Assembly: GCA_024653305.1 (NCBI GenBank)
Contig: JANLFW010000013.1
Coordinates: 1-41,371, forward strand
Reading direction: 5' to 3'
DNA length: 41,371 nucleotides
DNA from: Candidatus Acetothermia bacterium
GTDB taxonomy: Bacteria; Bipolaricaulota; Bipolaricaulia; Bipolaricaulales; Bipolaricaulaceae
This document shows, in pieces, positions 1-41,371 of the stretch. The translations under genes were made by a program, and so were the position numbers. Each line of letters opens with the position of its first letter. Within the stretch, counting starts at the first letter, position 1. The notes below the pieces were generated by a model, which searched no databases, had not been told where the DNA came from, and saw nothing but the letters and a program-made list of their open reading frames with translations.

Positions 1-420
1 TCTCTTTTCATCCAGCATCGGTTGTCAAGGTCAAGTCCTGCAATCAAACATTGGCCTCCTCTTGCTCGCACTGCCGGACCCTGTGGCTCACGGTGGCGCA
101 TTGGAAACCCGGATCCTCGGCAACTCAGCGAAGATCTGGGCCAACGATGGGTGAACCCAATCTCCTAGCTCATGCGCCGGCGCTGCCAGGCGATGGGTAG
201 GTCGAAATGCGGTCAATTGCGTGTGCTTGCGAATGGGACCAGGGCCTGCACGGAGCGGGAATGGGTGGGAAGCCCCCGGTGCAGTACACTACGGACGTCG
301 GGTACGGTTTGCCCAAGAAGTTCGCATCGTGCTCACACCCACTTTGGGGCAACGGTAGCCCGGCTAGGGCACGTGGGGGTCAACGATCTCCTGCGGTCTC
401 GAACGCGGCTTCGCTCTGCC
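1..420. other. No recognisable gene at left edge
   Basis: I translated this stretch by eye in several frames and found no reading frame with a start signal, a family motif or plausible composition. Its base composition is more mixed than the G+C-rich coding DNA to the right. It may be an intergenic region or a decayed gene. The stop codon of the HEAT-repeat gene on the minus strand ends at 421, and I see no clear hairpin plus T-run terminator beyond it. Confidence 0.5.
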
Positions 421-1224
421 CTACAGGTAGCGCAACGCCTCCCGGGCCACCGGGGCCCGGTCCTCATCGTCGAGCCACCGCCTGAGCTCGCTCGCGGTCG
501 GATCCGGACACGCCTGGCCGAGCCGGGCCAGCGCCCGCACCACCGCCCCGCGCACGTACCGCCGCTCGTCCAAGCTCAACCGCCGAAGCAGGATCAACGC
601 CTTACGCGCCCGCGCCTCCACCCCAGGGCCGGTCATGGCCATCGCCACGTGCCAGAGGACCTGCTCGTCATGGGACGCCGACCAATACGTGAGCTGTTCG
701 AACGTGTCGTCCGGGTACACGGGGAAGAACGTATGGGCCAACACCCCTGGGCCGAGGGCGTTGCGCACCTCCGGGGTCCGGTCCGAAAGCAGCGGTTCGA
801 GCAGCTTGAGGAGCGGGCCCGCCCAGTCCAGGCGCACCGGATCCGCCGCCGCCGCCGCGGCCAGGACCACCGCCCGCCGCACCAGCGGGTCGGGGTCGCC
901 CCGCCACGTCCCGAAGAGGGGATAGACCTCGGCAAACCGCTGGGCAAGAAGCGCCCCCAGGGCGTGCACCGCCGTCTCCCGCACGAACCGATCCTTGTCG
1001 CTCGCCAGGGTGCGCAGGCGGTCCACCGCCTGGTCCGGCTGAGGGGCGTGGGCGAGCACGGCGGCAGCCAGACGCCGGGCCTCGGCCGGGCCGGCGGTCA
1101 GCCGGTCGGCCCAGGCCACCGCCCCTTCATCCGCAAGCTGGACGATGAGGCGCTGCCGGGCCGCGCCGCCACGGCGCCATGCCTCGGCCAGTATTTCCAC
1201 ATCCGCAACCGGTTCCCCGCCCAT
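421..1224 (-). CDS. HEAT-repeat protein
   Basis: This protein of about 267 residues is made of successive paired helices with the signature of HEAT or PBS-lyase repeats: alternating A/L-rich helices, a recurring D-x-x-x-x-V-R motif (for example DRFVRETAVHALG, DPLVRRAVVLAA, RYVRGAVVRALARLG), and short D/P-containing turns. There is no signal peptide or membrane segment, so it is probably a cytoplasmic scaffold or protein-protein interaction module. DNA-glycosylase AlkD-like proteins share this fold, but I see no specific AlkD residues. I chose ATG 1224 because a good promoter (TTGACG, 18-base spacer, TATGCT) places the transcript start at about 1225, which would make the message leaderless. 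ATG 1236 and GTG 1251 are upstream in-frame alternatives. It is a single gene, transcribed away from the exported protein at 1344. Confidence 0.7.
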   Translation of the reverse strand: MGGEPVADVEILAEAWRRGGAARQRLIVQLADEGAVAWADRLTAGPAEARRLAAAVLAHAPQPDQAVDRLRTLASDKDRFVRETAVHALGALLAQRFAEVYPLFGTWRGDPDPLVRRAVVLAAAAAADPVRLDWAGPLLKLLEPLLSDRTPEVRNALGPGVLAHTFFPVYPDDTFEQLTYWSASHDEQVLWHVAMAMTGPGVEARARKALILLRRLSLDERRYVRGAVVRALARLGQACPDPTASELRRWLDDEDRAPVAREALRYL

Positions 1225-1231
1225 GTTGCGC

Positions 1232-1261
1232 AGCATACCCGTAGCGCCCACCCGCCGTCAA
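1232..1261 (-). promoter_or_regulatory. Promoter of HEAT-repeat gene
   Basis: On the minus strand TTGACG (1261-1256) is followed after 18 bases by TATGCT (1237-1232). The predicted start at about 1225 coincides with ATG 1224, so the transcript would be leaderless or nearly so. Confidence 0.55.
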
Positions 1262-1320
1262 ACATGAAACCCCACGCCTCCGGCGCGGAGCCGGCCGCAA
1301 CGCCCCCTTTGCCCATGGGC

Positions 1321-1340
1321 TACAATGGGCCGAGGAGGGA
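1321..1340 (+). promoter_or_regulatory. Candidate -10 box and RBS of exported protein gene
   Basis: TACAAT at 1321-1326 resembles a -10 hexamer, and a strong ribosome site (GAGGAGGGA) sits just before ATG 1344. I see no good -35 hexamer, so the promoter call is tentative while the ribosome site is clear. Confidence 0.4.
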
Positions 1341-1343
1341 ACC

Positions 1344-1799
1344 ATGCGCAAGCGTGCTGTGCTGTGGGGAATGGTGGTTCTGGTCACGTTCGCGGCCATG
1401 GCCCAGGCCCCAGTAGCCCGTCCCAGCTTGGGGGTGGGAATGCAGTCCACCCTGCCCGCGGTGTTCGGGATCTCGGTTCGTTACTGGGCCACACCGGACC
1501 GCGGCTTCGAGGGAGATCTGTTCCTGATCACGTTCGACGGGCAGCCGTACGGGATGGCCGCTGCCCGGGCCCTGGCCCGGGCAGCGGCCACCGAGTCGGC
1601 GAGCTTCTACGTGGCCGGTGGGGCGTCGCTCCTGTTCCCGGACGAGAACTTCCTCGCCCACCTGTGCGGGGGGATCGAGCTCGCCCTCCCGTTCGCCCCG
1701 TCCCTGGCCCTGAACACCGAGTTCGGTTTGACCTGGGCACGGGATGGCGGATGGGGGATGGCGTTCGGCACCGGGATCCACTTCTACTTCGGCCTCTGA
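1344..1799 (+). CDS. Small exported protein, possibly outer-membrane barrel-like
   Basis: This 151-residue protein begins with a clear signal peptide: M-R-K-R, a hydrophobic stretch over residues 5-18, then A-M-A-Q-A as a likely signal peptidase I site. The mature part is short alternating hydrophobic/polar strands rich in G, F, Y and W, and it ends in an aromatic residue pattern (F-Y-F-G-L) as many outer-membrane beta-barrels do. The length is small for a full barrel. No family is recognised, so function is unknown. The start is supported by a GAGGAGGGA ribosome site. The stop is 18 bases before the tryptophanase start, so the two are probably co-transcribed. Confidence 0.65.
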   Translation: MRKRAVLWGMVVLVTFAAMAQAPVARPSLGVGMQSTLPAVFGISVRYWATPDRGFEGDLFLITFDGQPYGMAAARALARAAATESASFYVAGGASLLFPDENFLAHLCGGIELALPFAPSLALNTEFGLTWARDGGWGMAFGTGIHFYFGL

Positions 1800-1817
1800 T
1801 CGAGAAGGGAGCGAACC

Positions 1818-3170
1818 GTGGACGGAGGCTTCTGGCCTAAACCGTACAAGATCAAGGTAGTGGAGCCGATCCGCCTCCTCCCGCGGGAGGAACGGGAGAA
1901 GAAGCTCGAGGAAGCAGGGCACAACGTGTTCCACCTTGCCAGCTCCGACGTGTACGTGGACCTCCTCACCGACTCCGGCACCGGGGCAATGTCTCAAGCC
2001 CAATGGGCGGCGCTGATGGAGGGGGACGAGGCCTACGCCGGGAGCCGCTCGTTCGTCCAGTTCCAGCAAACGGTCCAGGACATCACCGGGATGCCCTACG
2101 TCCTCCCCACCCACCAGGGCCGGGCCGCGGAGCACGCGTTCTTCTCGGTCGTCCTCAAACCGGGCGATGTGGTCCCCAACAACACCCACTTCGACACCAC
2201 CCGGGCCAACATCCTGGCCCTGGGCGGCCGGCCCCTCGACCTCCCCACCTCCGAGGGCCTCGACCCCGACCTGGACCACCCCTTCAAGGGTGACATGGAC
2301 GTAGAGGCTCTGCGCAAGCTACTCCGTGACCCCCCGGGCCGGATTCCCTTCCTCATGCTTACCCTCACCAACAACACCCTCGCCGGGCAACCCGTGTCTC
2401 TGGCCAACGTGCGGGCGGTCGCGGAGCTCGCCCATTCTTATGGGATCTCCCTCATCCTGGACGCCGCCCGCCATGCCGAGAACGCCTACTTCATCTGGGA
2501 GCGGGAGCCGGGGTACCAAGACAAGACGCCCAAGGAGATCGCCCGGGAGGTCTTCTCCCTGGCCGACGGGTGCCTTATGTCCGCCAAGAAGGACGGGCTC
2601 GGGAACATCGGGGGGTTCATCGCCCTCCGCGACCCTGAGCTCTACGCCCGGTGCGCCGAGCGGCTGATCCTGGTGGAGGGCTTTCCCACTTATGGAGGCC
2701 TCGCTGGCCGGGATCTCGCGGCCTTGGCCGTGGGCCTCCGGGAGGCCCTGGATTTGGGGTACCTCCGGGACCGGGTGGCTCAAGTGCGGTGGCTCGCCGA
2801 GCGCCTGCGGGAGATCGGGATCCCGGTGTACTGGCCGCCGGGCGGACACGCGGTGTACGTGGACGCTGCCCGCTTCCTCCCGCACATCCCCAAGGATGCG
2901 TTCCCCGGCCAAGCCCTGGTGTGCGCCCTCTACCTTGAGGGCGGGGTGCGGGCGGTGGAGGTGGGGTCGGCCATGCTCGGGGAGAGCGCGAAGCTGGAGC
3001 TCGTGCGGTTGGCAGTGCCCCGGCGGGTCTACACCCAGGAGCACCTCCAGGCGGTGGTGGAGGCGTTCGCGCGGATTCGGGAGGGGGCCCGAGCGATCCG
3101 CGGCCTGCGCCTGGTGGAGGGCGGGGGGCCGCTCAGGCACTTCGTGGCCCGGTTCGTCCCGGGAGTGTAG
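1818..3170 (+). CDS. tnaA: Tryptophanase (L-tryptophan indole-lyase)
   Basis: This PLP-dependent beta-eliminating lyase of 450 residues would cleave tryptophan to indole, pyruvate and ammonia in the cytoplasm. The family is recognised from [21 protein letters not shown] and the S-A-K-K-D-G segment, where Lys258 (the second lysine) should hold PLP. Two positions separate it from its sister tyrosine phenol-lyase. The segment A-V-E-V-G-S has a hydrophobic residue where phenol-lyase has its substrate arginine, and the C-terminal L-R-H-F keeps the histidine that phenol-lyase replaces with phenylalanine. Tryptophanase is therefore preferred, though neither point is proof. The start is GTG, 18 bases after the preceding gene. 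folE follows after 10 bases, so they likely form an operon. Indole production would suggest amino-acid fermentation. Confidence 0.88.
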
Positions 3171-3180
3171 GGGGTGGAGC

Positions 3181-3750
3181 GTGGACCTAGCTAAGATCGA
3201 GGCCGGGGTCCGGCTGATCCTGGAAGGCCTGGGGGAGGAGTTGCTCTCCCCGGAGATGCGCGCCCATACCCCGCGCCGGGTGGCGGAGATGCTCGTCGAG
3301 CTGTGCGCCGGGCTGGGAAAGGACCCGGCGACGGAGATCGAGGTCCTCCTCCAGGAGCCCTACGACGAGATGGTGGTCCTGCGGGACATCCCGTTCCACT
3401 CCCTGTGCGAACACCACCTGCTGCCGTTCCTGGGCCGGGCCAGCATCGCCTACTTGCCCAAGGGCGGGCGGATCGTGGGGGCGGGGAAGCTCGCCCGGGT
3501 GCTCGAGGTGGCCGCGGCCCGGCCGCAGCTCCAGGAGCGGCTTACGTCCGAGGTCGCCGATGCCCTGATGGAGAAGCTCCACGCCCACGGGGTCCTCGTG
3601 TACGTCGAAGCGGAGCACCTGTGCCTGACCCTGCGCGAGGCGCGGGCTCAAGGAAGCGTGCTCGCCACCTCCGCCATCCGCGGGATCTTCCGCACCGATC
3701 CTGCGGCCCGGGCCGAGGCCTTGGCCCTCATTCGCCGATCTTCCACGTGA
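3181..3750 (+). CDS. folE: GTP cyclohydrolase I (FolE type)
   Basis: This enzyme of 189 residues converts GTP to dihydroneopterin triphosphate, the entry step of folate and also of 7-deazapurine (queuosine) synthesis. The zinc site is complete: Cys76 and His79 in S-L-C-E-H-H, and Cys148 in E-H-L-C-L. Other family features are the Y-L-P-K-G segment, R-P-Q-L-Q-E-R-L-T near 114-122, and A-T-S-A-I-R-G-I-F near the end. The usual M-R-G after the last cysteine is changed to L-R-E-A. The start is GTG 3181, 10 bases after tnaA. Its last 23 bases overlap the convergent PP-loop gene. Since no other folate gene or queuosine synthesis gene is present here, which pathway it serves cannot be told. Confidence 0.9.
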   Translation: MDLAKIEAGVRLILEGLGEELLSPEMRAHTPRRVAEMLVELCAGLGKDPATEIEVLLQEPYDEMVVLRDIPFHSLCEHHLLPFLGRASIAYLPKGGRIVGAGKLARVLEVAAARPQLQERLTSEVADALMEKLHAHGVLVYVEAEHLCLTLREARAQGSVLATSAIRGIFRTDPAARAEALALIRRSST

Positions 3751-4741
3751 CCAGCCGTGGGTCGTCCTTGGGCAACGGAACCACGGTGAGTTCGCACGTC
3801 CCCCCGACGTGGGCCAGCACCGCCCGCACCGGCTCCCCGGGGCGGGCATCGCTGTACCGGGCGGCCAGTTGCACGGCGAGGCCAAGCTCCTCCTCGGTCG
3901 GCGTTCCCTCGACCAGCGCCAGGGGGCCGGGCACGTCGGGGAACATGACCGTCCACCGTCCGGATGAAAATCCGTTCAGGATCACGTTTTCAGTCTCGTC
4001 CCGGCTCACGATGACCTTGGCCGTGGGCGAGATGCGGAAGTGCCGGCCGTACCGGAGGAGGGCGAAATCGCGCTCGTCCAGGGCGGCGAGACCACGAGCC
4101 CGGGACGCATCCCGCAACCGGGCCGCATACGCCTTCTCAAGGAGGAGGCAGCACCCCCCGGACGGCTGGAGGAAGTGGTGGATCCCCCACGCTTGGGCCA
4201 ACGCCAGTTGCCGCCGCCGGGAGCGGCCCTGGATGTCCAGCCAATCATCGCGCCGCACCCAGCCTTGCCTTTCGGGGTAAGTGGCCGGGAGAAGGCGGCC
4301 AGAGAGAGGACGCACGACACGATCGCCCAGCCCTGACTCCTCGGCCACGAGCTCGAGGGCCCGCCGGTGCTGGGACATCGGGCGCTGCCCAAGGACCTCT
4401 CCGGTGACCACGAACGCCGCCCCCTCCGCGGCCATGACCTCGCCCGCCTTCCGCACCATGAAGATGCGGCAATCGATACACGGGTTCATCCCCGAACCAT
4501 AGCCGTGCCGGGGATGGCGGACCACGTCCAGGTACTCGCGGGACACATCGAGGAGCCGGACCGGGATGCCGAGCGCCTGTCCGGTGGCGAGCACGGTGTC
4601 GCACCGGCCCTGGCCGATACAGAACCCCGTGGCCAGGTTCACCCCTACCACCCCGAACCCGAGGCGCAGGGTGAGGGCCGCCGCCAGCGCCGAATCCAGC
4701 CCGCCGGAGAGGAGAGCGATCGCCCGGACGTCTTCCACCAT
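3728..4741 (-). CDS. PP-loop ATP pyrophosphatase, tRNA-thiolase-like
   Basis: This protein has 337 residues. The N-terminal PP-loop S-G-G-L-D-S (12-17) marks an adenylating enzyme of the MnmA/ThiI/QueC/TtuA superfamily. It is followed by N-P-C-I-D-C (Cys88, Cys91), the T-G-E-V-L-G-Q-R-P-M-S-Q segment, G-W-V-R-R, L-D-I-x-G-R-S-R-R and a G-G-C-C pair (Cys197, Cys198). This arrangement fits a family of MnmA-related proteins often annotated tRNA methyltransferase or 2-thiouridylase. The cysteines could carry persulfide sulfur or bind an iron-sulfur cluster. It is not QueC, as the QueC zinc motif is absent. Residues from about 230 to the end form an extra domain of unknown role. The transcript appears leaderless: a TATGAT box ends 9 bases before ATG 4741. 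Confidence 0.65.
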   Translation of the reverse strand: MVEDVRAIALLSGGLDSALAAALTLRLGFGVVGVNLATGFCIGQGRCDTVLATGQALGIPVRLLDVSREYLDVVRHPRHGYGSGMNPCIDCRIFMVRKAGEVMAAEGAAFVVTGEVLGQRPMSQHRRALELVAEESGLGDRVVRPLSGRLLPATYPERQGWVRRDDWLDIQGRSRRRQLALAQAWGIHHFLQPSGGCCLLLEKAYAARLRDASRARGLAALDERDFALLRYGRHFRISPTAKVIVSRDETENVILNGFSSGRWTVMFPDVPGPLALVEGTPTEEELGLAVQLAARYSDARPGEPVRAVLAHVGGTCELTVVPLPKDDPRLVTWKIGE

Positions 4742-4749
4742 CGCCGGGT

Positions 4750-4755
4750 ATCATA
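4750..4755 (-). promoter_or_regulatory. -10 box of PP-loop gene, leaderless start
   Basis: TATGAT on the minus strand (4755-4750) predicts transcription from about 4743, immediately before ATG 4741. There is no ribosome site. The -35 region is poorly matched. Confidence 0.4.
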
Positions 4756-4821
4756 GAAGGTGAACGTGGGTTCCCTCCACCGGATCTCCACCGGGGCTGC
4801 ACGCTCCCTGCAAACCGGACG

Positions 4822-4850
4822 TGCTAGGGTGGTACCCAGTTCAGGAGGTG
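4822..4850 (+). promoter_or_regulatory. Extended -10 and RBS of htrA
   Basis: TGC-TAGGGT at 4822-4830 reads as an extended -10, and AGGAGGTG just before ATG 4859 is a near-perfect ribosome site that decides the start over the upstream GTG at 4760. Confidence 0.4.
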
Positions 4851-4858
4851 AAGCGCGC

Positions 4859-6265
4859 ATGAGGAAGGTCACAGCCGTTTCGGCGTTGATGCTCGTGGTG
4901 GCGGTGCTCGCCCTGGGTCAGAACGTTCAAGAGGCGATCACCGCCTCCGGCCAGGCGGCGGTCAAGGCGGCCATCGCCCGGGTCGCCCCGGCGGTGGTGA
5001 AGATCGAGGCCGCGAAAAGGGTCACGAGTTGGTGGGACCAGATCTTCCAAGATCCGTTCTTCCGGCGCTTCTTCGACGTACCCCCTCTCGGGGGGCGCGA
5101 GGTGACCTCGCTCGGGTCGGGGTTCGTGGTGGAGCACGGGGGGAAGCGCTACGTCCTGACCAACGCCCACGTGGTGGAAGGGGCGGACTCGATCCGGGTG
5201 AGCGCCCAGACCGGGAAGATCCTCCCGGCGAAGGTGGTGGGCACGGACAGTTGGTTGGACCTGGCGGTGATCGCCGTGGAGGACGCCGCGGACCTGCCCG
5301 CCGCCCCGCTCGGGGACTCCGACGCCCTGGAGATCGGGGATTGGGTGATCGCCATTGGGAACCCCTTGGGGTTCTCGCACACGGTGACCCTGGGCATTGT
5401 CTCCGCCCTTAACCGGGACGTGCCCCGGCCCGACGGGTCCGGGTACTACCGGCGCATGATCCAGACCGACGCCGCCATCAACCCCGGCAACTCCGGGGGC
5501 CCCCTGGTGAACGCGTACGGCGAGGTGGTGGGGATGAACACCGTCATCGCCCGCAGCACCGAGAGCGGGGTGGCGGTGGAGGGGATCAACTTCGCGGTGC
5601 CGATCAACGAGATCAAGCAGGTGCTCGCCCGGATGATCGGGGAGGGCAAGGTGACCCGGGCCTGGCTTGGGGTGTACATCCAGGACCTGATCCCGGGCAT
5701 GGAGCGCCAGTTCGGCGTGGCCTCCGGACAGGGGGTGCTGGTAGCGGATGTCGTCTCCGGTTCCCCGGCGGAGGCGGCTGGGATCCGGCGCGGGGACGTG
5801 ATCGTGTCCGTGGCTGGGCGTAAAGTGGGGTCCGCCGCTGCCCTGCAGGCGGAGATCATGTACCGCCGAGTCGGGGAGACGGTGGAGATCGGGCTCGTGC
5901 GGGATGGCCGGTCCCTGACCCTCACCGTGACCCTGGGGGCGCGGCCGGATGAGGGGACGGTATCCCCGCCCAGCCCGGCTCCCGGGGCGCCCAAGTTCGG
6001 GCTGACGGTTCACGACATCACCCCGGACGTGGCCAGACAGTTCGGCCTCACCCAGGTCGCGGGCGGGGTCATCGTGACCGCGGTGGCTCCCGGATCCCCA
6101 GGCCACGTGGCCGGGGTCAGAGCCGGGGACGTGATCGTGGAGGTAGACCGGCGGCCGGTGAAATCGGTGGAGGACTGGAACCGAATCGTGGCCGATCTGC
6201 CCGAGTCGGGGGTGCTGCTCACCGTGCAGCGGGAGGGACGGACCCTGTTCCTCTTGATACAATAG
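4859..6265 (+). CDS. HtrA/Deg-type periplasmic serine protease
   Basis: This protein has 468 residues. A signal peptide (hydrophobic residues 8-20) sends it across the inner membrane. The trypsin-like domain has its triad intact: His104 (T-N-A-H-V-V), Asp134 (W-L-D-L-A-V) and Ser212 (N-P-G-N-S-G-G-P-L). An F-F-R-R-F-F stretch at 67-72 matches the LA-loop region of DegP/DegQ. Two PDZ domains follow (about 290-385 and 395-468), each with a G-V-x-V/I-x-x-V start and an A-A/V-G-I/V-R-x-G-D-V-I core. This is the domain order of DegP/DegQ/MucD, which degrade or refold damaged envelope proteins. It sits alone between a divergent PP-loop gene and tRNA-Pro, whose promoter overlaps its stop codon. Confidence 0.92.
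   Translation: MRKVTAVSALMLVVAVLALGQNVQEAITASGQAAVKAAIARVAPAVVKIEAAKRVTSWWDQIFQDPFFRRFFDVPPLGGREVTSLGSGFVVEHGGKRYVLTNAHVVEGADSIRVSAQTGKILPAKVVGTDSWLDLAVIAVEDAADLPAAPLGDSDALEIGDWVIAIGNPLGFSHTVTLGIVSALNRDVPRPDGSGYYRRMIQTDAAINPGNSGGPLVNAYGEVVGMNTVIARSTESGVAVEGINFAVPINEIKQVLARMIGEGKVTRAWLGVYIQDLIPGMERQFGVASGQGVLVADVVSGSPAEAAGIRRGDVIVSVAGRKVGSAAALQAEIMYRRVGETVEIGLVRDGRSLTLTVTLGARPDEGTVSPPSPAPGAPKFGLTVHDITPDVARQFGLTQVAGGVIVTAVAPGSPGHVAGVRAGDVIVEVDRRPVKSVEDWNRIVADLPESGVLLTVQREGRTLFLLIQ
6235..6263 (+). promoter_or_regulatory. Promoter of tRNA-Pro inside htrA end
   Basis: TACAAT at 6258-6263 lies 17 bases after GGGACG (6235-6240). It overlaps the htrA stop codon and predicts a start about 6 bases before the tRNA. 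Confidence 0.4.
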
Positions 6266-6275
6266 AGGTGTAGGT

Positions 6276-6353
6276 CGGAGAGTAGCGCAGCCTGGTCAGC
6301 GCGCATGGTTCGGGACCATGAGGTCGGCGGTTCGAATCCGCCCTCTCCGACCA
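6276..6353 (+). tRNA. tRNA-Pro(CGG)
   Basis: Cloverleaf read by eye: acceptor CGGAGAG pairs with CTCTCCG, the anticodon stem CATGG/CCATG encloses the loop TTCGGGA with anticodon CGG (6311-6313), and the T arm has GTTCGAATC. A and an encoded CCA end the gene. Confidence 0.93.
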
Positions 6354-6357
6354 GGTG

Positions 6358-6380
6358 GGGCCCAAGATGGGCCCTTTTGT
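6358..6380 (+). terminator. Intrinsic terminator of tRNA-Pro
   Basis: GGGCCC (6358-6363), a 5-base loop, GGGCCC (6369-6374) and then TTTTGT form a compact hairpin plus T-run five bases after the tRNA. Confidence 0.75.
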
Positions 6381-6411
6381 GTTGCCATTGAGATTCCCTT
6401 GGGGGTGGGCG

Positions 6412-7209
6412 ATGAAGGTGTACATCAGCGCCGACATCGAGGGCGTGACCGGGGTAACCCACTGGGACGAGACCGAGCGGAGCAAGCCCGACTACGGCCT
6501 CGCTCAGGAGCAGATGACGGCCGAGGTGGCCGCCGCCTGTGAGGGGGCCAAGGAGGCCGGGGCCACGGAGATCTGGGTCAAGGACGCCCACGATACGGGG
6601 CGGAACCTGATCCCCGGCAAGCTCCCCCCGGAGGTCAAGCTCGTCCGGGGGTGGAGCGGCCATCCGTTCTCTATGGTGCAGGAGCTGGACGAGACGTTCG
6701 CTGCCCTGGTCATGATCGGCTACCATGCCCGGGCCGGTTCGGCGGCGAGCCCGCTTGCCCACACCATGTCCGGTGGTGTGGCCTACATCCGGATCAACGA
6801 CCTGTACGCCTCGGAGTTCCTCCTCCACGGATATGCGGCGGCGCTGCGGGGGGTAGCGGTGGCGTTCGTGTCCGGGGACGCCGGCCTGTGCGAGGAGGTC
6901 CGGGGCGTGAACCCACGCATCCCCACCCTGGCGGTGAAGTGGGGCGTGGGCCAGTCCACGGTGAGCATCCACCCCAAGCGGGCGGTGCAGGAAATCCAGG
7001 ACGGGGTTCGGCGCGCTCTGGAGGGCGCGCTTGACCAATGCCGCCTTCCCCTGCCGCCGCGATTTGTGGTGGAGATCGGGTACAAGGACCACACCAAGGC
7101 CTACCGGGCCGGGTTCTACCCCGGGGCGCGGTTGCAAGGCTCACACCGTGTGGAGTTCGAAACCGATGATTACCTGGAGGTGCTGCGGTTCCTCCTGTTC
7201 GTGGTCTGA
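6412..7209 (+). CDS. dppA: D-aminopeptidase, DppA family (peptidase M55)
   Basis: This zinc peptidase of 265 residues forms decameric rings and cleaves D-Ala peptides, helping recycle cell-wall fragments. All metal ligands of the Bacillus enzyme are found at nearly the same numbers: Asp8 and Glu10 in A-D-I-E-G, His60 in V-K-D-A-H-D, His105 in G-Y-H-A-R-A-G and Glu135 in L-Y-A-S-E-F. There is no signal peptide, so it is cytoplasmic. ATG 6412 is chosen because M-K-V-Y-I-S-A-D starts the family domain and GGGGGTGGG precedes it; an upstream in-frame start would run through the tRNA-Pro terminator. No dpp transporter genes are nearby, unlike in Bacillus. Confidence 0.88.
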   Translation: MKVYISADIEGVTGVTHWDETERSKPDYGLAQEQMTAEVAAACEGAKEAGATEIWVKDAHDTGRNLIPGKLPPEVKLVRGWSGHPFSMVQELDETFAALVMIGYHARAGSAASPLAHTMSGGVAYIRINDLYASEFLLHGYAAALRGVAVAFVSGDAGLCEEVRGVNPRIPTLAVKWGVGQSTVSIHPKRAVQEIQDGVRRALEGALDQCRLPLPPRFVVEIGYKDHTKAYRAGFYPGARLQGSHRVEFETDDYLEVLRFLLFVV

Positions 7210-7239
7210 GCCCCAGCCCATCCCACGCCGTCGTTGCCG

Positions 7240-7268
7240 TTGACGAGGGAGGCTGTGATGCATAGAAT
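7240..7268 (+). promoter_or_regulatory. Promoter of tRNA-Gly cluster
   Basis: TTGACG (7240-7245), a 17-base spacer and TAGAAT (7263-7268) predict a start near 7275, 34 bases before tRNA-Gly. Both hexamers and the spacing are identical to the promoter of the tRNA-Thr/tuf operon. Confidence 0.75.
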
Positions 7269-7308
7269 CCCCAAGCGAACCGGATCTAAACCCAGGGGGA
7301 GGAAGCGC

Positions 7309-7382
7309 GCGGGTATAGCTCAATGGCAGAGCGCTGGCCTTCCAAGCCAGCGACGCGGGTTCGATTCCCGCTACCCGCTCCA
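7309..7382 (+). tRNA. tRNA-Gly(TCC)
   Basis: Acceptor GCGGGTA pairs with TACCCGC, the anticodon loop is CTTCCAA with TCC at 7341-7343, the T arm has GGTTCGATTCC, and CCA is encoded. Confidence 0.95.
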
Positions 7383-7419
7383 GGGACCGTAAACCGTGAT
7401 CCGATTTGGGGTAGTTTCG

Positions 7420-7437
7420 CGGTTCACGGATAACGGG
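7420..7437 (+). repeat. Short intergenic repeat, copy 1
   Basis: An 18-base unit (CGGTTCACGGATAACGGG) lies between tRNA-Gly and tRNA-Arg. It matches the copy at 7777-7794 at 17 of 18 positions, and its core recurs inverted at 7731-7750. Confidence 0.6.
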
Positions 7438-7442
7438 CCTTG

Positions 7443-7520
7443 GCGCCCGTGGCTCAGTTGGATCAGAGCGGCGGCCTTCTAAGCCGCAGGCCGGAGGTTC
7501 GAGTCCTCCCGGGCGCGCCA
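7443..7520 (+). tRNA. tRNA-Arg(TCT)
   Basis: Acceptor GCGCCCG pairs with CGGGCGC, the anticodon stem GCGGC/GCCGC encloses CTTCTAA with TCT at 7478-7480, the T arm has GGTTCGAGTCC, and CCA is encoded. Confidence 0.94.
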
Positions 7521-7616
7521 GGACAAGGCGGTTCGTGGGGTGGAGTTCGCCGGTTGTGACGAATCCCCACGGGACCGAAGGGTCTTGCGGGGGCTTGCCG
7601 AGGTTTGGACGGGGTT

Positions 7617-7640
7617 CCACAAGATCGTAAGATCTTGTGG
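7617..7640 (+). repeat. Perfect 10-bp hairpin between tRNA genes
   Basis: CCACAAGATC and GATCTTGTGG flank a GTAA loop. No T-run follows, so it may act in processing of the tRNA precursor rather than in termination. Confidence 0.5.
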
Positions 7641-7650
7641 GGTGTCTTAT

Positions 7651-7726
7651 GGGGAGCGTAGCTCAGTGGTAGAGCACCGCGCTGTGGCCGCGGCGGTCGC
7701 GGGTTCAAATCCCGTCGCTCCTCCCA
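7651..7726 (+). tRNA. tRNA-His(GTG)
   Basis: The extra 5' G (7651) opposite C73 is the histidine identity element. The acceptor GGGAGCG pairs with CGCTCCT, the anticodon loop CTGTGGC contains GTG, and CCA is encoded. U33-G34-U35 makes it a substrate for queuosine modification. Confidence 0.95.
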
Positions 7727-7730
7727 GCTC

Positions 7731-7750
7731 CGTGAACCGTTATCCGTGAC
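7731..7750 (-). repeat. Short intergenic repeat, inverted copy
   Basis: Read on the minus strand, this segment gives GTCACGGATAACGGTTCACG, sharing the TCACGGATAACGG core with the copy at 7420-7437. It lies just after tRNA-His. Confidence 0.5.
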
Positions 7751-7776
7751 GGGTTAATCCGTTGTTTGTGCAATCA

Positions 7777-7794
7777 CGGTTCACGGATAATGGG
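7777..7794 (+). repeat. Short intergenic repeat, copy 2
   Basis: CGGTTCACGGATAATGGG differs from copy 1 at a single base. A partial unit (GGGTCACGGATTG) follows directly, just before the last tRNA of the cluster. Confidence 0.6.
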
Positions 7795-7803
7795 TCACGG
7801 ATT

Positions 7804-7878
7804 GCGCCCGTAGCTCAATAGGACCAGAGCATCGGCCTTCGGAGCCGAGGGTTGGGGGTTCAAGTCCTCCCGGGCGCA
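7804..7878 (+). tRNA. tRNA-Arg(TCG)
   Basis: Acceptor GCGCCCG pairs with CGGGCGC, the anticodon stem TCGGC/GCCGA encloses CTTCGGA with anticodon TCG, and A73 follows. CCA is not encoded; a T-run starts directly after A73, so CCA must be added by the nucleotidyltransferase. Confidence 0.9.
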
Positions 7879-7896
7879 TTTTTTAGGGGGTGAGCG

Positions 7897-8286
7897 GTGG
7901 AGAGGTGGTTTTTGATAGCGTTCCTAGTTGTAATCGCCGGGCTCCTTGGGGCCATATTCTGGGTCCTTTTTGGCCTGGCCGAGCGGGGGATCCCCGTGCA
8001 GTTTGGGGGTGAAGTGGCCCTCAAGGAGCCGGTGGGGGTGAGCGTGATGCGGGTGGAGGTGGTGCTGCCCGAGCCCCTGGCGGTGGAACTCGTTCAGCCG
8101 ATGACGGCGGTGATCCCCGGGCCTCTCGCGGTGGAGGCCAGCCCCGGGGGGATGGAGGTGCGGGCTAGCCTTGCCGCCCTCACCTGCCCCCGCTGCGGGG
8201 AGGGGCCGCTCGTCCCGGTGCGCTGGAACCTCCTCACCGGCGAGATCACCTGGCGGTGCCTTCGCTGCGGCTACACCGCCCCTTGA
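7897..8286 (+). CDS. Membrane-anchored zinc-ribbon protein, unknown function
   Basis: This 129-residue protein has one N-terminal transmembrane helix (about residues 5-27), a V/P/E-rich middle with repeated P-E/G-P-L-A-V-E units that may be a rigid beta stalk, and a C-terminal zinc ribbon: C-P-R-C-G (about 97-101) and C-L-R-C-G-Y near the end. I do not recognise a named family. The start is GTG with an AGGGGGTGA ribosome site just upstream. The -35 box of the downstream TetR gene overlaps its stop codon, so it is probably a separate unit, perhaps fed by read-through from the tRNA cluster. Confidence 0.7.
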   Translation: MERWFLIAFLVVIAGLLGAIFWVLFGLAERGIPVQFGGEVALKEPVGVSVMRVEVVLPEPLAVELVQPMTAVIPGPLAVEASPGGMEVRASLAALTCPRCGEGPLVPVRWNLLTGEITWRCLRCGYTAP

Positions 8287-8311
8287 CCGCTTGAGCCGGG
8301 GGCGGTAAGCT
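8283..8311 (+). promoter_or_regulatory. Promoter of TetR-exporter operon
   Basis: TTGACC (8283-8288), a 17-base spacer and TAAGCT (8306-8311) predict a start near 8318, inside the operator palindrome. Confidence 0.65.
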
Positions 8312-8315
8312 ATCG

Positions 8316-8329
8316 AACGAACGTTCGTT
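8316..8329 (+). promoter_or_regulatory. Palindromic operator, probable TetR autoregulatory site
   Basis: AACGAACGTTCGTT is a perfect 14-base palindrome that covers the predicted transcript start and touches ATG 8330. Its position fits repression of the operon by its own first gene product. Confidence 0.7.
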
Positions 8330-8929
8330 ATGAGCACAGCCGTGTTGGCCGAGCGGATCGTGGAAGCGGGCAAGCGCCTGTTCGCCGAACAGGGCTTCCA
8401 CGCCACCGGAATGCGCGCCATCGCCCGTGCCGCCGGGGTGTCCATCGGCGCCATCTACCACTACTTCGCGTCCAAGGACGAGATCTTCCTCGCCGTGCTG
8501 CGCCAGGAGTACGAGCGCCGCCTCCAGGAGGCCCGGGCCCTGTGGGAACAGGGGCTTCCAGCCTCGGAGATCATCCGCCGGGTGGTGGAGCTGCACTTCG
8601 CCACCCTCGCCGGCCATAAGGAGTCCGTCCAGCTCCTCAGCCGGGCGTGGGCCCCGGAGACGCCCGCCCTGCGGGCCCAGGTCCAGGCCCTGCGCGAGGA
8701 GTACGCGGCGTACATCGCCAAGTTCCTGGAGGAAGGGATGGAGGCCGGCCAGATCCGGCGCGCCCACCCCCTGCTCACCGCCTACGCCCTGTTGGGCTTG
8801 GTGGAGGCGGTGACCGGGCGGGCGCTCGCCGACGACGAGGCGGCCCGGGAGTTGCTCGAGGTGGGGCCGGCGGAGCTGGCGGACATGTCCTGGCGGGCCC
8901 TTCGGCCGGAAGGGAGGGGTGATGCGTAG
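8330..8929 (+). CDS. TetR/AcrR-family transcriptional regulator
   Basis: This 199-residue protein has an N-terminal helix-turn-helix at about 27-46 (M-R-A-I-A-R-A-A-G-V-S-I-G-A-I-Y-H-Y-F), the standard TetR signature including the Y-H-Y-F-x-S-K-D-E turn, followed by an all-helical ligand-binding domain with no informative motif. It likely represses its own operon through the palindrome at 8316-8329 and responds to a hydrophobic compound handled by the exporter downstream. The stop overlaps the next ATG by 8 bases, so translation is probably coupled. The ligand is unknown. Confidence 0.9.
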   Translation: MSTAVLAERIVEAGKRLFAEQGFHATGMRAIARAAGVSIGAIYHYFASKDEIFLAVLRQEYERRLQEARALWEQGLPASEIIRRVVELHFATLAGHKESVQLLSRAWAPETPALRAQVQALREEYAAYIAKFLEEGMEAGQIRRAHPLLTAYALLGLVEAVTGRALADDEAARELLEVGPAELADMSWRALRPEGRGDA

Positions 8930-9362
8930 ACTGGCGGCGTTGGCAGTGGCGCTGGTGCTGATCGGGGCGGCCGCGGCCGGGGAGCAGGTACGGCTCCTCA
9001 TCGTGGACGAGACCAAGACCTTGGAGGAATCGGTGCGGCTGGAAGCCCTCGCCCGCGGCCTGCGCGCAAGCGGCGTGTTCCAGGTCCAGGCGATGCTGAA
9101 GCTTCCCACCGAGCCCTGGCAGGGGGAGCCGTTCCACTTCGTGCTCGTCCTCCCCGCGCACAGCCGATTCGCATGGTTGTGCGCTCCGGGCCCAGTGCAG
9201 TACCTCCCGGAGCCCCTGCAACGGCCCTACCACGGCCTGGCCCAAGGGGTCCACCAGGCGTTTGCCGGCCGCCGCGAGGTCCGTGGCCCGGGGGATGACC
9301 TTTGGCCCTTCCTCTTGTCCGGCTACCTCCAGCACTTCGGGGTACTGCACGGAGGGATGTAG
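8922..9362 (+). CDS. Exported protein in exporter operon, unknown function
   Basis: This 146-residue protein begins M-R-R-L-A-A-L followed by a hydrophobic stretch to about residue 20 and A-A-A-A-G-E, a typical signal peptide. The mature protein starts V-R-L-L-I-V-D-E-T-K-T and has a hydrophobic strand F-H-F-V-L-V-L-P. There is no cysteine lipobox and no recognised family. It overlaps the regulator by 8 bases and is followed directly, without a gap, by the RND exporter, so a periplasmic accessory role in the same transport process is a reasonable guess. ATG 8922 is preferred over GTG 8919, given the GGGAGGGG ribosome site. Confidence 0.7.
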   Translation: MRRLAALAVALVLIGAAAAGEQVRLLIVDETKTLEESVRLEALARGLRASGVFQVQAMLKLPTEPWQGEPFHFVLVLPAHSRFAWLCAPGPVQYLPEPLQRPYHGLAQGVHQAFAGRREVRGPGDDLWPFLLSGYLQHFGVLHGGM

Positions 9363-11762
9363 GTGCTGAAGCGCCTCGTGCGGGGGATCGTCCAGCACCC
9401 GGCGTGGGTGCTCGTGGGCATCGGCGCCGTGACCCTGGCCTTCGCCGCATTCCTGCCGCGGCTCGGGTTCCAGGCCGACTACTCGAGGATGCTCCCCGCA
9501 GAGGACCCGGTGGTGGCCCAGTACGAACGGACCCGGGACCTGTTCGGTGCCGGGTCCCTGTTCATGTTCGCCATGGCCGCCGCGGAGGGGGACACGATCT
9601 TCAACCTCCCCTCCCTGACCAAGCTCTACGCGATCACCGACGAGCTCCGCTCGCTTGTGGACGAAGGGCTGCTCGAGGAGGTCATCTCCCCGGCCAACGT
9701 CAAGATCGTGGAGGGCACGGCCACCACGATCCGGGTCCACACCATCCTCCCCGGGCCGCCCGCCACCGAGGAGGACGTGGCCCTGTTCCGCGAGAAGGCC
9801 CTGGGGGAACGGCAGATCCGAGATTCCCTGGTCTTGGCCGACGGCTCGGGGGCGGTGCTCGTGCTCAAGCTCCGGCCGGAGGTGGAGGACCGGGAGGACG
9901 TGATGGCCCAAGTCCTGGCCAAGCTGGAGGAGATCGAGACCCGGTATGCAGGTCCTGAGCGGTTCTACATCGCCGGCGACGCCGCGTTCCTCGTGTACGT
10001 GAACCGGTACATGCGCCGGGACCTGGGGTTCCTCCTCCCAGTGGTGATCGCGGTGGTGGTGGCCGTGCTGTTCGTGAGCTTCCGCACCGTGCGGGGGGTG
10101 GTGCTACCGCTGGCGGTGGTGCTGGTGGCGGTGATCTGGACCCTCGGCCTCCTCGCCATGACCGGGACGAAGCTGACCATGATCTCCACGTTCCTGCCGG
10201 TGCTGCTGGTGGCGGTGGGGTCGGCGTACGGCATCCACGTGGTCAACGACTACAGCCAACGGACCGGGTGGGGTGGGGACCGCCGGGAACGGGTGGCGGC
10301 GACGGTGGAGGACATGTTCATCCCGGTGCTCGGGGCGGCCCTGACCACCGCGGCCGGGTTTCTCACCCTGCTCTCTTCGTTCCTGAACCCAACCAAGGAG
10401 TTCGGACTGTTCTCGGCGTTCGGGGTGATGGTCGCGTTCGTGCTAACGATCACCCTGATCCCAGCCGTCCTCGCCCTGCTGCCCTCGCCCAAACCGCGCC
10501 GGAAAGGGACCCGTCCGTGGCTGGACCGGGCCGCGGCCCGTGGGGCGGCGTTCCTCGCCCGGCGGCCGGTGTGGACGGTGGTCGCCGCGGCGCTGGTATT
10601 GAGCGCCTTCCTGGCCGGGGTCCCGCTCCTCAAGGTGGAATCCGACGTGACCAAGTACTTTCGCGCCAACTCCCCGGTGGTCCGGGGCCTCAACTTCGTC
10701 GAGGACCGATTCGGGGGAAGCCAAGAGCTCTCCGTGGTCATCGACACCGGCCGCCGGGACGGGCTCAAGGACCCGGAGGTGCTGCGGTTCATGGACCGCC
10801 TGCAAGGTTTCCTCGAGGGGCGCCCGGAGGTGGGGAGCACCTCGTCGCTCGCCGACCTGGTGAAGGAGACGTACTTCACCCTGCGCGGGGATGATCCCGC
10901 GTACTACGCGGTCCCCGAGAACGCCAAGGCCGTGGCCCAGGTGCTGCTCCTCTACGAGATGGGCGGGGGCGAGGTAACCCGGAGCATGGCCACCCGGGAT
11001 TTCGGGAAGGGCCGGATCACCGCCCGGGTCCGTTCGGTGGGCCTGGAGGGGTTCGCCGAGCTCACCCGGGCGGTGGACGGGTTCGTGGGGAGGGAGATGC
11101 CGTCGGGCGTGCTCTCCTACTACCTGACCGGATCGCCCAGCCTGTACATCCAACTGTCGAAGAAGCTCATCCAGTCCCAGGTCGTCAGCCTGGGGGCCAG
11201 CCTGGGGGCGGTGGGGGCGATCGTCGCCGTACTCATGGCGTCGCTCGGGGCCGGGCTCCTGTCCCTGATCCCCCTCGTGGTGTCCATCGCCGGGAACTTC
11301 GGGATCATGGGCTACGCTGGGGCGTACCTGGACATGGCCACGGTGATGATCGCGAGCCTGTCGGTGGGGATCGGGGTGGACTACGCGGTCCATTTCCTGT
11401 CCCGCTACCGACGGGAGCGGGCCGCCGGCCGCGGCCACGAGGAGGCGTTGGCGGAGACGTTCCGCACCTCCGGACGGGGGATCCTGGTGAACGCAGCCAC
11501 CTTGACCCTGGGCTTCCTCGTGATGCTCCTCTCCAACTTCGGGGCGCTGGTCACCTTCGGTTGGCTGATCACGGTCACCATGCTCACCAGCCTGGTGGGG
11601 GCGTTGTTCATCCTCCCGGCGGCCCTGGGCTGGGTGCGCCCGGCGTGGCTCCTGCCGCGGGTGCGCCTGGTGCGAACCGGGCGGGGATACCGCGTGCAGA
11701 TGGCGGGGGCAGATCCGCCCACCGATGAAACGAAGGAGGTGCGCGATGAAGCACGGGACTGA
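9363..11762 (+). CDS. RND-superfamily exporter, MMPL/HAE3 type
   Basis: This inner-membrane transporter of 799 residues is built from two repeats, each with one transmembrane helix, a large periplasmic loop (about 35-220 and 425-610) and a block of five helices. The repeat signature after helix 4 is present in both halves: A-V-G-S-A-Y-G-I-H-V-V-N-D-Y (about 282-295) and S-V-G-I-G-V-D-Y-A-V-H-F-L-S-R-Y-R (about 665-681). Such single-gene exporters move lipids or hydrophobic compounds using proton flow. The GTG start follows the preceding stop directly. The downstream LolA-like partner overlaps its end by 17 bases, a pairing common for this class. The substrate is not predictable. Confidence 0.88.
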   Translation: MLKRLVRGIVQHPAWVLVGIGAVTLAFAAFLPRLGFQADYSRMLPAEDPVVAQYERTRDLFGAGSLFMFAMAAAEGDTIFNLPSLTKLYAITDELRSLVDEGLLEEVISPANVKIVEGTATTIRVHTILPGPPATEEDVALFREKALGERQIRDSLVLADGSGAVLVLKLRPEVEDREDVMAQVLAKLEEIETRYAGPERFYIAGDAAFLVYVNRYMRRDLGFLLPVVIAVVVAVLFVSFRTVRGVVLPLAVVLVAVIWTLGLLAMTGTKLTMISTFLPVLLVAVGSAYGIHVVNDYSQRTGWGGDRRERVAATVEDMFIPVLGAALTTAAGFLTLLSSFLNPTKEFGLFSAFGVMVAFVLTITLIPAVLALLPSPKPRRKGTRPWLDRAAARGAAFLARRPVWTVVAAALVLSAFLAGVPLLKVESDVTKYFRANSPVVRGLNFVEDRFGGSQELSVVIDTGRRDGLKDPEVLRFMDRLQGFLEGRPEVGSTSSLADLVKETYFTLRGDDPAYYAVPENAKAVAQVLLLYEMGGGEVTRSMATRDFGKGRITARVRSVGLEGFAELTRAVDGFVGREMPSGVLSYYLTGSPSLYIQLSKKLIQSQVVSLGASLGAVGAIVAVLMASLGAGLLSLIPLVVSIAGNFGIMGYAGAYLDMATVMIASLSVGIGVDYAVHFLSRYRRERAAGRGHEEALAETFRTSGRGILVNAATLTLGFLVMLLSNFGALVTFGWLITVTMLTSLVGALFILPAALGWVRPAWLLPRVRLVRTGRGYRVQMAGADPPTDETKEVRDEARD

Positions 11763-12546
11763 AGCGCTGTTGGCGCTGGCGATGTTGGCGGTGCCGCTCT
11801 TGGCGCTCGGCCAGGGGATCACGGCCGACGACATCCTGGCCAAGGTGGAGGACCAGGGTTTCTTCGGCACGGGGAGGGGCAACCTGTACGGGGCGCTCGC
11901 GGTGACCATCGAGGAGCCCGGCCAGGCCCCGGTGGACTACGCGTTCCGGGTGTGGGCCAAGGAATACCCGGATGGTCTCACCAAGACCCTGCTCCTGTAC
12001 GCGGCCCCGGAGGCGGTGGCCGGGACGATGTACCTCGCCCACATCCCGGAGGAAGGGATGGCCCGGATGTGGCTGTGGCTGCCGGCGTTGGAGCTCGTCA
12101 AGGAGCTCGTGGGCGAGGAGGAGCGGAAAGGGGAGTTCATCTCCGGAAGCGGCATCACCTACGACGACGTGGCCCAAGGGTTCAGCTACCGGGAGGACTA
12201 CACCCCCCAGCTGGTGGGGGAGGAGGCGGTCGGTGGGCACCCGACCTGGGTCCTCGCCCTCACCCCCAAGGGGGCCAAGGCGGAGTGGGCGCGGATTCGC
12301 CTGTGGGTCCACAAGGACGCGTACCTGGTGCTTAAGGTGGAGTTCTACGACCGGAACGGGGCGTTGGCCCGGGTCCTTTTCGCCGAGGACCTGGTGGAGG
12401 ACGCCCTTGGCCTCCGCCCGAGCCGGCTGGTGGTGGAGGACCGGACGGAGAAGACCCGCGCCGTCGTGGAGATCCAAGAACGGTCGGAAGCGGAGATCCC
12501 GGACGCGTACTTCTTGCCCGAGAACCTGCCCTACCTCGCCCCCTGA
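11746..12546 (+). CDS. Outer-membrane lipoprotein-sorting-like (LolA-fold) protein
   Basis: This 266-residue exported protein has a signal peptide to about residue 22 (L-A-L-G-Q-G). The mature part matches the LolA-like family found beside MMPL exporters: I-T-A-D-D-I-L-A-K-V-E at the start, M-W-L-W-L-P-A-L in the middle, E-F-I-S-G-S-G-I-T-Y-D-D-V, then repeated W/Y-rich strands ending R-S-E-A-E-I-P-D-A-Y-F. The fold is an open beta half-barrel that holds lipid in the periplasm, so it may pass the exported substrate onward to the outer membrane. The start is decided by AAGGAGGTG before ATG 11746, inside the end of the exporter gene. Confidence 0.8.
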   Translation: MKHGTEALLALAMLAVPLLALGQGITADDILAKVEDQGFFGTGRGNLYGALAVTIEEPGQAPVDYAFRVWAKEYPDGLTKTLLLYAAPEAVAGTMYLAHIPEEGMARMWLWLPALELVKELVGEEERKGEFISGSGITYDDVAQGFSYREDYTPQLVGEEAVGGHPTWVLALTPKGAKAEWARIRLWVHKDAYLVLKVEFYDRNGALARVLFAEDLVEDALGLRPSRLVVEDRTEKTRAVVEIQERSEAEIPDAYFLPENLPYLAP

Positions 12547-12618
12547 GGGCGGGGTCCGCCCCGGGGGTTCGTCGGCCGCGAACCTCGAACAAGGACGGCC
12601 GCTGGACGTGAACGCCCG

Positions 12619-13803
12619 ATGTCCGCGCTGATCTGGGCCGGGTTCGCCCTGTCCTTGGCCGCCCTCCTCGGCCTGGCGCGGTGGAGCCTGTGGGGGGCGA
12701 TGGCGGTCGGGGCGGCCATCCTGGGCGTGTTCACCCTTCCCCTTCGGGAGGTGATCCCGACCCTGGCCGCGGTGCTGACCGACCCCGGGGTGCTCCTGCT
12801 CGGGCTGGCGGTGAGCGTGATGCCCCTGATCGGGGCGGCGATGGAGCGGACCGGGCGCATGGATGCCCTGGTAGAGAACCTGGGAGTGGGGCGGCGGGCC
12901 GTGTTCGCCCTGGCTCCTGCCCTCCTGGGGATGCTCCCCATGCCCGGTGGGGCGCTCCTCTCTTCGCCCCTGCTGGAGCGGACCGGTGGGGCGACAGCAG
13001 AGGTGCGGGCCGCGGCCAACGTGTGGTTTCGGCACGCGATGCTGTTCGTGTACCCGATCTCCGCCTCCCTCATCACCGCGGCCAAGTTGGCTGGCCTCGA
13101 TGTGTGGACGGTGCTCCCCTACCAGCTCCCAGCCCTCGTCCTGTCCGCAGCCCTGGGCTACATCTGGCTCCTGCGCCCGGTGTCCGGTCGTCTGGACCCA
13201 AGCGGGCCACGATCCCCAGCCGCGCTCCTCGCCCCGCTCGCGATCCTCCTCGCCGCCCCGGCCCTGGACCTCCTCCTCAAGCGGGCGGCCCACCTCCCGG
13301 TGCCGGAGCTGGCCACGTTGGCTGGGGTGACCGCGAGCCTGGCTCTCGCCGCGTGGGGCAAGCTCACGGTGTGGGACGTGGTCCACCTGGCCCGCCGGGG
13401 GAAGCCGTGGCGGTTCGGCCTGATCGTGGCAGGGATGTTCGCGTACCTCGCGGCCTTCCAGCGCTCCGGGATGCCGGGGCTCATCTCTGGGTTGCACCTC
13501 CCGCCCCAGGTGCTGTGCCTGGGGATCGGATGGCTGCTTGGGTTCGCCACCGGGCGGCAGCAAGCGGCCACCTCCATCGTGATCCCCATCTACACCGCGA
13601 GCTACGGCCTGATGGGGCCGTGGGCGTTCGCCGTGACCTATTTCGCCTCGTACTTAGGGTACCTCTTGTCCCCGCTCCACCCGTGCCTCACCGTGTCCGC
13701 GGCGCATGCCGGGACCACCCTCGGGGCCACCTGGCAACGGCTGCTGCCGCCGAGCGTGGTTGCCCTCCTGGTCACAGCCGTGGCCGGGTTTGTGGTGCTC
13801 TAA
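12619..13803 (+). CDS. DUF401-family integral membrane protein
   Basis: This 394-residue protein has ten or more hydrophobic helices. The segment L-G-M-L-P-M-P-G-G-A-L-L-S-S-P-L (about 104-119) is typical of DUF401, a family related to the gluconate/citrate symporters. A second conserved-looking loop, W-L-L-G-F-A-T-G-R-Q-Q-A (about 304-315), precedes helix-rich C-terminal sequence. The substrate is unknown. It lies 72 bases after the LolA-like gene, with a short G+C-rich dyad between, so it may or may not belong to the exporter operon. Its stop overlaps the end of the convergent tgt by 4 bases. Confidence 0.75.
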   Translation: MSALIWAGFALSLAALLGLARWSLWGAMAVGAAILGVFTLPLREVIPTLAAVLTDPGVLLLGLAVSVMPLIGAAMERTGRMDALVENLGVGRRAVFALAPALLGMLPMPGGALLSSPLLERTGGATAEVRAAANVWFRHAMLFVYPISASLITAAKLAGLDVWTVLPYQLPALVLSAALGYIWLLRPVSGRLDPSGPRSPAALLAPLAILLAAPALDLLLKRAAHLPVPELATLAGVTASLALAAWGKLTVWDVVHLARRGKPWRFGLIVAGMFAYLAAFQRSGMPGLISGLHLPPQVLCLGIGWLLGFATGRQQAATSIVIPIYTASYGLMGPWAFAVTYFASYLGYLLSPLHPCLTVSAAHAGTTLGATWQRLLPPSVVALLVTAVAGFVVL

Positions 13804-15005
13804 CCGTGCGGCGGCTCGCGAACGAGGTCGAGGTCGGGCACAGCCCCCCTGGTTAGGACAGTCCGGATCCGGTCCATCAGCCGGACCATGAACCGCAGGT
13901 TGTGCACCGTGGCCAGCCGGTAGTAGGAGAGCTCTCCGGACCGAAAGAGGTGATGCAGGAACGCCCGGGGGTACCGTCGGCACGTGAGGCAGTCGCACCC
14001 CTCCTCGATGGGCCGATCGTCGCGGCGGAGCCTCCCTGTCTTGATGGAAAGACGAAACCTGGGCTCCCCAAACCCAAGCAGAACTCCGTTCCGTGCCAGA
14101 CGCGTCGGGGCAGCGCAGTCGAACGTGTCCACCCCCAAGCTCACCGCGACCAGGATGTCCTCCACCGCCCCGATCCCGAGGAGGTGGCAGGGACGGTCCC
14201 GGGGGAGCTCGGCCACCGTCCACTCGAGCACCCGGTGCATGTCCTCCTTGGACCGGCCCAACGACCCGCCGATCGCGAACCCGGGGAACCCCATGCTGGC
14301 GATGGTTCGCGCCGACGCCCGGCGCAGGTCCTCGTACGCCCCGCCCTGGACGATCCCCCATAGGGCCTGATCCGGATTGGGGCCAAGCCCCTGCGTCCCT
14401 TCGAACGCACGCAGGGCCCGCTCCGCCCAGCGGTGGGTCCGGTCCATCGCCGCCTTGGTGTACGCACGGTCGTGGAACGGAGAGGTGCACTCGTCCAAGG
14501 GCAAGATCACATCCGCCCCGAGGAGCCGTTCGAGGAGGATCACCTCCTCCGGGCTGAAGAAGATCCACGACCCGTCGATCACCGACCGGAACCGGACCCC
14601 ATCCTCGGTGAGCCGGACGAGGGATTCCCCCATCGGCCGGATGGGCGCCGCGCCGGGGAAGATGGGCGCGATCTTCCCCACCCCGTGGACCTTGCCTGCC
14701 CCGAGGCTGAACACCTGGAACCCGCCGGAGTCCGTGAACCAGGGGCCTTGCCAGCCGGTGAACCCGTGCAGCCCCCCAAGGGCCCCGATCGCCTCCGCGC
14801 CTGGGCGCAGGGCCAGGTGGTAGGTGTTGGCGATCAGCACCTCCACCCCGATCGCCTCCAGGTCTTGGACCGCAAGGGCCTTCACCGTGCCCCGGGTGGC
14901 CACGGCCACGAATGCCGGGGTCTGAACCACGCCGTGGGGGGTGAAGAGCTCGCCAAGGCGGGCCTCCGTCCCCGGGACCTCGGCCAGGATCCGGAACGAG
15001 GACAT
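13800..15005 (-). CDS. tgt: tRNA-guanine transglycosylase, possibly queuine-type
   Basis: This 401-residue enzyme exchanges G34 of tRNAs with GUN anticodons for a 7-deazaguanine. Catalytic residues are present: Asp92 (T-D-S-G-G-F-Q), Asp171 (D-E-C) and nucleophile Asp296 (F-D-C-A-A-P-T-R), plus the zinc site Cys337, Cys339, Cys342 and His368. The pocket segment reads G-G-S-L-G-R-S-K (246-253) instead of the G-G-L-A-V-G-E of preQ1-using bacterial enzymes. Loss of that valine in favour of glycine is the change known from enzymes that accept the bulkier queuine. It follows the DUF2419 gene with a 3-base gap, so the two act together. Its 3' end overlaps the convergent DUF401 gene. Confidence 0.9.
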   Translation of the reverse strand: MSSFRILAEVPGTEARLGELFTPHGVVQTPAFVAVATRGTVKALAVQDLEAIGVEVLIANTYHLALRPGAEAIGALGGLHGFTGWQGPWFTDSGGFQVFSLGAGKVHGVGKIAPIFPGAAPIRPMGESLVRLTEDGVRFRSVIDGSWIFFSPEEVILLERLLGADVILPLDECTSPFHDRAYTKAAMDRTHRWAERALRAFEGTQGLGPNPDQALWGIVQGGAYEDLRRASARTIASMGFPGFAIGGSLGRSKEDMHRVLEWTVAELPRDRPCHLLGIGAVEDILVAVSLGVDTFDCAAPTRLARNGVLLGFGEPRFRLSIKTGRLRRDDRPIEEGCDCLTCRRYPRAFLHHLFRSGELSYYRLATVHNLRFMVRLMDRIRTVLTRGAVPDLDLVREPPHG

Positions 15006-15008
15006 GGG

Positions 15009-15941
15009 CTAGTAGAACACGGTGAGGGTGCGGTGGTGGGGGACCGGCAGCTGGCGCTGGCTTAGGTGCCACAGGAGCCAATCCACCTCGAACGCCCTGA
15101 GCGGCCGGCCGCGGCGTTCCAGGGCTGCAGTGAGCTCCTCCACCGCGACCACCGTCGCCGCCCGCAGCTCCACCTCCGGTGGGGACCCGGCCGGGATCGG
15201 TTCCATCCGGTCGAGGCGCTGGGCCAGCGCGGGGTGAAGGGCAAGCGCCCCTTCTGCGCGGAGGATCTGGGGAAGCTTGTAGTCGGCGAACGCCGTGAGC
15301 CAATCGAGGTCCGTGAGCCTTCCTGGGCCCTCCCCGGCGAACGCCCCGGCGAGGTCCGCGCACAGGATCTGGGCCCGCTTGTGGAAGAACACCGCGCGGC
15401 CGCGGTACTCGGCGGCGTCGCGGAACGAGGGGAGGTGGGCGGTGAGAAGCTCCACCAGGCGCCGGCAGGAGCCCCGGGCGGCGGCGAAAAACGCCCGCGC
15501 GGAACCAAACCGGAGCAGCGCCTCCCCGACCTCCCGTACGACCCGCGCCCGCAGGGGAAGGAGGGCGATGTCCCCCAGGATGCGGCGCAGCCCGTCCACG
15601 TCGAGCGCGGCCATGTTCTCGGGCTCAAAGAACTCCGGGTCCCCTTCCGCGGCCCGACGCAGGGCATAGGCCAGGGCGAAGTACCCGGTGAGCCGTTCCC
15701 CAGCGGGCCCGGCCACGGACCACGCCTTGTTCGGCCAGAAACAAAAGTTCAATGCGTCCAGGACGAGGAGGTAGCGCAGGGAGAGCTCCTCTGCCCCGCG
15801 GAAGTGGTAGCGGCCCTCCCAGGTGGAGAGCGGGAGATCGACCAGCCACCCCGCCAGGGCGTCGAGCGCGTTCCGATCGAGGCGCACCCAGCGGGCCCGG
15901 CGCACAATCCACCGAGATCCCGTTCGGACCGGGTTCTCCAT
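15009..15941 (-). CDS. Queuosine-salvage glycosidase (DUF2419/Qng1 family)
   Basis: This 310-residue protein is recognised from L-D-A-L-N-F-C-F-W-P (61-70), G-Y-F-A-L-A-Y-A-L-R-R-A (86-97), H-K-R-A-Q-I-L-C-A-D-L (187-197), A-D-Y-K-L-P-Q-I-L (219-227), V-E-L-R-A-A-T-V-V-A-V-E (257-268) and the terminal D-W-L-L-W-H-L-S. This is the eukaryotic C9orf64/Qng1 family, also found in scattered bacteria, which releases queuine from queuosine 5'-monophosphate. The freed queuine would be the substrate of the neighbouring Tgt. There is no signal peptide, so it is cytoplasmic. ATG 15941 lies 5 bases after the gatC stop with GAGGG upstream; earlier in-frame starts would overlap gatC. Confidence 0.85.
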   Translation of the reverse strand: MENPVRTGSRWIVRRARWVRLDRNALDALAGWLVDLPLSTWEGRYHFRGAEELSLRYLLVLDALNFCFWPNKAWSVAGPAGERLTGYFALAYALRRAAEGDPEFFEPENMAALDVDGLRRILGDIALLPLRARVVREVGEALLRFGSARAFFAAARGSCRRLVELLTAHLPSFRDAAEYRGRAVFFHKRAQILCADLAGAFAGEGPGRLTDLDWLTAFADYKLPQILRAEGALALHPALAQRLDRMEPIPAGSPPEVELRAATVVAVEELTAALERRGRPLRAFEVDWLLWHLSQRQLPVPHHRTLTVFY

Positions 15942-15946
15942 CGCCG

Positions 15947-16240
15947 TCAGCCCTCGAACACCGGGGGGACGAAGAAGTACCCGTCGCGGGCCGCCGGCGC
16001 GTTCGCCATGGCCTCCTCCGGGGACACCGAGGCCCGGGGCTCGTCTTCCCGCCACGCGTTGACCTGGCCCGGCAGCGGGGTGAACGGAGGCACGTCCTCG
16101 GTGGGGAGCTCCTGGAGCTTTTGGAAGTAGTCGAGGATCCGGGAGAGGTCGGCCCGCAGATGCCGCCGCTCCTCCGGGGACAAGCTCAACCCGGAAAGGG
16201 CCTCCACGCGCTCCATGGTCCGCTCGTCGATCACGTTCAC
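15947..16240 (-). CDS. gatC: Aspartyl/glutamyl-tRNA amidotransferase subunit C
   Basis: This 97-residue protein is the small stabilising subunit of GatCAB, which amidates misacylated Glu-tRNA-Gln or Asp-tRNA-Asn. It has the family pattern of an N-terminal helical region (E-A-L-S-G-L-S-L-S-P-E-E), the I-L-D-Y-F-Q-K-L-Q-E-L segment, T-E-D-V-P-P-F-T, and R-D-G-Y-F-F-V-P-P-V at the end. The GTG start overlaps the recG stop (GTGA), so the two are translationally coupled. gatA and gatB are not in the window. Confidence 0.85.
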   Translation of the reverse strand: MNVIDERTMERVEALSGLSLSPEERRHLRADLSRILDYFQKLQELPTEDVPPFTPLPGQVNAWREDEPRASVSPEEAMANAPAARDGYFFVPPVFEG

Positions 16241-18516
16241 ACCCCCAGCAGGGTCAGCGCCTCCCCGAACCGGCGATCCACCTCCCGGGCCAGCGCCTCC
16301 GGCACCCCCGCCTCCACCACGCGCAGCGCCTCGGCCCGCGCCCGTTCAAGGAGCCGGAGGTCCCGCACCAGGTCCGCCGCCCGGAGCTGGGACACGAACC
16401 CATGCTGCTGCGTCCCGAGGAGGTCGCCGGGCCCGCGGATGCGCAGGTCCGCCTCGGCGATCTTAAACCCATCGGAGAGGTCGCGAAAGGCGGAGAGGCG
16501 TTCTCGGGCGTCGTCGGCGGTGGGGTCGGCGATGGCGAAGCAGATCGCGGGCTGGCCCTTGCGGCCGATTCGCCCCCTGAGCTGGTGGAGCTGGGCAAGG
16601 CCGAACCGGTCGGCATGCTCGATCACGAGGAACGAGGCGTCTGGCACGTCCAAACCCACCTCGACCACGGTGGTCGCCACCAGGAGCTGGATCTCTCCCT
16701 CCCGAAACGCGCTCAAGGCCGCCCGTTTCTCCTGAGGGGACATGCGCCCGTGGAGCAGGCCCACCCCATGGTCGGGGAACCGCTGCCGCAGCTCCGCGTA
16801 GGCCGACTGAGCCGCCCGTAGGTCCAGCTCCGCCGACTCCTCCACCAGGGGGAACACCACGTACCCCTTCTCCCCCTGCCCAAGAAGGCCCCCCACCTCT
16901 CGGTACACCTCCTCCCGATGGGACTCCGAGACCCAAACCGTGCGCACGCTTCCCCGCGGGGCCGGCATCTCCTCGAGCACGGACACCGCGAACTCCCCGT
17001 ACAGGGTAAGGATCACGGTGCGGGGGATGGGGGTAGCGGACATGACGAGGATGTTCGTGCCCGCCCCCTTGGCCTCGAGCGCTGCCCGCTGGATGACCCC
17101 GAACCGGTGCTGCTCGTCCACCACCGCCAGGGCCAGATCGTGGAACGCCACGTCCTCCTGGATCAGGGCGTGGGTCCCCACCACCACGTCCACCTCCCCG
17201 GCGGCCACCGCGGCGAGCATCTGCCGCCGTCCTTTCCGCCCAAGGTCCCCCACCAAAAGACCCACCCGCACCGGGAGATCCCGGAATAGCTCCTGCAGCA
17301 CGAGGTAGTGTTGCTCGGCCAGGATCTCGGTGGGGGCCATCACCGCCGCCTGGGCCCCGGCGGAGGCGGCCATGACGCACGCCCCAGCCGCCACCGCCGT
17401 CTTGCCCGAGCCCACGTCCCCTTGGAGAAGGCGCAGCATGGGGTAAGGGGCGCGGAGGTCGGCGTCGATCGCGGCCAGGGCCCGCTGCTGGGACGGGGTG
17501 AGCCGGAATGGGAGGCCGGCCAGGAACCGGTCCATCCATGCGCGGTCCGGGACGAGCGCCCGCCCGGTGGGCCGGTCTTGGGCCCGCCTCCGGACGACCC
17601 CGACCTCGAGCAGGAACAGTTCCTCGAACGCGAGCGCCTGCCGCGCCCGCTCGAAGTCCTGGGGGCCGTCCGGGAAGTGGATCTTGGCCATCGCCTCCCG
17701 GCGCGGCAGGAGCCCTAGGCGCTGCCGCACCTCCCTCGGCACCACCTCCGGGATCCTTGAGCCGAACCGGTTGAGCGCCCGCCGAATCAGGCCCTGGAGG
17801 ATGGCCTGGGACAGGCCCTCCGTGGTCGGGTAGATGGGCACCCAACGGCCGGTTTGAACGTTGACCCCTACCCGCTCCCAAACCGGGTTTTCCATCTGCA
17901 GCTCCCCGTACCGGAGCTGGGCCCGGCCCCACAGCGCGTATTCCTGACCTTGGTCGATCTGGTCCCATAGCCAGGGCTGGTTGAACCAGATCGCAAACAG
18001 AAGCCCGGTCCCGTCGTCCACCGCTACCTTCACGAGCTCCAGGCCCGGCCGCACCTTGACCCGCGACTTCGCCCGTACCACGCCCTGGACCATCGCCGCC
18101 TCCCCGTCGCCCACCTCGGCGATGGGCACGAGCCGGGTGCGATCCTCGAGGCGCCGGGGGAAGAAGGTCAGCAGGTCCTCAATGGTGTGGATGCCGAGCC
18201 GCCTGAGGAGGCTCAGGCGCTTCGCCCCCACCCCCGGGGCATGGGCGATGTCCCCCGGCCAAACCTCCTCGGCCGGTTCCCCCCGCTCCAGCCGGGCCAG
18301 CACCTCCTCGAGGCGCGCGAGAGCCGCCTCCCGGGAGGACGGGTCCAGGGCCGCGTAGCCAGCCACGGAATGGCCGCCCTCCGGGAGGTGACGGCTCACA
18401 AAGCCCTCCAGGCCCCCAAGGACGGCGGCATCGGCGCACCCCTTCCGCCGCTCGAGCTCCACCACCTTGCGCACGAGGGCGATCCGCGCGGCGAGGTCCT
18501 CCTCCGTTGTCGGCAT
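16237..18516 (-). CDS. recG: ATP-dependent DNA helicase RecG
   Basis: This protein of about 759 residues remodels stalled replication forks and Holliday junctions. After an N-terminal region of about 100 residues with a helix-hairpin-helix (G-V-G-A-K-R-L-S-L-L-R-R-L-G) comes the OB-fold wedge domain (V-V-R-A-K-S-R-V-K-V). The helicase motor follows: Walker A G-D-V-G-S-G-K-T, motif II D-E-Q-H-R-F-G, motif III S-A-T-P-I-P-R-T, and motif VI Q-L-R-G-R-I-G-R, then the R-G-P-G-D-L-L-G-T-Q-Q-H-G tail. The start is taken as ATG 18516 because the promoter predicts transcription from about 18524; ATG 18528 would lie upstream of that. gatC overlaps its stop. Confidence 0.93.
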   Translation of the reverse strand: MPTTEEDLAARIALVRKVVELERRKGCADAAVLGGLEGFVSRHLPEGGHSVAGYAALDPSSREAALARLEEVLARLERGEPAEEVWPGDIAHAPGVGAKRLSLLRRLGIHTIEDLLTFFPRRLEDRTRLVPIAEVGDGEAAMVQGVVRAKSRVKVRPGLELVKVAVDDGTGLLFAIWFNQPWLWDQIDQGQEYALWGRAQLRYGELQMENPVWERVGVNVQTGRWVPIYPTTEGLSQAILQGLIRRALNRFGSRIPEVVPREVRQRLGLLPRREAMAKIHFPDGPQDFERARQALAFEELFLLEVGVVRRRAQDRPTGRALVPDRAWMDRFLAGLPFRLTPSQQRALAAIDADLRAPYPMLRLLQGDVGSGKTAVAAGACVMAASAGAQAAVMAPTEILAEQHYLVLQELFRDLPVRVGLLVGDLGRKGRRQMLAAVAAGEVDVVVGTHALIQEDVAFHDLALAVVDEQHRFGVIQRAALEAKGAGTNILVMSATPIPRTVILTLYGEFAVSVLEEMPAPRGSVRTVWVSESHREEVYREVGGLLGQGEKGYVVFPLVEESAELDLRAAQSAYAELRQRFPDHGVGLLHGRMSPQEKRAALSAFREGEIQLLVATTVVEVGLDVPDASFLVIEHADRFGLAQLHQLRGRIGRKGQPAICFAIADPTADDARERLSAFRDLSDGFKIAEADLRIRGPGDLLGTQQHGFVSQLRAADLVRDLRLLERARAEALRVVEAGVPEALAREVDRRFGEALTLLGV

Positions 18517-18535
18517 TATCGGATCCATCTATAAT
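18507..18535 (+). promoter_or_regulatory. Promoter of def-fmt operon
   Basis: TTGTCG (18507-18512), 17 bases, TATAAT (18530-18535), giving a start near 18542. The -10 is a perfect consensus. The -35 lies within the divergent recG gene. Confidence 0.75.
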
Positions 18536-18559
18536 AAACGCCTTCACTGGGAGGACCAA
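18531..18559 (-). promoter_or_regulatory. Promoter of recG operon, superimposed on def promoter
   Basis: On the minus strand TTGGTC (18559-18554), 17 bases, TATTAT (18536-18531). Five of six bases of this -10 are the same base pairs as the def -10, so RNA polymerase probably cannot occupy both at once. Confidence 0.65.
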
Positions 18560-18562
18560 GGG

Positions 18563-19066
18563 ATGGTACGGGTTTATCCGGATCCGATCTTGCGGCGGCC
18601 GGCTCAGCCGGTCCAGCCGGGAAGCGACGAGGCGCGCATGGCGGCGACCTCCCTGCGCCGGGCGTTCGCCGAGCTGGAGGCATTGGGGCTCGCGGCCAAC
18701 CAGATCGGGTTCCCGGTACGGGTGATCATGGTCCGCCTTGGGGACGAGGATCAGGTGCTCCTGAACCCGGCCATTGTGGCGCGGTCGTCCGCGCTCTCCG
18801 TGGAGTCCGAGGGGTGCCTGTCCATCCCCGGGGTGGAGGCGGAGGTGCCGCGGGCGGCGGAGGTGGTGGTGCACGCCATGGACGAGGAAGGCCGGCCGGT
18901 GGAGCTCACCCTCACCGACCTGGAGGCCCGGCTCCTCCAGCATGAGGTGGACCACCTCGACGGGGTGCTGTACGTGGATCACCTCCCGTTTTCCGAGCGT
19001 CGCCGCATCCTGCGCGCGTTCCGCGAAGCCCAGAAACGAAAGGAGCAGGTGACTTCCGCCACGTGA
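18563..19066 (+). CDS. def: Peptide deformylase
   Basis: This 167-residue metal hydrolase removes the formyl group from new proteins. All three family motifs are intact: G-L-A-A-N-Q-I-G (42-49), E-G-C-L-S-I-P-G (83-90, metal ligand Cys85) and Q-H-E-V-D-H-L (126-132, ligands His127 and His131, catalytic Glu128). The start at ATG 18563 is preceded by GGGAGGA and lies about 21 bases into the predicted transcript. fmt follows with a GTGA overlap, the common def-fmt pairing of formyl removal and addition. Confidence 0.95.
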   Translation: MVRVYPDPILRRPAQPVQPGSDEARMAATSLRRAFAELEALGLAANQIGFPVRVIMVRLGDEDQVLLNPAIVARSSALSVESEGCLSIPGVEAEVPRAAEVVVHAMDEEGRPVELTLTDLEARLLQHEVDHLDGVLYVDHLPFSERRRILRAFREAQKRKEQVTSAT

Positions 19067-19992
19067 CGGTACGCCTCGCGTTCGCCGGCACCAGCCGGTT
19101 CGCCGTGCCGGCCCTGCAGGTCCTGGCGCGGCGGTTCGGCCTGGTCCTGGTGGTGACCCAGCCCGATCGGCCCGCCGGACGCGGGCTCCCGCTCACCTCG
19201 CCCCCGGTCAAGGAGGAGGCCCAGCGCCTCGGCCTGCCCCTCGTTCAGCCCCGGTCGATCAACGCCCCCGACGTGGTGGAGCGGTTGCGGTCCTTGGACC
19301 TCGACCTTTTGGTGGTGGCCGCGTTCGGCCAGCTCCTGCGCCCGGCCGTGCTGTCCCTCCCCCGGCTGGGGTGCGTGAACATCCACGCCTCCCTCCTCCC
19401 CAACTACCGCGGGGCGGCCCCGGTGGCATGGGCGATCATCCACGGGGAGGAGGAGACCGGGGTGACCACGTTTCGCCTGGACGAGGGAATGGACACCGGT
19501 CCGATCTTGCTCCAGCACAAGGCCGCGATTGGCCCGAACGACACGGCCGGGGAACTGGAGGCGCGCCTGGCGGAGCTGGGTGCGGAGCTGATCGTGGACA
19601 CGGTGGAGGGCTTAGCTAGCGGCACCCTCACCCCCGTGCCCCAGCCCCCGGAGGGGACGCTCGCGCCGAAGCTCCACCGGGAGGACGGGCGCATCCGCTG
19701 GGATTGGGAGACGCGACGCATCCACAATCTGGTGCGGGGCACGAACCCATGCCCCGGGGCGTACACGCACTTCGGGGAGCGGCCGGTCAAGGTCCATCGC
19801 ACCCGCCCCGTGGAGGAGGGGCGGTCGGACCTCCCCCCCGGGACCATCCTCCCCCGACGGGACCGGCTCCTCGTGGCCACCGGAGACGGGGCATTGGAAC
19901 TTCTCGAAGTCCAGCCGGCGGGGTGCCGGGCCATGTCCGGCCGGGACTTCCTGAACGGCTACTGCCGGACCGCCGGGGAGCGGTTCGCTTGA
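19063..19992 (+). CDS. fmt: Methionyl-tRNA formyltransferase
   Basis: This 309-residue enzyme formylates initiator Met-tRNA using 10-formyltetrahydrofolate. Residues V-N-I-H-A-S-L-L-P-N-Y-R-G-A-A-P (105-120) carry catalytic Asn106 and His108 and the loop that follows, and Asp144 is in M-D-T-G-P-I. The C-terminal OB-fold domain (about 210-309) that grips the tRNA acceptor is complete, ending G-R-D-F-L-N-G-Y. The GTG start overlaps the def stop. Its final 34 bases overlap the convergent MFS gene. Confidence 0.94.
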   Translation: MTVRLAFAGTSRFAVPALQVLARRFGLVLVVTQPDRPAGRGLPLTSPPVKEEAQRLGLPLVQPRSINAPDVVERLRSLDLDLLVVAAFGQLLRPAVLSLPRLGCVNIHASLLPNYRGAAPVAWAIIHGEEETGVTTFRLDEGMDTGPILLQHKAAIGPNDTAGELEARLAELGAELIVDTVEGLASGTLTPVPQPPEGTLAPKLHREDGRIRWDWETRRIHNLVRGTNPCPGAYTHFGERPVKVHRTRPVEEGRSDLPPGTILPRRDRLLVATGDGALELLEVQPAGCRAMSGRDFLNGYCRTAGERFA

Positions 19993-21179
19993 CCCGGCCG
20001 CCACGCCCACAGGGCAAGCGCGGCCACCAAGGCGAGCGCTGCCCCGAGGAAGAACGGGGCTCCCGGGCTAAACCAATCCCATAGCGCCCCGGCGATTACC
20101 GACGCCGGCAGGTCCAGCGCCCCCACCACCGTGCTGTACGCCCCGTACGCGGTCCCGCGCAGTTCCGCCGGGACGAGGTCGGCCACGAGCGCCCGCGCCG
20201 TACCGTAGGCCGCCCCGTAGTAGGCGCCGTACGCCGCGTACAGGAGCCACATCGTCCACCCCCGGCCCGCCAGGCCGATGCCGAGGTAAATCGCGGCGTA
20301 GGCGAGCCACCCTCCCACGATGAGGGCCTTGCGGGGGATCCGGTCGGACAGAGCCCCGGCCGGGGTAGAGACCACGGAGTACACGAGGTTGAACACGACG
20401 AGCATCCCCAGGATCCCCAGGACGCTCGCCCCCAAGGACTGGGCCCGCAGCACCAGGAACGCGTCCGCGGAGTTGCCGAGTTCGAACAGGCCCACGATGA
20501 GGAGGAACACCCCGAACGGCCGGCCCAGGCCGCGGAACCCCACCCGCACCGCCCCTTTGGCCGCCCTCCGGCTCGTCTCCCGGGCCCCGATGGCCAACAC
20601 CAGCACCGCGAACACGGCGGGGACCAAGCTGACGAGGACGATCACCTGAAACGTGCGGGCCTGGAGCGCCCCGGCCCCGCCTTGGGTAAACCACACCGCG
20701 AGCATCGCCCCCAGGATCCCCACCATCGCCCCTGCCGTATCCGCGGCGCGGTGGAACCCGAACGCGAACCCACGGCGGCCCGCATCCACCGAGTCCGCCA
20801 CCAGGGCGTCCCGGGGCGCGGTGCGGATCCCCTTGCCCACCCGGTCCGCCCACCGGGCCCCGGCCACCGCCGCCCACGATGAGGCGAAGTACAGGACGGG
20901 TTTGGACAGGGCGGAGATGCCATACCCGGCCACCGCCAGCCACTTCCGCCGCCGCAGCCGGTCCGAGAGCCGCCCTGACCCCACCCGCAGAAGCGAGGCG
21001 GTGGACTCGGCCACCCCTTCGATGACCCCGATCAAGGTGGTCCTCACGCCAAGCACGCCCGCGAGGAACAGCGGAAGCACGTTGAGCACCATCTCCGAGG
21101 ACACGTCCATGAGGAAGCTGGTGATGCTCACCGCCCAGAGGTTGCGCGGAAGTCCCTTAAGCTGAGCCTTGCTCACCAT
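19959..21179 (-). CDS. Major facilitator superfamily transporter
   Basis: This inner-membrane protein of about 406 residues has twelve predicted helices in two sets of six. The loop after helix 2 reads G-R-L-S-D-R-L-R-R-R-K-W, matching the MFS motif A pattern, and R-W-A-D-R-V-G-K-G-I-R-T-A-P-R-D-A-L (about 113-130) is typical of a widespread uncharacterised MFS subgroup. The substrate cannot be inferred; the neighbours give no hint. The start ATG 21179 has a strong GGAGGAGGGA ribosome site, and an extended -10 (TGGTATACT) lies upstream. The 3' end overlaps fmt. Confidence 0.85.
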   Translation of the reverse strand: MVSKAQLKGLPRNLWAVSITSFLMDVSSEMVLNVLPLFLAGVLGVRTTLIGVIEGVAESTASLLRVGSGRLSDRLRRRKWLAVAGYGISALSKPVLYFASSWAAVAGARWADRVGKGIRTAPRDALVADSVDAGRRGFAFGFHRAADTAGAMVGILGAMLAVWFTQGGAGALQARTFQVIVLVSLVPAVFAVLVLAIGARETSRRAAKGAVRVGFRGLGRPFGVFLLIVGLFELGNSADAFLVLRAQSLGASVLGILGMLVVFNLVYSVVSTPAGALSDRIPRKALIVGGWLAYAAIYLGIGLAGRGWTMWLLYAAYGAYYGAAYGTARALVADLVPAELRGTAYGAYSTVVGALDLPASVIAGALWDWFSPGAPFFLGAALALVAALALWAWRPGQANRSPAVRQ

Positions 21180-21214
21180 CGTCCCTCCTCCCATGGTACG
21201 ACAAGGAAGACCCG

Positions 21215-21223
21215 AGTATACCA
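21215..21223 (-). promoter_or_regulatory. Extended -10 of MFS gene
   Basis: TGG-TATACT on the minus strand (21223-21215) is a good extended -10. The -35 match is weak. It lies 36 bases before ATG 21179. Confidence 0.5.
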
Positions 21224-21241
21224 ACGCCCGCAAGGATTCAG

Positions 21242-21270
21242 TTGTTCCCTGGTTTCGCCGCCGCTATCAT
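21242..21270 (+). promoter_or_regulatory. Promoter of ferritin-like gene
   Basis: TTGTTC (21242-21247), 17 bases, TATCAT (21265-21270), start near 21277, leader about 13 bases containing the GGGGGAT ribosome site. Confidence 0.65.
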
Positions 21271-21289
21271 GAAAACGAAAGGGGGATCA

Positions 21290-21784
21290 ATGGACAACCA
21301 AGAGGACATCCTCAAGGGCGCCATCCTCCTCGAGCGGCGGGGGAAGGCGTTCTACGAGGGGGCCGTCCAGGCCACCCCGAACGAGGCGGTGCGCGAGGTG
21401 TTCACCATCCTGGCCGGGGAAGAGGGGCGGCACATCGAGGTCCTGTCCAAGCTGTACGCGGACCTCGTGCGGACGGGGCGGTTCGCCCCGGCGGCGCCCG
21501 CCGACGGGCCGGCGGACATCGCCGGGTCCGTGCTCAACGACGCGGTGCGGAACGAGATCTCGGCCGCCGGCTACGAGGCGGCAGCGATCTACGCGGGGAT
21601 GGCGCTCGAGGAACGGTCGGTGGCCTTCTACACCGAGCAGGCGAACAGGGCGACCGGAGAGGCACAGAAGCTGTACCGGTGGCTGGCGGATTGGGAACGG
21701 GCACATCTCGACCTCCTGGCCGCCCTGGACGAGGACCTCCGCCGACGCGTCTGGCACGATCGCCGGTTCTGGCCAGTGCTGTAG
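21290..21784 (+). CDS. Rubrerythrin-like (ferritin-like diiron) protein
   Basis: This 164-residue four-helix protein has carboxylate and histidine motifs spaced as in the rubrerythrin family: E-R-R-G-K-A-F-Y-E on helix 1, E-E-G-R-H-I-E on helix 2, E-E-R-S-V-A-F-Y on helix 3 and D-W-E-R-A-H-L-D on helix 4. No rubredoxin domain is attached, as there are no paired cysteines. Relatives reduce peroxide or store iron, so a role in oxidative stress in an anaerobe is likely. ATG 21290 is chosen over upstream starts because it follows both the predicted transcript start and a ribosome site. It is a single gene, ending 7 bases before the convergent priA stop. Confidence 0.75.
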   Translation: MDNQEDILKGAILLERRGKAFYEGAVQATPNEAVREVFTILAGEEGRHIEVLSKLYADLVRTGRFAPAAPADGPADIAGSVLNDAVRNEISAAGYEAAAIYAGMALEERSVAFYTEQANRATGEAQKLYRWLADWERAHLDLLAALDEDLRRRVWHDRRFWPVL

Positions 21785-21791
21785 CTTCGCG

Positions 21792-23870
21792 TCACCCGAT
21801 CCAGATCGGGTCGGGATCGATCTTGGCCCAGGCCGGGGGAACGGGCAGGACACGGCGCACGGCCGCGGCCACGTCCTCCCGACCCCGCACCAAGATCTGC
21901 ACCCGCAGCATCGCCCGTCGGGGAAACAGCGGGGCCGGCCCCAACGCCTCCACCCCCTGCTCGGTCAGGTCCCCGATCAGCGCCGCGGCCTTCTTCTCCG
22001 CCCGGGGGCCCTCCACGAGGATCCGCACCAGGCGCACAAATGGGGGGTAGGAGAGCATCTTGCGGTACCGAATTTCTTCCTCATAGAAAGCGGGATAATC
22101 GGTGTTAAGCGCGTGCCGTATGGCATAGTAATCCGGCTGATCGGACTGGACGATCACCTCACCCGGCCGCTCCCCTCGCCCGGCCCGCCCGATCGCCGAG
22201 GCGATGAGCTGGTAGGTACGCTCCCCGGCCCGGAAATCGGGCACCGACAAGAGCTGGTCGGCGTTGACCACCCCGACCAGGGTGATGTTCGGGAAGTCCA
22301 GGCCCTTGCCGACCATTTGGGTGCCCACCAGGATCTGGAGCTCCCCGCAGGCGAGGGCGGACAGGATCTGGTCTCGCTGCGCGGCCGTCTCCGTGTCCAG
22401 CCGGGCCACGGCCGCGTGGGGGAACAGGGCCCGGGCCTCGTGTTCCACCCGCTCCGTGCCCACGCCGAACAGGCGGAACCGGGTCCCCCCGCACCGGGAG
22501 CACGCCGGTTCCGGGACGGACCGACCGCAGACATGGCAACGGAACGTGCGCTCGGCGAGGTGGAACACGAGCGGGATCGCGCACACCGGGCAGCGGAGGA
22601 TGTCCTGGCACCGGCGGCAGGCGGCGCCGGTGAAAAAGCCCATTCGGTTGATGAAGAGGAGGATCTGCCCCCGTTCCGCGAGGTGTCGGGCCATCGCATC
22701 GTGGAGCTCTGGCCCGATCACGGCCTCGCCGCGGGGCACAACCCGGACTTGGGGTGGGTTCCCGGCCACCCGCTCCCGGAGCGCAAGCAGCTTGATCTCG
22801 CCCCGTTCGGCGCGGAAGTAGGTGTCCACCGCCGGGGCGGCCGCGCCCAACACCACCGCCGCCCCGGTGGCCGCGGCCCGGCGCTCGGCCACGGTACGGG
22901 CGTGGTAGTAGGGGGCCATGTCCGCTTGCTTGTATGCCGGTTCGCCCTCCTCGTCGAGGACGACCAACCCAAGGTCCGCCATCGGGAGGAACACCGCCGA
23001 CCGGCTGCCCACCGCACACGAGAGCCTCCCGGCCTGAGCTTCGTCCCAGACCCGCCACCGCTCCCCGGGAGGGAGCTCGCCGAAGTACAGGGCGGGCGGC
23101 TGCCCCAGGGCGAGCCGCGTCCGGGCCGCGAGCTGCGGCAGGAGGGAGATCTCCGGCTCCAGCAGGATCGCGCCCTGCCCCCGCTCCACCGTGGCCCGGG
23201 CCGCCCTCAGGTAGACCTCGGTCTTCCCGGCCCCGGCCGGCCCGAACAGGAGGAACCGCTGGCCCTCGCCGCGGGCGGCGACGATGGCCGCCACCGCCTC
23301 CTCCTGCTCGGGGGTGAGCGCAACCTCCTTGGGCGTCTCCCGGAAGAGGAACGAGAACGGCAGGGACTCGGTACGCAGGAGGCCCTTGCCCACCAGGGCC
23401 GGCACCGCCCGGGCCGCCCCGGGGATCTCCCGGAGCTCGGCAGGGGTGGTGGCCCCCGCCAGGACCGCGGCCAGCGTCCGGGCCTGACCGGGCGCCCGCT
23501 TGCTCAGCTCCTGGACGGCGGCCTCGGCCACCTCCGCAGGCACGGCCAACGCCACCCGCCTCGCCCGCGATCGGCTGGGCGAGGGGACGAGGCGGGCGAG
23601 CACCAGGCCGAGGGACACGACCGACTCATCGGCGACGGCCTGGAGCAATGGGATCGCCCCAGGGGGGAGGACAGGGCCCGCGCACCGCTCGATGGGGAGG
23701 AGCCTTCCGGCGAAGGTGGTCGTCTCCACGAGCGCCACCACGATCCCCCACAGGCGCCGCCGGCCGAACGGCACCTGCACCCGGTGGCCAACCTCCACCG
23801 CCATCCCTGACCGCACCAGGTAATCGAACGGGGCGGTCCGGGGGATGGGCAGGGCCACCCGGGCGATCAC
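21792..23870 (-). CDS. priA: Primosomal protein N' (PriA) with altered ATPase motifs
   Basis: This 692-residue replication-restart protein has the N-terminal DNA-binding start V-A-L-P-I-P-R-T-A-P-F-D-Y-L-V, Walker A G-P-A-G-A-G-K-T (210-217), and an eight-cysteine zinc region (418, 421, 427, 430, 445, 448, 457, 460). It also has V-G-T-Q-M-V-G-K-G-L-D-F-P-N and G-R-A-G-R. Two core helicase motifs deviate: motif II is D-E-E-G (306-309) rather than D-E-E-H, and motif III is G-A-A-A-P (342-346) rather than G-S-A-T-P. Loading function may persist while unwinding is weakened. The GTG start overlaps the preceding MBL-fold gene stop (GTGA). Confidence 0.88.
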   Translation of the reverse strand: MIARVALPIPRTAPFDYLVRSGMAVEVGHRVQVPFGRRRLWGIVVALVETTTFAGRLLPIERCAGPVLPPGAIPLLQAVADESVVSLGLVLARLVPSPSRSRARRVALAVPAEVAEAAVQELSKRAPGQARTLAAVLAGATTPAELREIPGAARAVPALVGKGLLRTESLPFSFLFRETPKEVALTPEQEEAVAAIVAARGEGQRFLLFGPAGAGKTEVYLRAARATVERGQGAILLEPEISLLPQLAARTRLALGQPPALYFGELPPGERWRVWDEAQAGRLSCAVGSRSAVFLPMADLGLVVLDEEGEPAYKQADMAPYYHARTVAERRAAATGAAVVLGAAAPAVDTYFRAERGEIKLLALRERVAGNPPQVRVVPRGEAVIGPELHDAMARHLAERGQILLFINRMGFFTGAACRRCQDILRCPVCAIPLVFHLAERTFRCHVCGRSVPEPACSRCGGTRFRLFGVGTERVEHEARALFPHAAVARLDTETAAQRDQILSALACGELQILVGTQMVGKGLDFPNITLVGVVNADQLLSVPDFRAGERTYQLIASAIGRAGRGERPGEVIVQSDQPDYYAIRHALNTDYPAFYEEEIRYRKMLSYPPFVRLVRILVEGPRAEKKAAALIGDLTEQGVEALGPAPLFPRRAMLRVQILVRGREDVAAAVRRVLPVPPAWAKIDPDPIWIG

Positions 23871-24757
23871 GCCGTCCCCTCCCGGCGCCGGAGGTACGCC
23901 ACCGCCCCGCGCACGGACATCGCCAGGTCCTCCCGGGCGTGGTCGTCCGCGGGCCATCCTTCCCCCACGAGCGCGGCCAGCACCGCCCGGATGAGCGCAG
24001 CCTCGTCCGGGTGGGCCGGGAGCAGCCGGGCCACCCGCTCCACCCATGCTGGGAGGAGGTGGGCATACCGAGCGAGCAAATCAGGAGAGGCGGATCCGAA
24101 GTGGGTGTAGAGGAGGGCCTTGGGTTGGAGATCGGCAAGGCGGTTCAGGGTGGCCAGGGAGGCGTCGAGGTCGAAGCTGGGAGGGACGGTGGCCGGGAAG
24201 AGGTGCCCTGCCAAGTACAGCCCGGCCGCGTCGCCGGTGAACAGGAGTCTGTTCTGTTCCTCAAAAAAGCACAGGTGATGGGGGGCATGGCCCGGGGCAT
24301 CCACCGCCCGGATCACGAACCGCCCGAGGTCGAACCGCTCCCCATCCGCGGCGATCGCAACGCGGTCTTCCGGTACGGGGACGGCGGTGCCGTACAGAGA
24401 GAACCAGTCCCCGGTGGCCGCAGCGGCCGAGGCCACGAGACGGCTGGGGTCCACGAGGTGCTTGGCCCCACGCTCGTGGGCAACGACCGTGGCGTTGGGG
24501 AGGTGGGGAAGGAGCGCCCCGGCCCCGCCGGCGTGGTCGAGGTGGACGTGGGTCACGAAGATCCAGGCCACGGCGCTTCGCGGGATCCCGAGCGCGTCCA
24601 AGCTGGCCAGGATCCGGTCTCGGGCCAAGGACGTCCCGGACTCCACCAACGCCGCCCGGCCCCCGCCGAGCACGTACACCGCGCCCTGGCCCGGCCGTCC
24701 AAACTGGTTCACATCCACCAGCCAGACCCGCGGTGCCACCTCGGTCAATCCCGGCAC
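23867..24757 (-). CDS. Metallo-beta-lactamase-fold hydrolase
   Basis: This 296-residue cytoplasmic protein has the binuclear zinc motif T-H-V-H-L-D-H (69-75), followed by A-P-G-H-A-P-H-H, F-T-G-D-A-A-G and L-Y-T-H-F-G-S, which supply the remaining metal ligands. The closest general pattern is the glyoxalase II-like group of MBL proteins, with a helical C-terminal extension (about 215-296). The substrate is unknown. GTG 24757 is preferred because a GAGGGGGAG ribosome site precedes it and it starts 10 bases after the permease stop; an earlier start at 24823 would lie inside that gene. Confidence 0.8.
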   Translation of the reverse strand: MPGLTEVAPRVWLVDVNQFGRPGQGAVYVLGGGRAALVESGTSLARDRILASLDALGIPRSAVAWIFVTHVHLDHAGGAGALLPHLPNATVVAHERGAKHLVDPSRLVASAAAATGDWFSLYGTAVPVPEDRVAIAADGERFDLGRFVIRAVDAPGHAPHHLCFFEEQNRLLFTGDAAGLYLAGHLFPATVPPSFDLDASLATLNRLADLQPKALLYTHFGSASPDLLARYAHLLPAWVERVARLLPAHPDEAALIRAVLAALVGEGWPADDHAREDLAMSVRGAVAYLRRREGTA

Positions 24758-24767
24758 TCGCTCCCCC

Positions 24768-26066
24768 TCACAAGAACCAACCCGACCTGATGCCGATCCA
24801 AAGGGCGAGACTGGCGATGGCACAGGTGAAGATGGCCACAGGCACGCCCACCCTAGCCCAGGCGCGGAAGCTGAGGGGCCCCTTGGTCCGGGACGCCACG
24901 GTGATCACCACCATGTTCGATGCCGAGCCGAGCGGAGTGCCGTTGGCGCCAAGGCCGATGCCCAGCGCCAGGGCCCACCAGAGCGGGGTTTGCGGGATGC
25001 CCAATCCCTCCAGCCCGCGCACGAGGGAGATCAGCGTCACCGTGACCGGGATCGCGCTCATCGTCCAACTGAGCAGGGCCCCCACCCAAAGGAGGAGCAG
25101 CGCGAGCGCGATCAGGTTGCCCCCGGCCAGGCCGACCAGCCCCCGGGCCACAACCGGCAGGGCCCCGCTGCGCTCGAGCCCCCCCATGATCACGAACAGC
25201 CCCATCAGGAAGATGAGTAGGTCCCACTCCACACCTTTTAGGAAATCCTCCATCTTCGGGCGGAGGACCAGCGCCGCGATCGCCGCGCCGATGAGGGCGA
25301 TCATCCCCGGGGTGATGCCGAGCACTTGGTGCACCAAGAACAACAGGAACACGAGGGCAACCACGATCACGAGCTTGCGCATCGTGCGCCGGTCGATCAG
25401 CGCCTTGCGCGCGTCCATCGCGGCCAGGGCCTCCACGTTCTGCGGCCCCCTCCTGAGCTTGCCCCGTAGCTGCAGGATGGCCACCCCGAGCAGCGCGACC
25501 AGGGCGACCAACGCCACCGGAGCGGTGTGGCTGAGGAAGTCGTTGAACGAGAAGGCGGCGGCTGAGCCGATGAGGATGTTCGGGGGATCGCCCACGAGCG
25601 TGGCCGTCCCCCCGATGTTGGCGGCAAGGGCTTCGATCAGGATGAACGGGGCGGCGGGAAAGGCGAGGATCTCGGCCACGGAGAAGGTCACCGGGGCCAC
25701 GGTGAGCATGGTGGTGACGTTGTCGAGCAACATGGATGTCCCCGCGGTGAGCACGCTGAGGGAAACGAGCAGTACCCACGGGTTCCCCCGAGCCTGTTTC
25801 GTGACCCAGATCGCCACGTACTGGAAGAACCCGGTCGCCCGGAGCAGTCCCACGATGGCCATCATCCCAAACAGGAGCCACAGCGTATCGAAGTCGATTT
25901 GGGCGATGAGCGTCTTCTCGGTGTAGAAGCCGAACGCGATCCCGGCGAGCGCCATTGCCACGCCCCCGATCAGGGCGGCCAGCGCGTGGTGGACGCGCCC
26001 GGTGAAGATGGCGACATAGGTGAGGATGAAGATAGCGGTAGCTACCGCAATCCCTGCCAGCTCCAA
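24768..26066 (-). CDS. ArsB/NhaD-superfamily ion permease
   Basis: This 432-residue protein has about eleven hydrophobic helices. Markers of the ion transporter superfamily are L-D-N-V-T-T (about 114-119), G-G-T-A-T-L-V-G-D-P-P-N-I-L-I-G-S (about 152-168) and a second re-entrant-type segment near G-L-G-A-N-G-T-P-L-G-S-A-S-N near the C-terminus. Members export arsenite, exchange Na+ for H+, or carry dicarboxylates or silicate; no arsenic genes are nearby, so no substrate is assigned. The start is TTG with AGGAGG 11 bases upstream, 6 bases after the Nudix stop, so it is co-transcribed from the rpoB run. Confidence 0.8.
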   Translation of the reverse strand: MELAGIAVATAIFILTYVAIFTGRVHHALAALIGGVAMALAGIAFGFYTEKTLIAQIDFDTLWLLFGMMAIVGLLRATGFFQYVAIWVTKQARGNPWVLLVSLSVLTAGTSMLLDNVTTMLTVAPVTFSVAEILAFPAAPFILIEALAANIGGTATLVGDPPNILIGSAAAFSFNDFLSHTAPVALVALVALLGVAILQLRGKLRRGPQNVEALAAMDARKALIDRRTMRKLVIVVALVFLLFLVHQVLGITPGMIALIGAAIAALVLRPKMEDFLKGVEWDLLIFLMGLFVIMGGLERSGALPVVARGLVGLAGGNLIALALLLLWVGALLSWTMSAIPVTVTLISLVRGLEGLGIPQTPLWWALALGIGLGANGTPLGSASNMVVITVASRTKGPLSFRAWARVGVPVAIFTCAIASLALWIGIRSGWFL

Positions 26067-26072
26067 CGCCGA

Positions 26073-26516
26073 TCAAGCCTCCTTGGGGGGCTGCGAATGC
26101 CGACCGGCGAGGAACGCCTCTGCCCGCCGTAGGGCCTCCCGCTGTTCGGCGTGGGTGAGCTGCTCGAGCGCGGCTGGGTACGGCAACCACCGCATCGCTT
26201 CGACCTCCCCAAGCGACGGTGCCCCTGGTTCCTCCGCCGCGGCCAGGAACAGGATGACCTCCTTGTCCACCGGTCGGCCCTCGCGGTCGAACCGGTAAGC
26301 GATGCGCTCGCGGAACCCCGAGACCGGACGGAGACGGGTGATGCTCACCTCTTCCGCCACCTCACGTAGGGCGGTGGCCATCAAATCCTCCCCTTCCTCC
26401 ACGTGCCCCTTGGGGAATCCCCAATGCCCTCCGCCCCGGTTCTTGATGATCAGGTATTCCCGACGGTCCGCGCCTTCCCGGAACAGGATCAGCCCTGCCG
26501 CCCGTTCTTCGGCCAC
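26073..26516 (-). CDS. Nudix hydrolase
   Basis: This protein of about 147 residues has the Nudix box at residues 37-59, G-H-V-E-E-G-E...R-E-V-A-E-E-V, with the catalytic glutamates present and valine in place of the usual final glycine. The flanking W-G-F-P-K-G is typical of diadenosine polyphosphate or (di)nucleotide pyrophosphatases, which hydrolyse X-linked nucleoside diphosphates. GTG 26516 is chosen since it lies 4 bases after the rpoB stop and just before the domain; longer reading frames would sit inside rpoB. It occupies the place where rpoC is normally found. Confidence 0.82.
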   Translation of the reverse strand: MAEERAAGLILFREGADRREYLIIKNRGGGHWGFPKGHVEEGEDLMATALREVAEEVSITRLRPVSGFRERIAYRFDREGRPVDKEVILFLAAAEEPGAPSLGEVEAMRWLPYPAALEQLTHAEQREALRRAEAFLAGRHSQPPKEA

Positions 26517-26520
26517 GGCC

Positions 26521-29500
26521 TTATAGGATCTCCAGTTCGCGGTCGCTGTGGTCGTACGCCTTGACCGACAGGCCCAGGCACCGCAGTTCCTGCCACAGGA
26601 CCCGGAACGACTCGGGGATGCCGGGCTTGGGGAACTCCTCCCCACGACGGAGGATGGCCTTGTACATCTGCACCCGGCCCTTCACGTCGTCCGACTTCAA
26701 CGTGAGCATCTCCTGGAGGAGGGCCGCCGCCCCGTACGCCTCCAGGGCCCACACCTCCATCTCCCCCAGACGCTGGCCGCCGAACTGGGCCTTGCCCCCC
26801 AGGGGTTGCTGGGTGATCAGGGCGTACGGGCCGGTGGACCGGGCGTGGATCTTGTCGGCCGCGATGTGCTCGAGCTTGAGGAGGTACAGGACCCCCACCG
26901 TCACCGGCGACTTGAATGGCTCCCCAGTCCGGCCATCCCGCAGGACGACCTTGCCGTCCCTACGCGACCCGTCAGCGAGGCCGTGCTCCACCAGCGCCGC
27001 GGTCAGTTCCTGGAGGATCTCCTCTTCCTTGGCCCCGTCGAACACCGGCGACGCCGCCTTCTCCCCCCGCAGCACCGCCAGCCACCCCAGGTTCGTCTCG
27101 AAGATCTGGCCCAGGTTCATGCGGGACGGGACGCTGAGCGGGTTCAACACCACATCGAGCGGCGTGCCGTCCGGCAGGAACGGCATGTCCTCCTTGGGGA
27201 GGATCGCGGCGATGACCCCTTTGTTGCCGTGTCGGCCGGCGAGCTTGTCCCCCACCGCGATGCGCCGGCGCTGGGCCACGTACACCTTGACCAGTTCGTT
27301 GACCCCAGCCTCAAGCTCGTCCCCGGCGGCGCGGGACATCCGTTTCACCCGGATCACCGTGGCCGTGCCGGAGATGGGGGGCATCTTGAGCGACGTGTTG
27401 CGGAAGTTGCGCATCCGCTCCCCGAAGATGGACCGGAAGATCCTCTCCTCCGGCGTCGGCTCGGCCTCGCCGCGGGGGGTGATCTTGCCCACCAGCACGT
27501 CCCCGGTACGGACCTCGGTGCCCACGCGCACGATGCCGTGCTCGTCCAGGTTGCGCAGGCTCTCTCGCGAGAGGTTGGGGATATCGGCGGTGATCTCCTC
27601 CGGGCCGAGCTTCGTCTCCTCGGCCCGCACCTGAAACTCCTGGATGTGGATGCTGTCGAGCACGTGCTCCCGGACCAGCCGATCGGAGATGACGATCGCG
27701 TCCTCGTAGTTGTAGCCCTCGAACGGGAGGAAGCCCACGAGGAGGTTGGTGCCCAGGGCCAGCTCCCCGTTCTCCGTGGACTGGGAGTCGGCCAGGATGT
27801 CCCCGCGCCGGACCTTCGCCCCACGCTTGACCGCTGGGCGCTGGTGCAGCAACGTGTCCTGGTTGGAGCGCTCGAAGTTGAGCAGGCGATAGGTGCGGGT
27901 GCCGCTCCGGGAGCGGACCACGATCCGCCGAGCGTCCACGTACTCCACCGTCCCGTCTTCCTCGGCCAGCGCCACCGCCCCGGAGTCTCGGGCCGCCTTG
28001 GCCTCCATGCCCGTGCCCACCACCGGCGCTTGGGGCCGCACGATGGGCACCGCCTGGCGCTGCATGTTCGCCCCCATCAGGGCCCGGTTGGCGTCGTCGC
28101 GCTCGAGGAACGGGATCAGGGACGCGGACACGCCGACGATGACGTTCGGGGAGACCTCGAGGAAGTCCACCTCGTTCGGGGGCACGAACCGGATCTCCTC
28201 ACGACCGGTACGGATCAGCACCCGCTCCTCGAGGATACGCCCCTCCTTGTCCACCCGGACGGTGGCCGTGGCGATCCGGTATCGCGGTTCCTCGTCGGCC
28301 ATCAGGTACCGGATCTCCCCGGTGACCTGGCCGTTCTTCACCACCACGTACGGGGCCTCGAGGAATCCGTACTCGTTCACCCGAGAGTAGATGGCGAGCG
28401 ACGTGATAAGCCCGATGTTCTGGCCCTCCGGGGTCTCGATGGGGCAAATCCGGGCGTAGTGGGAGGCGTTGACGTCGCGGATCTCGATCTTCGCCCGGCG
28501 GGCGGTGAGCCCGCCCAGCGCGGACAGACGCCGCTTGTGGGTCAGTTCCGAAAGGGGGTTCGTCTGCTCGAGGAATTGGGACAAGCGCCCGGTGTAGAAC
28601 AGGAAGTTGATCGACGCCTGGATGGTGCGGGCGGAGACGATGCGCCGGATGGCGTCGCGGTCTTCGGGGTCGTAGTGGGACAGCTTGTCCTGGGCGATGC
28701 GGCTCATCCGCACCAGGCCCTCGCGGAGGGCCATTTGGGCCTGCTCGCCGGGGAGGCGCACCCGCTTGTTGGCGAGGTGGTCGGTTTCGTCGATCAGGGT
28801 TGGGTTATGGGGGGCCTTGAGCAGCGTATCGAGCGCGCAAAACACGTCGTCCGGGGTGAGGCACGTCTCCTCCCGGGACAGCCCGAGCTTGCGGTTGAGC
28901 TTGAACCGGCCCACCGCGGTGAGGTGGTACGTGTCCGGGTTGAGGTACAGGTTCTGAAGGTACTCGAACGCCTGGCCGGACGTGACCCGGTCGCCGGAGC
29001 GGAACCGGAGGTAGATGTACCGGGCCGCTTCCTCCTGGGTGGACGTCTTGTCCTCGGCCAGGGCCTTGGCGATGCCCGGGTGCACCAAGCGCACCGTGGG
29101 CCGGCCAAGGCGGGCCAGGGCGGAGATGCGATCCCCCGTCAGCTCCTCGCCAATCCCCCACTGCGCGTCTCCCACAGCCAGTGGCTCCCCGAGGAGGGCC
29201 CCCCTCCACCGCGCCGGATGCTCGGTGAGCTCCTCCGTGGGCACGTCCACCGTGTACCGGGTGAGCATGTCCTGGGTCTCCATGCCCAGGGCCCGGAGGA
29301 GGGTGGTGATGGGGACCTTCCCCCGCCGGTCCAGGTTGGCCCGCAGCGTCCACCGACGCACGTCGAGGTCGATCTCCAACCACGCCCCGAGCTCGGGCAG
29401 GAAATGGGCCCGATAGAGGTGGGGCTCCTCCTGGGTGATGTACACCCCTGGAGAGCGAACGAGCTCGTTCACGAGCACGTTCTCCGTGCCGTTGATGATG

Positions 29501-29844
29501 AACGTCCCCCGCGGGGTCATGAGCGGGATCTCCGCGAGGTACAGTTCCGCCTCCTGGCGAAGACGGCCGTCCTCCCACAGGCGCCCGGTGACCTTGAGCG
29601 GGGCGGCGTAGGTCAGGTCCTTGTCCCGGCACTCCCACTCGTCATGCCGCGGCTCCCCAAGGTAGGGCTCGAGGAGCTCCAAGTACAGTCCCTCCCGCCC
29701 CGGCGAGCGGATGGGGCTGACCTCGGCGAACACCACGGGGATCCCCTGGGAGAGGAAGCGCTCGTAGGATGCGCGTTCGTCTGCGATCAGGTCAGGGGGA
29801 TCCAGCCATTGGCGAGCCCGCCCGTACCAGTGTCGTTTGGTCAT
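26521..29844 (-). CDS. rpoB: DNA-directed RNA polymerase subunit beta
   Basis: This protein of about 1107 residues is at the short end for beta subunits. Hallmarks are S-Q-F-L-E-Q-T-N-P-L-S-E-L-T-H-K-R-R, C-P-I-E-T-P-E-G-Q-N-I-G-L-I, G-Y-N-Y-E-D-A-I, and the catalytic-site lysine region G-D-K-L-A-G-R-H-G-N-K-G-V. It ends G-G-K-A-Q-F-G-G-Q-R-L-G-E-M-E-V-W-A-L-E. In the rifampicin region D516 is replaced by Glu, and S-A-L-G runs straight into G-L-T, lacking two residues of the usual S-A-L-G-P-G-G-L-T. ATG 29844 is used; GTG 29859 is an alternative and neither has ideal ribosome-site spacing. It follows rplL by about 50 bases. rpoC does not follow. Confidence 0.95.
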   Translation of the reverse strand: MTKRHWYGRARQWLDPPDLIADERASYERFLSQGIPVVFAEVSPIRSPGREGLYLELLEPYLGEPRHDEWECRDKDLTYAAPLKVTGRLWEDGRLRQEAELYLAEIPLMTPRGTFIINGTENVLVNELVRSPGVYITQEEPHLYRAHFLPELGAWLEIDLDVRRWTLRANLDRRGKVPITTLLRALGMETQDMLTRYTVDVPTEELTEHPARWRGALLGEPLAVGDAQWGIGEELTGDRISALARLGRPTVRLVHPGIAKALAEDKTSTQEEAARYIYLRFRSGDRVTSGQAFEYLQNLYLNPDTYHLTAVGRFKLNRKLGLSREETCLTPDDVFCALDTLLKAPHNPTLIDETDHLANKRVRLPGEQAQMALREGLVRMSRIAQDKLSHYDPEDRDAIRRIVSARTIQASINFLFYTGRLSQFLEQTNPLSELTHKRRLSALGGLTARRAKIEIRDVNASHYARICPIETPEGQNIGLITSLAIYSRVNEYGFLEAPYVVVKNGQVTGEIRYLMADEEPRYRIATATVRVDKEGRILEERVLIRTGREEIRFVPPNEVDFLEVSPNVIVGVSASLIPFLERDDANRALMGANMQRQAVPIVRPQAPVVGTGMEAKAARDSGAVALAEEDGTVEYVDARRIVVRSRSGTRTYRLLNFERSNQDTLLHQRPAVKRGAKVRRGDILADSQSTENGELALGTNLLVGFLPFEGYNYEDAIVISDRLVREHVLDSIHIQEFQVRAEETKLGPEEITADIPNLSRESLRNLDEHGIVRVGTEVRTGDVLVGKITPRGEAEPTPEERIFRSIFGERMRNFRNTSLKMPPISGTATVIRVKRMSRAAGDELEAGVNELVKVYVAQRRRIAVGDKLAGRHGNKGVIAAILPKEDMPFLPDGTPLDVVLNPLSVPSRMNLGQIFETNLGWLAVLRGEKAASPVFDGAKEEEILQELTAALVEHGLADGSRRDGKVVLRDGRTGEPFKSPVTVGVLYLLKLEHIAADKIHARSTGPYALITQQPLGGKAQFGGQRLGEMEVWALEAYGAAALLQEMLTLKSDDVKGRVQMYKAILRRGEEFPKPGIPESFRVLWQELRCLGLSVKAYDHSDRELEIL

Positions 29845-29895
29845 GAGAGGAACGGCCACCCCGTGGGCGGCCCCTCACCTCCCTGCTCTCTGGCC

Positions 29896-30267
29896 CTAGC
29901 GCAGCTCGACCTCGGCCCCGGCGGCCTCGAGCTTCTTCTTGATATCCTCGGCTTCCTCCGGGCTGGCCCCGGCCTTGACCACCGCCGGGAGCTTGTCCAC
30001 GAGGTCCTTGCACTCCTTGAGGCCTTTGCCGGTGATGTCCTTGACGACCTTGATGAGCTGGATCTTCTGCTGACCGGCGTGGGTAAGGACCACGTCCACC
30101 GTGGACTTCGCCTCCGCCTTGGCCGGGGCCTCCGCGGCCACCGCCACCGCCATCGGGGCCACGGCCTGGGCGGACACCCCGAACCGTTCCTCGATCGCCG
30201 CCACCAGCTCGGCCAGGTCCTTGACCGTCATCGCCTCGATCGCCTGCAGGAACTCCTCTTTCGTCAT
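29896..30267 (-). CDS. rplL: 50S ribosomal protein L7/L12
   Basis: This 123-residue stalk protein recruits translation GTPases. It has the N-terminal dimerisation helices ([19 protein letters not shown]), an A/P/E-rich hinge (about 38-54) and a C-terminal domain with [19 protein letters not shown]. The usual G-L-G-L-K-E-A is slightly changed, with a cysteine. The ATG lies 3 bases after the rplJ stop. Confidence 0.95.
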
Positions 30268-30270
30268 CGT

Positions 30271-30792
30271 TCACCCCTTCGCTTTCTGCTTTTGCGCCTC
30301 AGCCAGCGCCACCGCCAGCTTCCGTATGATCCCGGACAGCGCCACCGCCAACCCCCGCATCGGCCCGGCGAGGGCCCCAGCGAGCCGCGCCAGCAGCTCC
30401 TCCCGCGAGGGAAGGTTCACATACCAATCGACCTCGGCAGGGGCCACCGGCTGGCCGTCGAACACGCCAGCCTTTACCTGGAACTGGGGGAACCGCCGGG
30501 CGCACTCCCGGGCCACCCGGAACGGCGTGGCGGGATCGCCTTCCCCTAGCACCAGGGCGTTGGGCCCGCGCAGGAAATCGGCGAGGTACCCGAACCCCGC
30601 CTCCTCGGCCGCCCGCTTGGCCAGGGTGTTCTTCACCACCCGGAACTCTACCCCCTGCCTGCGCACGAACCGGCGCAGCTCGGTGATGTCCGGGGCGGGA
30701 AGCCCCCGATAGTCCACGAGGACCACGGCGCGGGCCCGGGATAGCCGCTCCCTAAGCTCTTCTACTTCGGCGACCTTTTCCGGTCTCGGCAT
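30271..30792 (-). CDS. rplJ: 50S ribosomal protein L10
   Basis: This 173-residue protein anchors the L7/L12 stalk to 23S rRNA. It has the signature V-V-L-V-D-Y-R-G-L near the N-terminus, V-K-N-T-L-A-K-R-A (residues 53-61), and a C-terminal helix for binding L12 dimers. Only 9 bases separate it from rplA, leaving no room for the L10 leader that regulates this gene in many bacteria. Confidence 0.95.
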   Translation of the reverse strand: MPRPEKVAEVEELRERLSRARAVVLVDYRGLPAPDITELRRFVRRQGVEFRVVKNTLAKRAAEEAGFGYLADFLRGPNALVLGEGDPATPFRVARECARRFPQFQVKAGVFDGQPVAPAEVDWYVNLPSREELLARLAGALAGPMRGLAVALSGIIRKLAVALAEAQKQKAKG

Positions 30793-30801
30793 GACCCCCC
30801 C

Positions 30802-31506
30802 TCACAGCGCCTGGGCGGCCGCGATGAGCTCGCCCTCGTCCACACGGATCCCAGGGCCCATGGTGGAGCACACGCTCACCCGCTGGATATACCGTCCCCG
30901 CACCCCTTCCGGTTTCCGCTCCTGAATGGCCCGGGTCAGTGCCACGAGGTTGGCGTAGAGCTGATCCACCTCGAACGTGACCTTGCCGAACACGGCGTGG
31001 ACGATGCCGTAGCGGTCGGCGCGGAACTCGATCATCCCTGCCTTGAGCTCCCGTACGGTCGGCCCCACGTCCCTCGTCACCGTGCCCGTCTTGGGGGAGG
31101 GCATGAGGCCACGGGGGCCCAGGATCTTCCCGAGCTTGCCCACCACCGGCATCATGTCCGGGGTCGCCACCACCCGCTCGAACTCCAGCCACCCTTCCTT
31201 CTGGATCTTCTCCGCCAGGTCCTCCCCCCCCGCGTAGTCCGCCCCCGCCTCCTCCGCCTCGCGGATCTTCTCCCCCCGGGCGAACACGAGCACCCGCACC
31301 GCTTTGCCCGTGCCGTGGGGGAGGGCGCAGGTGCCGCGCACCATGTGCTGGGACGGGTTGATCCCCAGGCTGAACGCGGCCTCCGCCGTCTCCGGGAACT
31401 TGGCGGTGGCCACCCGCTTCATCAGCTCCAGCCCCTCCCGGACCGGGTACACGCGTTCCTGCTCGATCAGCGCGACCTGCTCCCGATAGCGGCGACTGCG
31501 CTTCAT
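30802..31506 (-). CDS. rplA: 50S ribosomal protein L1
   Basis: This 234-residue protein forms the mobile L1 stalk at the ribosomal E site. Recognised from [36 protein letters not shown] and [15 protein letters not shown]. Its ATG overlaps the rplK stop (ATGA), so the two are translationally coupled, as usual. Confidence 0.96.
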
Positions 31507-31931
31507 TGGACCACCTCGATCCCCATGTTCTCCGCGGTTCCGACGACGGTCCGGACGGCCGCTTCCAGGTCCTCGGTATTGAGGTCAGCGAGCTTCCGCT
31601 CGGCGATCCGGCGGACCTGTTCCATGGTCACCTTGCCCACCTTGGCCCGCCGGGGGGTCGGCGATCCCTTGTCGATCCCGGCCGCCTTCTTCAAGAGCAC
31701 CGCCACCGGGGGCTGCTTGAGGACGAAGTCGAACGACCGGTCCTGGTACACGGTGATCTCCACCGGGATGATGAGGCCCGGTTCTTCCCCTTTGGTCGCC
31801 TCGTTGAACCGCTTGCAGAAGTCCATGATGTTGACCTTGTGTTCGCCCAGGGCCGGGCCCACCGGGGGAGCCGGATTGGCCTGGCCGGCCGGTATCTGCA
31901 GCTTGATCTTGGCCACTACGTTCTTCGCCAC
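31503..31931 (-). CDS. rplK: 50S ribosomal protein L11
   Basis: This 142-residue protein binds the GTPase-associated centre of 23S rRNA. The N-terminal domain has [21 protein letters not shown] (the proline-rich thiostrepton-site region), followed by [10 protein letters not shown]. The C-terminal RNA-binding domain ends at [12 protein letters not shown]. The GTG start has AGGAG upstream and is 10 bases after nusG. Confidence 0.96.
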
Positions 31932-31941
31932 CGCCTTCTCC

Positions 31942-33042
31942 TCACACCTTCTCGATGCCGTCGAACCCGATCCGGACCGGTGTCTCCCGGCCGAAGATCT
32001 TCACCATCACCACCGCCTCTTCGGCCTCCTTGTCGATCTCCCGCAACTCGCCGGTGAAGTCGGCGAACGGGCCCTCCACGATCTGGACCACCTCGCCGAC
32101 CTCGAACTCCACCTCCACCTTGGGCGCCTTGACCCCGGTCGCCGGCACCTCCGCCAGCCCTGCCTTGCGCTGGACAAGGAGGATCTCCGGCCCCTCGATG
32201 GGCACCGGCCGGCTACGGCTCCCCACGAACCGGGCCGACCGCTCCAGGCCCTGGATAAGCTCGTACATCTGCTCCTCATCCAGGCCCATCTTGGTGAACA
32301 CGTACCCCGGGATGAGGCGCCGCTTCTCGATGCGCTGGACGGTGACCACCCGCTTGTCCTTGTACTCCTTGACCTTGACCAGGCCCGAGGCGCGGGCGTA
32401 GATCTTGTGTTCGCGTTCCAGTTCCGCCCCGTTCGGCAACCTCTGCCCGGGGCGGATCCGGGGGTGGAGATAAGCCTCGGGGATGATGCGCGTCTCCTCC
32501 TCCCCGTTCTCGTAGCGCAGGGTGAACCGCCGCACCCGCTCGCGGGCCGCCACCTGGCCCCGCACATCCACACGGTAGTGCTCATCAGCGTCAGGGGTCA
32601 GAGGGAGGCCCGGCCGGACCCGCTCCCCGACCCGGATGTCCCGGCGTAGGCCCTTCTCCTGGGGGAGGATGTACTCCACGTCGCTATGGGTTTGCGTCTC
32701 CACGACCACCCGCCACAGGGGCTCGACGGCCACCACCTCGGCGGCTCGGGCCAGGTGTTTCGGGGCGCGGCGGGCGATGAGGTCCCCGCGCTGGATACGG
32801 GCGTTGGTAGCCACCATGAGGTCGTAGTCGTAGGGGATCCGGTATTCGCTGGCTCGACCGCGTCCGGAGCGGGAAGTGATCACCTCCTCCACCGGGACGA
32901 AGAAGTACTCCACGCCACCGGTGCGGATGGGTTCAAAAAAACCCTCCCAGCCGAGCTTGCGCACCCGCTCCTCCAGCTGGCGCTTCACGCGCAGCTCGGA
33001 GCCGGCATAGGTCTGGATAGCGAACCACCTCTTCCGTTGCAT
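31942..33042 (-). CDS. nusG: NusG with a large inserted domain
   Basis: This transcription elongation factor has 366 residues, about twice the usual size. The NGN domain starts normally ([12 protein letters not shown], 5-16) and reaches V-P-V-E-E-V-I (49-55), is interrupted by about 180 residues (roughly 57-238), then resumes at [12 protein letters not shown] (241-252). The KOW domain at 313-366 is intact ([18 protein letters not shown]). The insertion is rich in charged beta strands with several R-I/V-x-x-G-x-x-L turns, suggesting barrel-sandwich modules. Thermotoga NusG is known to carry an inserted domain at this place. It lies between secE and rplK as usual. Confidence 0.93.
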
Positions 33043-33057
33043 AGCGAAACCTTCTGC

Positions 33058-33252
33058 CTATCTCTTGAGGAGGAGACGCAGGATCTGCTGGAAGATGGCG
33101 TCCACCGCCCCGAGGTAGATGGCGAGCGCGACCACCAAGAGCAGGATGAGCACGGTCAAGCTGATCACTTCCCGCCGGGCCGGCCAGCTCACGCGTTGGA
33201 CCTCCCCTCGCACGGACGCCATGTACTTACGGATCCTCTGGGTCACGGTCAT
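33058..33252 (-). CDS. secE: Preprotein translocase subunit SecE
   Basis: This 64-residue single-span SecE has the conserved amphipathic stretch E-V-Q-R-V-S-W-P-A-R-R-E-V (17-29) before one transmembrane helix (about 31-50). It clamps SecY in the inner membrane. It follows tRNA-Trp by 11 bases and precedes nusG by 15. Confidence 0.94.
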   Translation of the reverse strand: MTVTQRIRKYMASVRGEVQRVSWPARREVISLTVLILLLVVALAIYLGAVDAIFQQILRLLLKR

Positions 33253-33263
33253 CTAATTCCTCC

Positions 33264-33339
33264 TGGCAGGCCCGGGAGGACTCGAACCCCCAGCCTGCGG
33301 ATTTGGAGTCCGCCGCTCTGCCACTTGAGCTACGGGCCT
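33264..33339 (-). tRNA. tRNA-Trp(CCA)
   Basis: On the minus strand the acceptor AGGCCCG pairs with CGGGCCT, the anticodon stem GCGGA/TCCGC encloses CTCCAAA with CCA at 33306-33304, and the T arm has GGTTCGAGTCC. G73 and an encoded CCA follow. It sits between rpmG and secE, a placement seen in several deep-branching phyla. Confidence 0.95.
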
Positions 33340-33406
33340 ACACCCCACGAAACCTTCGATTATGTGAGGCCCCCTTAATTCCCAACAGCGCGCCGCGCCT
33401 GGGGCG

Positions 33407-33568
33407 TCATACCTCCTTGTGGGCCGTGTGTTTGCGGCACCACCGGCAGTACTTGTTGAGGGCCAGCTTCTGGCGCGTGTTGTTGCGGTTCCGGCGGGTA
33501 TGGTAGTTCCGCCGGCCACAATCGGAACAGGCAAGGGTAACGAGGATCGTGTTCTCTTTCTTGGCCAT
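33407..33568 (-). CDS. rpmG: 50S ribosomal protein L33
   Basis: This 53-residue protein begins [10 protein letters not shown] and has T-R-R-N-R-N-N-T in the middle. Both zinc pairs are kept (Cys14, Cys17, Cys41, Cys44), making it the zinc-binding C+ form of L33. The start is 1 base after the tuf stop, and tRNA-Trp follows after about 67 bases. This is the standard tuf-rpmG-secE order. Confidence 0.94.
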
Positions 33569-33569
33569 G

Positions 33570-34784
33570 TCACTTAAGGATCTTCGTCACCACCCCGGCC
33601 CCCACGGTCCGGCCGCCCTCACGGACCGCGAACCTGAGGCCCTCCTCCATGGCGATGTGCTTGAGAAGCCGGCACTTGAGCTTGTCCACGTTGTCGCCGG
33701 GCATGACCATCTCCACGCCCTGGGGAAGCTCGATCTCCCCGGTGACGTCGGTGGTCCGGAAGTAGAACTGGGGCTTGTAGCCGTTGAAGAACGGGGTATG
33801 GCGGCCACCTTCCTCCTTGGAGAGCACATACACCTGGGCCAGGAACTCGGTGTGCGGGGTGATCGAGCCCGGCGCGGACAACACCTGGCCTCGCTCCACC
33901 TCGTCCTTCTCGATGCCGCGCAGGAGGACGCCCACGTTGTCCCCGGCGATGGCCTCGTCCAGGATCTTGTTGAACATCTCGAGGCTGGTGGCAATGGTCT
34001 TGCGGACCTCGTCCGTGAGCCCAACGATCTCCACCTCTTCCCCCGGCCGCAGCCGCCCGCGCTCGACACGGCCGGTGACCACCGTGCCCCGGCCCTTGAT
34101 GGAGAAGATGTCCTCGATCGGCATGAGGAACGGTTTGTCTTCCTCGCGCTTGGGCAGCGGGATGTAGCTGTCCACCGCCGCCACGAGATCGAGGATGGGC
34201 TTGATCGCCGGGTCATCCACGGACGAGGCCTGGAGGGCCTTGAGGGCCGAGCCGCGGATCACCGGGATCTCATCGCCCGGGAACTCGTACGCGCTGAGGA
34301 GCTCGCGCACCTCCATCTCCACCAGGTCCACGAGTTCTGGGTCGTCCACCATGTCCACCTTGTTCAGGAACACCACGATCGCCGGCACGTTCACTTGACG
34401 AGCCAAAAGCACGTGCTCCCGCGTCTGGGGCATCGGCCCGTCGGCGGCGGACACGACGAGGATCGCCCCGTCCATCTGGGCGGCGCCGGTGATCATGTTC
34501 TTGATGTAGTCGGCATGCCCAGGGCAGTCGATGTGGGCGTAGTGACGGTTCTCCGTCTCGTACTCGACGTGGGCGACGTTGACGGTGAGGATCTTCGTCT
34601 CGTCCCGTCGGAAAAGCTTGGCGTCGGCCTTGGCGACCTCGTCGTAGGACCGCTCCTTGGCCAGGCCCCGCATCGCGAGGACCTTGGTGATCGCCGCGGT
34701 CAGCGTCGTCTTGCCGTGGTCGATGTGACCGATGGTTCCGACGTTGAGGTGCGGTTTCGTCCGGACAAACTGTTCCTTTGCCAT
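33570..34784 (-). CDS. tuf: Elongation factor Tu with unusual switch I
   Basis: This 404-residue GTPase delivers aminoacyl-tRNA to the ribosome. G1 is G-H-I-D-H-G-K-T-T (19-27), G3 D-C-P-G-H (86-90) with catalytic His90, and G4 N-K-V-D (141-144); domains 2 and 3 look canonical ([13 protein letters not shown], and G-A-G-V-V at the end). Switch I departs from the norm: in place of A-P-E-E-K-A-R-G-I-T-I it reads [14 protein letters not shown] (55-68), about five residues longer and without the R-G, though Thr67 aligns with the magnesium-binding threonine. The reading frame is continuous, so this is not a frameshift. It follows three tRNA genes and is probably co-transcribed with them. Confidence 0.94.
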
Positions 34785-34857
34785 CCTTCAACCTCCTGCC
34801 TTTCCCCTATGCGCCAGTGATACGATGTCCGGGACTTAATAAAAAGCCCCTTTCACC

Positions 34858-34933
34858 TGGAGCCCGCGGTCGGAATCGAACCGACGACCTTCCCATTACC
34901 AGCGGGATGCTCTACCGACTGAGCTACACGGGC
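34858..34933 (-). tRNA. tRNA-Thr(GGT)
   Basis: On the minus strand the acceptor GCCCGTG pairs with CGCGGGC, the anticodon stem TCCCG/TGGGA encloses CTGGTAA with GGT, T73 and an encoded CCA. It lies 73 bases before tuf. Confidence 0.93.
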
Positions 34934-34974
34934 TCAACGGCAAAGTCTACCCTATTGCGCCCAGTGGGCGCAAG

Positions 34975-35061
34975 TGGTGGAGGGGGAGGGATTCGAACCC
35001 CCGAAGGCCTGAGGCCGCCGGGTTTACAGCCCGGTGCGTTTGGCCACTTCGCTACCCCTCC
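34975..35061 (-). tRNA. tRNA-Tyr(GTA)
   Basis: This 87-base class II tRNA has acceptor GGAGGGG pairing with CCCCTCC, anticodon stem CCGGG/CCCGG, loop CTGTAAA with GTA, a long variable arm, A73 and CCA. U33-G34-U35 makes it a queuosine target. Confidence 0.94.
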
Positions 35062-35068
35062 TCATTTA

Positions 35069-35143
35069 CCCCGCAAAGCCTTCGGCTTTGTGGGGACCCC
35101 ACCAATTTCTGGGGTCCCCAAGGGACCTGTTGATCCCTTGGGG
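35069..35143. repeat. Three perfect stems in tandem sharing arms
   Basis: CCCC-G-CAAAGCC (35069-35080) pairs with GGCTTTG-T-GGGG (35084-35095). GGGGACCCCA (35092-35101) pairs with TGGGGTCCCC (35110-35119). CCCCAAGGGA (35116-35125) pairs with TCCCTTGGGG (35134-35143). Neighbouring stems share GGGG or CCCC arms, so the middle one competes with the outer two. It lies between tRNA-Thr and tRNA-Tyr. Confidence 0.7.
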
Positions 35144-35152
35144 TACGACTTG

Positions 35153-35225
35153 AGCCAGTGGCCCGAATCGAACGGGCAACCTTCCGCTTACAAGGCGGAT
35201 GCTCTGCCAATTGAGCTACACTGGC
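35153..35225 (-). tRNA. tRNA-Thr(TGT)
   Basis: On the minus strand GCCAGTG pairs with CACTGGC, the anticodon stem TCCGC/GCGGA encloses CTTGTAA with TGT, and T73 follows. The next bases are CAA, so CCA is not encoded. It is the first gene of the tRNA-tuf operon. Confidence 0.93.
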
Positions 35226-35228
35226 GGC

Positions 35229-35247
35229 GCTAGACTGCCATTCTAGC
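35229..35247 (-). promoter_or_regulatory. Dyad over start site of tRNA-tuf promoter
   Basis: GCTAGA and TCTAGC flank 7 bases, overlapping the -10 box and the predicted start at about 35233. It could be an operator or a chance dyad. Confidence 0.3.
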
Positions 35248-35268
35248 GGCCTATTCCCGCGCCGTCAA
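35240..35268 (-). promoter_or_regulatory. Promoter of tRNA-Thr/Tyr/Thr-tuf operon
   Basis: On the minus strand TTGACG (35268-35263), 17 bases, TAGAAT (35245-35240), start near 35233. The -35 lies in the end of yjbQ. It has the same hexamers and spacing as the promoter at 7240-7268. Confidence 0.75.
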
Positions 35269-35673
35269 GGCGAGGGCATAGATCCAAACCTGGCGCCGCC
35301 GCGGACCGTCGAACTCGCAGAAATACACGCCCTGCCACGTGCCCAGGGCCAGCTTCCCTTCCTCCACCGGCAACACCAGGGACGGCCCGAGGAGGGCCGC
35401 CCGCACGTGGGCCGGGGAGTTGCCTTCGGCGTGACGAAACGGGACGCCCGGCACGAGCTTGGCTAGCGCCGCCCCTACGTCCGCCCGCACGTCCGGATCG
35501 GCAGCCTCGTTCACGGTGAGGGCGGCGGTCGTGTGGGGACAGAACAGGAGCACGGCCCCGCCCTGCAGGCCCATCGTCTCCACGGCTTCCTGAACCCGAC
35601 TCGTGATGTCCAGGATCTCCTCGTGGGCCCCCGTTTGCACGGGCACCTTGACCCAGTCGAAGATCACGCTCAT
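35251..35673 (-). CDS. YjbQ/UPF0047 family protein
   Basis: This 140-residue protein has the two family motifs: C-P-H-T-T-A-A-L-T-V-N-E (45-56) and H-A-E-G-N-S-P-A-H-V-R-A-A-L-L-G-P-S (81-98), with G-T-W-Q-G-V-Y-F-C-E-F-D-G-P near the end. Relatives form trimers and the E. coli member has weak thiamine-phosphate synthase activity; the true role is unclear. Its ATG overlaps the stop of the CBS gene (ATGA). The tRNA-tuf promoter starts inside its 3' end. Confidence 0.85.
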   Translation of the reverse strand: MSVIFDWVKVPVQTGAHEEILDITSRVQEAVETMGLQGGAVLLFCPHTTAALTVNEAADPDVRADVGAALAKLVPGVPFRHAEGNSPAHVRAALLGPSLVLPVEEGKLALGTWQGVYFCEFDGPRRRQVWIYALALTARE

Positions 35674-36230
35674 CCCAACGCTTCCTTGAGCTCCCCCATC
35701 AGGCGGTCGCGGTCCTCCACCCCCTGCACGTGGAGGATCACCTCGCCCTCGCTCCCCCGGATCACCGCCACCAGCGGGAGCCCCTTGGCGCCCAGGACGG
35801 CGAGGGCCCGGTACACTTCGGCCGGCTGGGAAGGGCGGATGTGGATGCGCGTCCCCTCCTCCCCGAACCCGGTCATCTGGGCCAGCCCCCGCAGGAGCCC
35901 GCCCCGGGTGAGCACGCCCACCAGGCGTCCTCCCTCCCCCACCACCGGCAAGAGCAGGTAGCGCTCGGCAAGGAACACCACCGCCCGCTCCAGGGGATCG
36001 TCGGGGGTCAGGGTCACCGTAGGGGCGGTGGCCAGCTTCCCGGCGGGCAGGGCGGGGTTGGGGGCAGTGCCCAACGCCTTGCGGGTGAGGAACCCCACCA
36101 GCCGGCCATCTCCATCCACCACCAGGAGAATGGCCAGCCCCTCCGCCTCGGCGAGCCTCTGGGCCTCGCTCACCGGGGCGTCCGCCCGCACCGCGGGCGG
36201 ATTACGGTGCATCCACTCCTTAACCTTCAT
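35670..36230 (-). CDS. CBS-domain pair protein with C-terminal extension
   Basis: This 186-residue protein has two CBS motifs, at about 5-55 (K-E-W-M-H-R-N-P-P-A-V ... L-V-G-F-L-T-R) and 68-120 (P-T-V-T-L-T-P-D-D-P-L ... L-V-G-V-L-T-R-G-G-L-L), which usually bind adenine nucleotides. The last 65 residues look like a small ACT- or ferredoxin-like alpha/beta domain (T-R-I-H-I-R-P-S-Q-P-A-E-V-Y-R-A-L-A-V-L). The layout recalls AcuB. It overlaps the EF-G-like gene by 11 bases and yjbQ by 4, so all three are made from one message. Confidence 0.8.
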   Translation of the reverse strand: MKVKEWMHRNPPAVRADAPVSEAQRLAEAEGLAILLVVDGDGRLVGFLTRKALGTAPNPALPAGKLATAPTVTLTPDDPLERAVVFLAERYLLLPVVGEGGRLVGVLTRGGLLRGLAQMTGFGEEGTRIHIRPSQPAEVYRALAVLGAKGLPLVAVIRGSEGEVILHVQGVEDRDRLMGELKEALG

Positions 36231-38181
36231 CGGCCTTGGCCTTCAGCTGGGCCAGGATCCGCTCTTGGAGCTGAGCGGGCACGTAGTCATAGCGCAAGAA
36301 CTCCATCTGGAACGTGGCCCGGCCCTGGGTGAGGGACTTCAGGTCCAGGGCGTAGGACAGGGTTTCCGCCATCGGGATCTCTGCCCGGATCACGGTGCGC
36401 CCGGCCGCGGATTCCATCCCCAGGATCCGCCCCCGGCGCGAGGTGAGGTCGGAGATGATGTCCCCGGTGAACGCGTCAGGGGTGGTCACGGCGAGGAGCA
36501 TCACCGGCTCCAGCAAGGCCGGCTCCGCTTTCTCCACCGCCAGCTTGAACGCGGTCCGGGCGGCGATCTTGAAGGAGAGCTCGGAGGAGTCCACCTCGTG
36601 GTACATGCCGTAGAACACAGCGGCCTTCACGTCCACCACCGGGAATCCAGCGAGCACGCCCTCCTCCATCGCCTCCCGCACCCCCTTCTCCACCCCGGGG
36701 ATGAACTGCTGGGGGATAACCCCGCCCTTGGTCTCGTCCGCAAACTCGAACCCGCTCCCGCGGGGCAGGGGCTCGATGCGGAGGTGGACCTCCCCGAACT
36801 GGCCGTGTCCGCCGGTCTGCTTCTTGTGCCGGTATTGGGCGGTGGACGTCTTGCGGATCGTCTCCCGGTACGGGATCTTGGGGACCCGGAACTGCACCTC
36901 CACCCCGTACCGGGTGCGCAGGCGCTCCGCGAGCACGTCGAGCTGCACGTCGCCCATCCCCGACACAAGGGCCTCCTTGGTCACCGGGTCCCGTTGGTAG
37001 CTCAGCGTGGCCTTGATCGCCACCAAGTCCCGCAGGACCATGCTCATCTTCTCCTCGTCCGCTTGGGACTTGGGGGCCACGGCCCGGGTGAACACGGGCT
37101 TGGGGAACGGGATCGGGGGCTCCAGTTCCCCGTCCGGAGCCGCGGAGAGCGTGGCCCCCAGGGTCAGGCCCTCCAGCTTGCCGAGCGCCACGATGTCCCC
37201 GGCCCCGGCCTGGCCGGTCTTCTCCAGCTTCGTCCCGCTGAACCCGTACACATCGCGGACCTGAAGTTTATCCTTGGTGGCGAGGTTGAACAGGGTGTCC
37301 CCCTCGCGCACCGCCCCGGCGAGGACCTTGGCGTAGCCCAGTCGGCCGAGGTAGGGGTCGATGGCCAGGGAGAACACGCGCAGGCGGGCAGCGGCCCCGT
37401 CCGTGTTCTCCGGGACCAAGGTGAGCACCGTGTCCACCAGCTCCTTCACCCCCTGGCCGGTCTGAACCGAACCCCACAGCACGGGGATGAGGCGACCTTG
37501 CCCCACCCCAGCCCGCATGGCGGAAAGCGCCTCGTCGCGGGACAGCGGCTCGTCGGCCAGGACCTTCTCCAGCAAAGCATCGTCGAAGGTCGCGATCTCC
37601 TCGATGAGCTCGGTGCGGAGCGAACCGGCCTGGTCGGCGAGATCCGGCACGCCTCCCTTGCCGGAGAACGCGGTCGGCTGGCCGGTGAGGAGGTCGACGA
37701 GCCCCAGGAACTTGTCCCCATCCCGAATCGGGAGCTGGAGGGCGCAGAACTTCCCGTCCAGGTTGTGCCGCAGCTCGTCCAGCACCTTCTTCGGATCGAC
37801 GTGGGGCTTATCGAGCATGTTCACGAACACCACCGCCGGCCGGTTCATGCGCTGGCGGATCGCCCACGCCTGCTCGGTCACCACCTCCACCGGTTTCTCC
37901 GCGTTCACCACCACCACCGCGAGGTCGGCGGCATCCAACCCCTTGTAGATCTCCTCCACGAACTCCCCCAAGCCGGGGGAGACGATGAGGTTGAGCTTCT
38001 TGTCTTTCCAGGTACAGGAGCCGACGGAGAGGTCGATGGAGAGACCGCGGTTCTTCTCCTCCGGTGTGCGGTCGAACGCGACCTCGCCTTGCACCCCGGC
38101 AGTGCGGACAATGGCCTCCGCAAGCGCGGTCTTCCCAGAGCCGGAGTGACCGACGAAACATACGCTGTAGGCCTGCCTCAT
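36220..38181 (-). CDS. EF-G-like GTPase paralogue with degenerate G3 and G4
   Basis: This 653-residue protein has the five-domain arrangement of elongation factor G but resembles the EF-G2 group. G1 is G-H-S-G-S-G-K-T (11-18) and G2 R-G-L-S-I (45-49). G3 reads V-S-P-G (67-70) instead of D-T-P-G-H, lacking both the magnesium-binding aspartate and the catalytic histidine, and G4 is N-M-L-D (121-124) instead of N-K-x-D. The domain IV region G-G-H-G-Q-F-G-E-V is present. It may bind GTP weakly or not hydrolyse it. ATG 38181 is chosen for its GAGGTG ribosome site; GTG 38190 is the alternative. It leads an operon with the CBS and YjbQ genes. Confidence 0.82.
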   Translation of the reverse strand: MRQAYSVCFVGHSGSGKTALAEAIVRTAGVQGEVAFDRTPEEKNRGLSIDLSVGSCTWKDKKLNLIVSPGLGEFVEEIYKGLDAADLAVVVVNAEKPVEVVTEQAWAIRQRMNRPAVVFVNMLDKPHVDPKKVLDELRHNLDGKFCALQLPIRDGDKFLGLVDLLTGQPTAFSGKGGVPDLADQAGSLRTELIEEIATFDDALLEKVLADEPLSRDEALSAMRAGVGQGRLIPVLWGSVQTGQGVKELVDTVLTLVPENTDGAAARLRVFSLAIDPYLGRLGYAKVLAGAVREGDTLFNLATKDKLQVRDVYGFSGTKLEKTGQAGAGDIVALGKLEGLTLGATLSAAPDGELEPPIPFPKPVFTRAVAPKSQADEEKMSMVLRDLVAIKATLSYQRDPVTKEALVSGMGDVQLDVLAERLRTRYGVEVQFRVPKIPYRETIRKTSTAQYRHKKQTGGHGQFGEVHLRIEPLPRGSGFEFADETKGGVIPQQFIPGVEKGVREAMEEGVLAGFPVVDVKAAVFYGMYHEVDSSELSFKIAARTAFKLAVEKAEPALLEPVMLLAVTTPDAFTGDIISDLTSRRGRILGMESAAGRTVIRAEIPMAETLSYALDLKSLTQGRATFQMEFLRYDYVPAQLQERILAQLKAKADEG

Positions 38182-38198
38182 CCAGATCACCTCAAAGG

Positions 38199-38228
38199 TT
38201 GCTTGAAAACGCGACGGCAGTATATCCT
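38199..38228 (+). promoter_or_regulatory. Promoter of DUF47-phosphatase operon
   Basis: TTGCTT (38199-38204), then TATATC after 16 bases (38221-38226) or TATCCT after 18 (38223-38228). An AGGAGGG ribosome site precedes ATG 38258. Confidence 0.5.
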
Positions 38229-38247
38229 AGAGGGAGAAGGGCGACAA
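38219..38247 (-). promoter_or_regulatory. Promoter of EF-G-like operon, overlapping the divergent -10
   Basis: On the minus strand TTGTCG (38247-38242), 17 bases, TATACT (38224-38219), giving a start near 38212 and a leader of about 30 bases. Its -10 shares four base pairs with the plus-strand -10. Confidence 0.65.
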
Positions 38248-38257
38248 AGGAGGGCCG

Positions 38258-38905
38258 ATGTGGTTCCGTCGCGGTCGGGCGGTGGAAGTCCGGGGACTGA
38301 TAGCGGAGCACCTGAACCTGGTGGAGGAGGCGGTGGCGTCGATGGCCCGCGGGGTCTGCGCCTACCTGGATGGCCGGCCATGGGAGGAGGTGGAAGAACT
38401 GGCGGTGGAGACCCACCGCCGGGAGGCCCGGGCCGATGACGTGCGGCGGGAGACGGAGCTCGTCCTGGTGCGCGGAGCGCTCCTCGCCGGCACGCGCAAG
38501 AACCTCCTGGACATCGTGGAAGGGGTGGACCGACTGGCCAACGCCGCGGAGGCAGCGATGGACTTCCTCGTGCTGCAGCGGGTCAAGCTCCCCGAGCTCC
38601 TCCATCCCCTGATCCGGGAGATCGTGGACACCATCCAGGACCAGATGGTGGACCTCAAGGCGGCGGTGGCCGGTCTCCTCGACGGCGCTCCGGACACGAT
38701 GAAGCGCGCCGCGGAAGTGGACCGCAAGGAGAGCCGGGTGGACGAGTTCCAGCGCCGGGCGATCATGCGCCTGTTCGCCACCGAACTTCCCCTGGCGGAG
38801 AAGATCCTGGCCCGGGAGTTCGTGGAGAGGCTTGTGGAGTTCGCGGACCGGGCCGAGGACGTGTCGGATCTGGTGATCATGGCCGTCGCTGTGCAGCAAC
38901 CGTAA
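38258..38905 (+). CDS. PhoU-like DUF47 protein, first copy
   Basis: This 215-residue all-helical protein matches the DUF47 group: an early long helix with E-H-L-N-L-V-E-E-A-V, the central R-K-N-L-L-D-I-V-E-G-V-D-R-L-A-N-A-A-E segment, repeated E-x-x-x-D-x-x-x-R pairs that bind metal in PhoU-type folds, and F-A-D-R-A-E-D-V-S-D near the end. DUF47 proteins usually sit beside Pit phosphate transporters and are thought to tune them; no Pit gene is visible here. It is followed after 9 bases by the phosphoesterase. Confidence 0.85.
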   Translation: MWFRRGRAVEVRGLIAEHLNLVEEAVASMARGVCAYLDGRPWEEVEELAVETHRREARADDVRRETELVLVRGALLAGTRKNLLDIVEGVDRLANAAEAAMDFLVLQRVKLPELLHPLIREIVDTIQDQMVDLKAAVAGLLDGAPDTMKRAAEVDRKESRVDEFQRRAIMRLFATELPLAEKILAREFVERLVEFADRAEDVSDLVIMAVAVQQP

Positions 38906-38914
38906 AGGAGGAAG

Positions 38915-40093
38915 ATGCACACCTCAGCGTTGAGGAAGGGCATGGCCGTGCGGGGAGCGGGGGTTCTCCTCCTCGCCGTGGCGCTGTGGGCCACGGGCCA
39001 ACCCTGGCCCGCCCTGGGCCCATGGGTGGCGGCCGTGGGGCCGACCGAGGCCGTGGTGTCCTGGCAGGCTGCCGAGCCGGGGATGGGGACGGTTTGGTAT
39101 GCCGAAGCCTCGGCGTACCCCGCGGGCGCGCTGAGCGTGGCCGTGGAGGCCCCGACAGCACTCCAGCACGTGCGATTGAGCGGCCTCGCCCCCGGGGTTC
39201 GGTACGTGTACCGAGTGGTGCTGCCAAGCGGTGCGGAGAGCCCGGTGGCGTCGTTCACCACCCCGCCGGAGCGGTTCCAGCCGTTCACATTCCTCGTGTA
39301 CGGCGACAGCCGCACCCACTACGACCGACACCAGCTCGTGGCCGAGCGCATGGCCGCGGAAGAGGCGGCGTTCGTGGTCCACGTGGGTGATCTCGTCGAG
39401 TCGCCGACCCCGCTGGAGTGGGAGAAGTTCTTCACCTCCGGGACCCCCCTGTTCCAGGCCACCAGCTTCTACCCGGTGCTAGGGAACCACGAGCGGAACC
39501 ACGCCTCGTACTACGACCTGTTTCCGCTCCCCGCAGGTGGCGGCCGGGCCGGGAAACAGTGGTGGTCCCTCCGCTGGGGGGACGTGCTCCTGGTGGGCCT
39601 GGACTCGAACCTCGTGTACCTCAAGTTCACCGGCCTGCGGGAGCAGACGGACTGGCTCCGGGAGGTCCTCGCCCAGGACGCCCGGTACAAGTTCGTGTTC
39701 CTGCACCATCCCCTGTACAGTTCGGACCTGTTCTATCGGAGCGATGAGAACCTGGCCAAGCTGTGGGCCCCGATCTTCCGGGAGCATGGGGTGACCGCGG
39801 TCTTCGCCGGGCACTGCCACAACTACGAGCATGTGGTGCGGGAAGGGGTACACTACTTCGTGACCGGCGGGGGCGGGGCGCCGCTGGCCCCGTTGTCCCC
39901 GATCCGTGTGGAGGGGTCCGTGTTCGCCGCGGATTTCGTTCTCCACTACGTGCGGGTGGAGGTGGGCGAGGCGGGGGTCACGGTGAAGATGATCCCGGTG
40001 GCGAGGGAACAGAAGACGGAAACCGGGACCGAGCTCGTTCTCCTATCCGGGGTGCCCCTTGAGGTGGTGGAGTTGGGGGGTGATGGTGGTTGA
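38915..40093 (+). CDS. Exported metallophosphoesterase with N-terminal Fn3-like domain
   Basis: This 392-residue protein has a signal peptide (hydrophobic residues 15-27), a beta-sandwich domain (about 35-118) like that preceding purple acid phosphatases, and a calcineurin-type catalytic domain. The metal motifs are Y-G-D-S-R (129-133), H-V-G-D-L (156-160), G-N-H-E (190-193), a histidine in F-L-H-H-P-L-Y, and G-H-C-H-N-Y-E-H. The tyrosine that gives purple acid phosphatases their colour is not in the G-D-L-V-E motif, so it is probably a plain dimetal esterase. It would release phosphate outside the inner membrane. Its position between two DUF47 genes ties it to phosphate supply. Confidence 0.87.
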   Translation: MHTSALRKGMAVRGAGVLLLAVALWATGQPWPALGPWVAAVGPTEAVVSWQAAEPGMGTVWYAEASAYPAGALSVAVEAPTALQHVRLSGLAPGVRYVYRVVLPSGAESPVASFTTPPERFQPFTFLVYGDSRTHYDRHQLVAERMAAEEAAFVVHVGDLVESPTPLEWEKFFTSGTPLFQATSFYPVLGNHERNHASYYDLFPLPAGGGRAGKQWWSLRWGDVLLVGLDSNLVYLKFTGLREQTDWLREVLAQDARYKFVFLHHPLYSSDLFYRSDENLAKLWAPIFREHGVTAVFAGHCHNYEHVVREGVHYFVTGGGGAPLAPLSPIRVEGSVFAADFVLHYVRVEVGEAGVTVKMIPVAREQKTETGTELVLLSGVPLEVVELGGDGG

Positions 40094-40752
40094 GAGCCCT
40101 GTTGGTGCGGCTTTTGGGGCGGCGGTCGTTCGTATCCCTGCGGGAGCACGCGGCGGCGGTGGAGGCGGCGGCGGAAGAGCTGGGCCGCCAGCTTCGGGCG
40201 TGGCTGCGCAATGAGGCAGTGAACGCAGATCTGGTAAGCCAAAAGGAGCACCAGGCGGACATCATGAAGCGGGAGATCCGGGTCCAGCTCACCCGGGCGT
40301 TGTGGCTGCCCGTGTCCCGTCCGGCGCTGCTGCAGCTTCTGTGGCACCAGGACGAGATCGCCGACCTCTGTCAAGACGCGGCGCTGATGATGGCCCTGCG
40401 CCGGCCAGAGCTCGGCATTGAACTCGAGGACGGGTACCGGGCTTTGGGCGAGGCGCTGAGCAAGACAGTCCACGCCTATCACGTAACCATCGGCGAACTC
40501 GACGAGGCCGTGGCCAACGGCAACATCCGCGCCCAGGCCCCCAAGGTGGTGGAGGGGGTGGAGCGGATCAACCAGCTCGAACACGAGTCGGACCTGGTGG
40601 AGCGGGAGGTGGTGGCCACGATCTACCGAAAGGAGGAGCTTCCTGCGTTCGACCGGTACCACCTGATCCAGCTCGTGCTCATGCTGGGGGGGGTCGTGGA
40701 CCAGGTAGAGAACGCGGCTGGAGACCTCCGGGTGATGGTCTCCGAGGCGTAG
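40090..40752 (+). CDS. PhoU-like DUF47 protein, second copy
   Basis: This 220-residue helical protein is related to the first DUF47 gene but clearly diverged. It has the PhoU-type acidic pairs (E-H-Q-A-D-I-M-K-R-E-I-R, L-L-W-H-Q-D-E-I-A-D-L-C-Q-D-A and L-E-H-E-S-D-L-V-E-R-E-V) and a terminal G-G-V-V-D-Q-V-E-N-A-A-G-D-L-R. The TTG start overlaps the stop of the phosphoesterase (TTGA), pointing to coupled translation. Two DUF47 proteins could form a heteromeric regulator or serve two transporters. Confidence 0.8.
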   Translation: MRALLVRLLGRRSFVSLREHAAAVEAAAEELGRQLRAWLRNEAVNADLVSQKEHQADIMKREIRVQLTRALWLPVSRPALLQLLWHQDEIADLCQDAALMMALRRPELGIELEDGYRALGEALSKTVHAYHVTIGELDEAVANGNIRAQAPKVVEGVERINQLEHESDLVEREVVATIYRKEELPAFDRYHLIQLVLMLGGVVDQVENAAGDLRVMVSEA

Positions 40753-40862
40753 GCGCCTCCGCTCTCCGGGGCTGCGTCCCTGAACCTCCGTGGGCGGCGC
40801 GCCCCTGCTCCCGGTGGTGAAGGCCGCCGAGCACGGGTTGCTCGATGCCTTATCTCGAACGC

Positions 40863-40892
40863 TTGCCCGCCTGTGGCTGAACCGGATACAAA
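40863..40892 (+). promoter_or_regulatory. Candidate promoter of right-edge gene
   Basis: TTGCCC (40863-40868), 18 bases, TACAAA (40887-40892), with the predicted start only a few bases before ATG 40902; a GGGAG ribosome-like site overlaps this short leader. Confidence 0.4.
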
Positions 40893-40901
40893 CAGGGAGC
40901 G

Positions 40902-41371
40902 ATGGCGGAGAAGGTGCTATTTCGGGGCTACCTCGCGGACCTCACCGCGGTCGCGGCCCAAGGCGATGCCCGCGAGGAGAGCTTCTACCCGGCGCTCGCG
41001 GACTTCCTGGCCGCATACGCCCGGGCTACCAGGCTGGACAATGTCCACGTCACCACGCTCCCCAAGCCCACCGAGGCCGGAAACCCCGACTTTCGGGTGT
41101 GGGACGGGCATCAGCACGTCGTGGGCTACATCGAGGCCAAGGCGCCCACCGCGCCGACGGTCAGCAAGGTGGCGTTCCCATCCCTGGTCAAGGTGGGCCA
41201 GGAGCAGACCGGGCTCGTCCGGTTCGAGGACCCCGACGGCGACATCGTGCGGGCGGAGTTCTCGATTGTGGAAGGCGACCCGGCCACGATCCAGGTCAAG
41301 CCGGGGCCGAGCTTCGATCCCGGGGTGAGCGGCCGGACCTCGGGCTCGTTCGGGTTCACGGTGATCGTGAC
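40902..41371 (+). CDS. Chimeric ORF: nuclease N-terminus joined to extracellular-type domain (partial)
   Basis: The open frame runs off the window after 156 residues. Residues 1-83 (R-G-Y-L-A-D-L-T-A-V ... P-K-P-T-E-A-G-N-P-D-F-R-V ... G-Y-I-E-A-K-A-P) match the start of large restriction-methylation proteins with an N-terminal PD-(D/E)XK nuclease; Asp63, Glu78 and Lys80 form the catalytic core. From about residue 84 the sequence changes to a beta-sandwich style (V-R-F-E-D-P-D-G-D, Q-V-K-P-G-P-S-F-D-P-G-V), typical of exported proteins. No signal peptide precedes it. Either a rearrangement joined two genes, or the assembly is chimeric here. Confidence 0.6.
   Translation, partial: MAEKVLFRGYLADLTAVAAQGDAREESFYPALADFLAAYARATRLDNVHVTTLPKPTEAGNPDFRVWDGHQHVVGYIEAKAPTAPTVSKVAFPSLVKVGQEQTGLVRFEDPDGDIVRAEFSIVEGDPATIQVKPGPSFDPGVSGRTSGSFGFTVIV

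Follow-up and report, generated by a model that had tools for sequence, protein, structure and literature searches.

Can a single -10 element serve two operons that are transcribed away from each other? The gap between recG and def raises this question. It lies in the window, the whole stretch of 41,371 nucleotides analysed here, which belongs to a Candidatus Acetothermia bacterium genome of 1.59 Mb in 73 contigs. When named genomes were scanned with the window's RecG, 37 loci matched: nine came from Candidatus Bipolaricaulota / Acetothermia records, the closest of these (94–97%) from a MAG labelled Bipolaricaulaceae, and the others from distant proteobacteria. The original prediction placed two promoters on opposite strands of this gap, with most of the -10 in common, and proposed that the operons on either side compete for RNA polymerase.

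Genes flanking the recG/def gap

The minus strand carries recG (16237–18516), gatC (15947–16240), a gene for a queuosine salvage protein (15009–15941) and tgt (13800–15005). The plus strand carries def, encoding peptide deformylase (18563–19066), and fmt (19063–19992). The matches of gatC (TIGR00135), tgt (TIGR00430), def (TIGR00079, with PF01327) and fmt (TIGR00460) are above the model cut-offs, as are those of recG (NCBIfam NF008168, NF008165 and TIGR00643, scanned from ATG 18528), which also has the Pfam RecG_wedge domain. The queuosine salvage protein (Q_salvage) matches Pfam PF10343 (E 3.8e-69), which we take to be the former DUF2419. From the close gene spacing, recG-gatC-Q_salvage-tgt and def-fmt are putative operons.

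TGA flags on the def matches pointed to a possible selenocysteine. This was dropped; the active-site Cys codon is present in 42/42 aligned loci. The active-site motif is EGCLS in 41 of these and EACLS in one (L132). In alignment, genus g5 (L004–L007, L009 and L011) has GAG or GAC at the position of the window's def ATG, with CTG before it, which suggests that def uses an uncommon start codon or begins elsewhere in these loci.

Predicted promoter elements

The predicted def-fmt promoter on the plus strand consists of the -35 hexamer TTGTCG (18507–18512), located within recG codons 2–4, and the -10 hexamer TATAAT (18530–18535), identified from the sequence and by a promoter scan. The predicted recG promoter on the minus strand consists of TTGGTC (18559–18554), located in the def leader, and TATTAT (18536–18531), with 18536 as the minus-strand -12T. 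Re-reading the sequence located all four hexamers and both 17-base spacers as predicted, and the two -10 elements have five base pairs (18531–18535) in common. The Shine-Dalgarno-like GGGAGG of def occupies 18549–18554. The overall arrangement, TTG-17-TATAATA-17-CAA, is inverted. Position 18531 is A on the plus strand and T on the minus strand, and 18535 is T on the plus strand and A on the minus strand, a reciprocal -11A/-7T pair. The def-fmt promoter has 10 of 12 consensus matches and passes the threshold of the scanner. The recG promoter has 8 of 12 and lies below it; the scanner lists the plus promoter alone.

Transcript starts, and all distances between them, were predicted from the hexamers with a 7-base distance after the -10. 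The recG transcript would start with the A at 18524, about 8 nt before ATG 18516. The def transcript would start in the region 18540–18542; the rule gives 18542, which is C, and the nearest purine is G 18540. The predicted start distance in the window is 16–18 bp, 18 with the start at 18542 and 16 with G 18540. The plus strand has T at 18524 (-18 from 18542), and C at 18542 leaves the minus direction without a -18T; this thymine is a tendency, not a requirement.

Chance level within the genome

The background was estimated in a 441 kb sample of the same genome (the window and 20 stretches of 20 kb). An opposing partner was defined as an overlapping TANNNT on the other strand with TTG 16–18 bases away. 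A comparable partner is found at 6/58 other TATA[AC]T sites and, within 70 nt upstream of called genes, at 5/32 TATA[AC]T sites. Against this background, a single shared -10 site is not significant. Among 38 divergent pairs in the sample with a gap of at most 300, recG/def has the top score, narrowly (18 versus 17). What raises the arrangement above chance is its conservation across relatives, not the window's site alone.

Divergent recG/def loci in relatives

Searches of 60 relatives and of 100 genomes of the class identified 74 loci with recG and def adjacent and divergent. Of these, 38 belong to the window's family (f1), 29 to a second family (f2), three to f6, two to f7 and one each to f3 and f8. 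The genomes are mostly fragmented, and the counts, coming from related loci, are not independent. The divergent pair is present in 37/40 f1 genomes, that is, in every f1 genome with a def match (the other three have none). The f1 genome G001 holds a second pair that resembles genus g12, perhaps a contamination. In f2, 29/33 genomes have the pair. In f4, f5, f9 and the rest of f3, recG and def, whenever both were found, lay on separate contigs, and recG was not found beside def in the 11 def loci fetched from f4, f5, f9 and f3. In a RecG tree (41 rows; two too-short f2 rows left out), the f1 rows form a clade (99/99); f2 clusters with f7, and f3 clusters with f6 and f8. As the deep forks of this tree are weak (for example, 84/51), we make no claim on the ancestral register.

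The anchor TATA[AC]T is present in 71/74 loci, including the def -10 of 38/38 f1 loci, and absent from L121 (f2) and from L050 and L119 (f7). An opposing TTG-16/18-TANNNT overlaps the def -10 in 61 of the 71 anchored loci. Both -35 elements are present in 50/71, and every f1 and every anchored f2 locus has at least one of them. In f1, 31/38 loci have the opposing -10 with TTG at 16, 17 or 18 bases, in each case at offset +1, which puts 18 bp between the predicted starts. Of the anchored f2 loci, 27/28 have an opposing -10 of this kind, without exception at offset -4 and spacer 17, for a predicted distance of 23 bp. Offset -4 also occurs in f3 (1/1) and f8 (1/1), and offset +1 in f6 (1/3). The plus TTG is located 16–18 bases from the def -10 in 29/38 f1 and 27/28 anchored f2 loci. 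By genus, the minus TTG occurs at least once in 8/12 f1 genera and in 11/12 anchored f2 genera. In f1, the minus -35 keeps its 16–18 spacing even though the genera differ in where it lies with respect to the def ribosome-binding site (judged by eye).

The conserved positions are exchanged between f1 and f2, the pattern expected of two promoters set in two registers. An A directly follows the -10 (equivalent to 18536) in 38/38 f1 loci, which are variable at bases -4 to -2. Across f2, positions -4 to -2 read A (100%), C (100%) and T (96%), with variation at the position that follows the -10. The f2 minus -35 with its neighbour (+22 to +25) is C (96%), A (100%), A (100%) and G (100%); conservation does not exceed 79% in columns +6 to +18 and is 54–86% in columns +19 to +21. 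The equivalents of 18531 and 18535 are at 100% in the 38 f1 loci, both columns also being demanded by the TATA[AC]T anchor, and the equivalent of 18540 is G in 79% of these loci. The column comparison ignores tree structure, so no probability is given for it.

The double -35 is not universal. The minus TTG is absent from 7/38 f1 loci (g4, g6, g9, both g11 and two of g5) and the plus TTG from 9/38, including all of the g12 type. In f2, L047 has no minus TTG-TANNNT, and two of the three f6 loci lack both -35 elements.

Four loci without the minus TTG, L023, L028, L030 and L031 (g11, g11, g4 and g6), have AATAAGCGTTCTCAA in common at the -10; this may be another type of element serving the recG side.

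Control promoters

As controls (d1–d3), we used the genes for an ABC transporter binding protein, aspartate carbamoyltransferase and a PadR-like regulator, with upstream regions from f1. These genes have a same-direction upstream gene, as established in the window's genome alone. The controls comprise 67 loci (30, 22 and 15), of which 56 (29, 17 and 10) have a TTG-type promoter; the -10 candidates of d2 are poorly conserved. A partial match (L271) was left out of d3.

An opposing TTG-TANNNT is found at 0/56 control promoters versus 61/71 recG/def loci; the Fisher value for this comparison, 4e-26, is overstated, as the loci are related and the control -10 elements differ. The -10 is followed by A in 5/56 control promoters versus 38/38 f1 loci. 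The controls have a TATA[AC]T -10 in 9/56 cases and any overlapping opposing TANNNT in 21/56. Because the absence of opposing matches is partly due to these -10 elements, the TTG was also compared alone, which is the fairer comparison. In register +1, it is found in 31/38 f1 loci versus 3/56 controls and, in register -4, in 27/28 f2 loci versus 0/56 controls. A CAA in the f1 register is also present in five of the 28 f2 loci. When the bases downstream of the -10 were shuffled, the mean was 2.7/38 for f1 (maximum 8 in 1000) and 2.0/28 for f2 (maximum 7).

The predicted def -35 within the recG coding sequence

The plus -35 TTG falls in recG frame 1 in 28/28 f1 loci whose spacer is 17 bases (for example, N-terminal MPTT) and in recG frame 0 in 27/27 f2 loci (for example, MPQEN). 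The residues across it are mostly Thr-Thr in f1 versus Gln in f2, and the DNA triplet is the same. As the TTG is read in two different recG frames, it is kept as DNA, and protein constraint does not explain it.

Start codons and short leaders

The in-frame ATG at 18528 is upstream of the predicted minus start (about 18524). If the promoter makes recG mRNA, recG would therefore start at ATG 18516 (MPTTEE...), which our own gene caller also chose. An in-frame ATG or GTG is found 2–10 nt after the predicted minus start in 38/38 f1 loci and 1–4 nt after it in 28/28 anchored f2 loci; this count covers the 66 anchored f1 and f2 loci, with those of f3, f6 and f8 left out. In the one f3 locus and the one f8 locus, both in register -4, an ATG overlaps the -10 (judged by eye).

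In the own-genome sample and the window, with start codons placed by our gene caller, -10-like hexamers peak 6–8 nt before start codons (19 cases, none with a Shine-Dalgarno-like sequence). A second peak is located 18–20 nt before start codons (13 cases, nine with a Shine-Dalgarno-like sequence). The recG -10, at 14 nt from its start codon, lies between these peaks, and we counted this against the recG promoter.

Leaderless or short-leader mRNAs look common in the window's organism, as the hexamer positions suggest. We found no published account of leaderless mRNAs in Acetothermia, nor of the recG/def-fmt divergent promoter, in the open-licence papers searched; a search there by title and start of abstract found nothing relevant on promoters of Bipolaricaulota.

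Other sites of interest

Two further divergent gaps (c1 and c2) were rejected as negative controls because they had been picked from high-scoring divergent pairs. In c1 (38181–38258), an EF-G-like gene on the minus strand diverges from a TIGR00153-like gene on the plus strand, the latter below the model cut-off. A TTG-type promoter is present in 27 of 30 family loci, and the -10 on the EF-G side, TATACT, recurs in 29/30. An opposing TTG with a spacer of 18 in the 23-bp register is found in 16 of the 27 loci with a TTG-type promoter. The gap is possibly a second bidirectional promoter. In c2 (4741–4859), upstream of a gene at 3728–4741 with weak ThiI/MnmA-like similarity and divergent from an HtrA/DegP-family protease gene, a TTG-type promoter is found in 0/29 loci (a paralogue, L203, was left out). 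Most of these 29 family loci have a TATGATA/TATCATA box near the start and GTGGAG-type repeats (judged by eye).

A palindrome around CCGATATATCGG is located between the -10 and the start of the PadR-like regulator gene, in L054 just upstream of 3332 and in relatives L256–L265. It occurs in ten loci from several genera and is possibly the regulator's own candidate operator.

Discussion

Promoters that work in both directions were reportedly established as a bacterial class in a 2021 founding paper by Warman, Wade, Grainger and colleagues. In one paper on the class, a bidirectional promoter has divergent starts 7–25 bp apart on opposite strands; in the 18-bp form, -11A and -7T are reciprocally paired between the directions and a thymine at -18 of each direction is usual (PMC10268837). 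A second paper states that 19% of detected E. coli RNAs come from bidirectional promoters and that a start distance of 18 bp is commonest, with 10 and 23 also common (PMC12825309). The recG/def site shares with this class the common -10 and the opposite -35 elements, and both predicted distances, 18 bp in f1 and 23 bp in f2, are among the common published ones. The second paper describes E. coli divergent pairs driven from a shared -10, with starts 10–23 bp apart (PMC12825309). Bidirectional promoters of Salmonella and E. coli are reported to be most frequent between divergent genes, and the recG/def site is likewise so placed. The class is defined by mapped starts, whereas those of recG/def are predicted from sequence. 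In some of these E. coli pairs, one gene encodes a regulator of the other (AcrR, SoxR; PMC12825309), whereas the genes on either side of the recG/def gap are not recognised regulators and have no known activator. The arrangement is not unprecedented; it has the commonest geometry of the described class and is here deeply conserved.

We regard the recG/def site as very probably a bidirectional promoter of the housekeeping sigma factor. Polymerase with its -35 contact at 18507–18512 would transcribe def-fmt from about 18540–18542, and polymerase with its -35 contact at 18554–18559 would transcribe recG-gatC-queuosine salvage-tgt from about 18524, giving recG mRNA a very short leader. The same melted -10 would serve both orientations, with 18531 and 18535 acting as -11A and -7T reciprocally.

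It could instead be that the def-fmt promoter alone is real, that recG is transcribed from elsewhere and that the minus match arose by chance, helped by the near-palindromic TATAAT. The scanner result, in which the plus promoter is the sole one to pass, agrees with this, as do the opposing matches at 6/58 TATA[AC]T sites of the genome and the 7/38 f1 loci without a minus TTG. A chance match would, however, hardly recur in 61/71 loci against 0/56 controls, or the TTG alone in 31/38 and 27/28 loci against 3/56 and 0/56. Nor would it be expected to hold a 16–18 spacing in f1 while shifting in place against the def ribosome-binding site (judged by eye), or a spacer of exactly 17 in 27/28 anchored f2 loci with the whole set moved by five bases; we consider this reading improbable. 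The converse, that the recG promoter alone matters, def is started elsewhere and the plus -35 is conserved as code for the RecG N-terminus, we consider highly improbable. The plus -35 does lie within recG codons, and g12 loci retain the minus promoter without a plus TTG, but the frame of the TTG differs between f1 and f2 (mostly Thr-Thr versus Gln), and the plus register of TATAAT, unlike the minus register, is constant across the two families.

The inverted TTG-17-TATAATA-17-CAA would also suit a dimeric regulator centred on the -10, with the flanking TTG and CAA as its half-sites rather than -35 elements. Against this, the outer span is 52–54 bp in f1 (plus spacer 17) versus 48 in f2, which the difference in -10 register requires, and it varies by 1–2 within f1, as sigma spacers allow and as would be unexpected for a rigid dimer. 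We give scarcely any credence to this last reading.

Returning to the bidirectional promoter, the predicted pair of promoters with one -10 between recG-gatC-DUF2419-tgt and def-fmt is well supported by its conservation. That polymerase would occupy the site in one direction at a time, as was also predicted, follows from the geometry, and for this class simultaneous binding in both directions is stated to be sterically excluded (PMC12825309). The proposed competition between the two operons through the shared -10 is left as a possibility. At 5/5 E. coli bidirectional promoters, activity in one direction was little affected when the other was weakened, with a basal activity too low for substantial competition, and competition appears once one direction is strongly activated (PMC12825309).

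It is conceivable, if rather less than probable, that the bidirectionality of the recG/def site is itself under long-term selection in Bipolaricaulota, the overlap having been rebuilt or preserved through the change of register (18 and 23 bp), not lost, perhaps fixing the ratio of translation-initiation processing (def-fmt) to the recG-gatC-tgt operon. A case that can be traced by sequence through two families and two common geometries would show that bidirectional promoters can be stable. The 18-bp form, the 23-bp form and the forms without one -35 make up a natural series for asking if the overlap matters in balancing the two operons. The results also suggest that bidirectional promoters may be findable by comparison of genomes, without RNA data.

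Follow-up and report, generated by a model that had tools for sequence, protein, structure and literature searches.

A type IIG restriction enzyme start and an Ig-like domain meet at a breakpoint beside a contig end in a Bipolaricaulota genome

The window, i.e. the whole stretch of DNA analysed (41,371 bp), is the entire contig C13 of G000, a 95%-complete Bipolaricaulota MAG of 73 contigs, and the assembly holds nothing past 41371. At its right end, we found an open reading frame (40902-41369, + strand; ATG start, 156 codons, stop-free up to the contig end at 41371) whose halves have two different origins; both match homologues far above chance, and, as the first-pass annotation had noted, the frame is unbroken between them. 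The halves meet at nt ~41150, only 221 bp before the contig stops. This combination is missing in relatives, and a second tip of the same MAG looks chimeric. We give about an even chance that the breakpoint at ~41150, where two unrelated genes meet at the dead-end tip of a contig, was created by an assembly or library chimera; the join would then have arisen in the laboratory or during computation, and no cell would carry it. By calling the fusion not a real feature, we mean that the evidence does not support a fused gene product, and we do not claim that an artefact is proven.

Codons 1-83 (40902-41150, +) are the truncated start of a type IIG restriction-modification enzyme. Over residues 1-91, the frame aligns with the beginning of a ~1050-aa enzyme present in many Bipolaricaulota (58-76% identity, E down to 1e-42), one close relative being from a Candidatus Bipolaricaulota MAG, and PADLOC REase_MTase_IIG matches residues 8-83 weakly. 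The N-terminal PD-(D/E)XK nuclease motif (NPDFRVW..GYIEAK) is present and aligns with the homologues; the domain is incomplete after EAK. At nt ~41150, homologues read IEAK-APT-ENLEP..SEQLxRYR vs IEAKAPT-APTVSKV in the window, and in ~140 genomes they always run on as ENLEPVAESEQL and never into an Ig domain. These results bear out the earlier reading of a restriction-type nuclease start, cut right after the catalytic E-A-K by a break near 41150: real similarity to the enzyme ends at residue ~83.

The same chain has no N6-adenine methylase domain, as the frame quits the enzyme at codon 83, and the C-terminal specificity domain Type_ISP_C is absent from both the window and the readable G000 contigs. 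No further enzyme sequence occurs in the readable G000 contigs (at least 3 kb), including the remainder of a methylase gene for which the first-pass annotation had suggested looking elsewhere in the genome; positive controls in relatives worked. By Pfam, the intact relative L022 (1048 residues) has N6_Mtase and Type_ISP_C (PF18135, E 5e-90), and it matches the PADLOC type IIG models (E 7.5e-244) as well as a solved chain, 7lo5. Scanning intact relatives (~1050 aa) with Pfam revealed no helicase family. Hence, "type IIG" describes the enzyme better than "type ISP", and only the first part of the earlier label, type IIG/ISP-like, stands.

Upstream of the enzyme start lies a PhoU-like (DUF47-type) gene (40090-40752, +), which marks the locus: its protein is 97% identical in the sister genome G001, and it is the same neighbour of the enzyme copies in G005, G046 and G023. 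Collinearity with G001 (96% nt identity over 36318-40827) ends at 40827/40828. Past this point, G001 (C34, L095:1-10287, compared with window 40828-41371) carries a dehydrogenase gene and transposase-like ORFs 3' of PhoU instead, with neither an enzyme nor an Ig gene there; its enzyme copy, which is split, sits on another contig. Hence, the 3' side of PhoU is a variable site. By alignment of the upstream regions, we found a promoter-like element, TTGCCC - 18 nt - TACAAA (40863-40892, +), 9 nt before the ATG, with CTTGNCC..TATAA(G/A) as its counterpart upstream of the enzyme in relatives; its function as a promoter is presumed from this likeness. The 5' side of the window's enzyme gene looks normal because this conserved element precedes its ATG.

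At the PhoU site, all enzyme copies seen are broken or split. PhoU is followed by enzyme remnants in G005 (a complete genome; aa 1-28 plus ~995-1041) and in G046 (aa 1-99, decayed after), and by a split copy in G023, and G041 holds a G005-like deletion remnant on another contig in addition to an intact copy. Hence, decay of this enzyme is common. The internally deleted remnants of G005 (L057:3350-3617) and G041 (L053:1053-1313) retain aa 1-28 together with ~50 residues at the C-terminal end; their breakpoints are alike at two different locations, through shared ancestry or recurrent deletion. Several Bipolaricaulaceae genomes also carry a short dispersed intergenic repeat, GTAGCGTCGGGG(T/C)TT(A/G)TCCCCGACG, which occurs in L114 (C11 ~44800-44960) and, upstream of the enzyme, in L056, L057 and L034.

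Of more interest than the junction itself is a split of the enzyme gene at residue ~612-618 by HEPN and MNT nucleotidyltransferase genes, which we observed in four genomes from three genera (G001, G023, G040 and G002). By Pfam, the embedded toxin-antitoxin pair is PF05168 (HEPN, E 3e-22) and PF01909 (MNT, E 8e-10). The N-half ends at the same place every time, a separate ATG directly after MNT opens the C-half, and the ORFs overlap or are short-spaced. G002 (L117:465-4285) has all four ORFs open; the C-half has a frameshift in G001 (L055 ~1671-5493, minus strand) and an internal stop in G023 (L096 ~1460-5253, minus), and the G040 locus (L116 ~1-3427, minus) has a frameshift in its N-half and reaches the contig end. 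Unsplit copies are found in G042 (L022), G041, G020, G015 and G097. HEPN genes near restriction-modification systems are well known (PMC3710099), and a targeted, non-thorough literature search returned no description of this nested, enzyme-splitting arrangement.

In the right half of the frame (41151-41371, +), an exported bacterial Ig-like domain begins and runs for ~73 of its ~103 positions before the contig stops. Residues ~85-156 (FEDPDGDIVRAEF..FDPGVSGRTSGSFGF) have their best match in G052 (50% identity, E 2e-24); a profile of 14 sequences, the window's own among them, aligns its positions 2-73 (103 in all) with the window at E 1.3e-26. The domain occurs in exported Bipolaricaulota proteins and in a Deltaproteobacterial MAG, and some of these relatives match Pfam Big_6/Big_13 weakly. 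Their architectures, judged by eye save for the Pfam-tested L010 and L011, include WD40-Ig and Ig domains that follow NHL-type repeats or a parallel beta-helix; signal-like hydrophobic starts are frequent (L012, L015 and L019; by eye). The exported character first proposed for this half is supported, as that of an Ig-type domain. The window lacks the exported context: its ORF begins with the cytosolic start of the enzyme and has no signal peptide. AlphaFold2 predicts strands in the Ig half (block pLDDT ~83-93), and the Ig-type matches by Foldseek were all non-significant. With a GC content of 69.2%, the Ig piece is within the host range in both GC and synonymous codon usage, so an origin in a distant phylum is unsupported, and the top relatives by bit score are Bipolaricaulota except for a short 61% segment in the Deltaproteobacterial MAG. 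Among ~140 genomes, Ig homologues always lie in other proteins and never after an enzyme start.

A second contig of the MAG switches in the same way. At the right tip of C11 (C11 45012-45289, i.e. L114:10013-10290), profile and DNA comparison showed that a hydrolase start, MGGAGFRDLRRAMFRFYEEGRYRDALEA, conserved with 87% nt identity to G001:C54, gives way no more than ~100 bp past its start codon to an antisense Ig fragment that fills the last ~180-205 bp. These two domains, C13 (positions 2-73) and C11 (31-97), were the only Ig domains that a profile search found in the readable G000 contigs; both are cut by contig ends, and the same search found none in G001. Because the two tips have their best matches in two Ig domains that stand side by side in a single G052 protein (IgB, then IgA), they look like two halves of one Ig gene, parted within a ~13-residue interval. 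In G052, IgB ends LALEAK just before IgA, with a stop in the frame between them.

At the C13 junction (41133-41152, +; GAGGCCAAGGCGCCCACC), the shared stretch is EAKAPT, about 10-19 nt, which is possibly microhomology; at the C11 junction, a 9-13 nt overlap is visible. The C13 zone is unique in the readable genome, no second copy of the junction 18-mer being found elsewhere in it. The Ig domain that precedes the matching one in G052 ends LEAK, and IEAKAPT of the enzyme together with LEAK-x-P of the Ig linker could have been the source of microhomology; the window's own Ig gene presumably had EAKAPT at this linker.

Several G000 contigs share exact 55-bp end overlaps (e.g. C13 left with C2 left), a length that points to a de Bruijn assembly with k=55. 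Neither right tip (C13 or C11) overlaps another examined tip, and for want of such an overlap both look like dead ends of the k=55 graph; between the C13 tip and the examined parts of C11 or C12, matches were 10-15 nt and chance-level. We sampled ~600 kb of G000, comprising both ends of most readable contigs, with 11 right-hand tips outside the sample. Contigs C41-C73, all under 3 kb, were masked (N), and absences hold for the readable contigs. The ~600 kb sampled takes in about four fifths of the readable tips; it did not contain the continuation of the hydrolase (aa 33 onward), and that of the enzyme (aa 84 onward) was unseen at the examined tips. On chimeric contig ends, our literature search returned general assembly papers and nothing specific.

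If the join is a chimera of assembly or library preparation, the left side would be genuine (PhoU, then the promoter and the first 83 type IIG codons), the last ~221 bp would be a fragment of an exported Ig gene attached through the EAKAPT stretch, and the same artefact would have put the neighbouring Ig domain onto C11. This fits two switches that both lie no more than ~220 bp from a dead end, a pair of conserved genes each cut mid-domain at junctions present in no relative, tips without the 55-bp overlaps of other contigs of the MAG, and an Ig content of G000 that comprises only the two truncated fragments when G001 has none. However, reads spanning the junction should be needed for a de Bruijn path at k=55, the true continuations of enzyme and hydrolase were unseen at the examined tips (with contigs <3 kb masked), the Ig piece has host-like codon usage and GC, and the enzyme decays at the PhoU site in relatives; moreover, adjacent Ig domains at both tips are unexpected from two independent random artefacts. 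The main competitor, to which we assign a little under an even chance, is a real but non-functional rearrangement, in which the enzyme gene was interrupted after codon 83 and its start fused through microhomology with an Ig gene whose other half went to the C11 hydrolase. The product would be gene debris: the nuclease would lack its final strands and helices, and there would be no export signal. A break in the ~13-aa interval between adjacent Ig domains of one G052 protein, tip orientations compatible with a single rearranged locus, short microhomology at both junctions, host-like codon usage, the enzyme remnants (G005, G046) and split copy (G023) at the PhoU site, and the lack of the rest of the enzyme in readable contigs, with positive controls in relatives, argue for such an event, but it needs the joint truncation of two conserved genes, both contigs end within ~220 bp of the junctions, and the genus sister G001 is without any Ig gene. 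We regard an artefactual tip and a real non-functional rearrangement as about evenly likely, since the arguments roughly balance, and these weights are judgement and uncomputed. Both had been among the readings offered by the first-pass annotation, as an assembly join and a decayed restriction gene.

A functional chimera, with the nuclease start and Ig-like domains serving as an effector or a domesticated factor, is very improbable. The unbroken frame and the promoter-like sequence before the ATG speak for it, but by chance alone one junction in three would keep the frame intact, no complete nuclease domain is present, and an extracellular-type domain stands without a signal peptide ahead. Its domain order is unmatched in ~140 genomes, a GTDB r220 scan, plasmids and viral contigs; we therefore reject a known fusion family. 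The suggestion of a toxin-like chimera in the first-pass annotation has no support, given the same absence of homologues in this order, the missing export signal and the shortened nuclease domain. We think it just as improbable that an expressed in-frame fusion arose in one lineage only, by microhomology recombination where the enzyme decays.

This end of C13 shows in practice why an unusual in-frame fusion next to a contig end should not be counted as a new protein: a second tip of the same MAG switches likewise. If the rearrangement is real, it would extend by one case the record of restriction genes decaying downstream of PhoU, a recurrent site in the Bipolaricaulota.

In comparison with known systems, the right half has the core of bacterial Ig-like domains (weakly Pfam Big_6/Big_13), FxDPDGDIVxAxF..FDPxVxGxxxGSFxF, but, unlike exported Ig proteins, it ends at position ~73 of ~103 and lacks the start of its own protein. 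The type ISP enzymes LlaGI and LlaBIII (PMC4872093, PMC4666363) are similar to the intact relatives of the window's enzyme in the methylase and the C-terminal specificity region; however, they have a superfamily 2 helicase between nuclease and methylase, which those relatives lack, and the alignment with LlaBIII begins at query residue 309 (LlaBIII residue 845), leaving the helicase part unmatched. Relative to type IIG enzymes (PADLOC REase_MTase_IIG; solved relative 7lo5, 1029 aa), the window has 83 of ~1050 residues, without the methylase and specificity domains, and it is alike throughout these N-terminal 83 residues, including NPDFRVW..GYIEAK.
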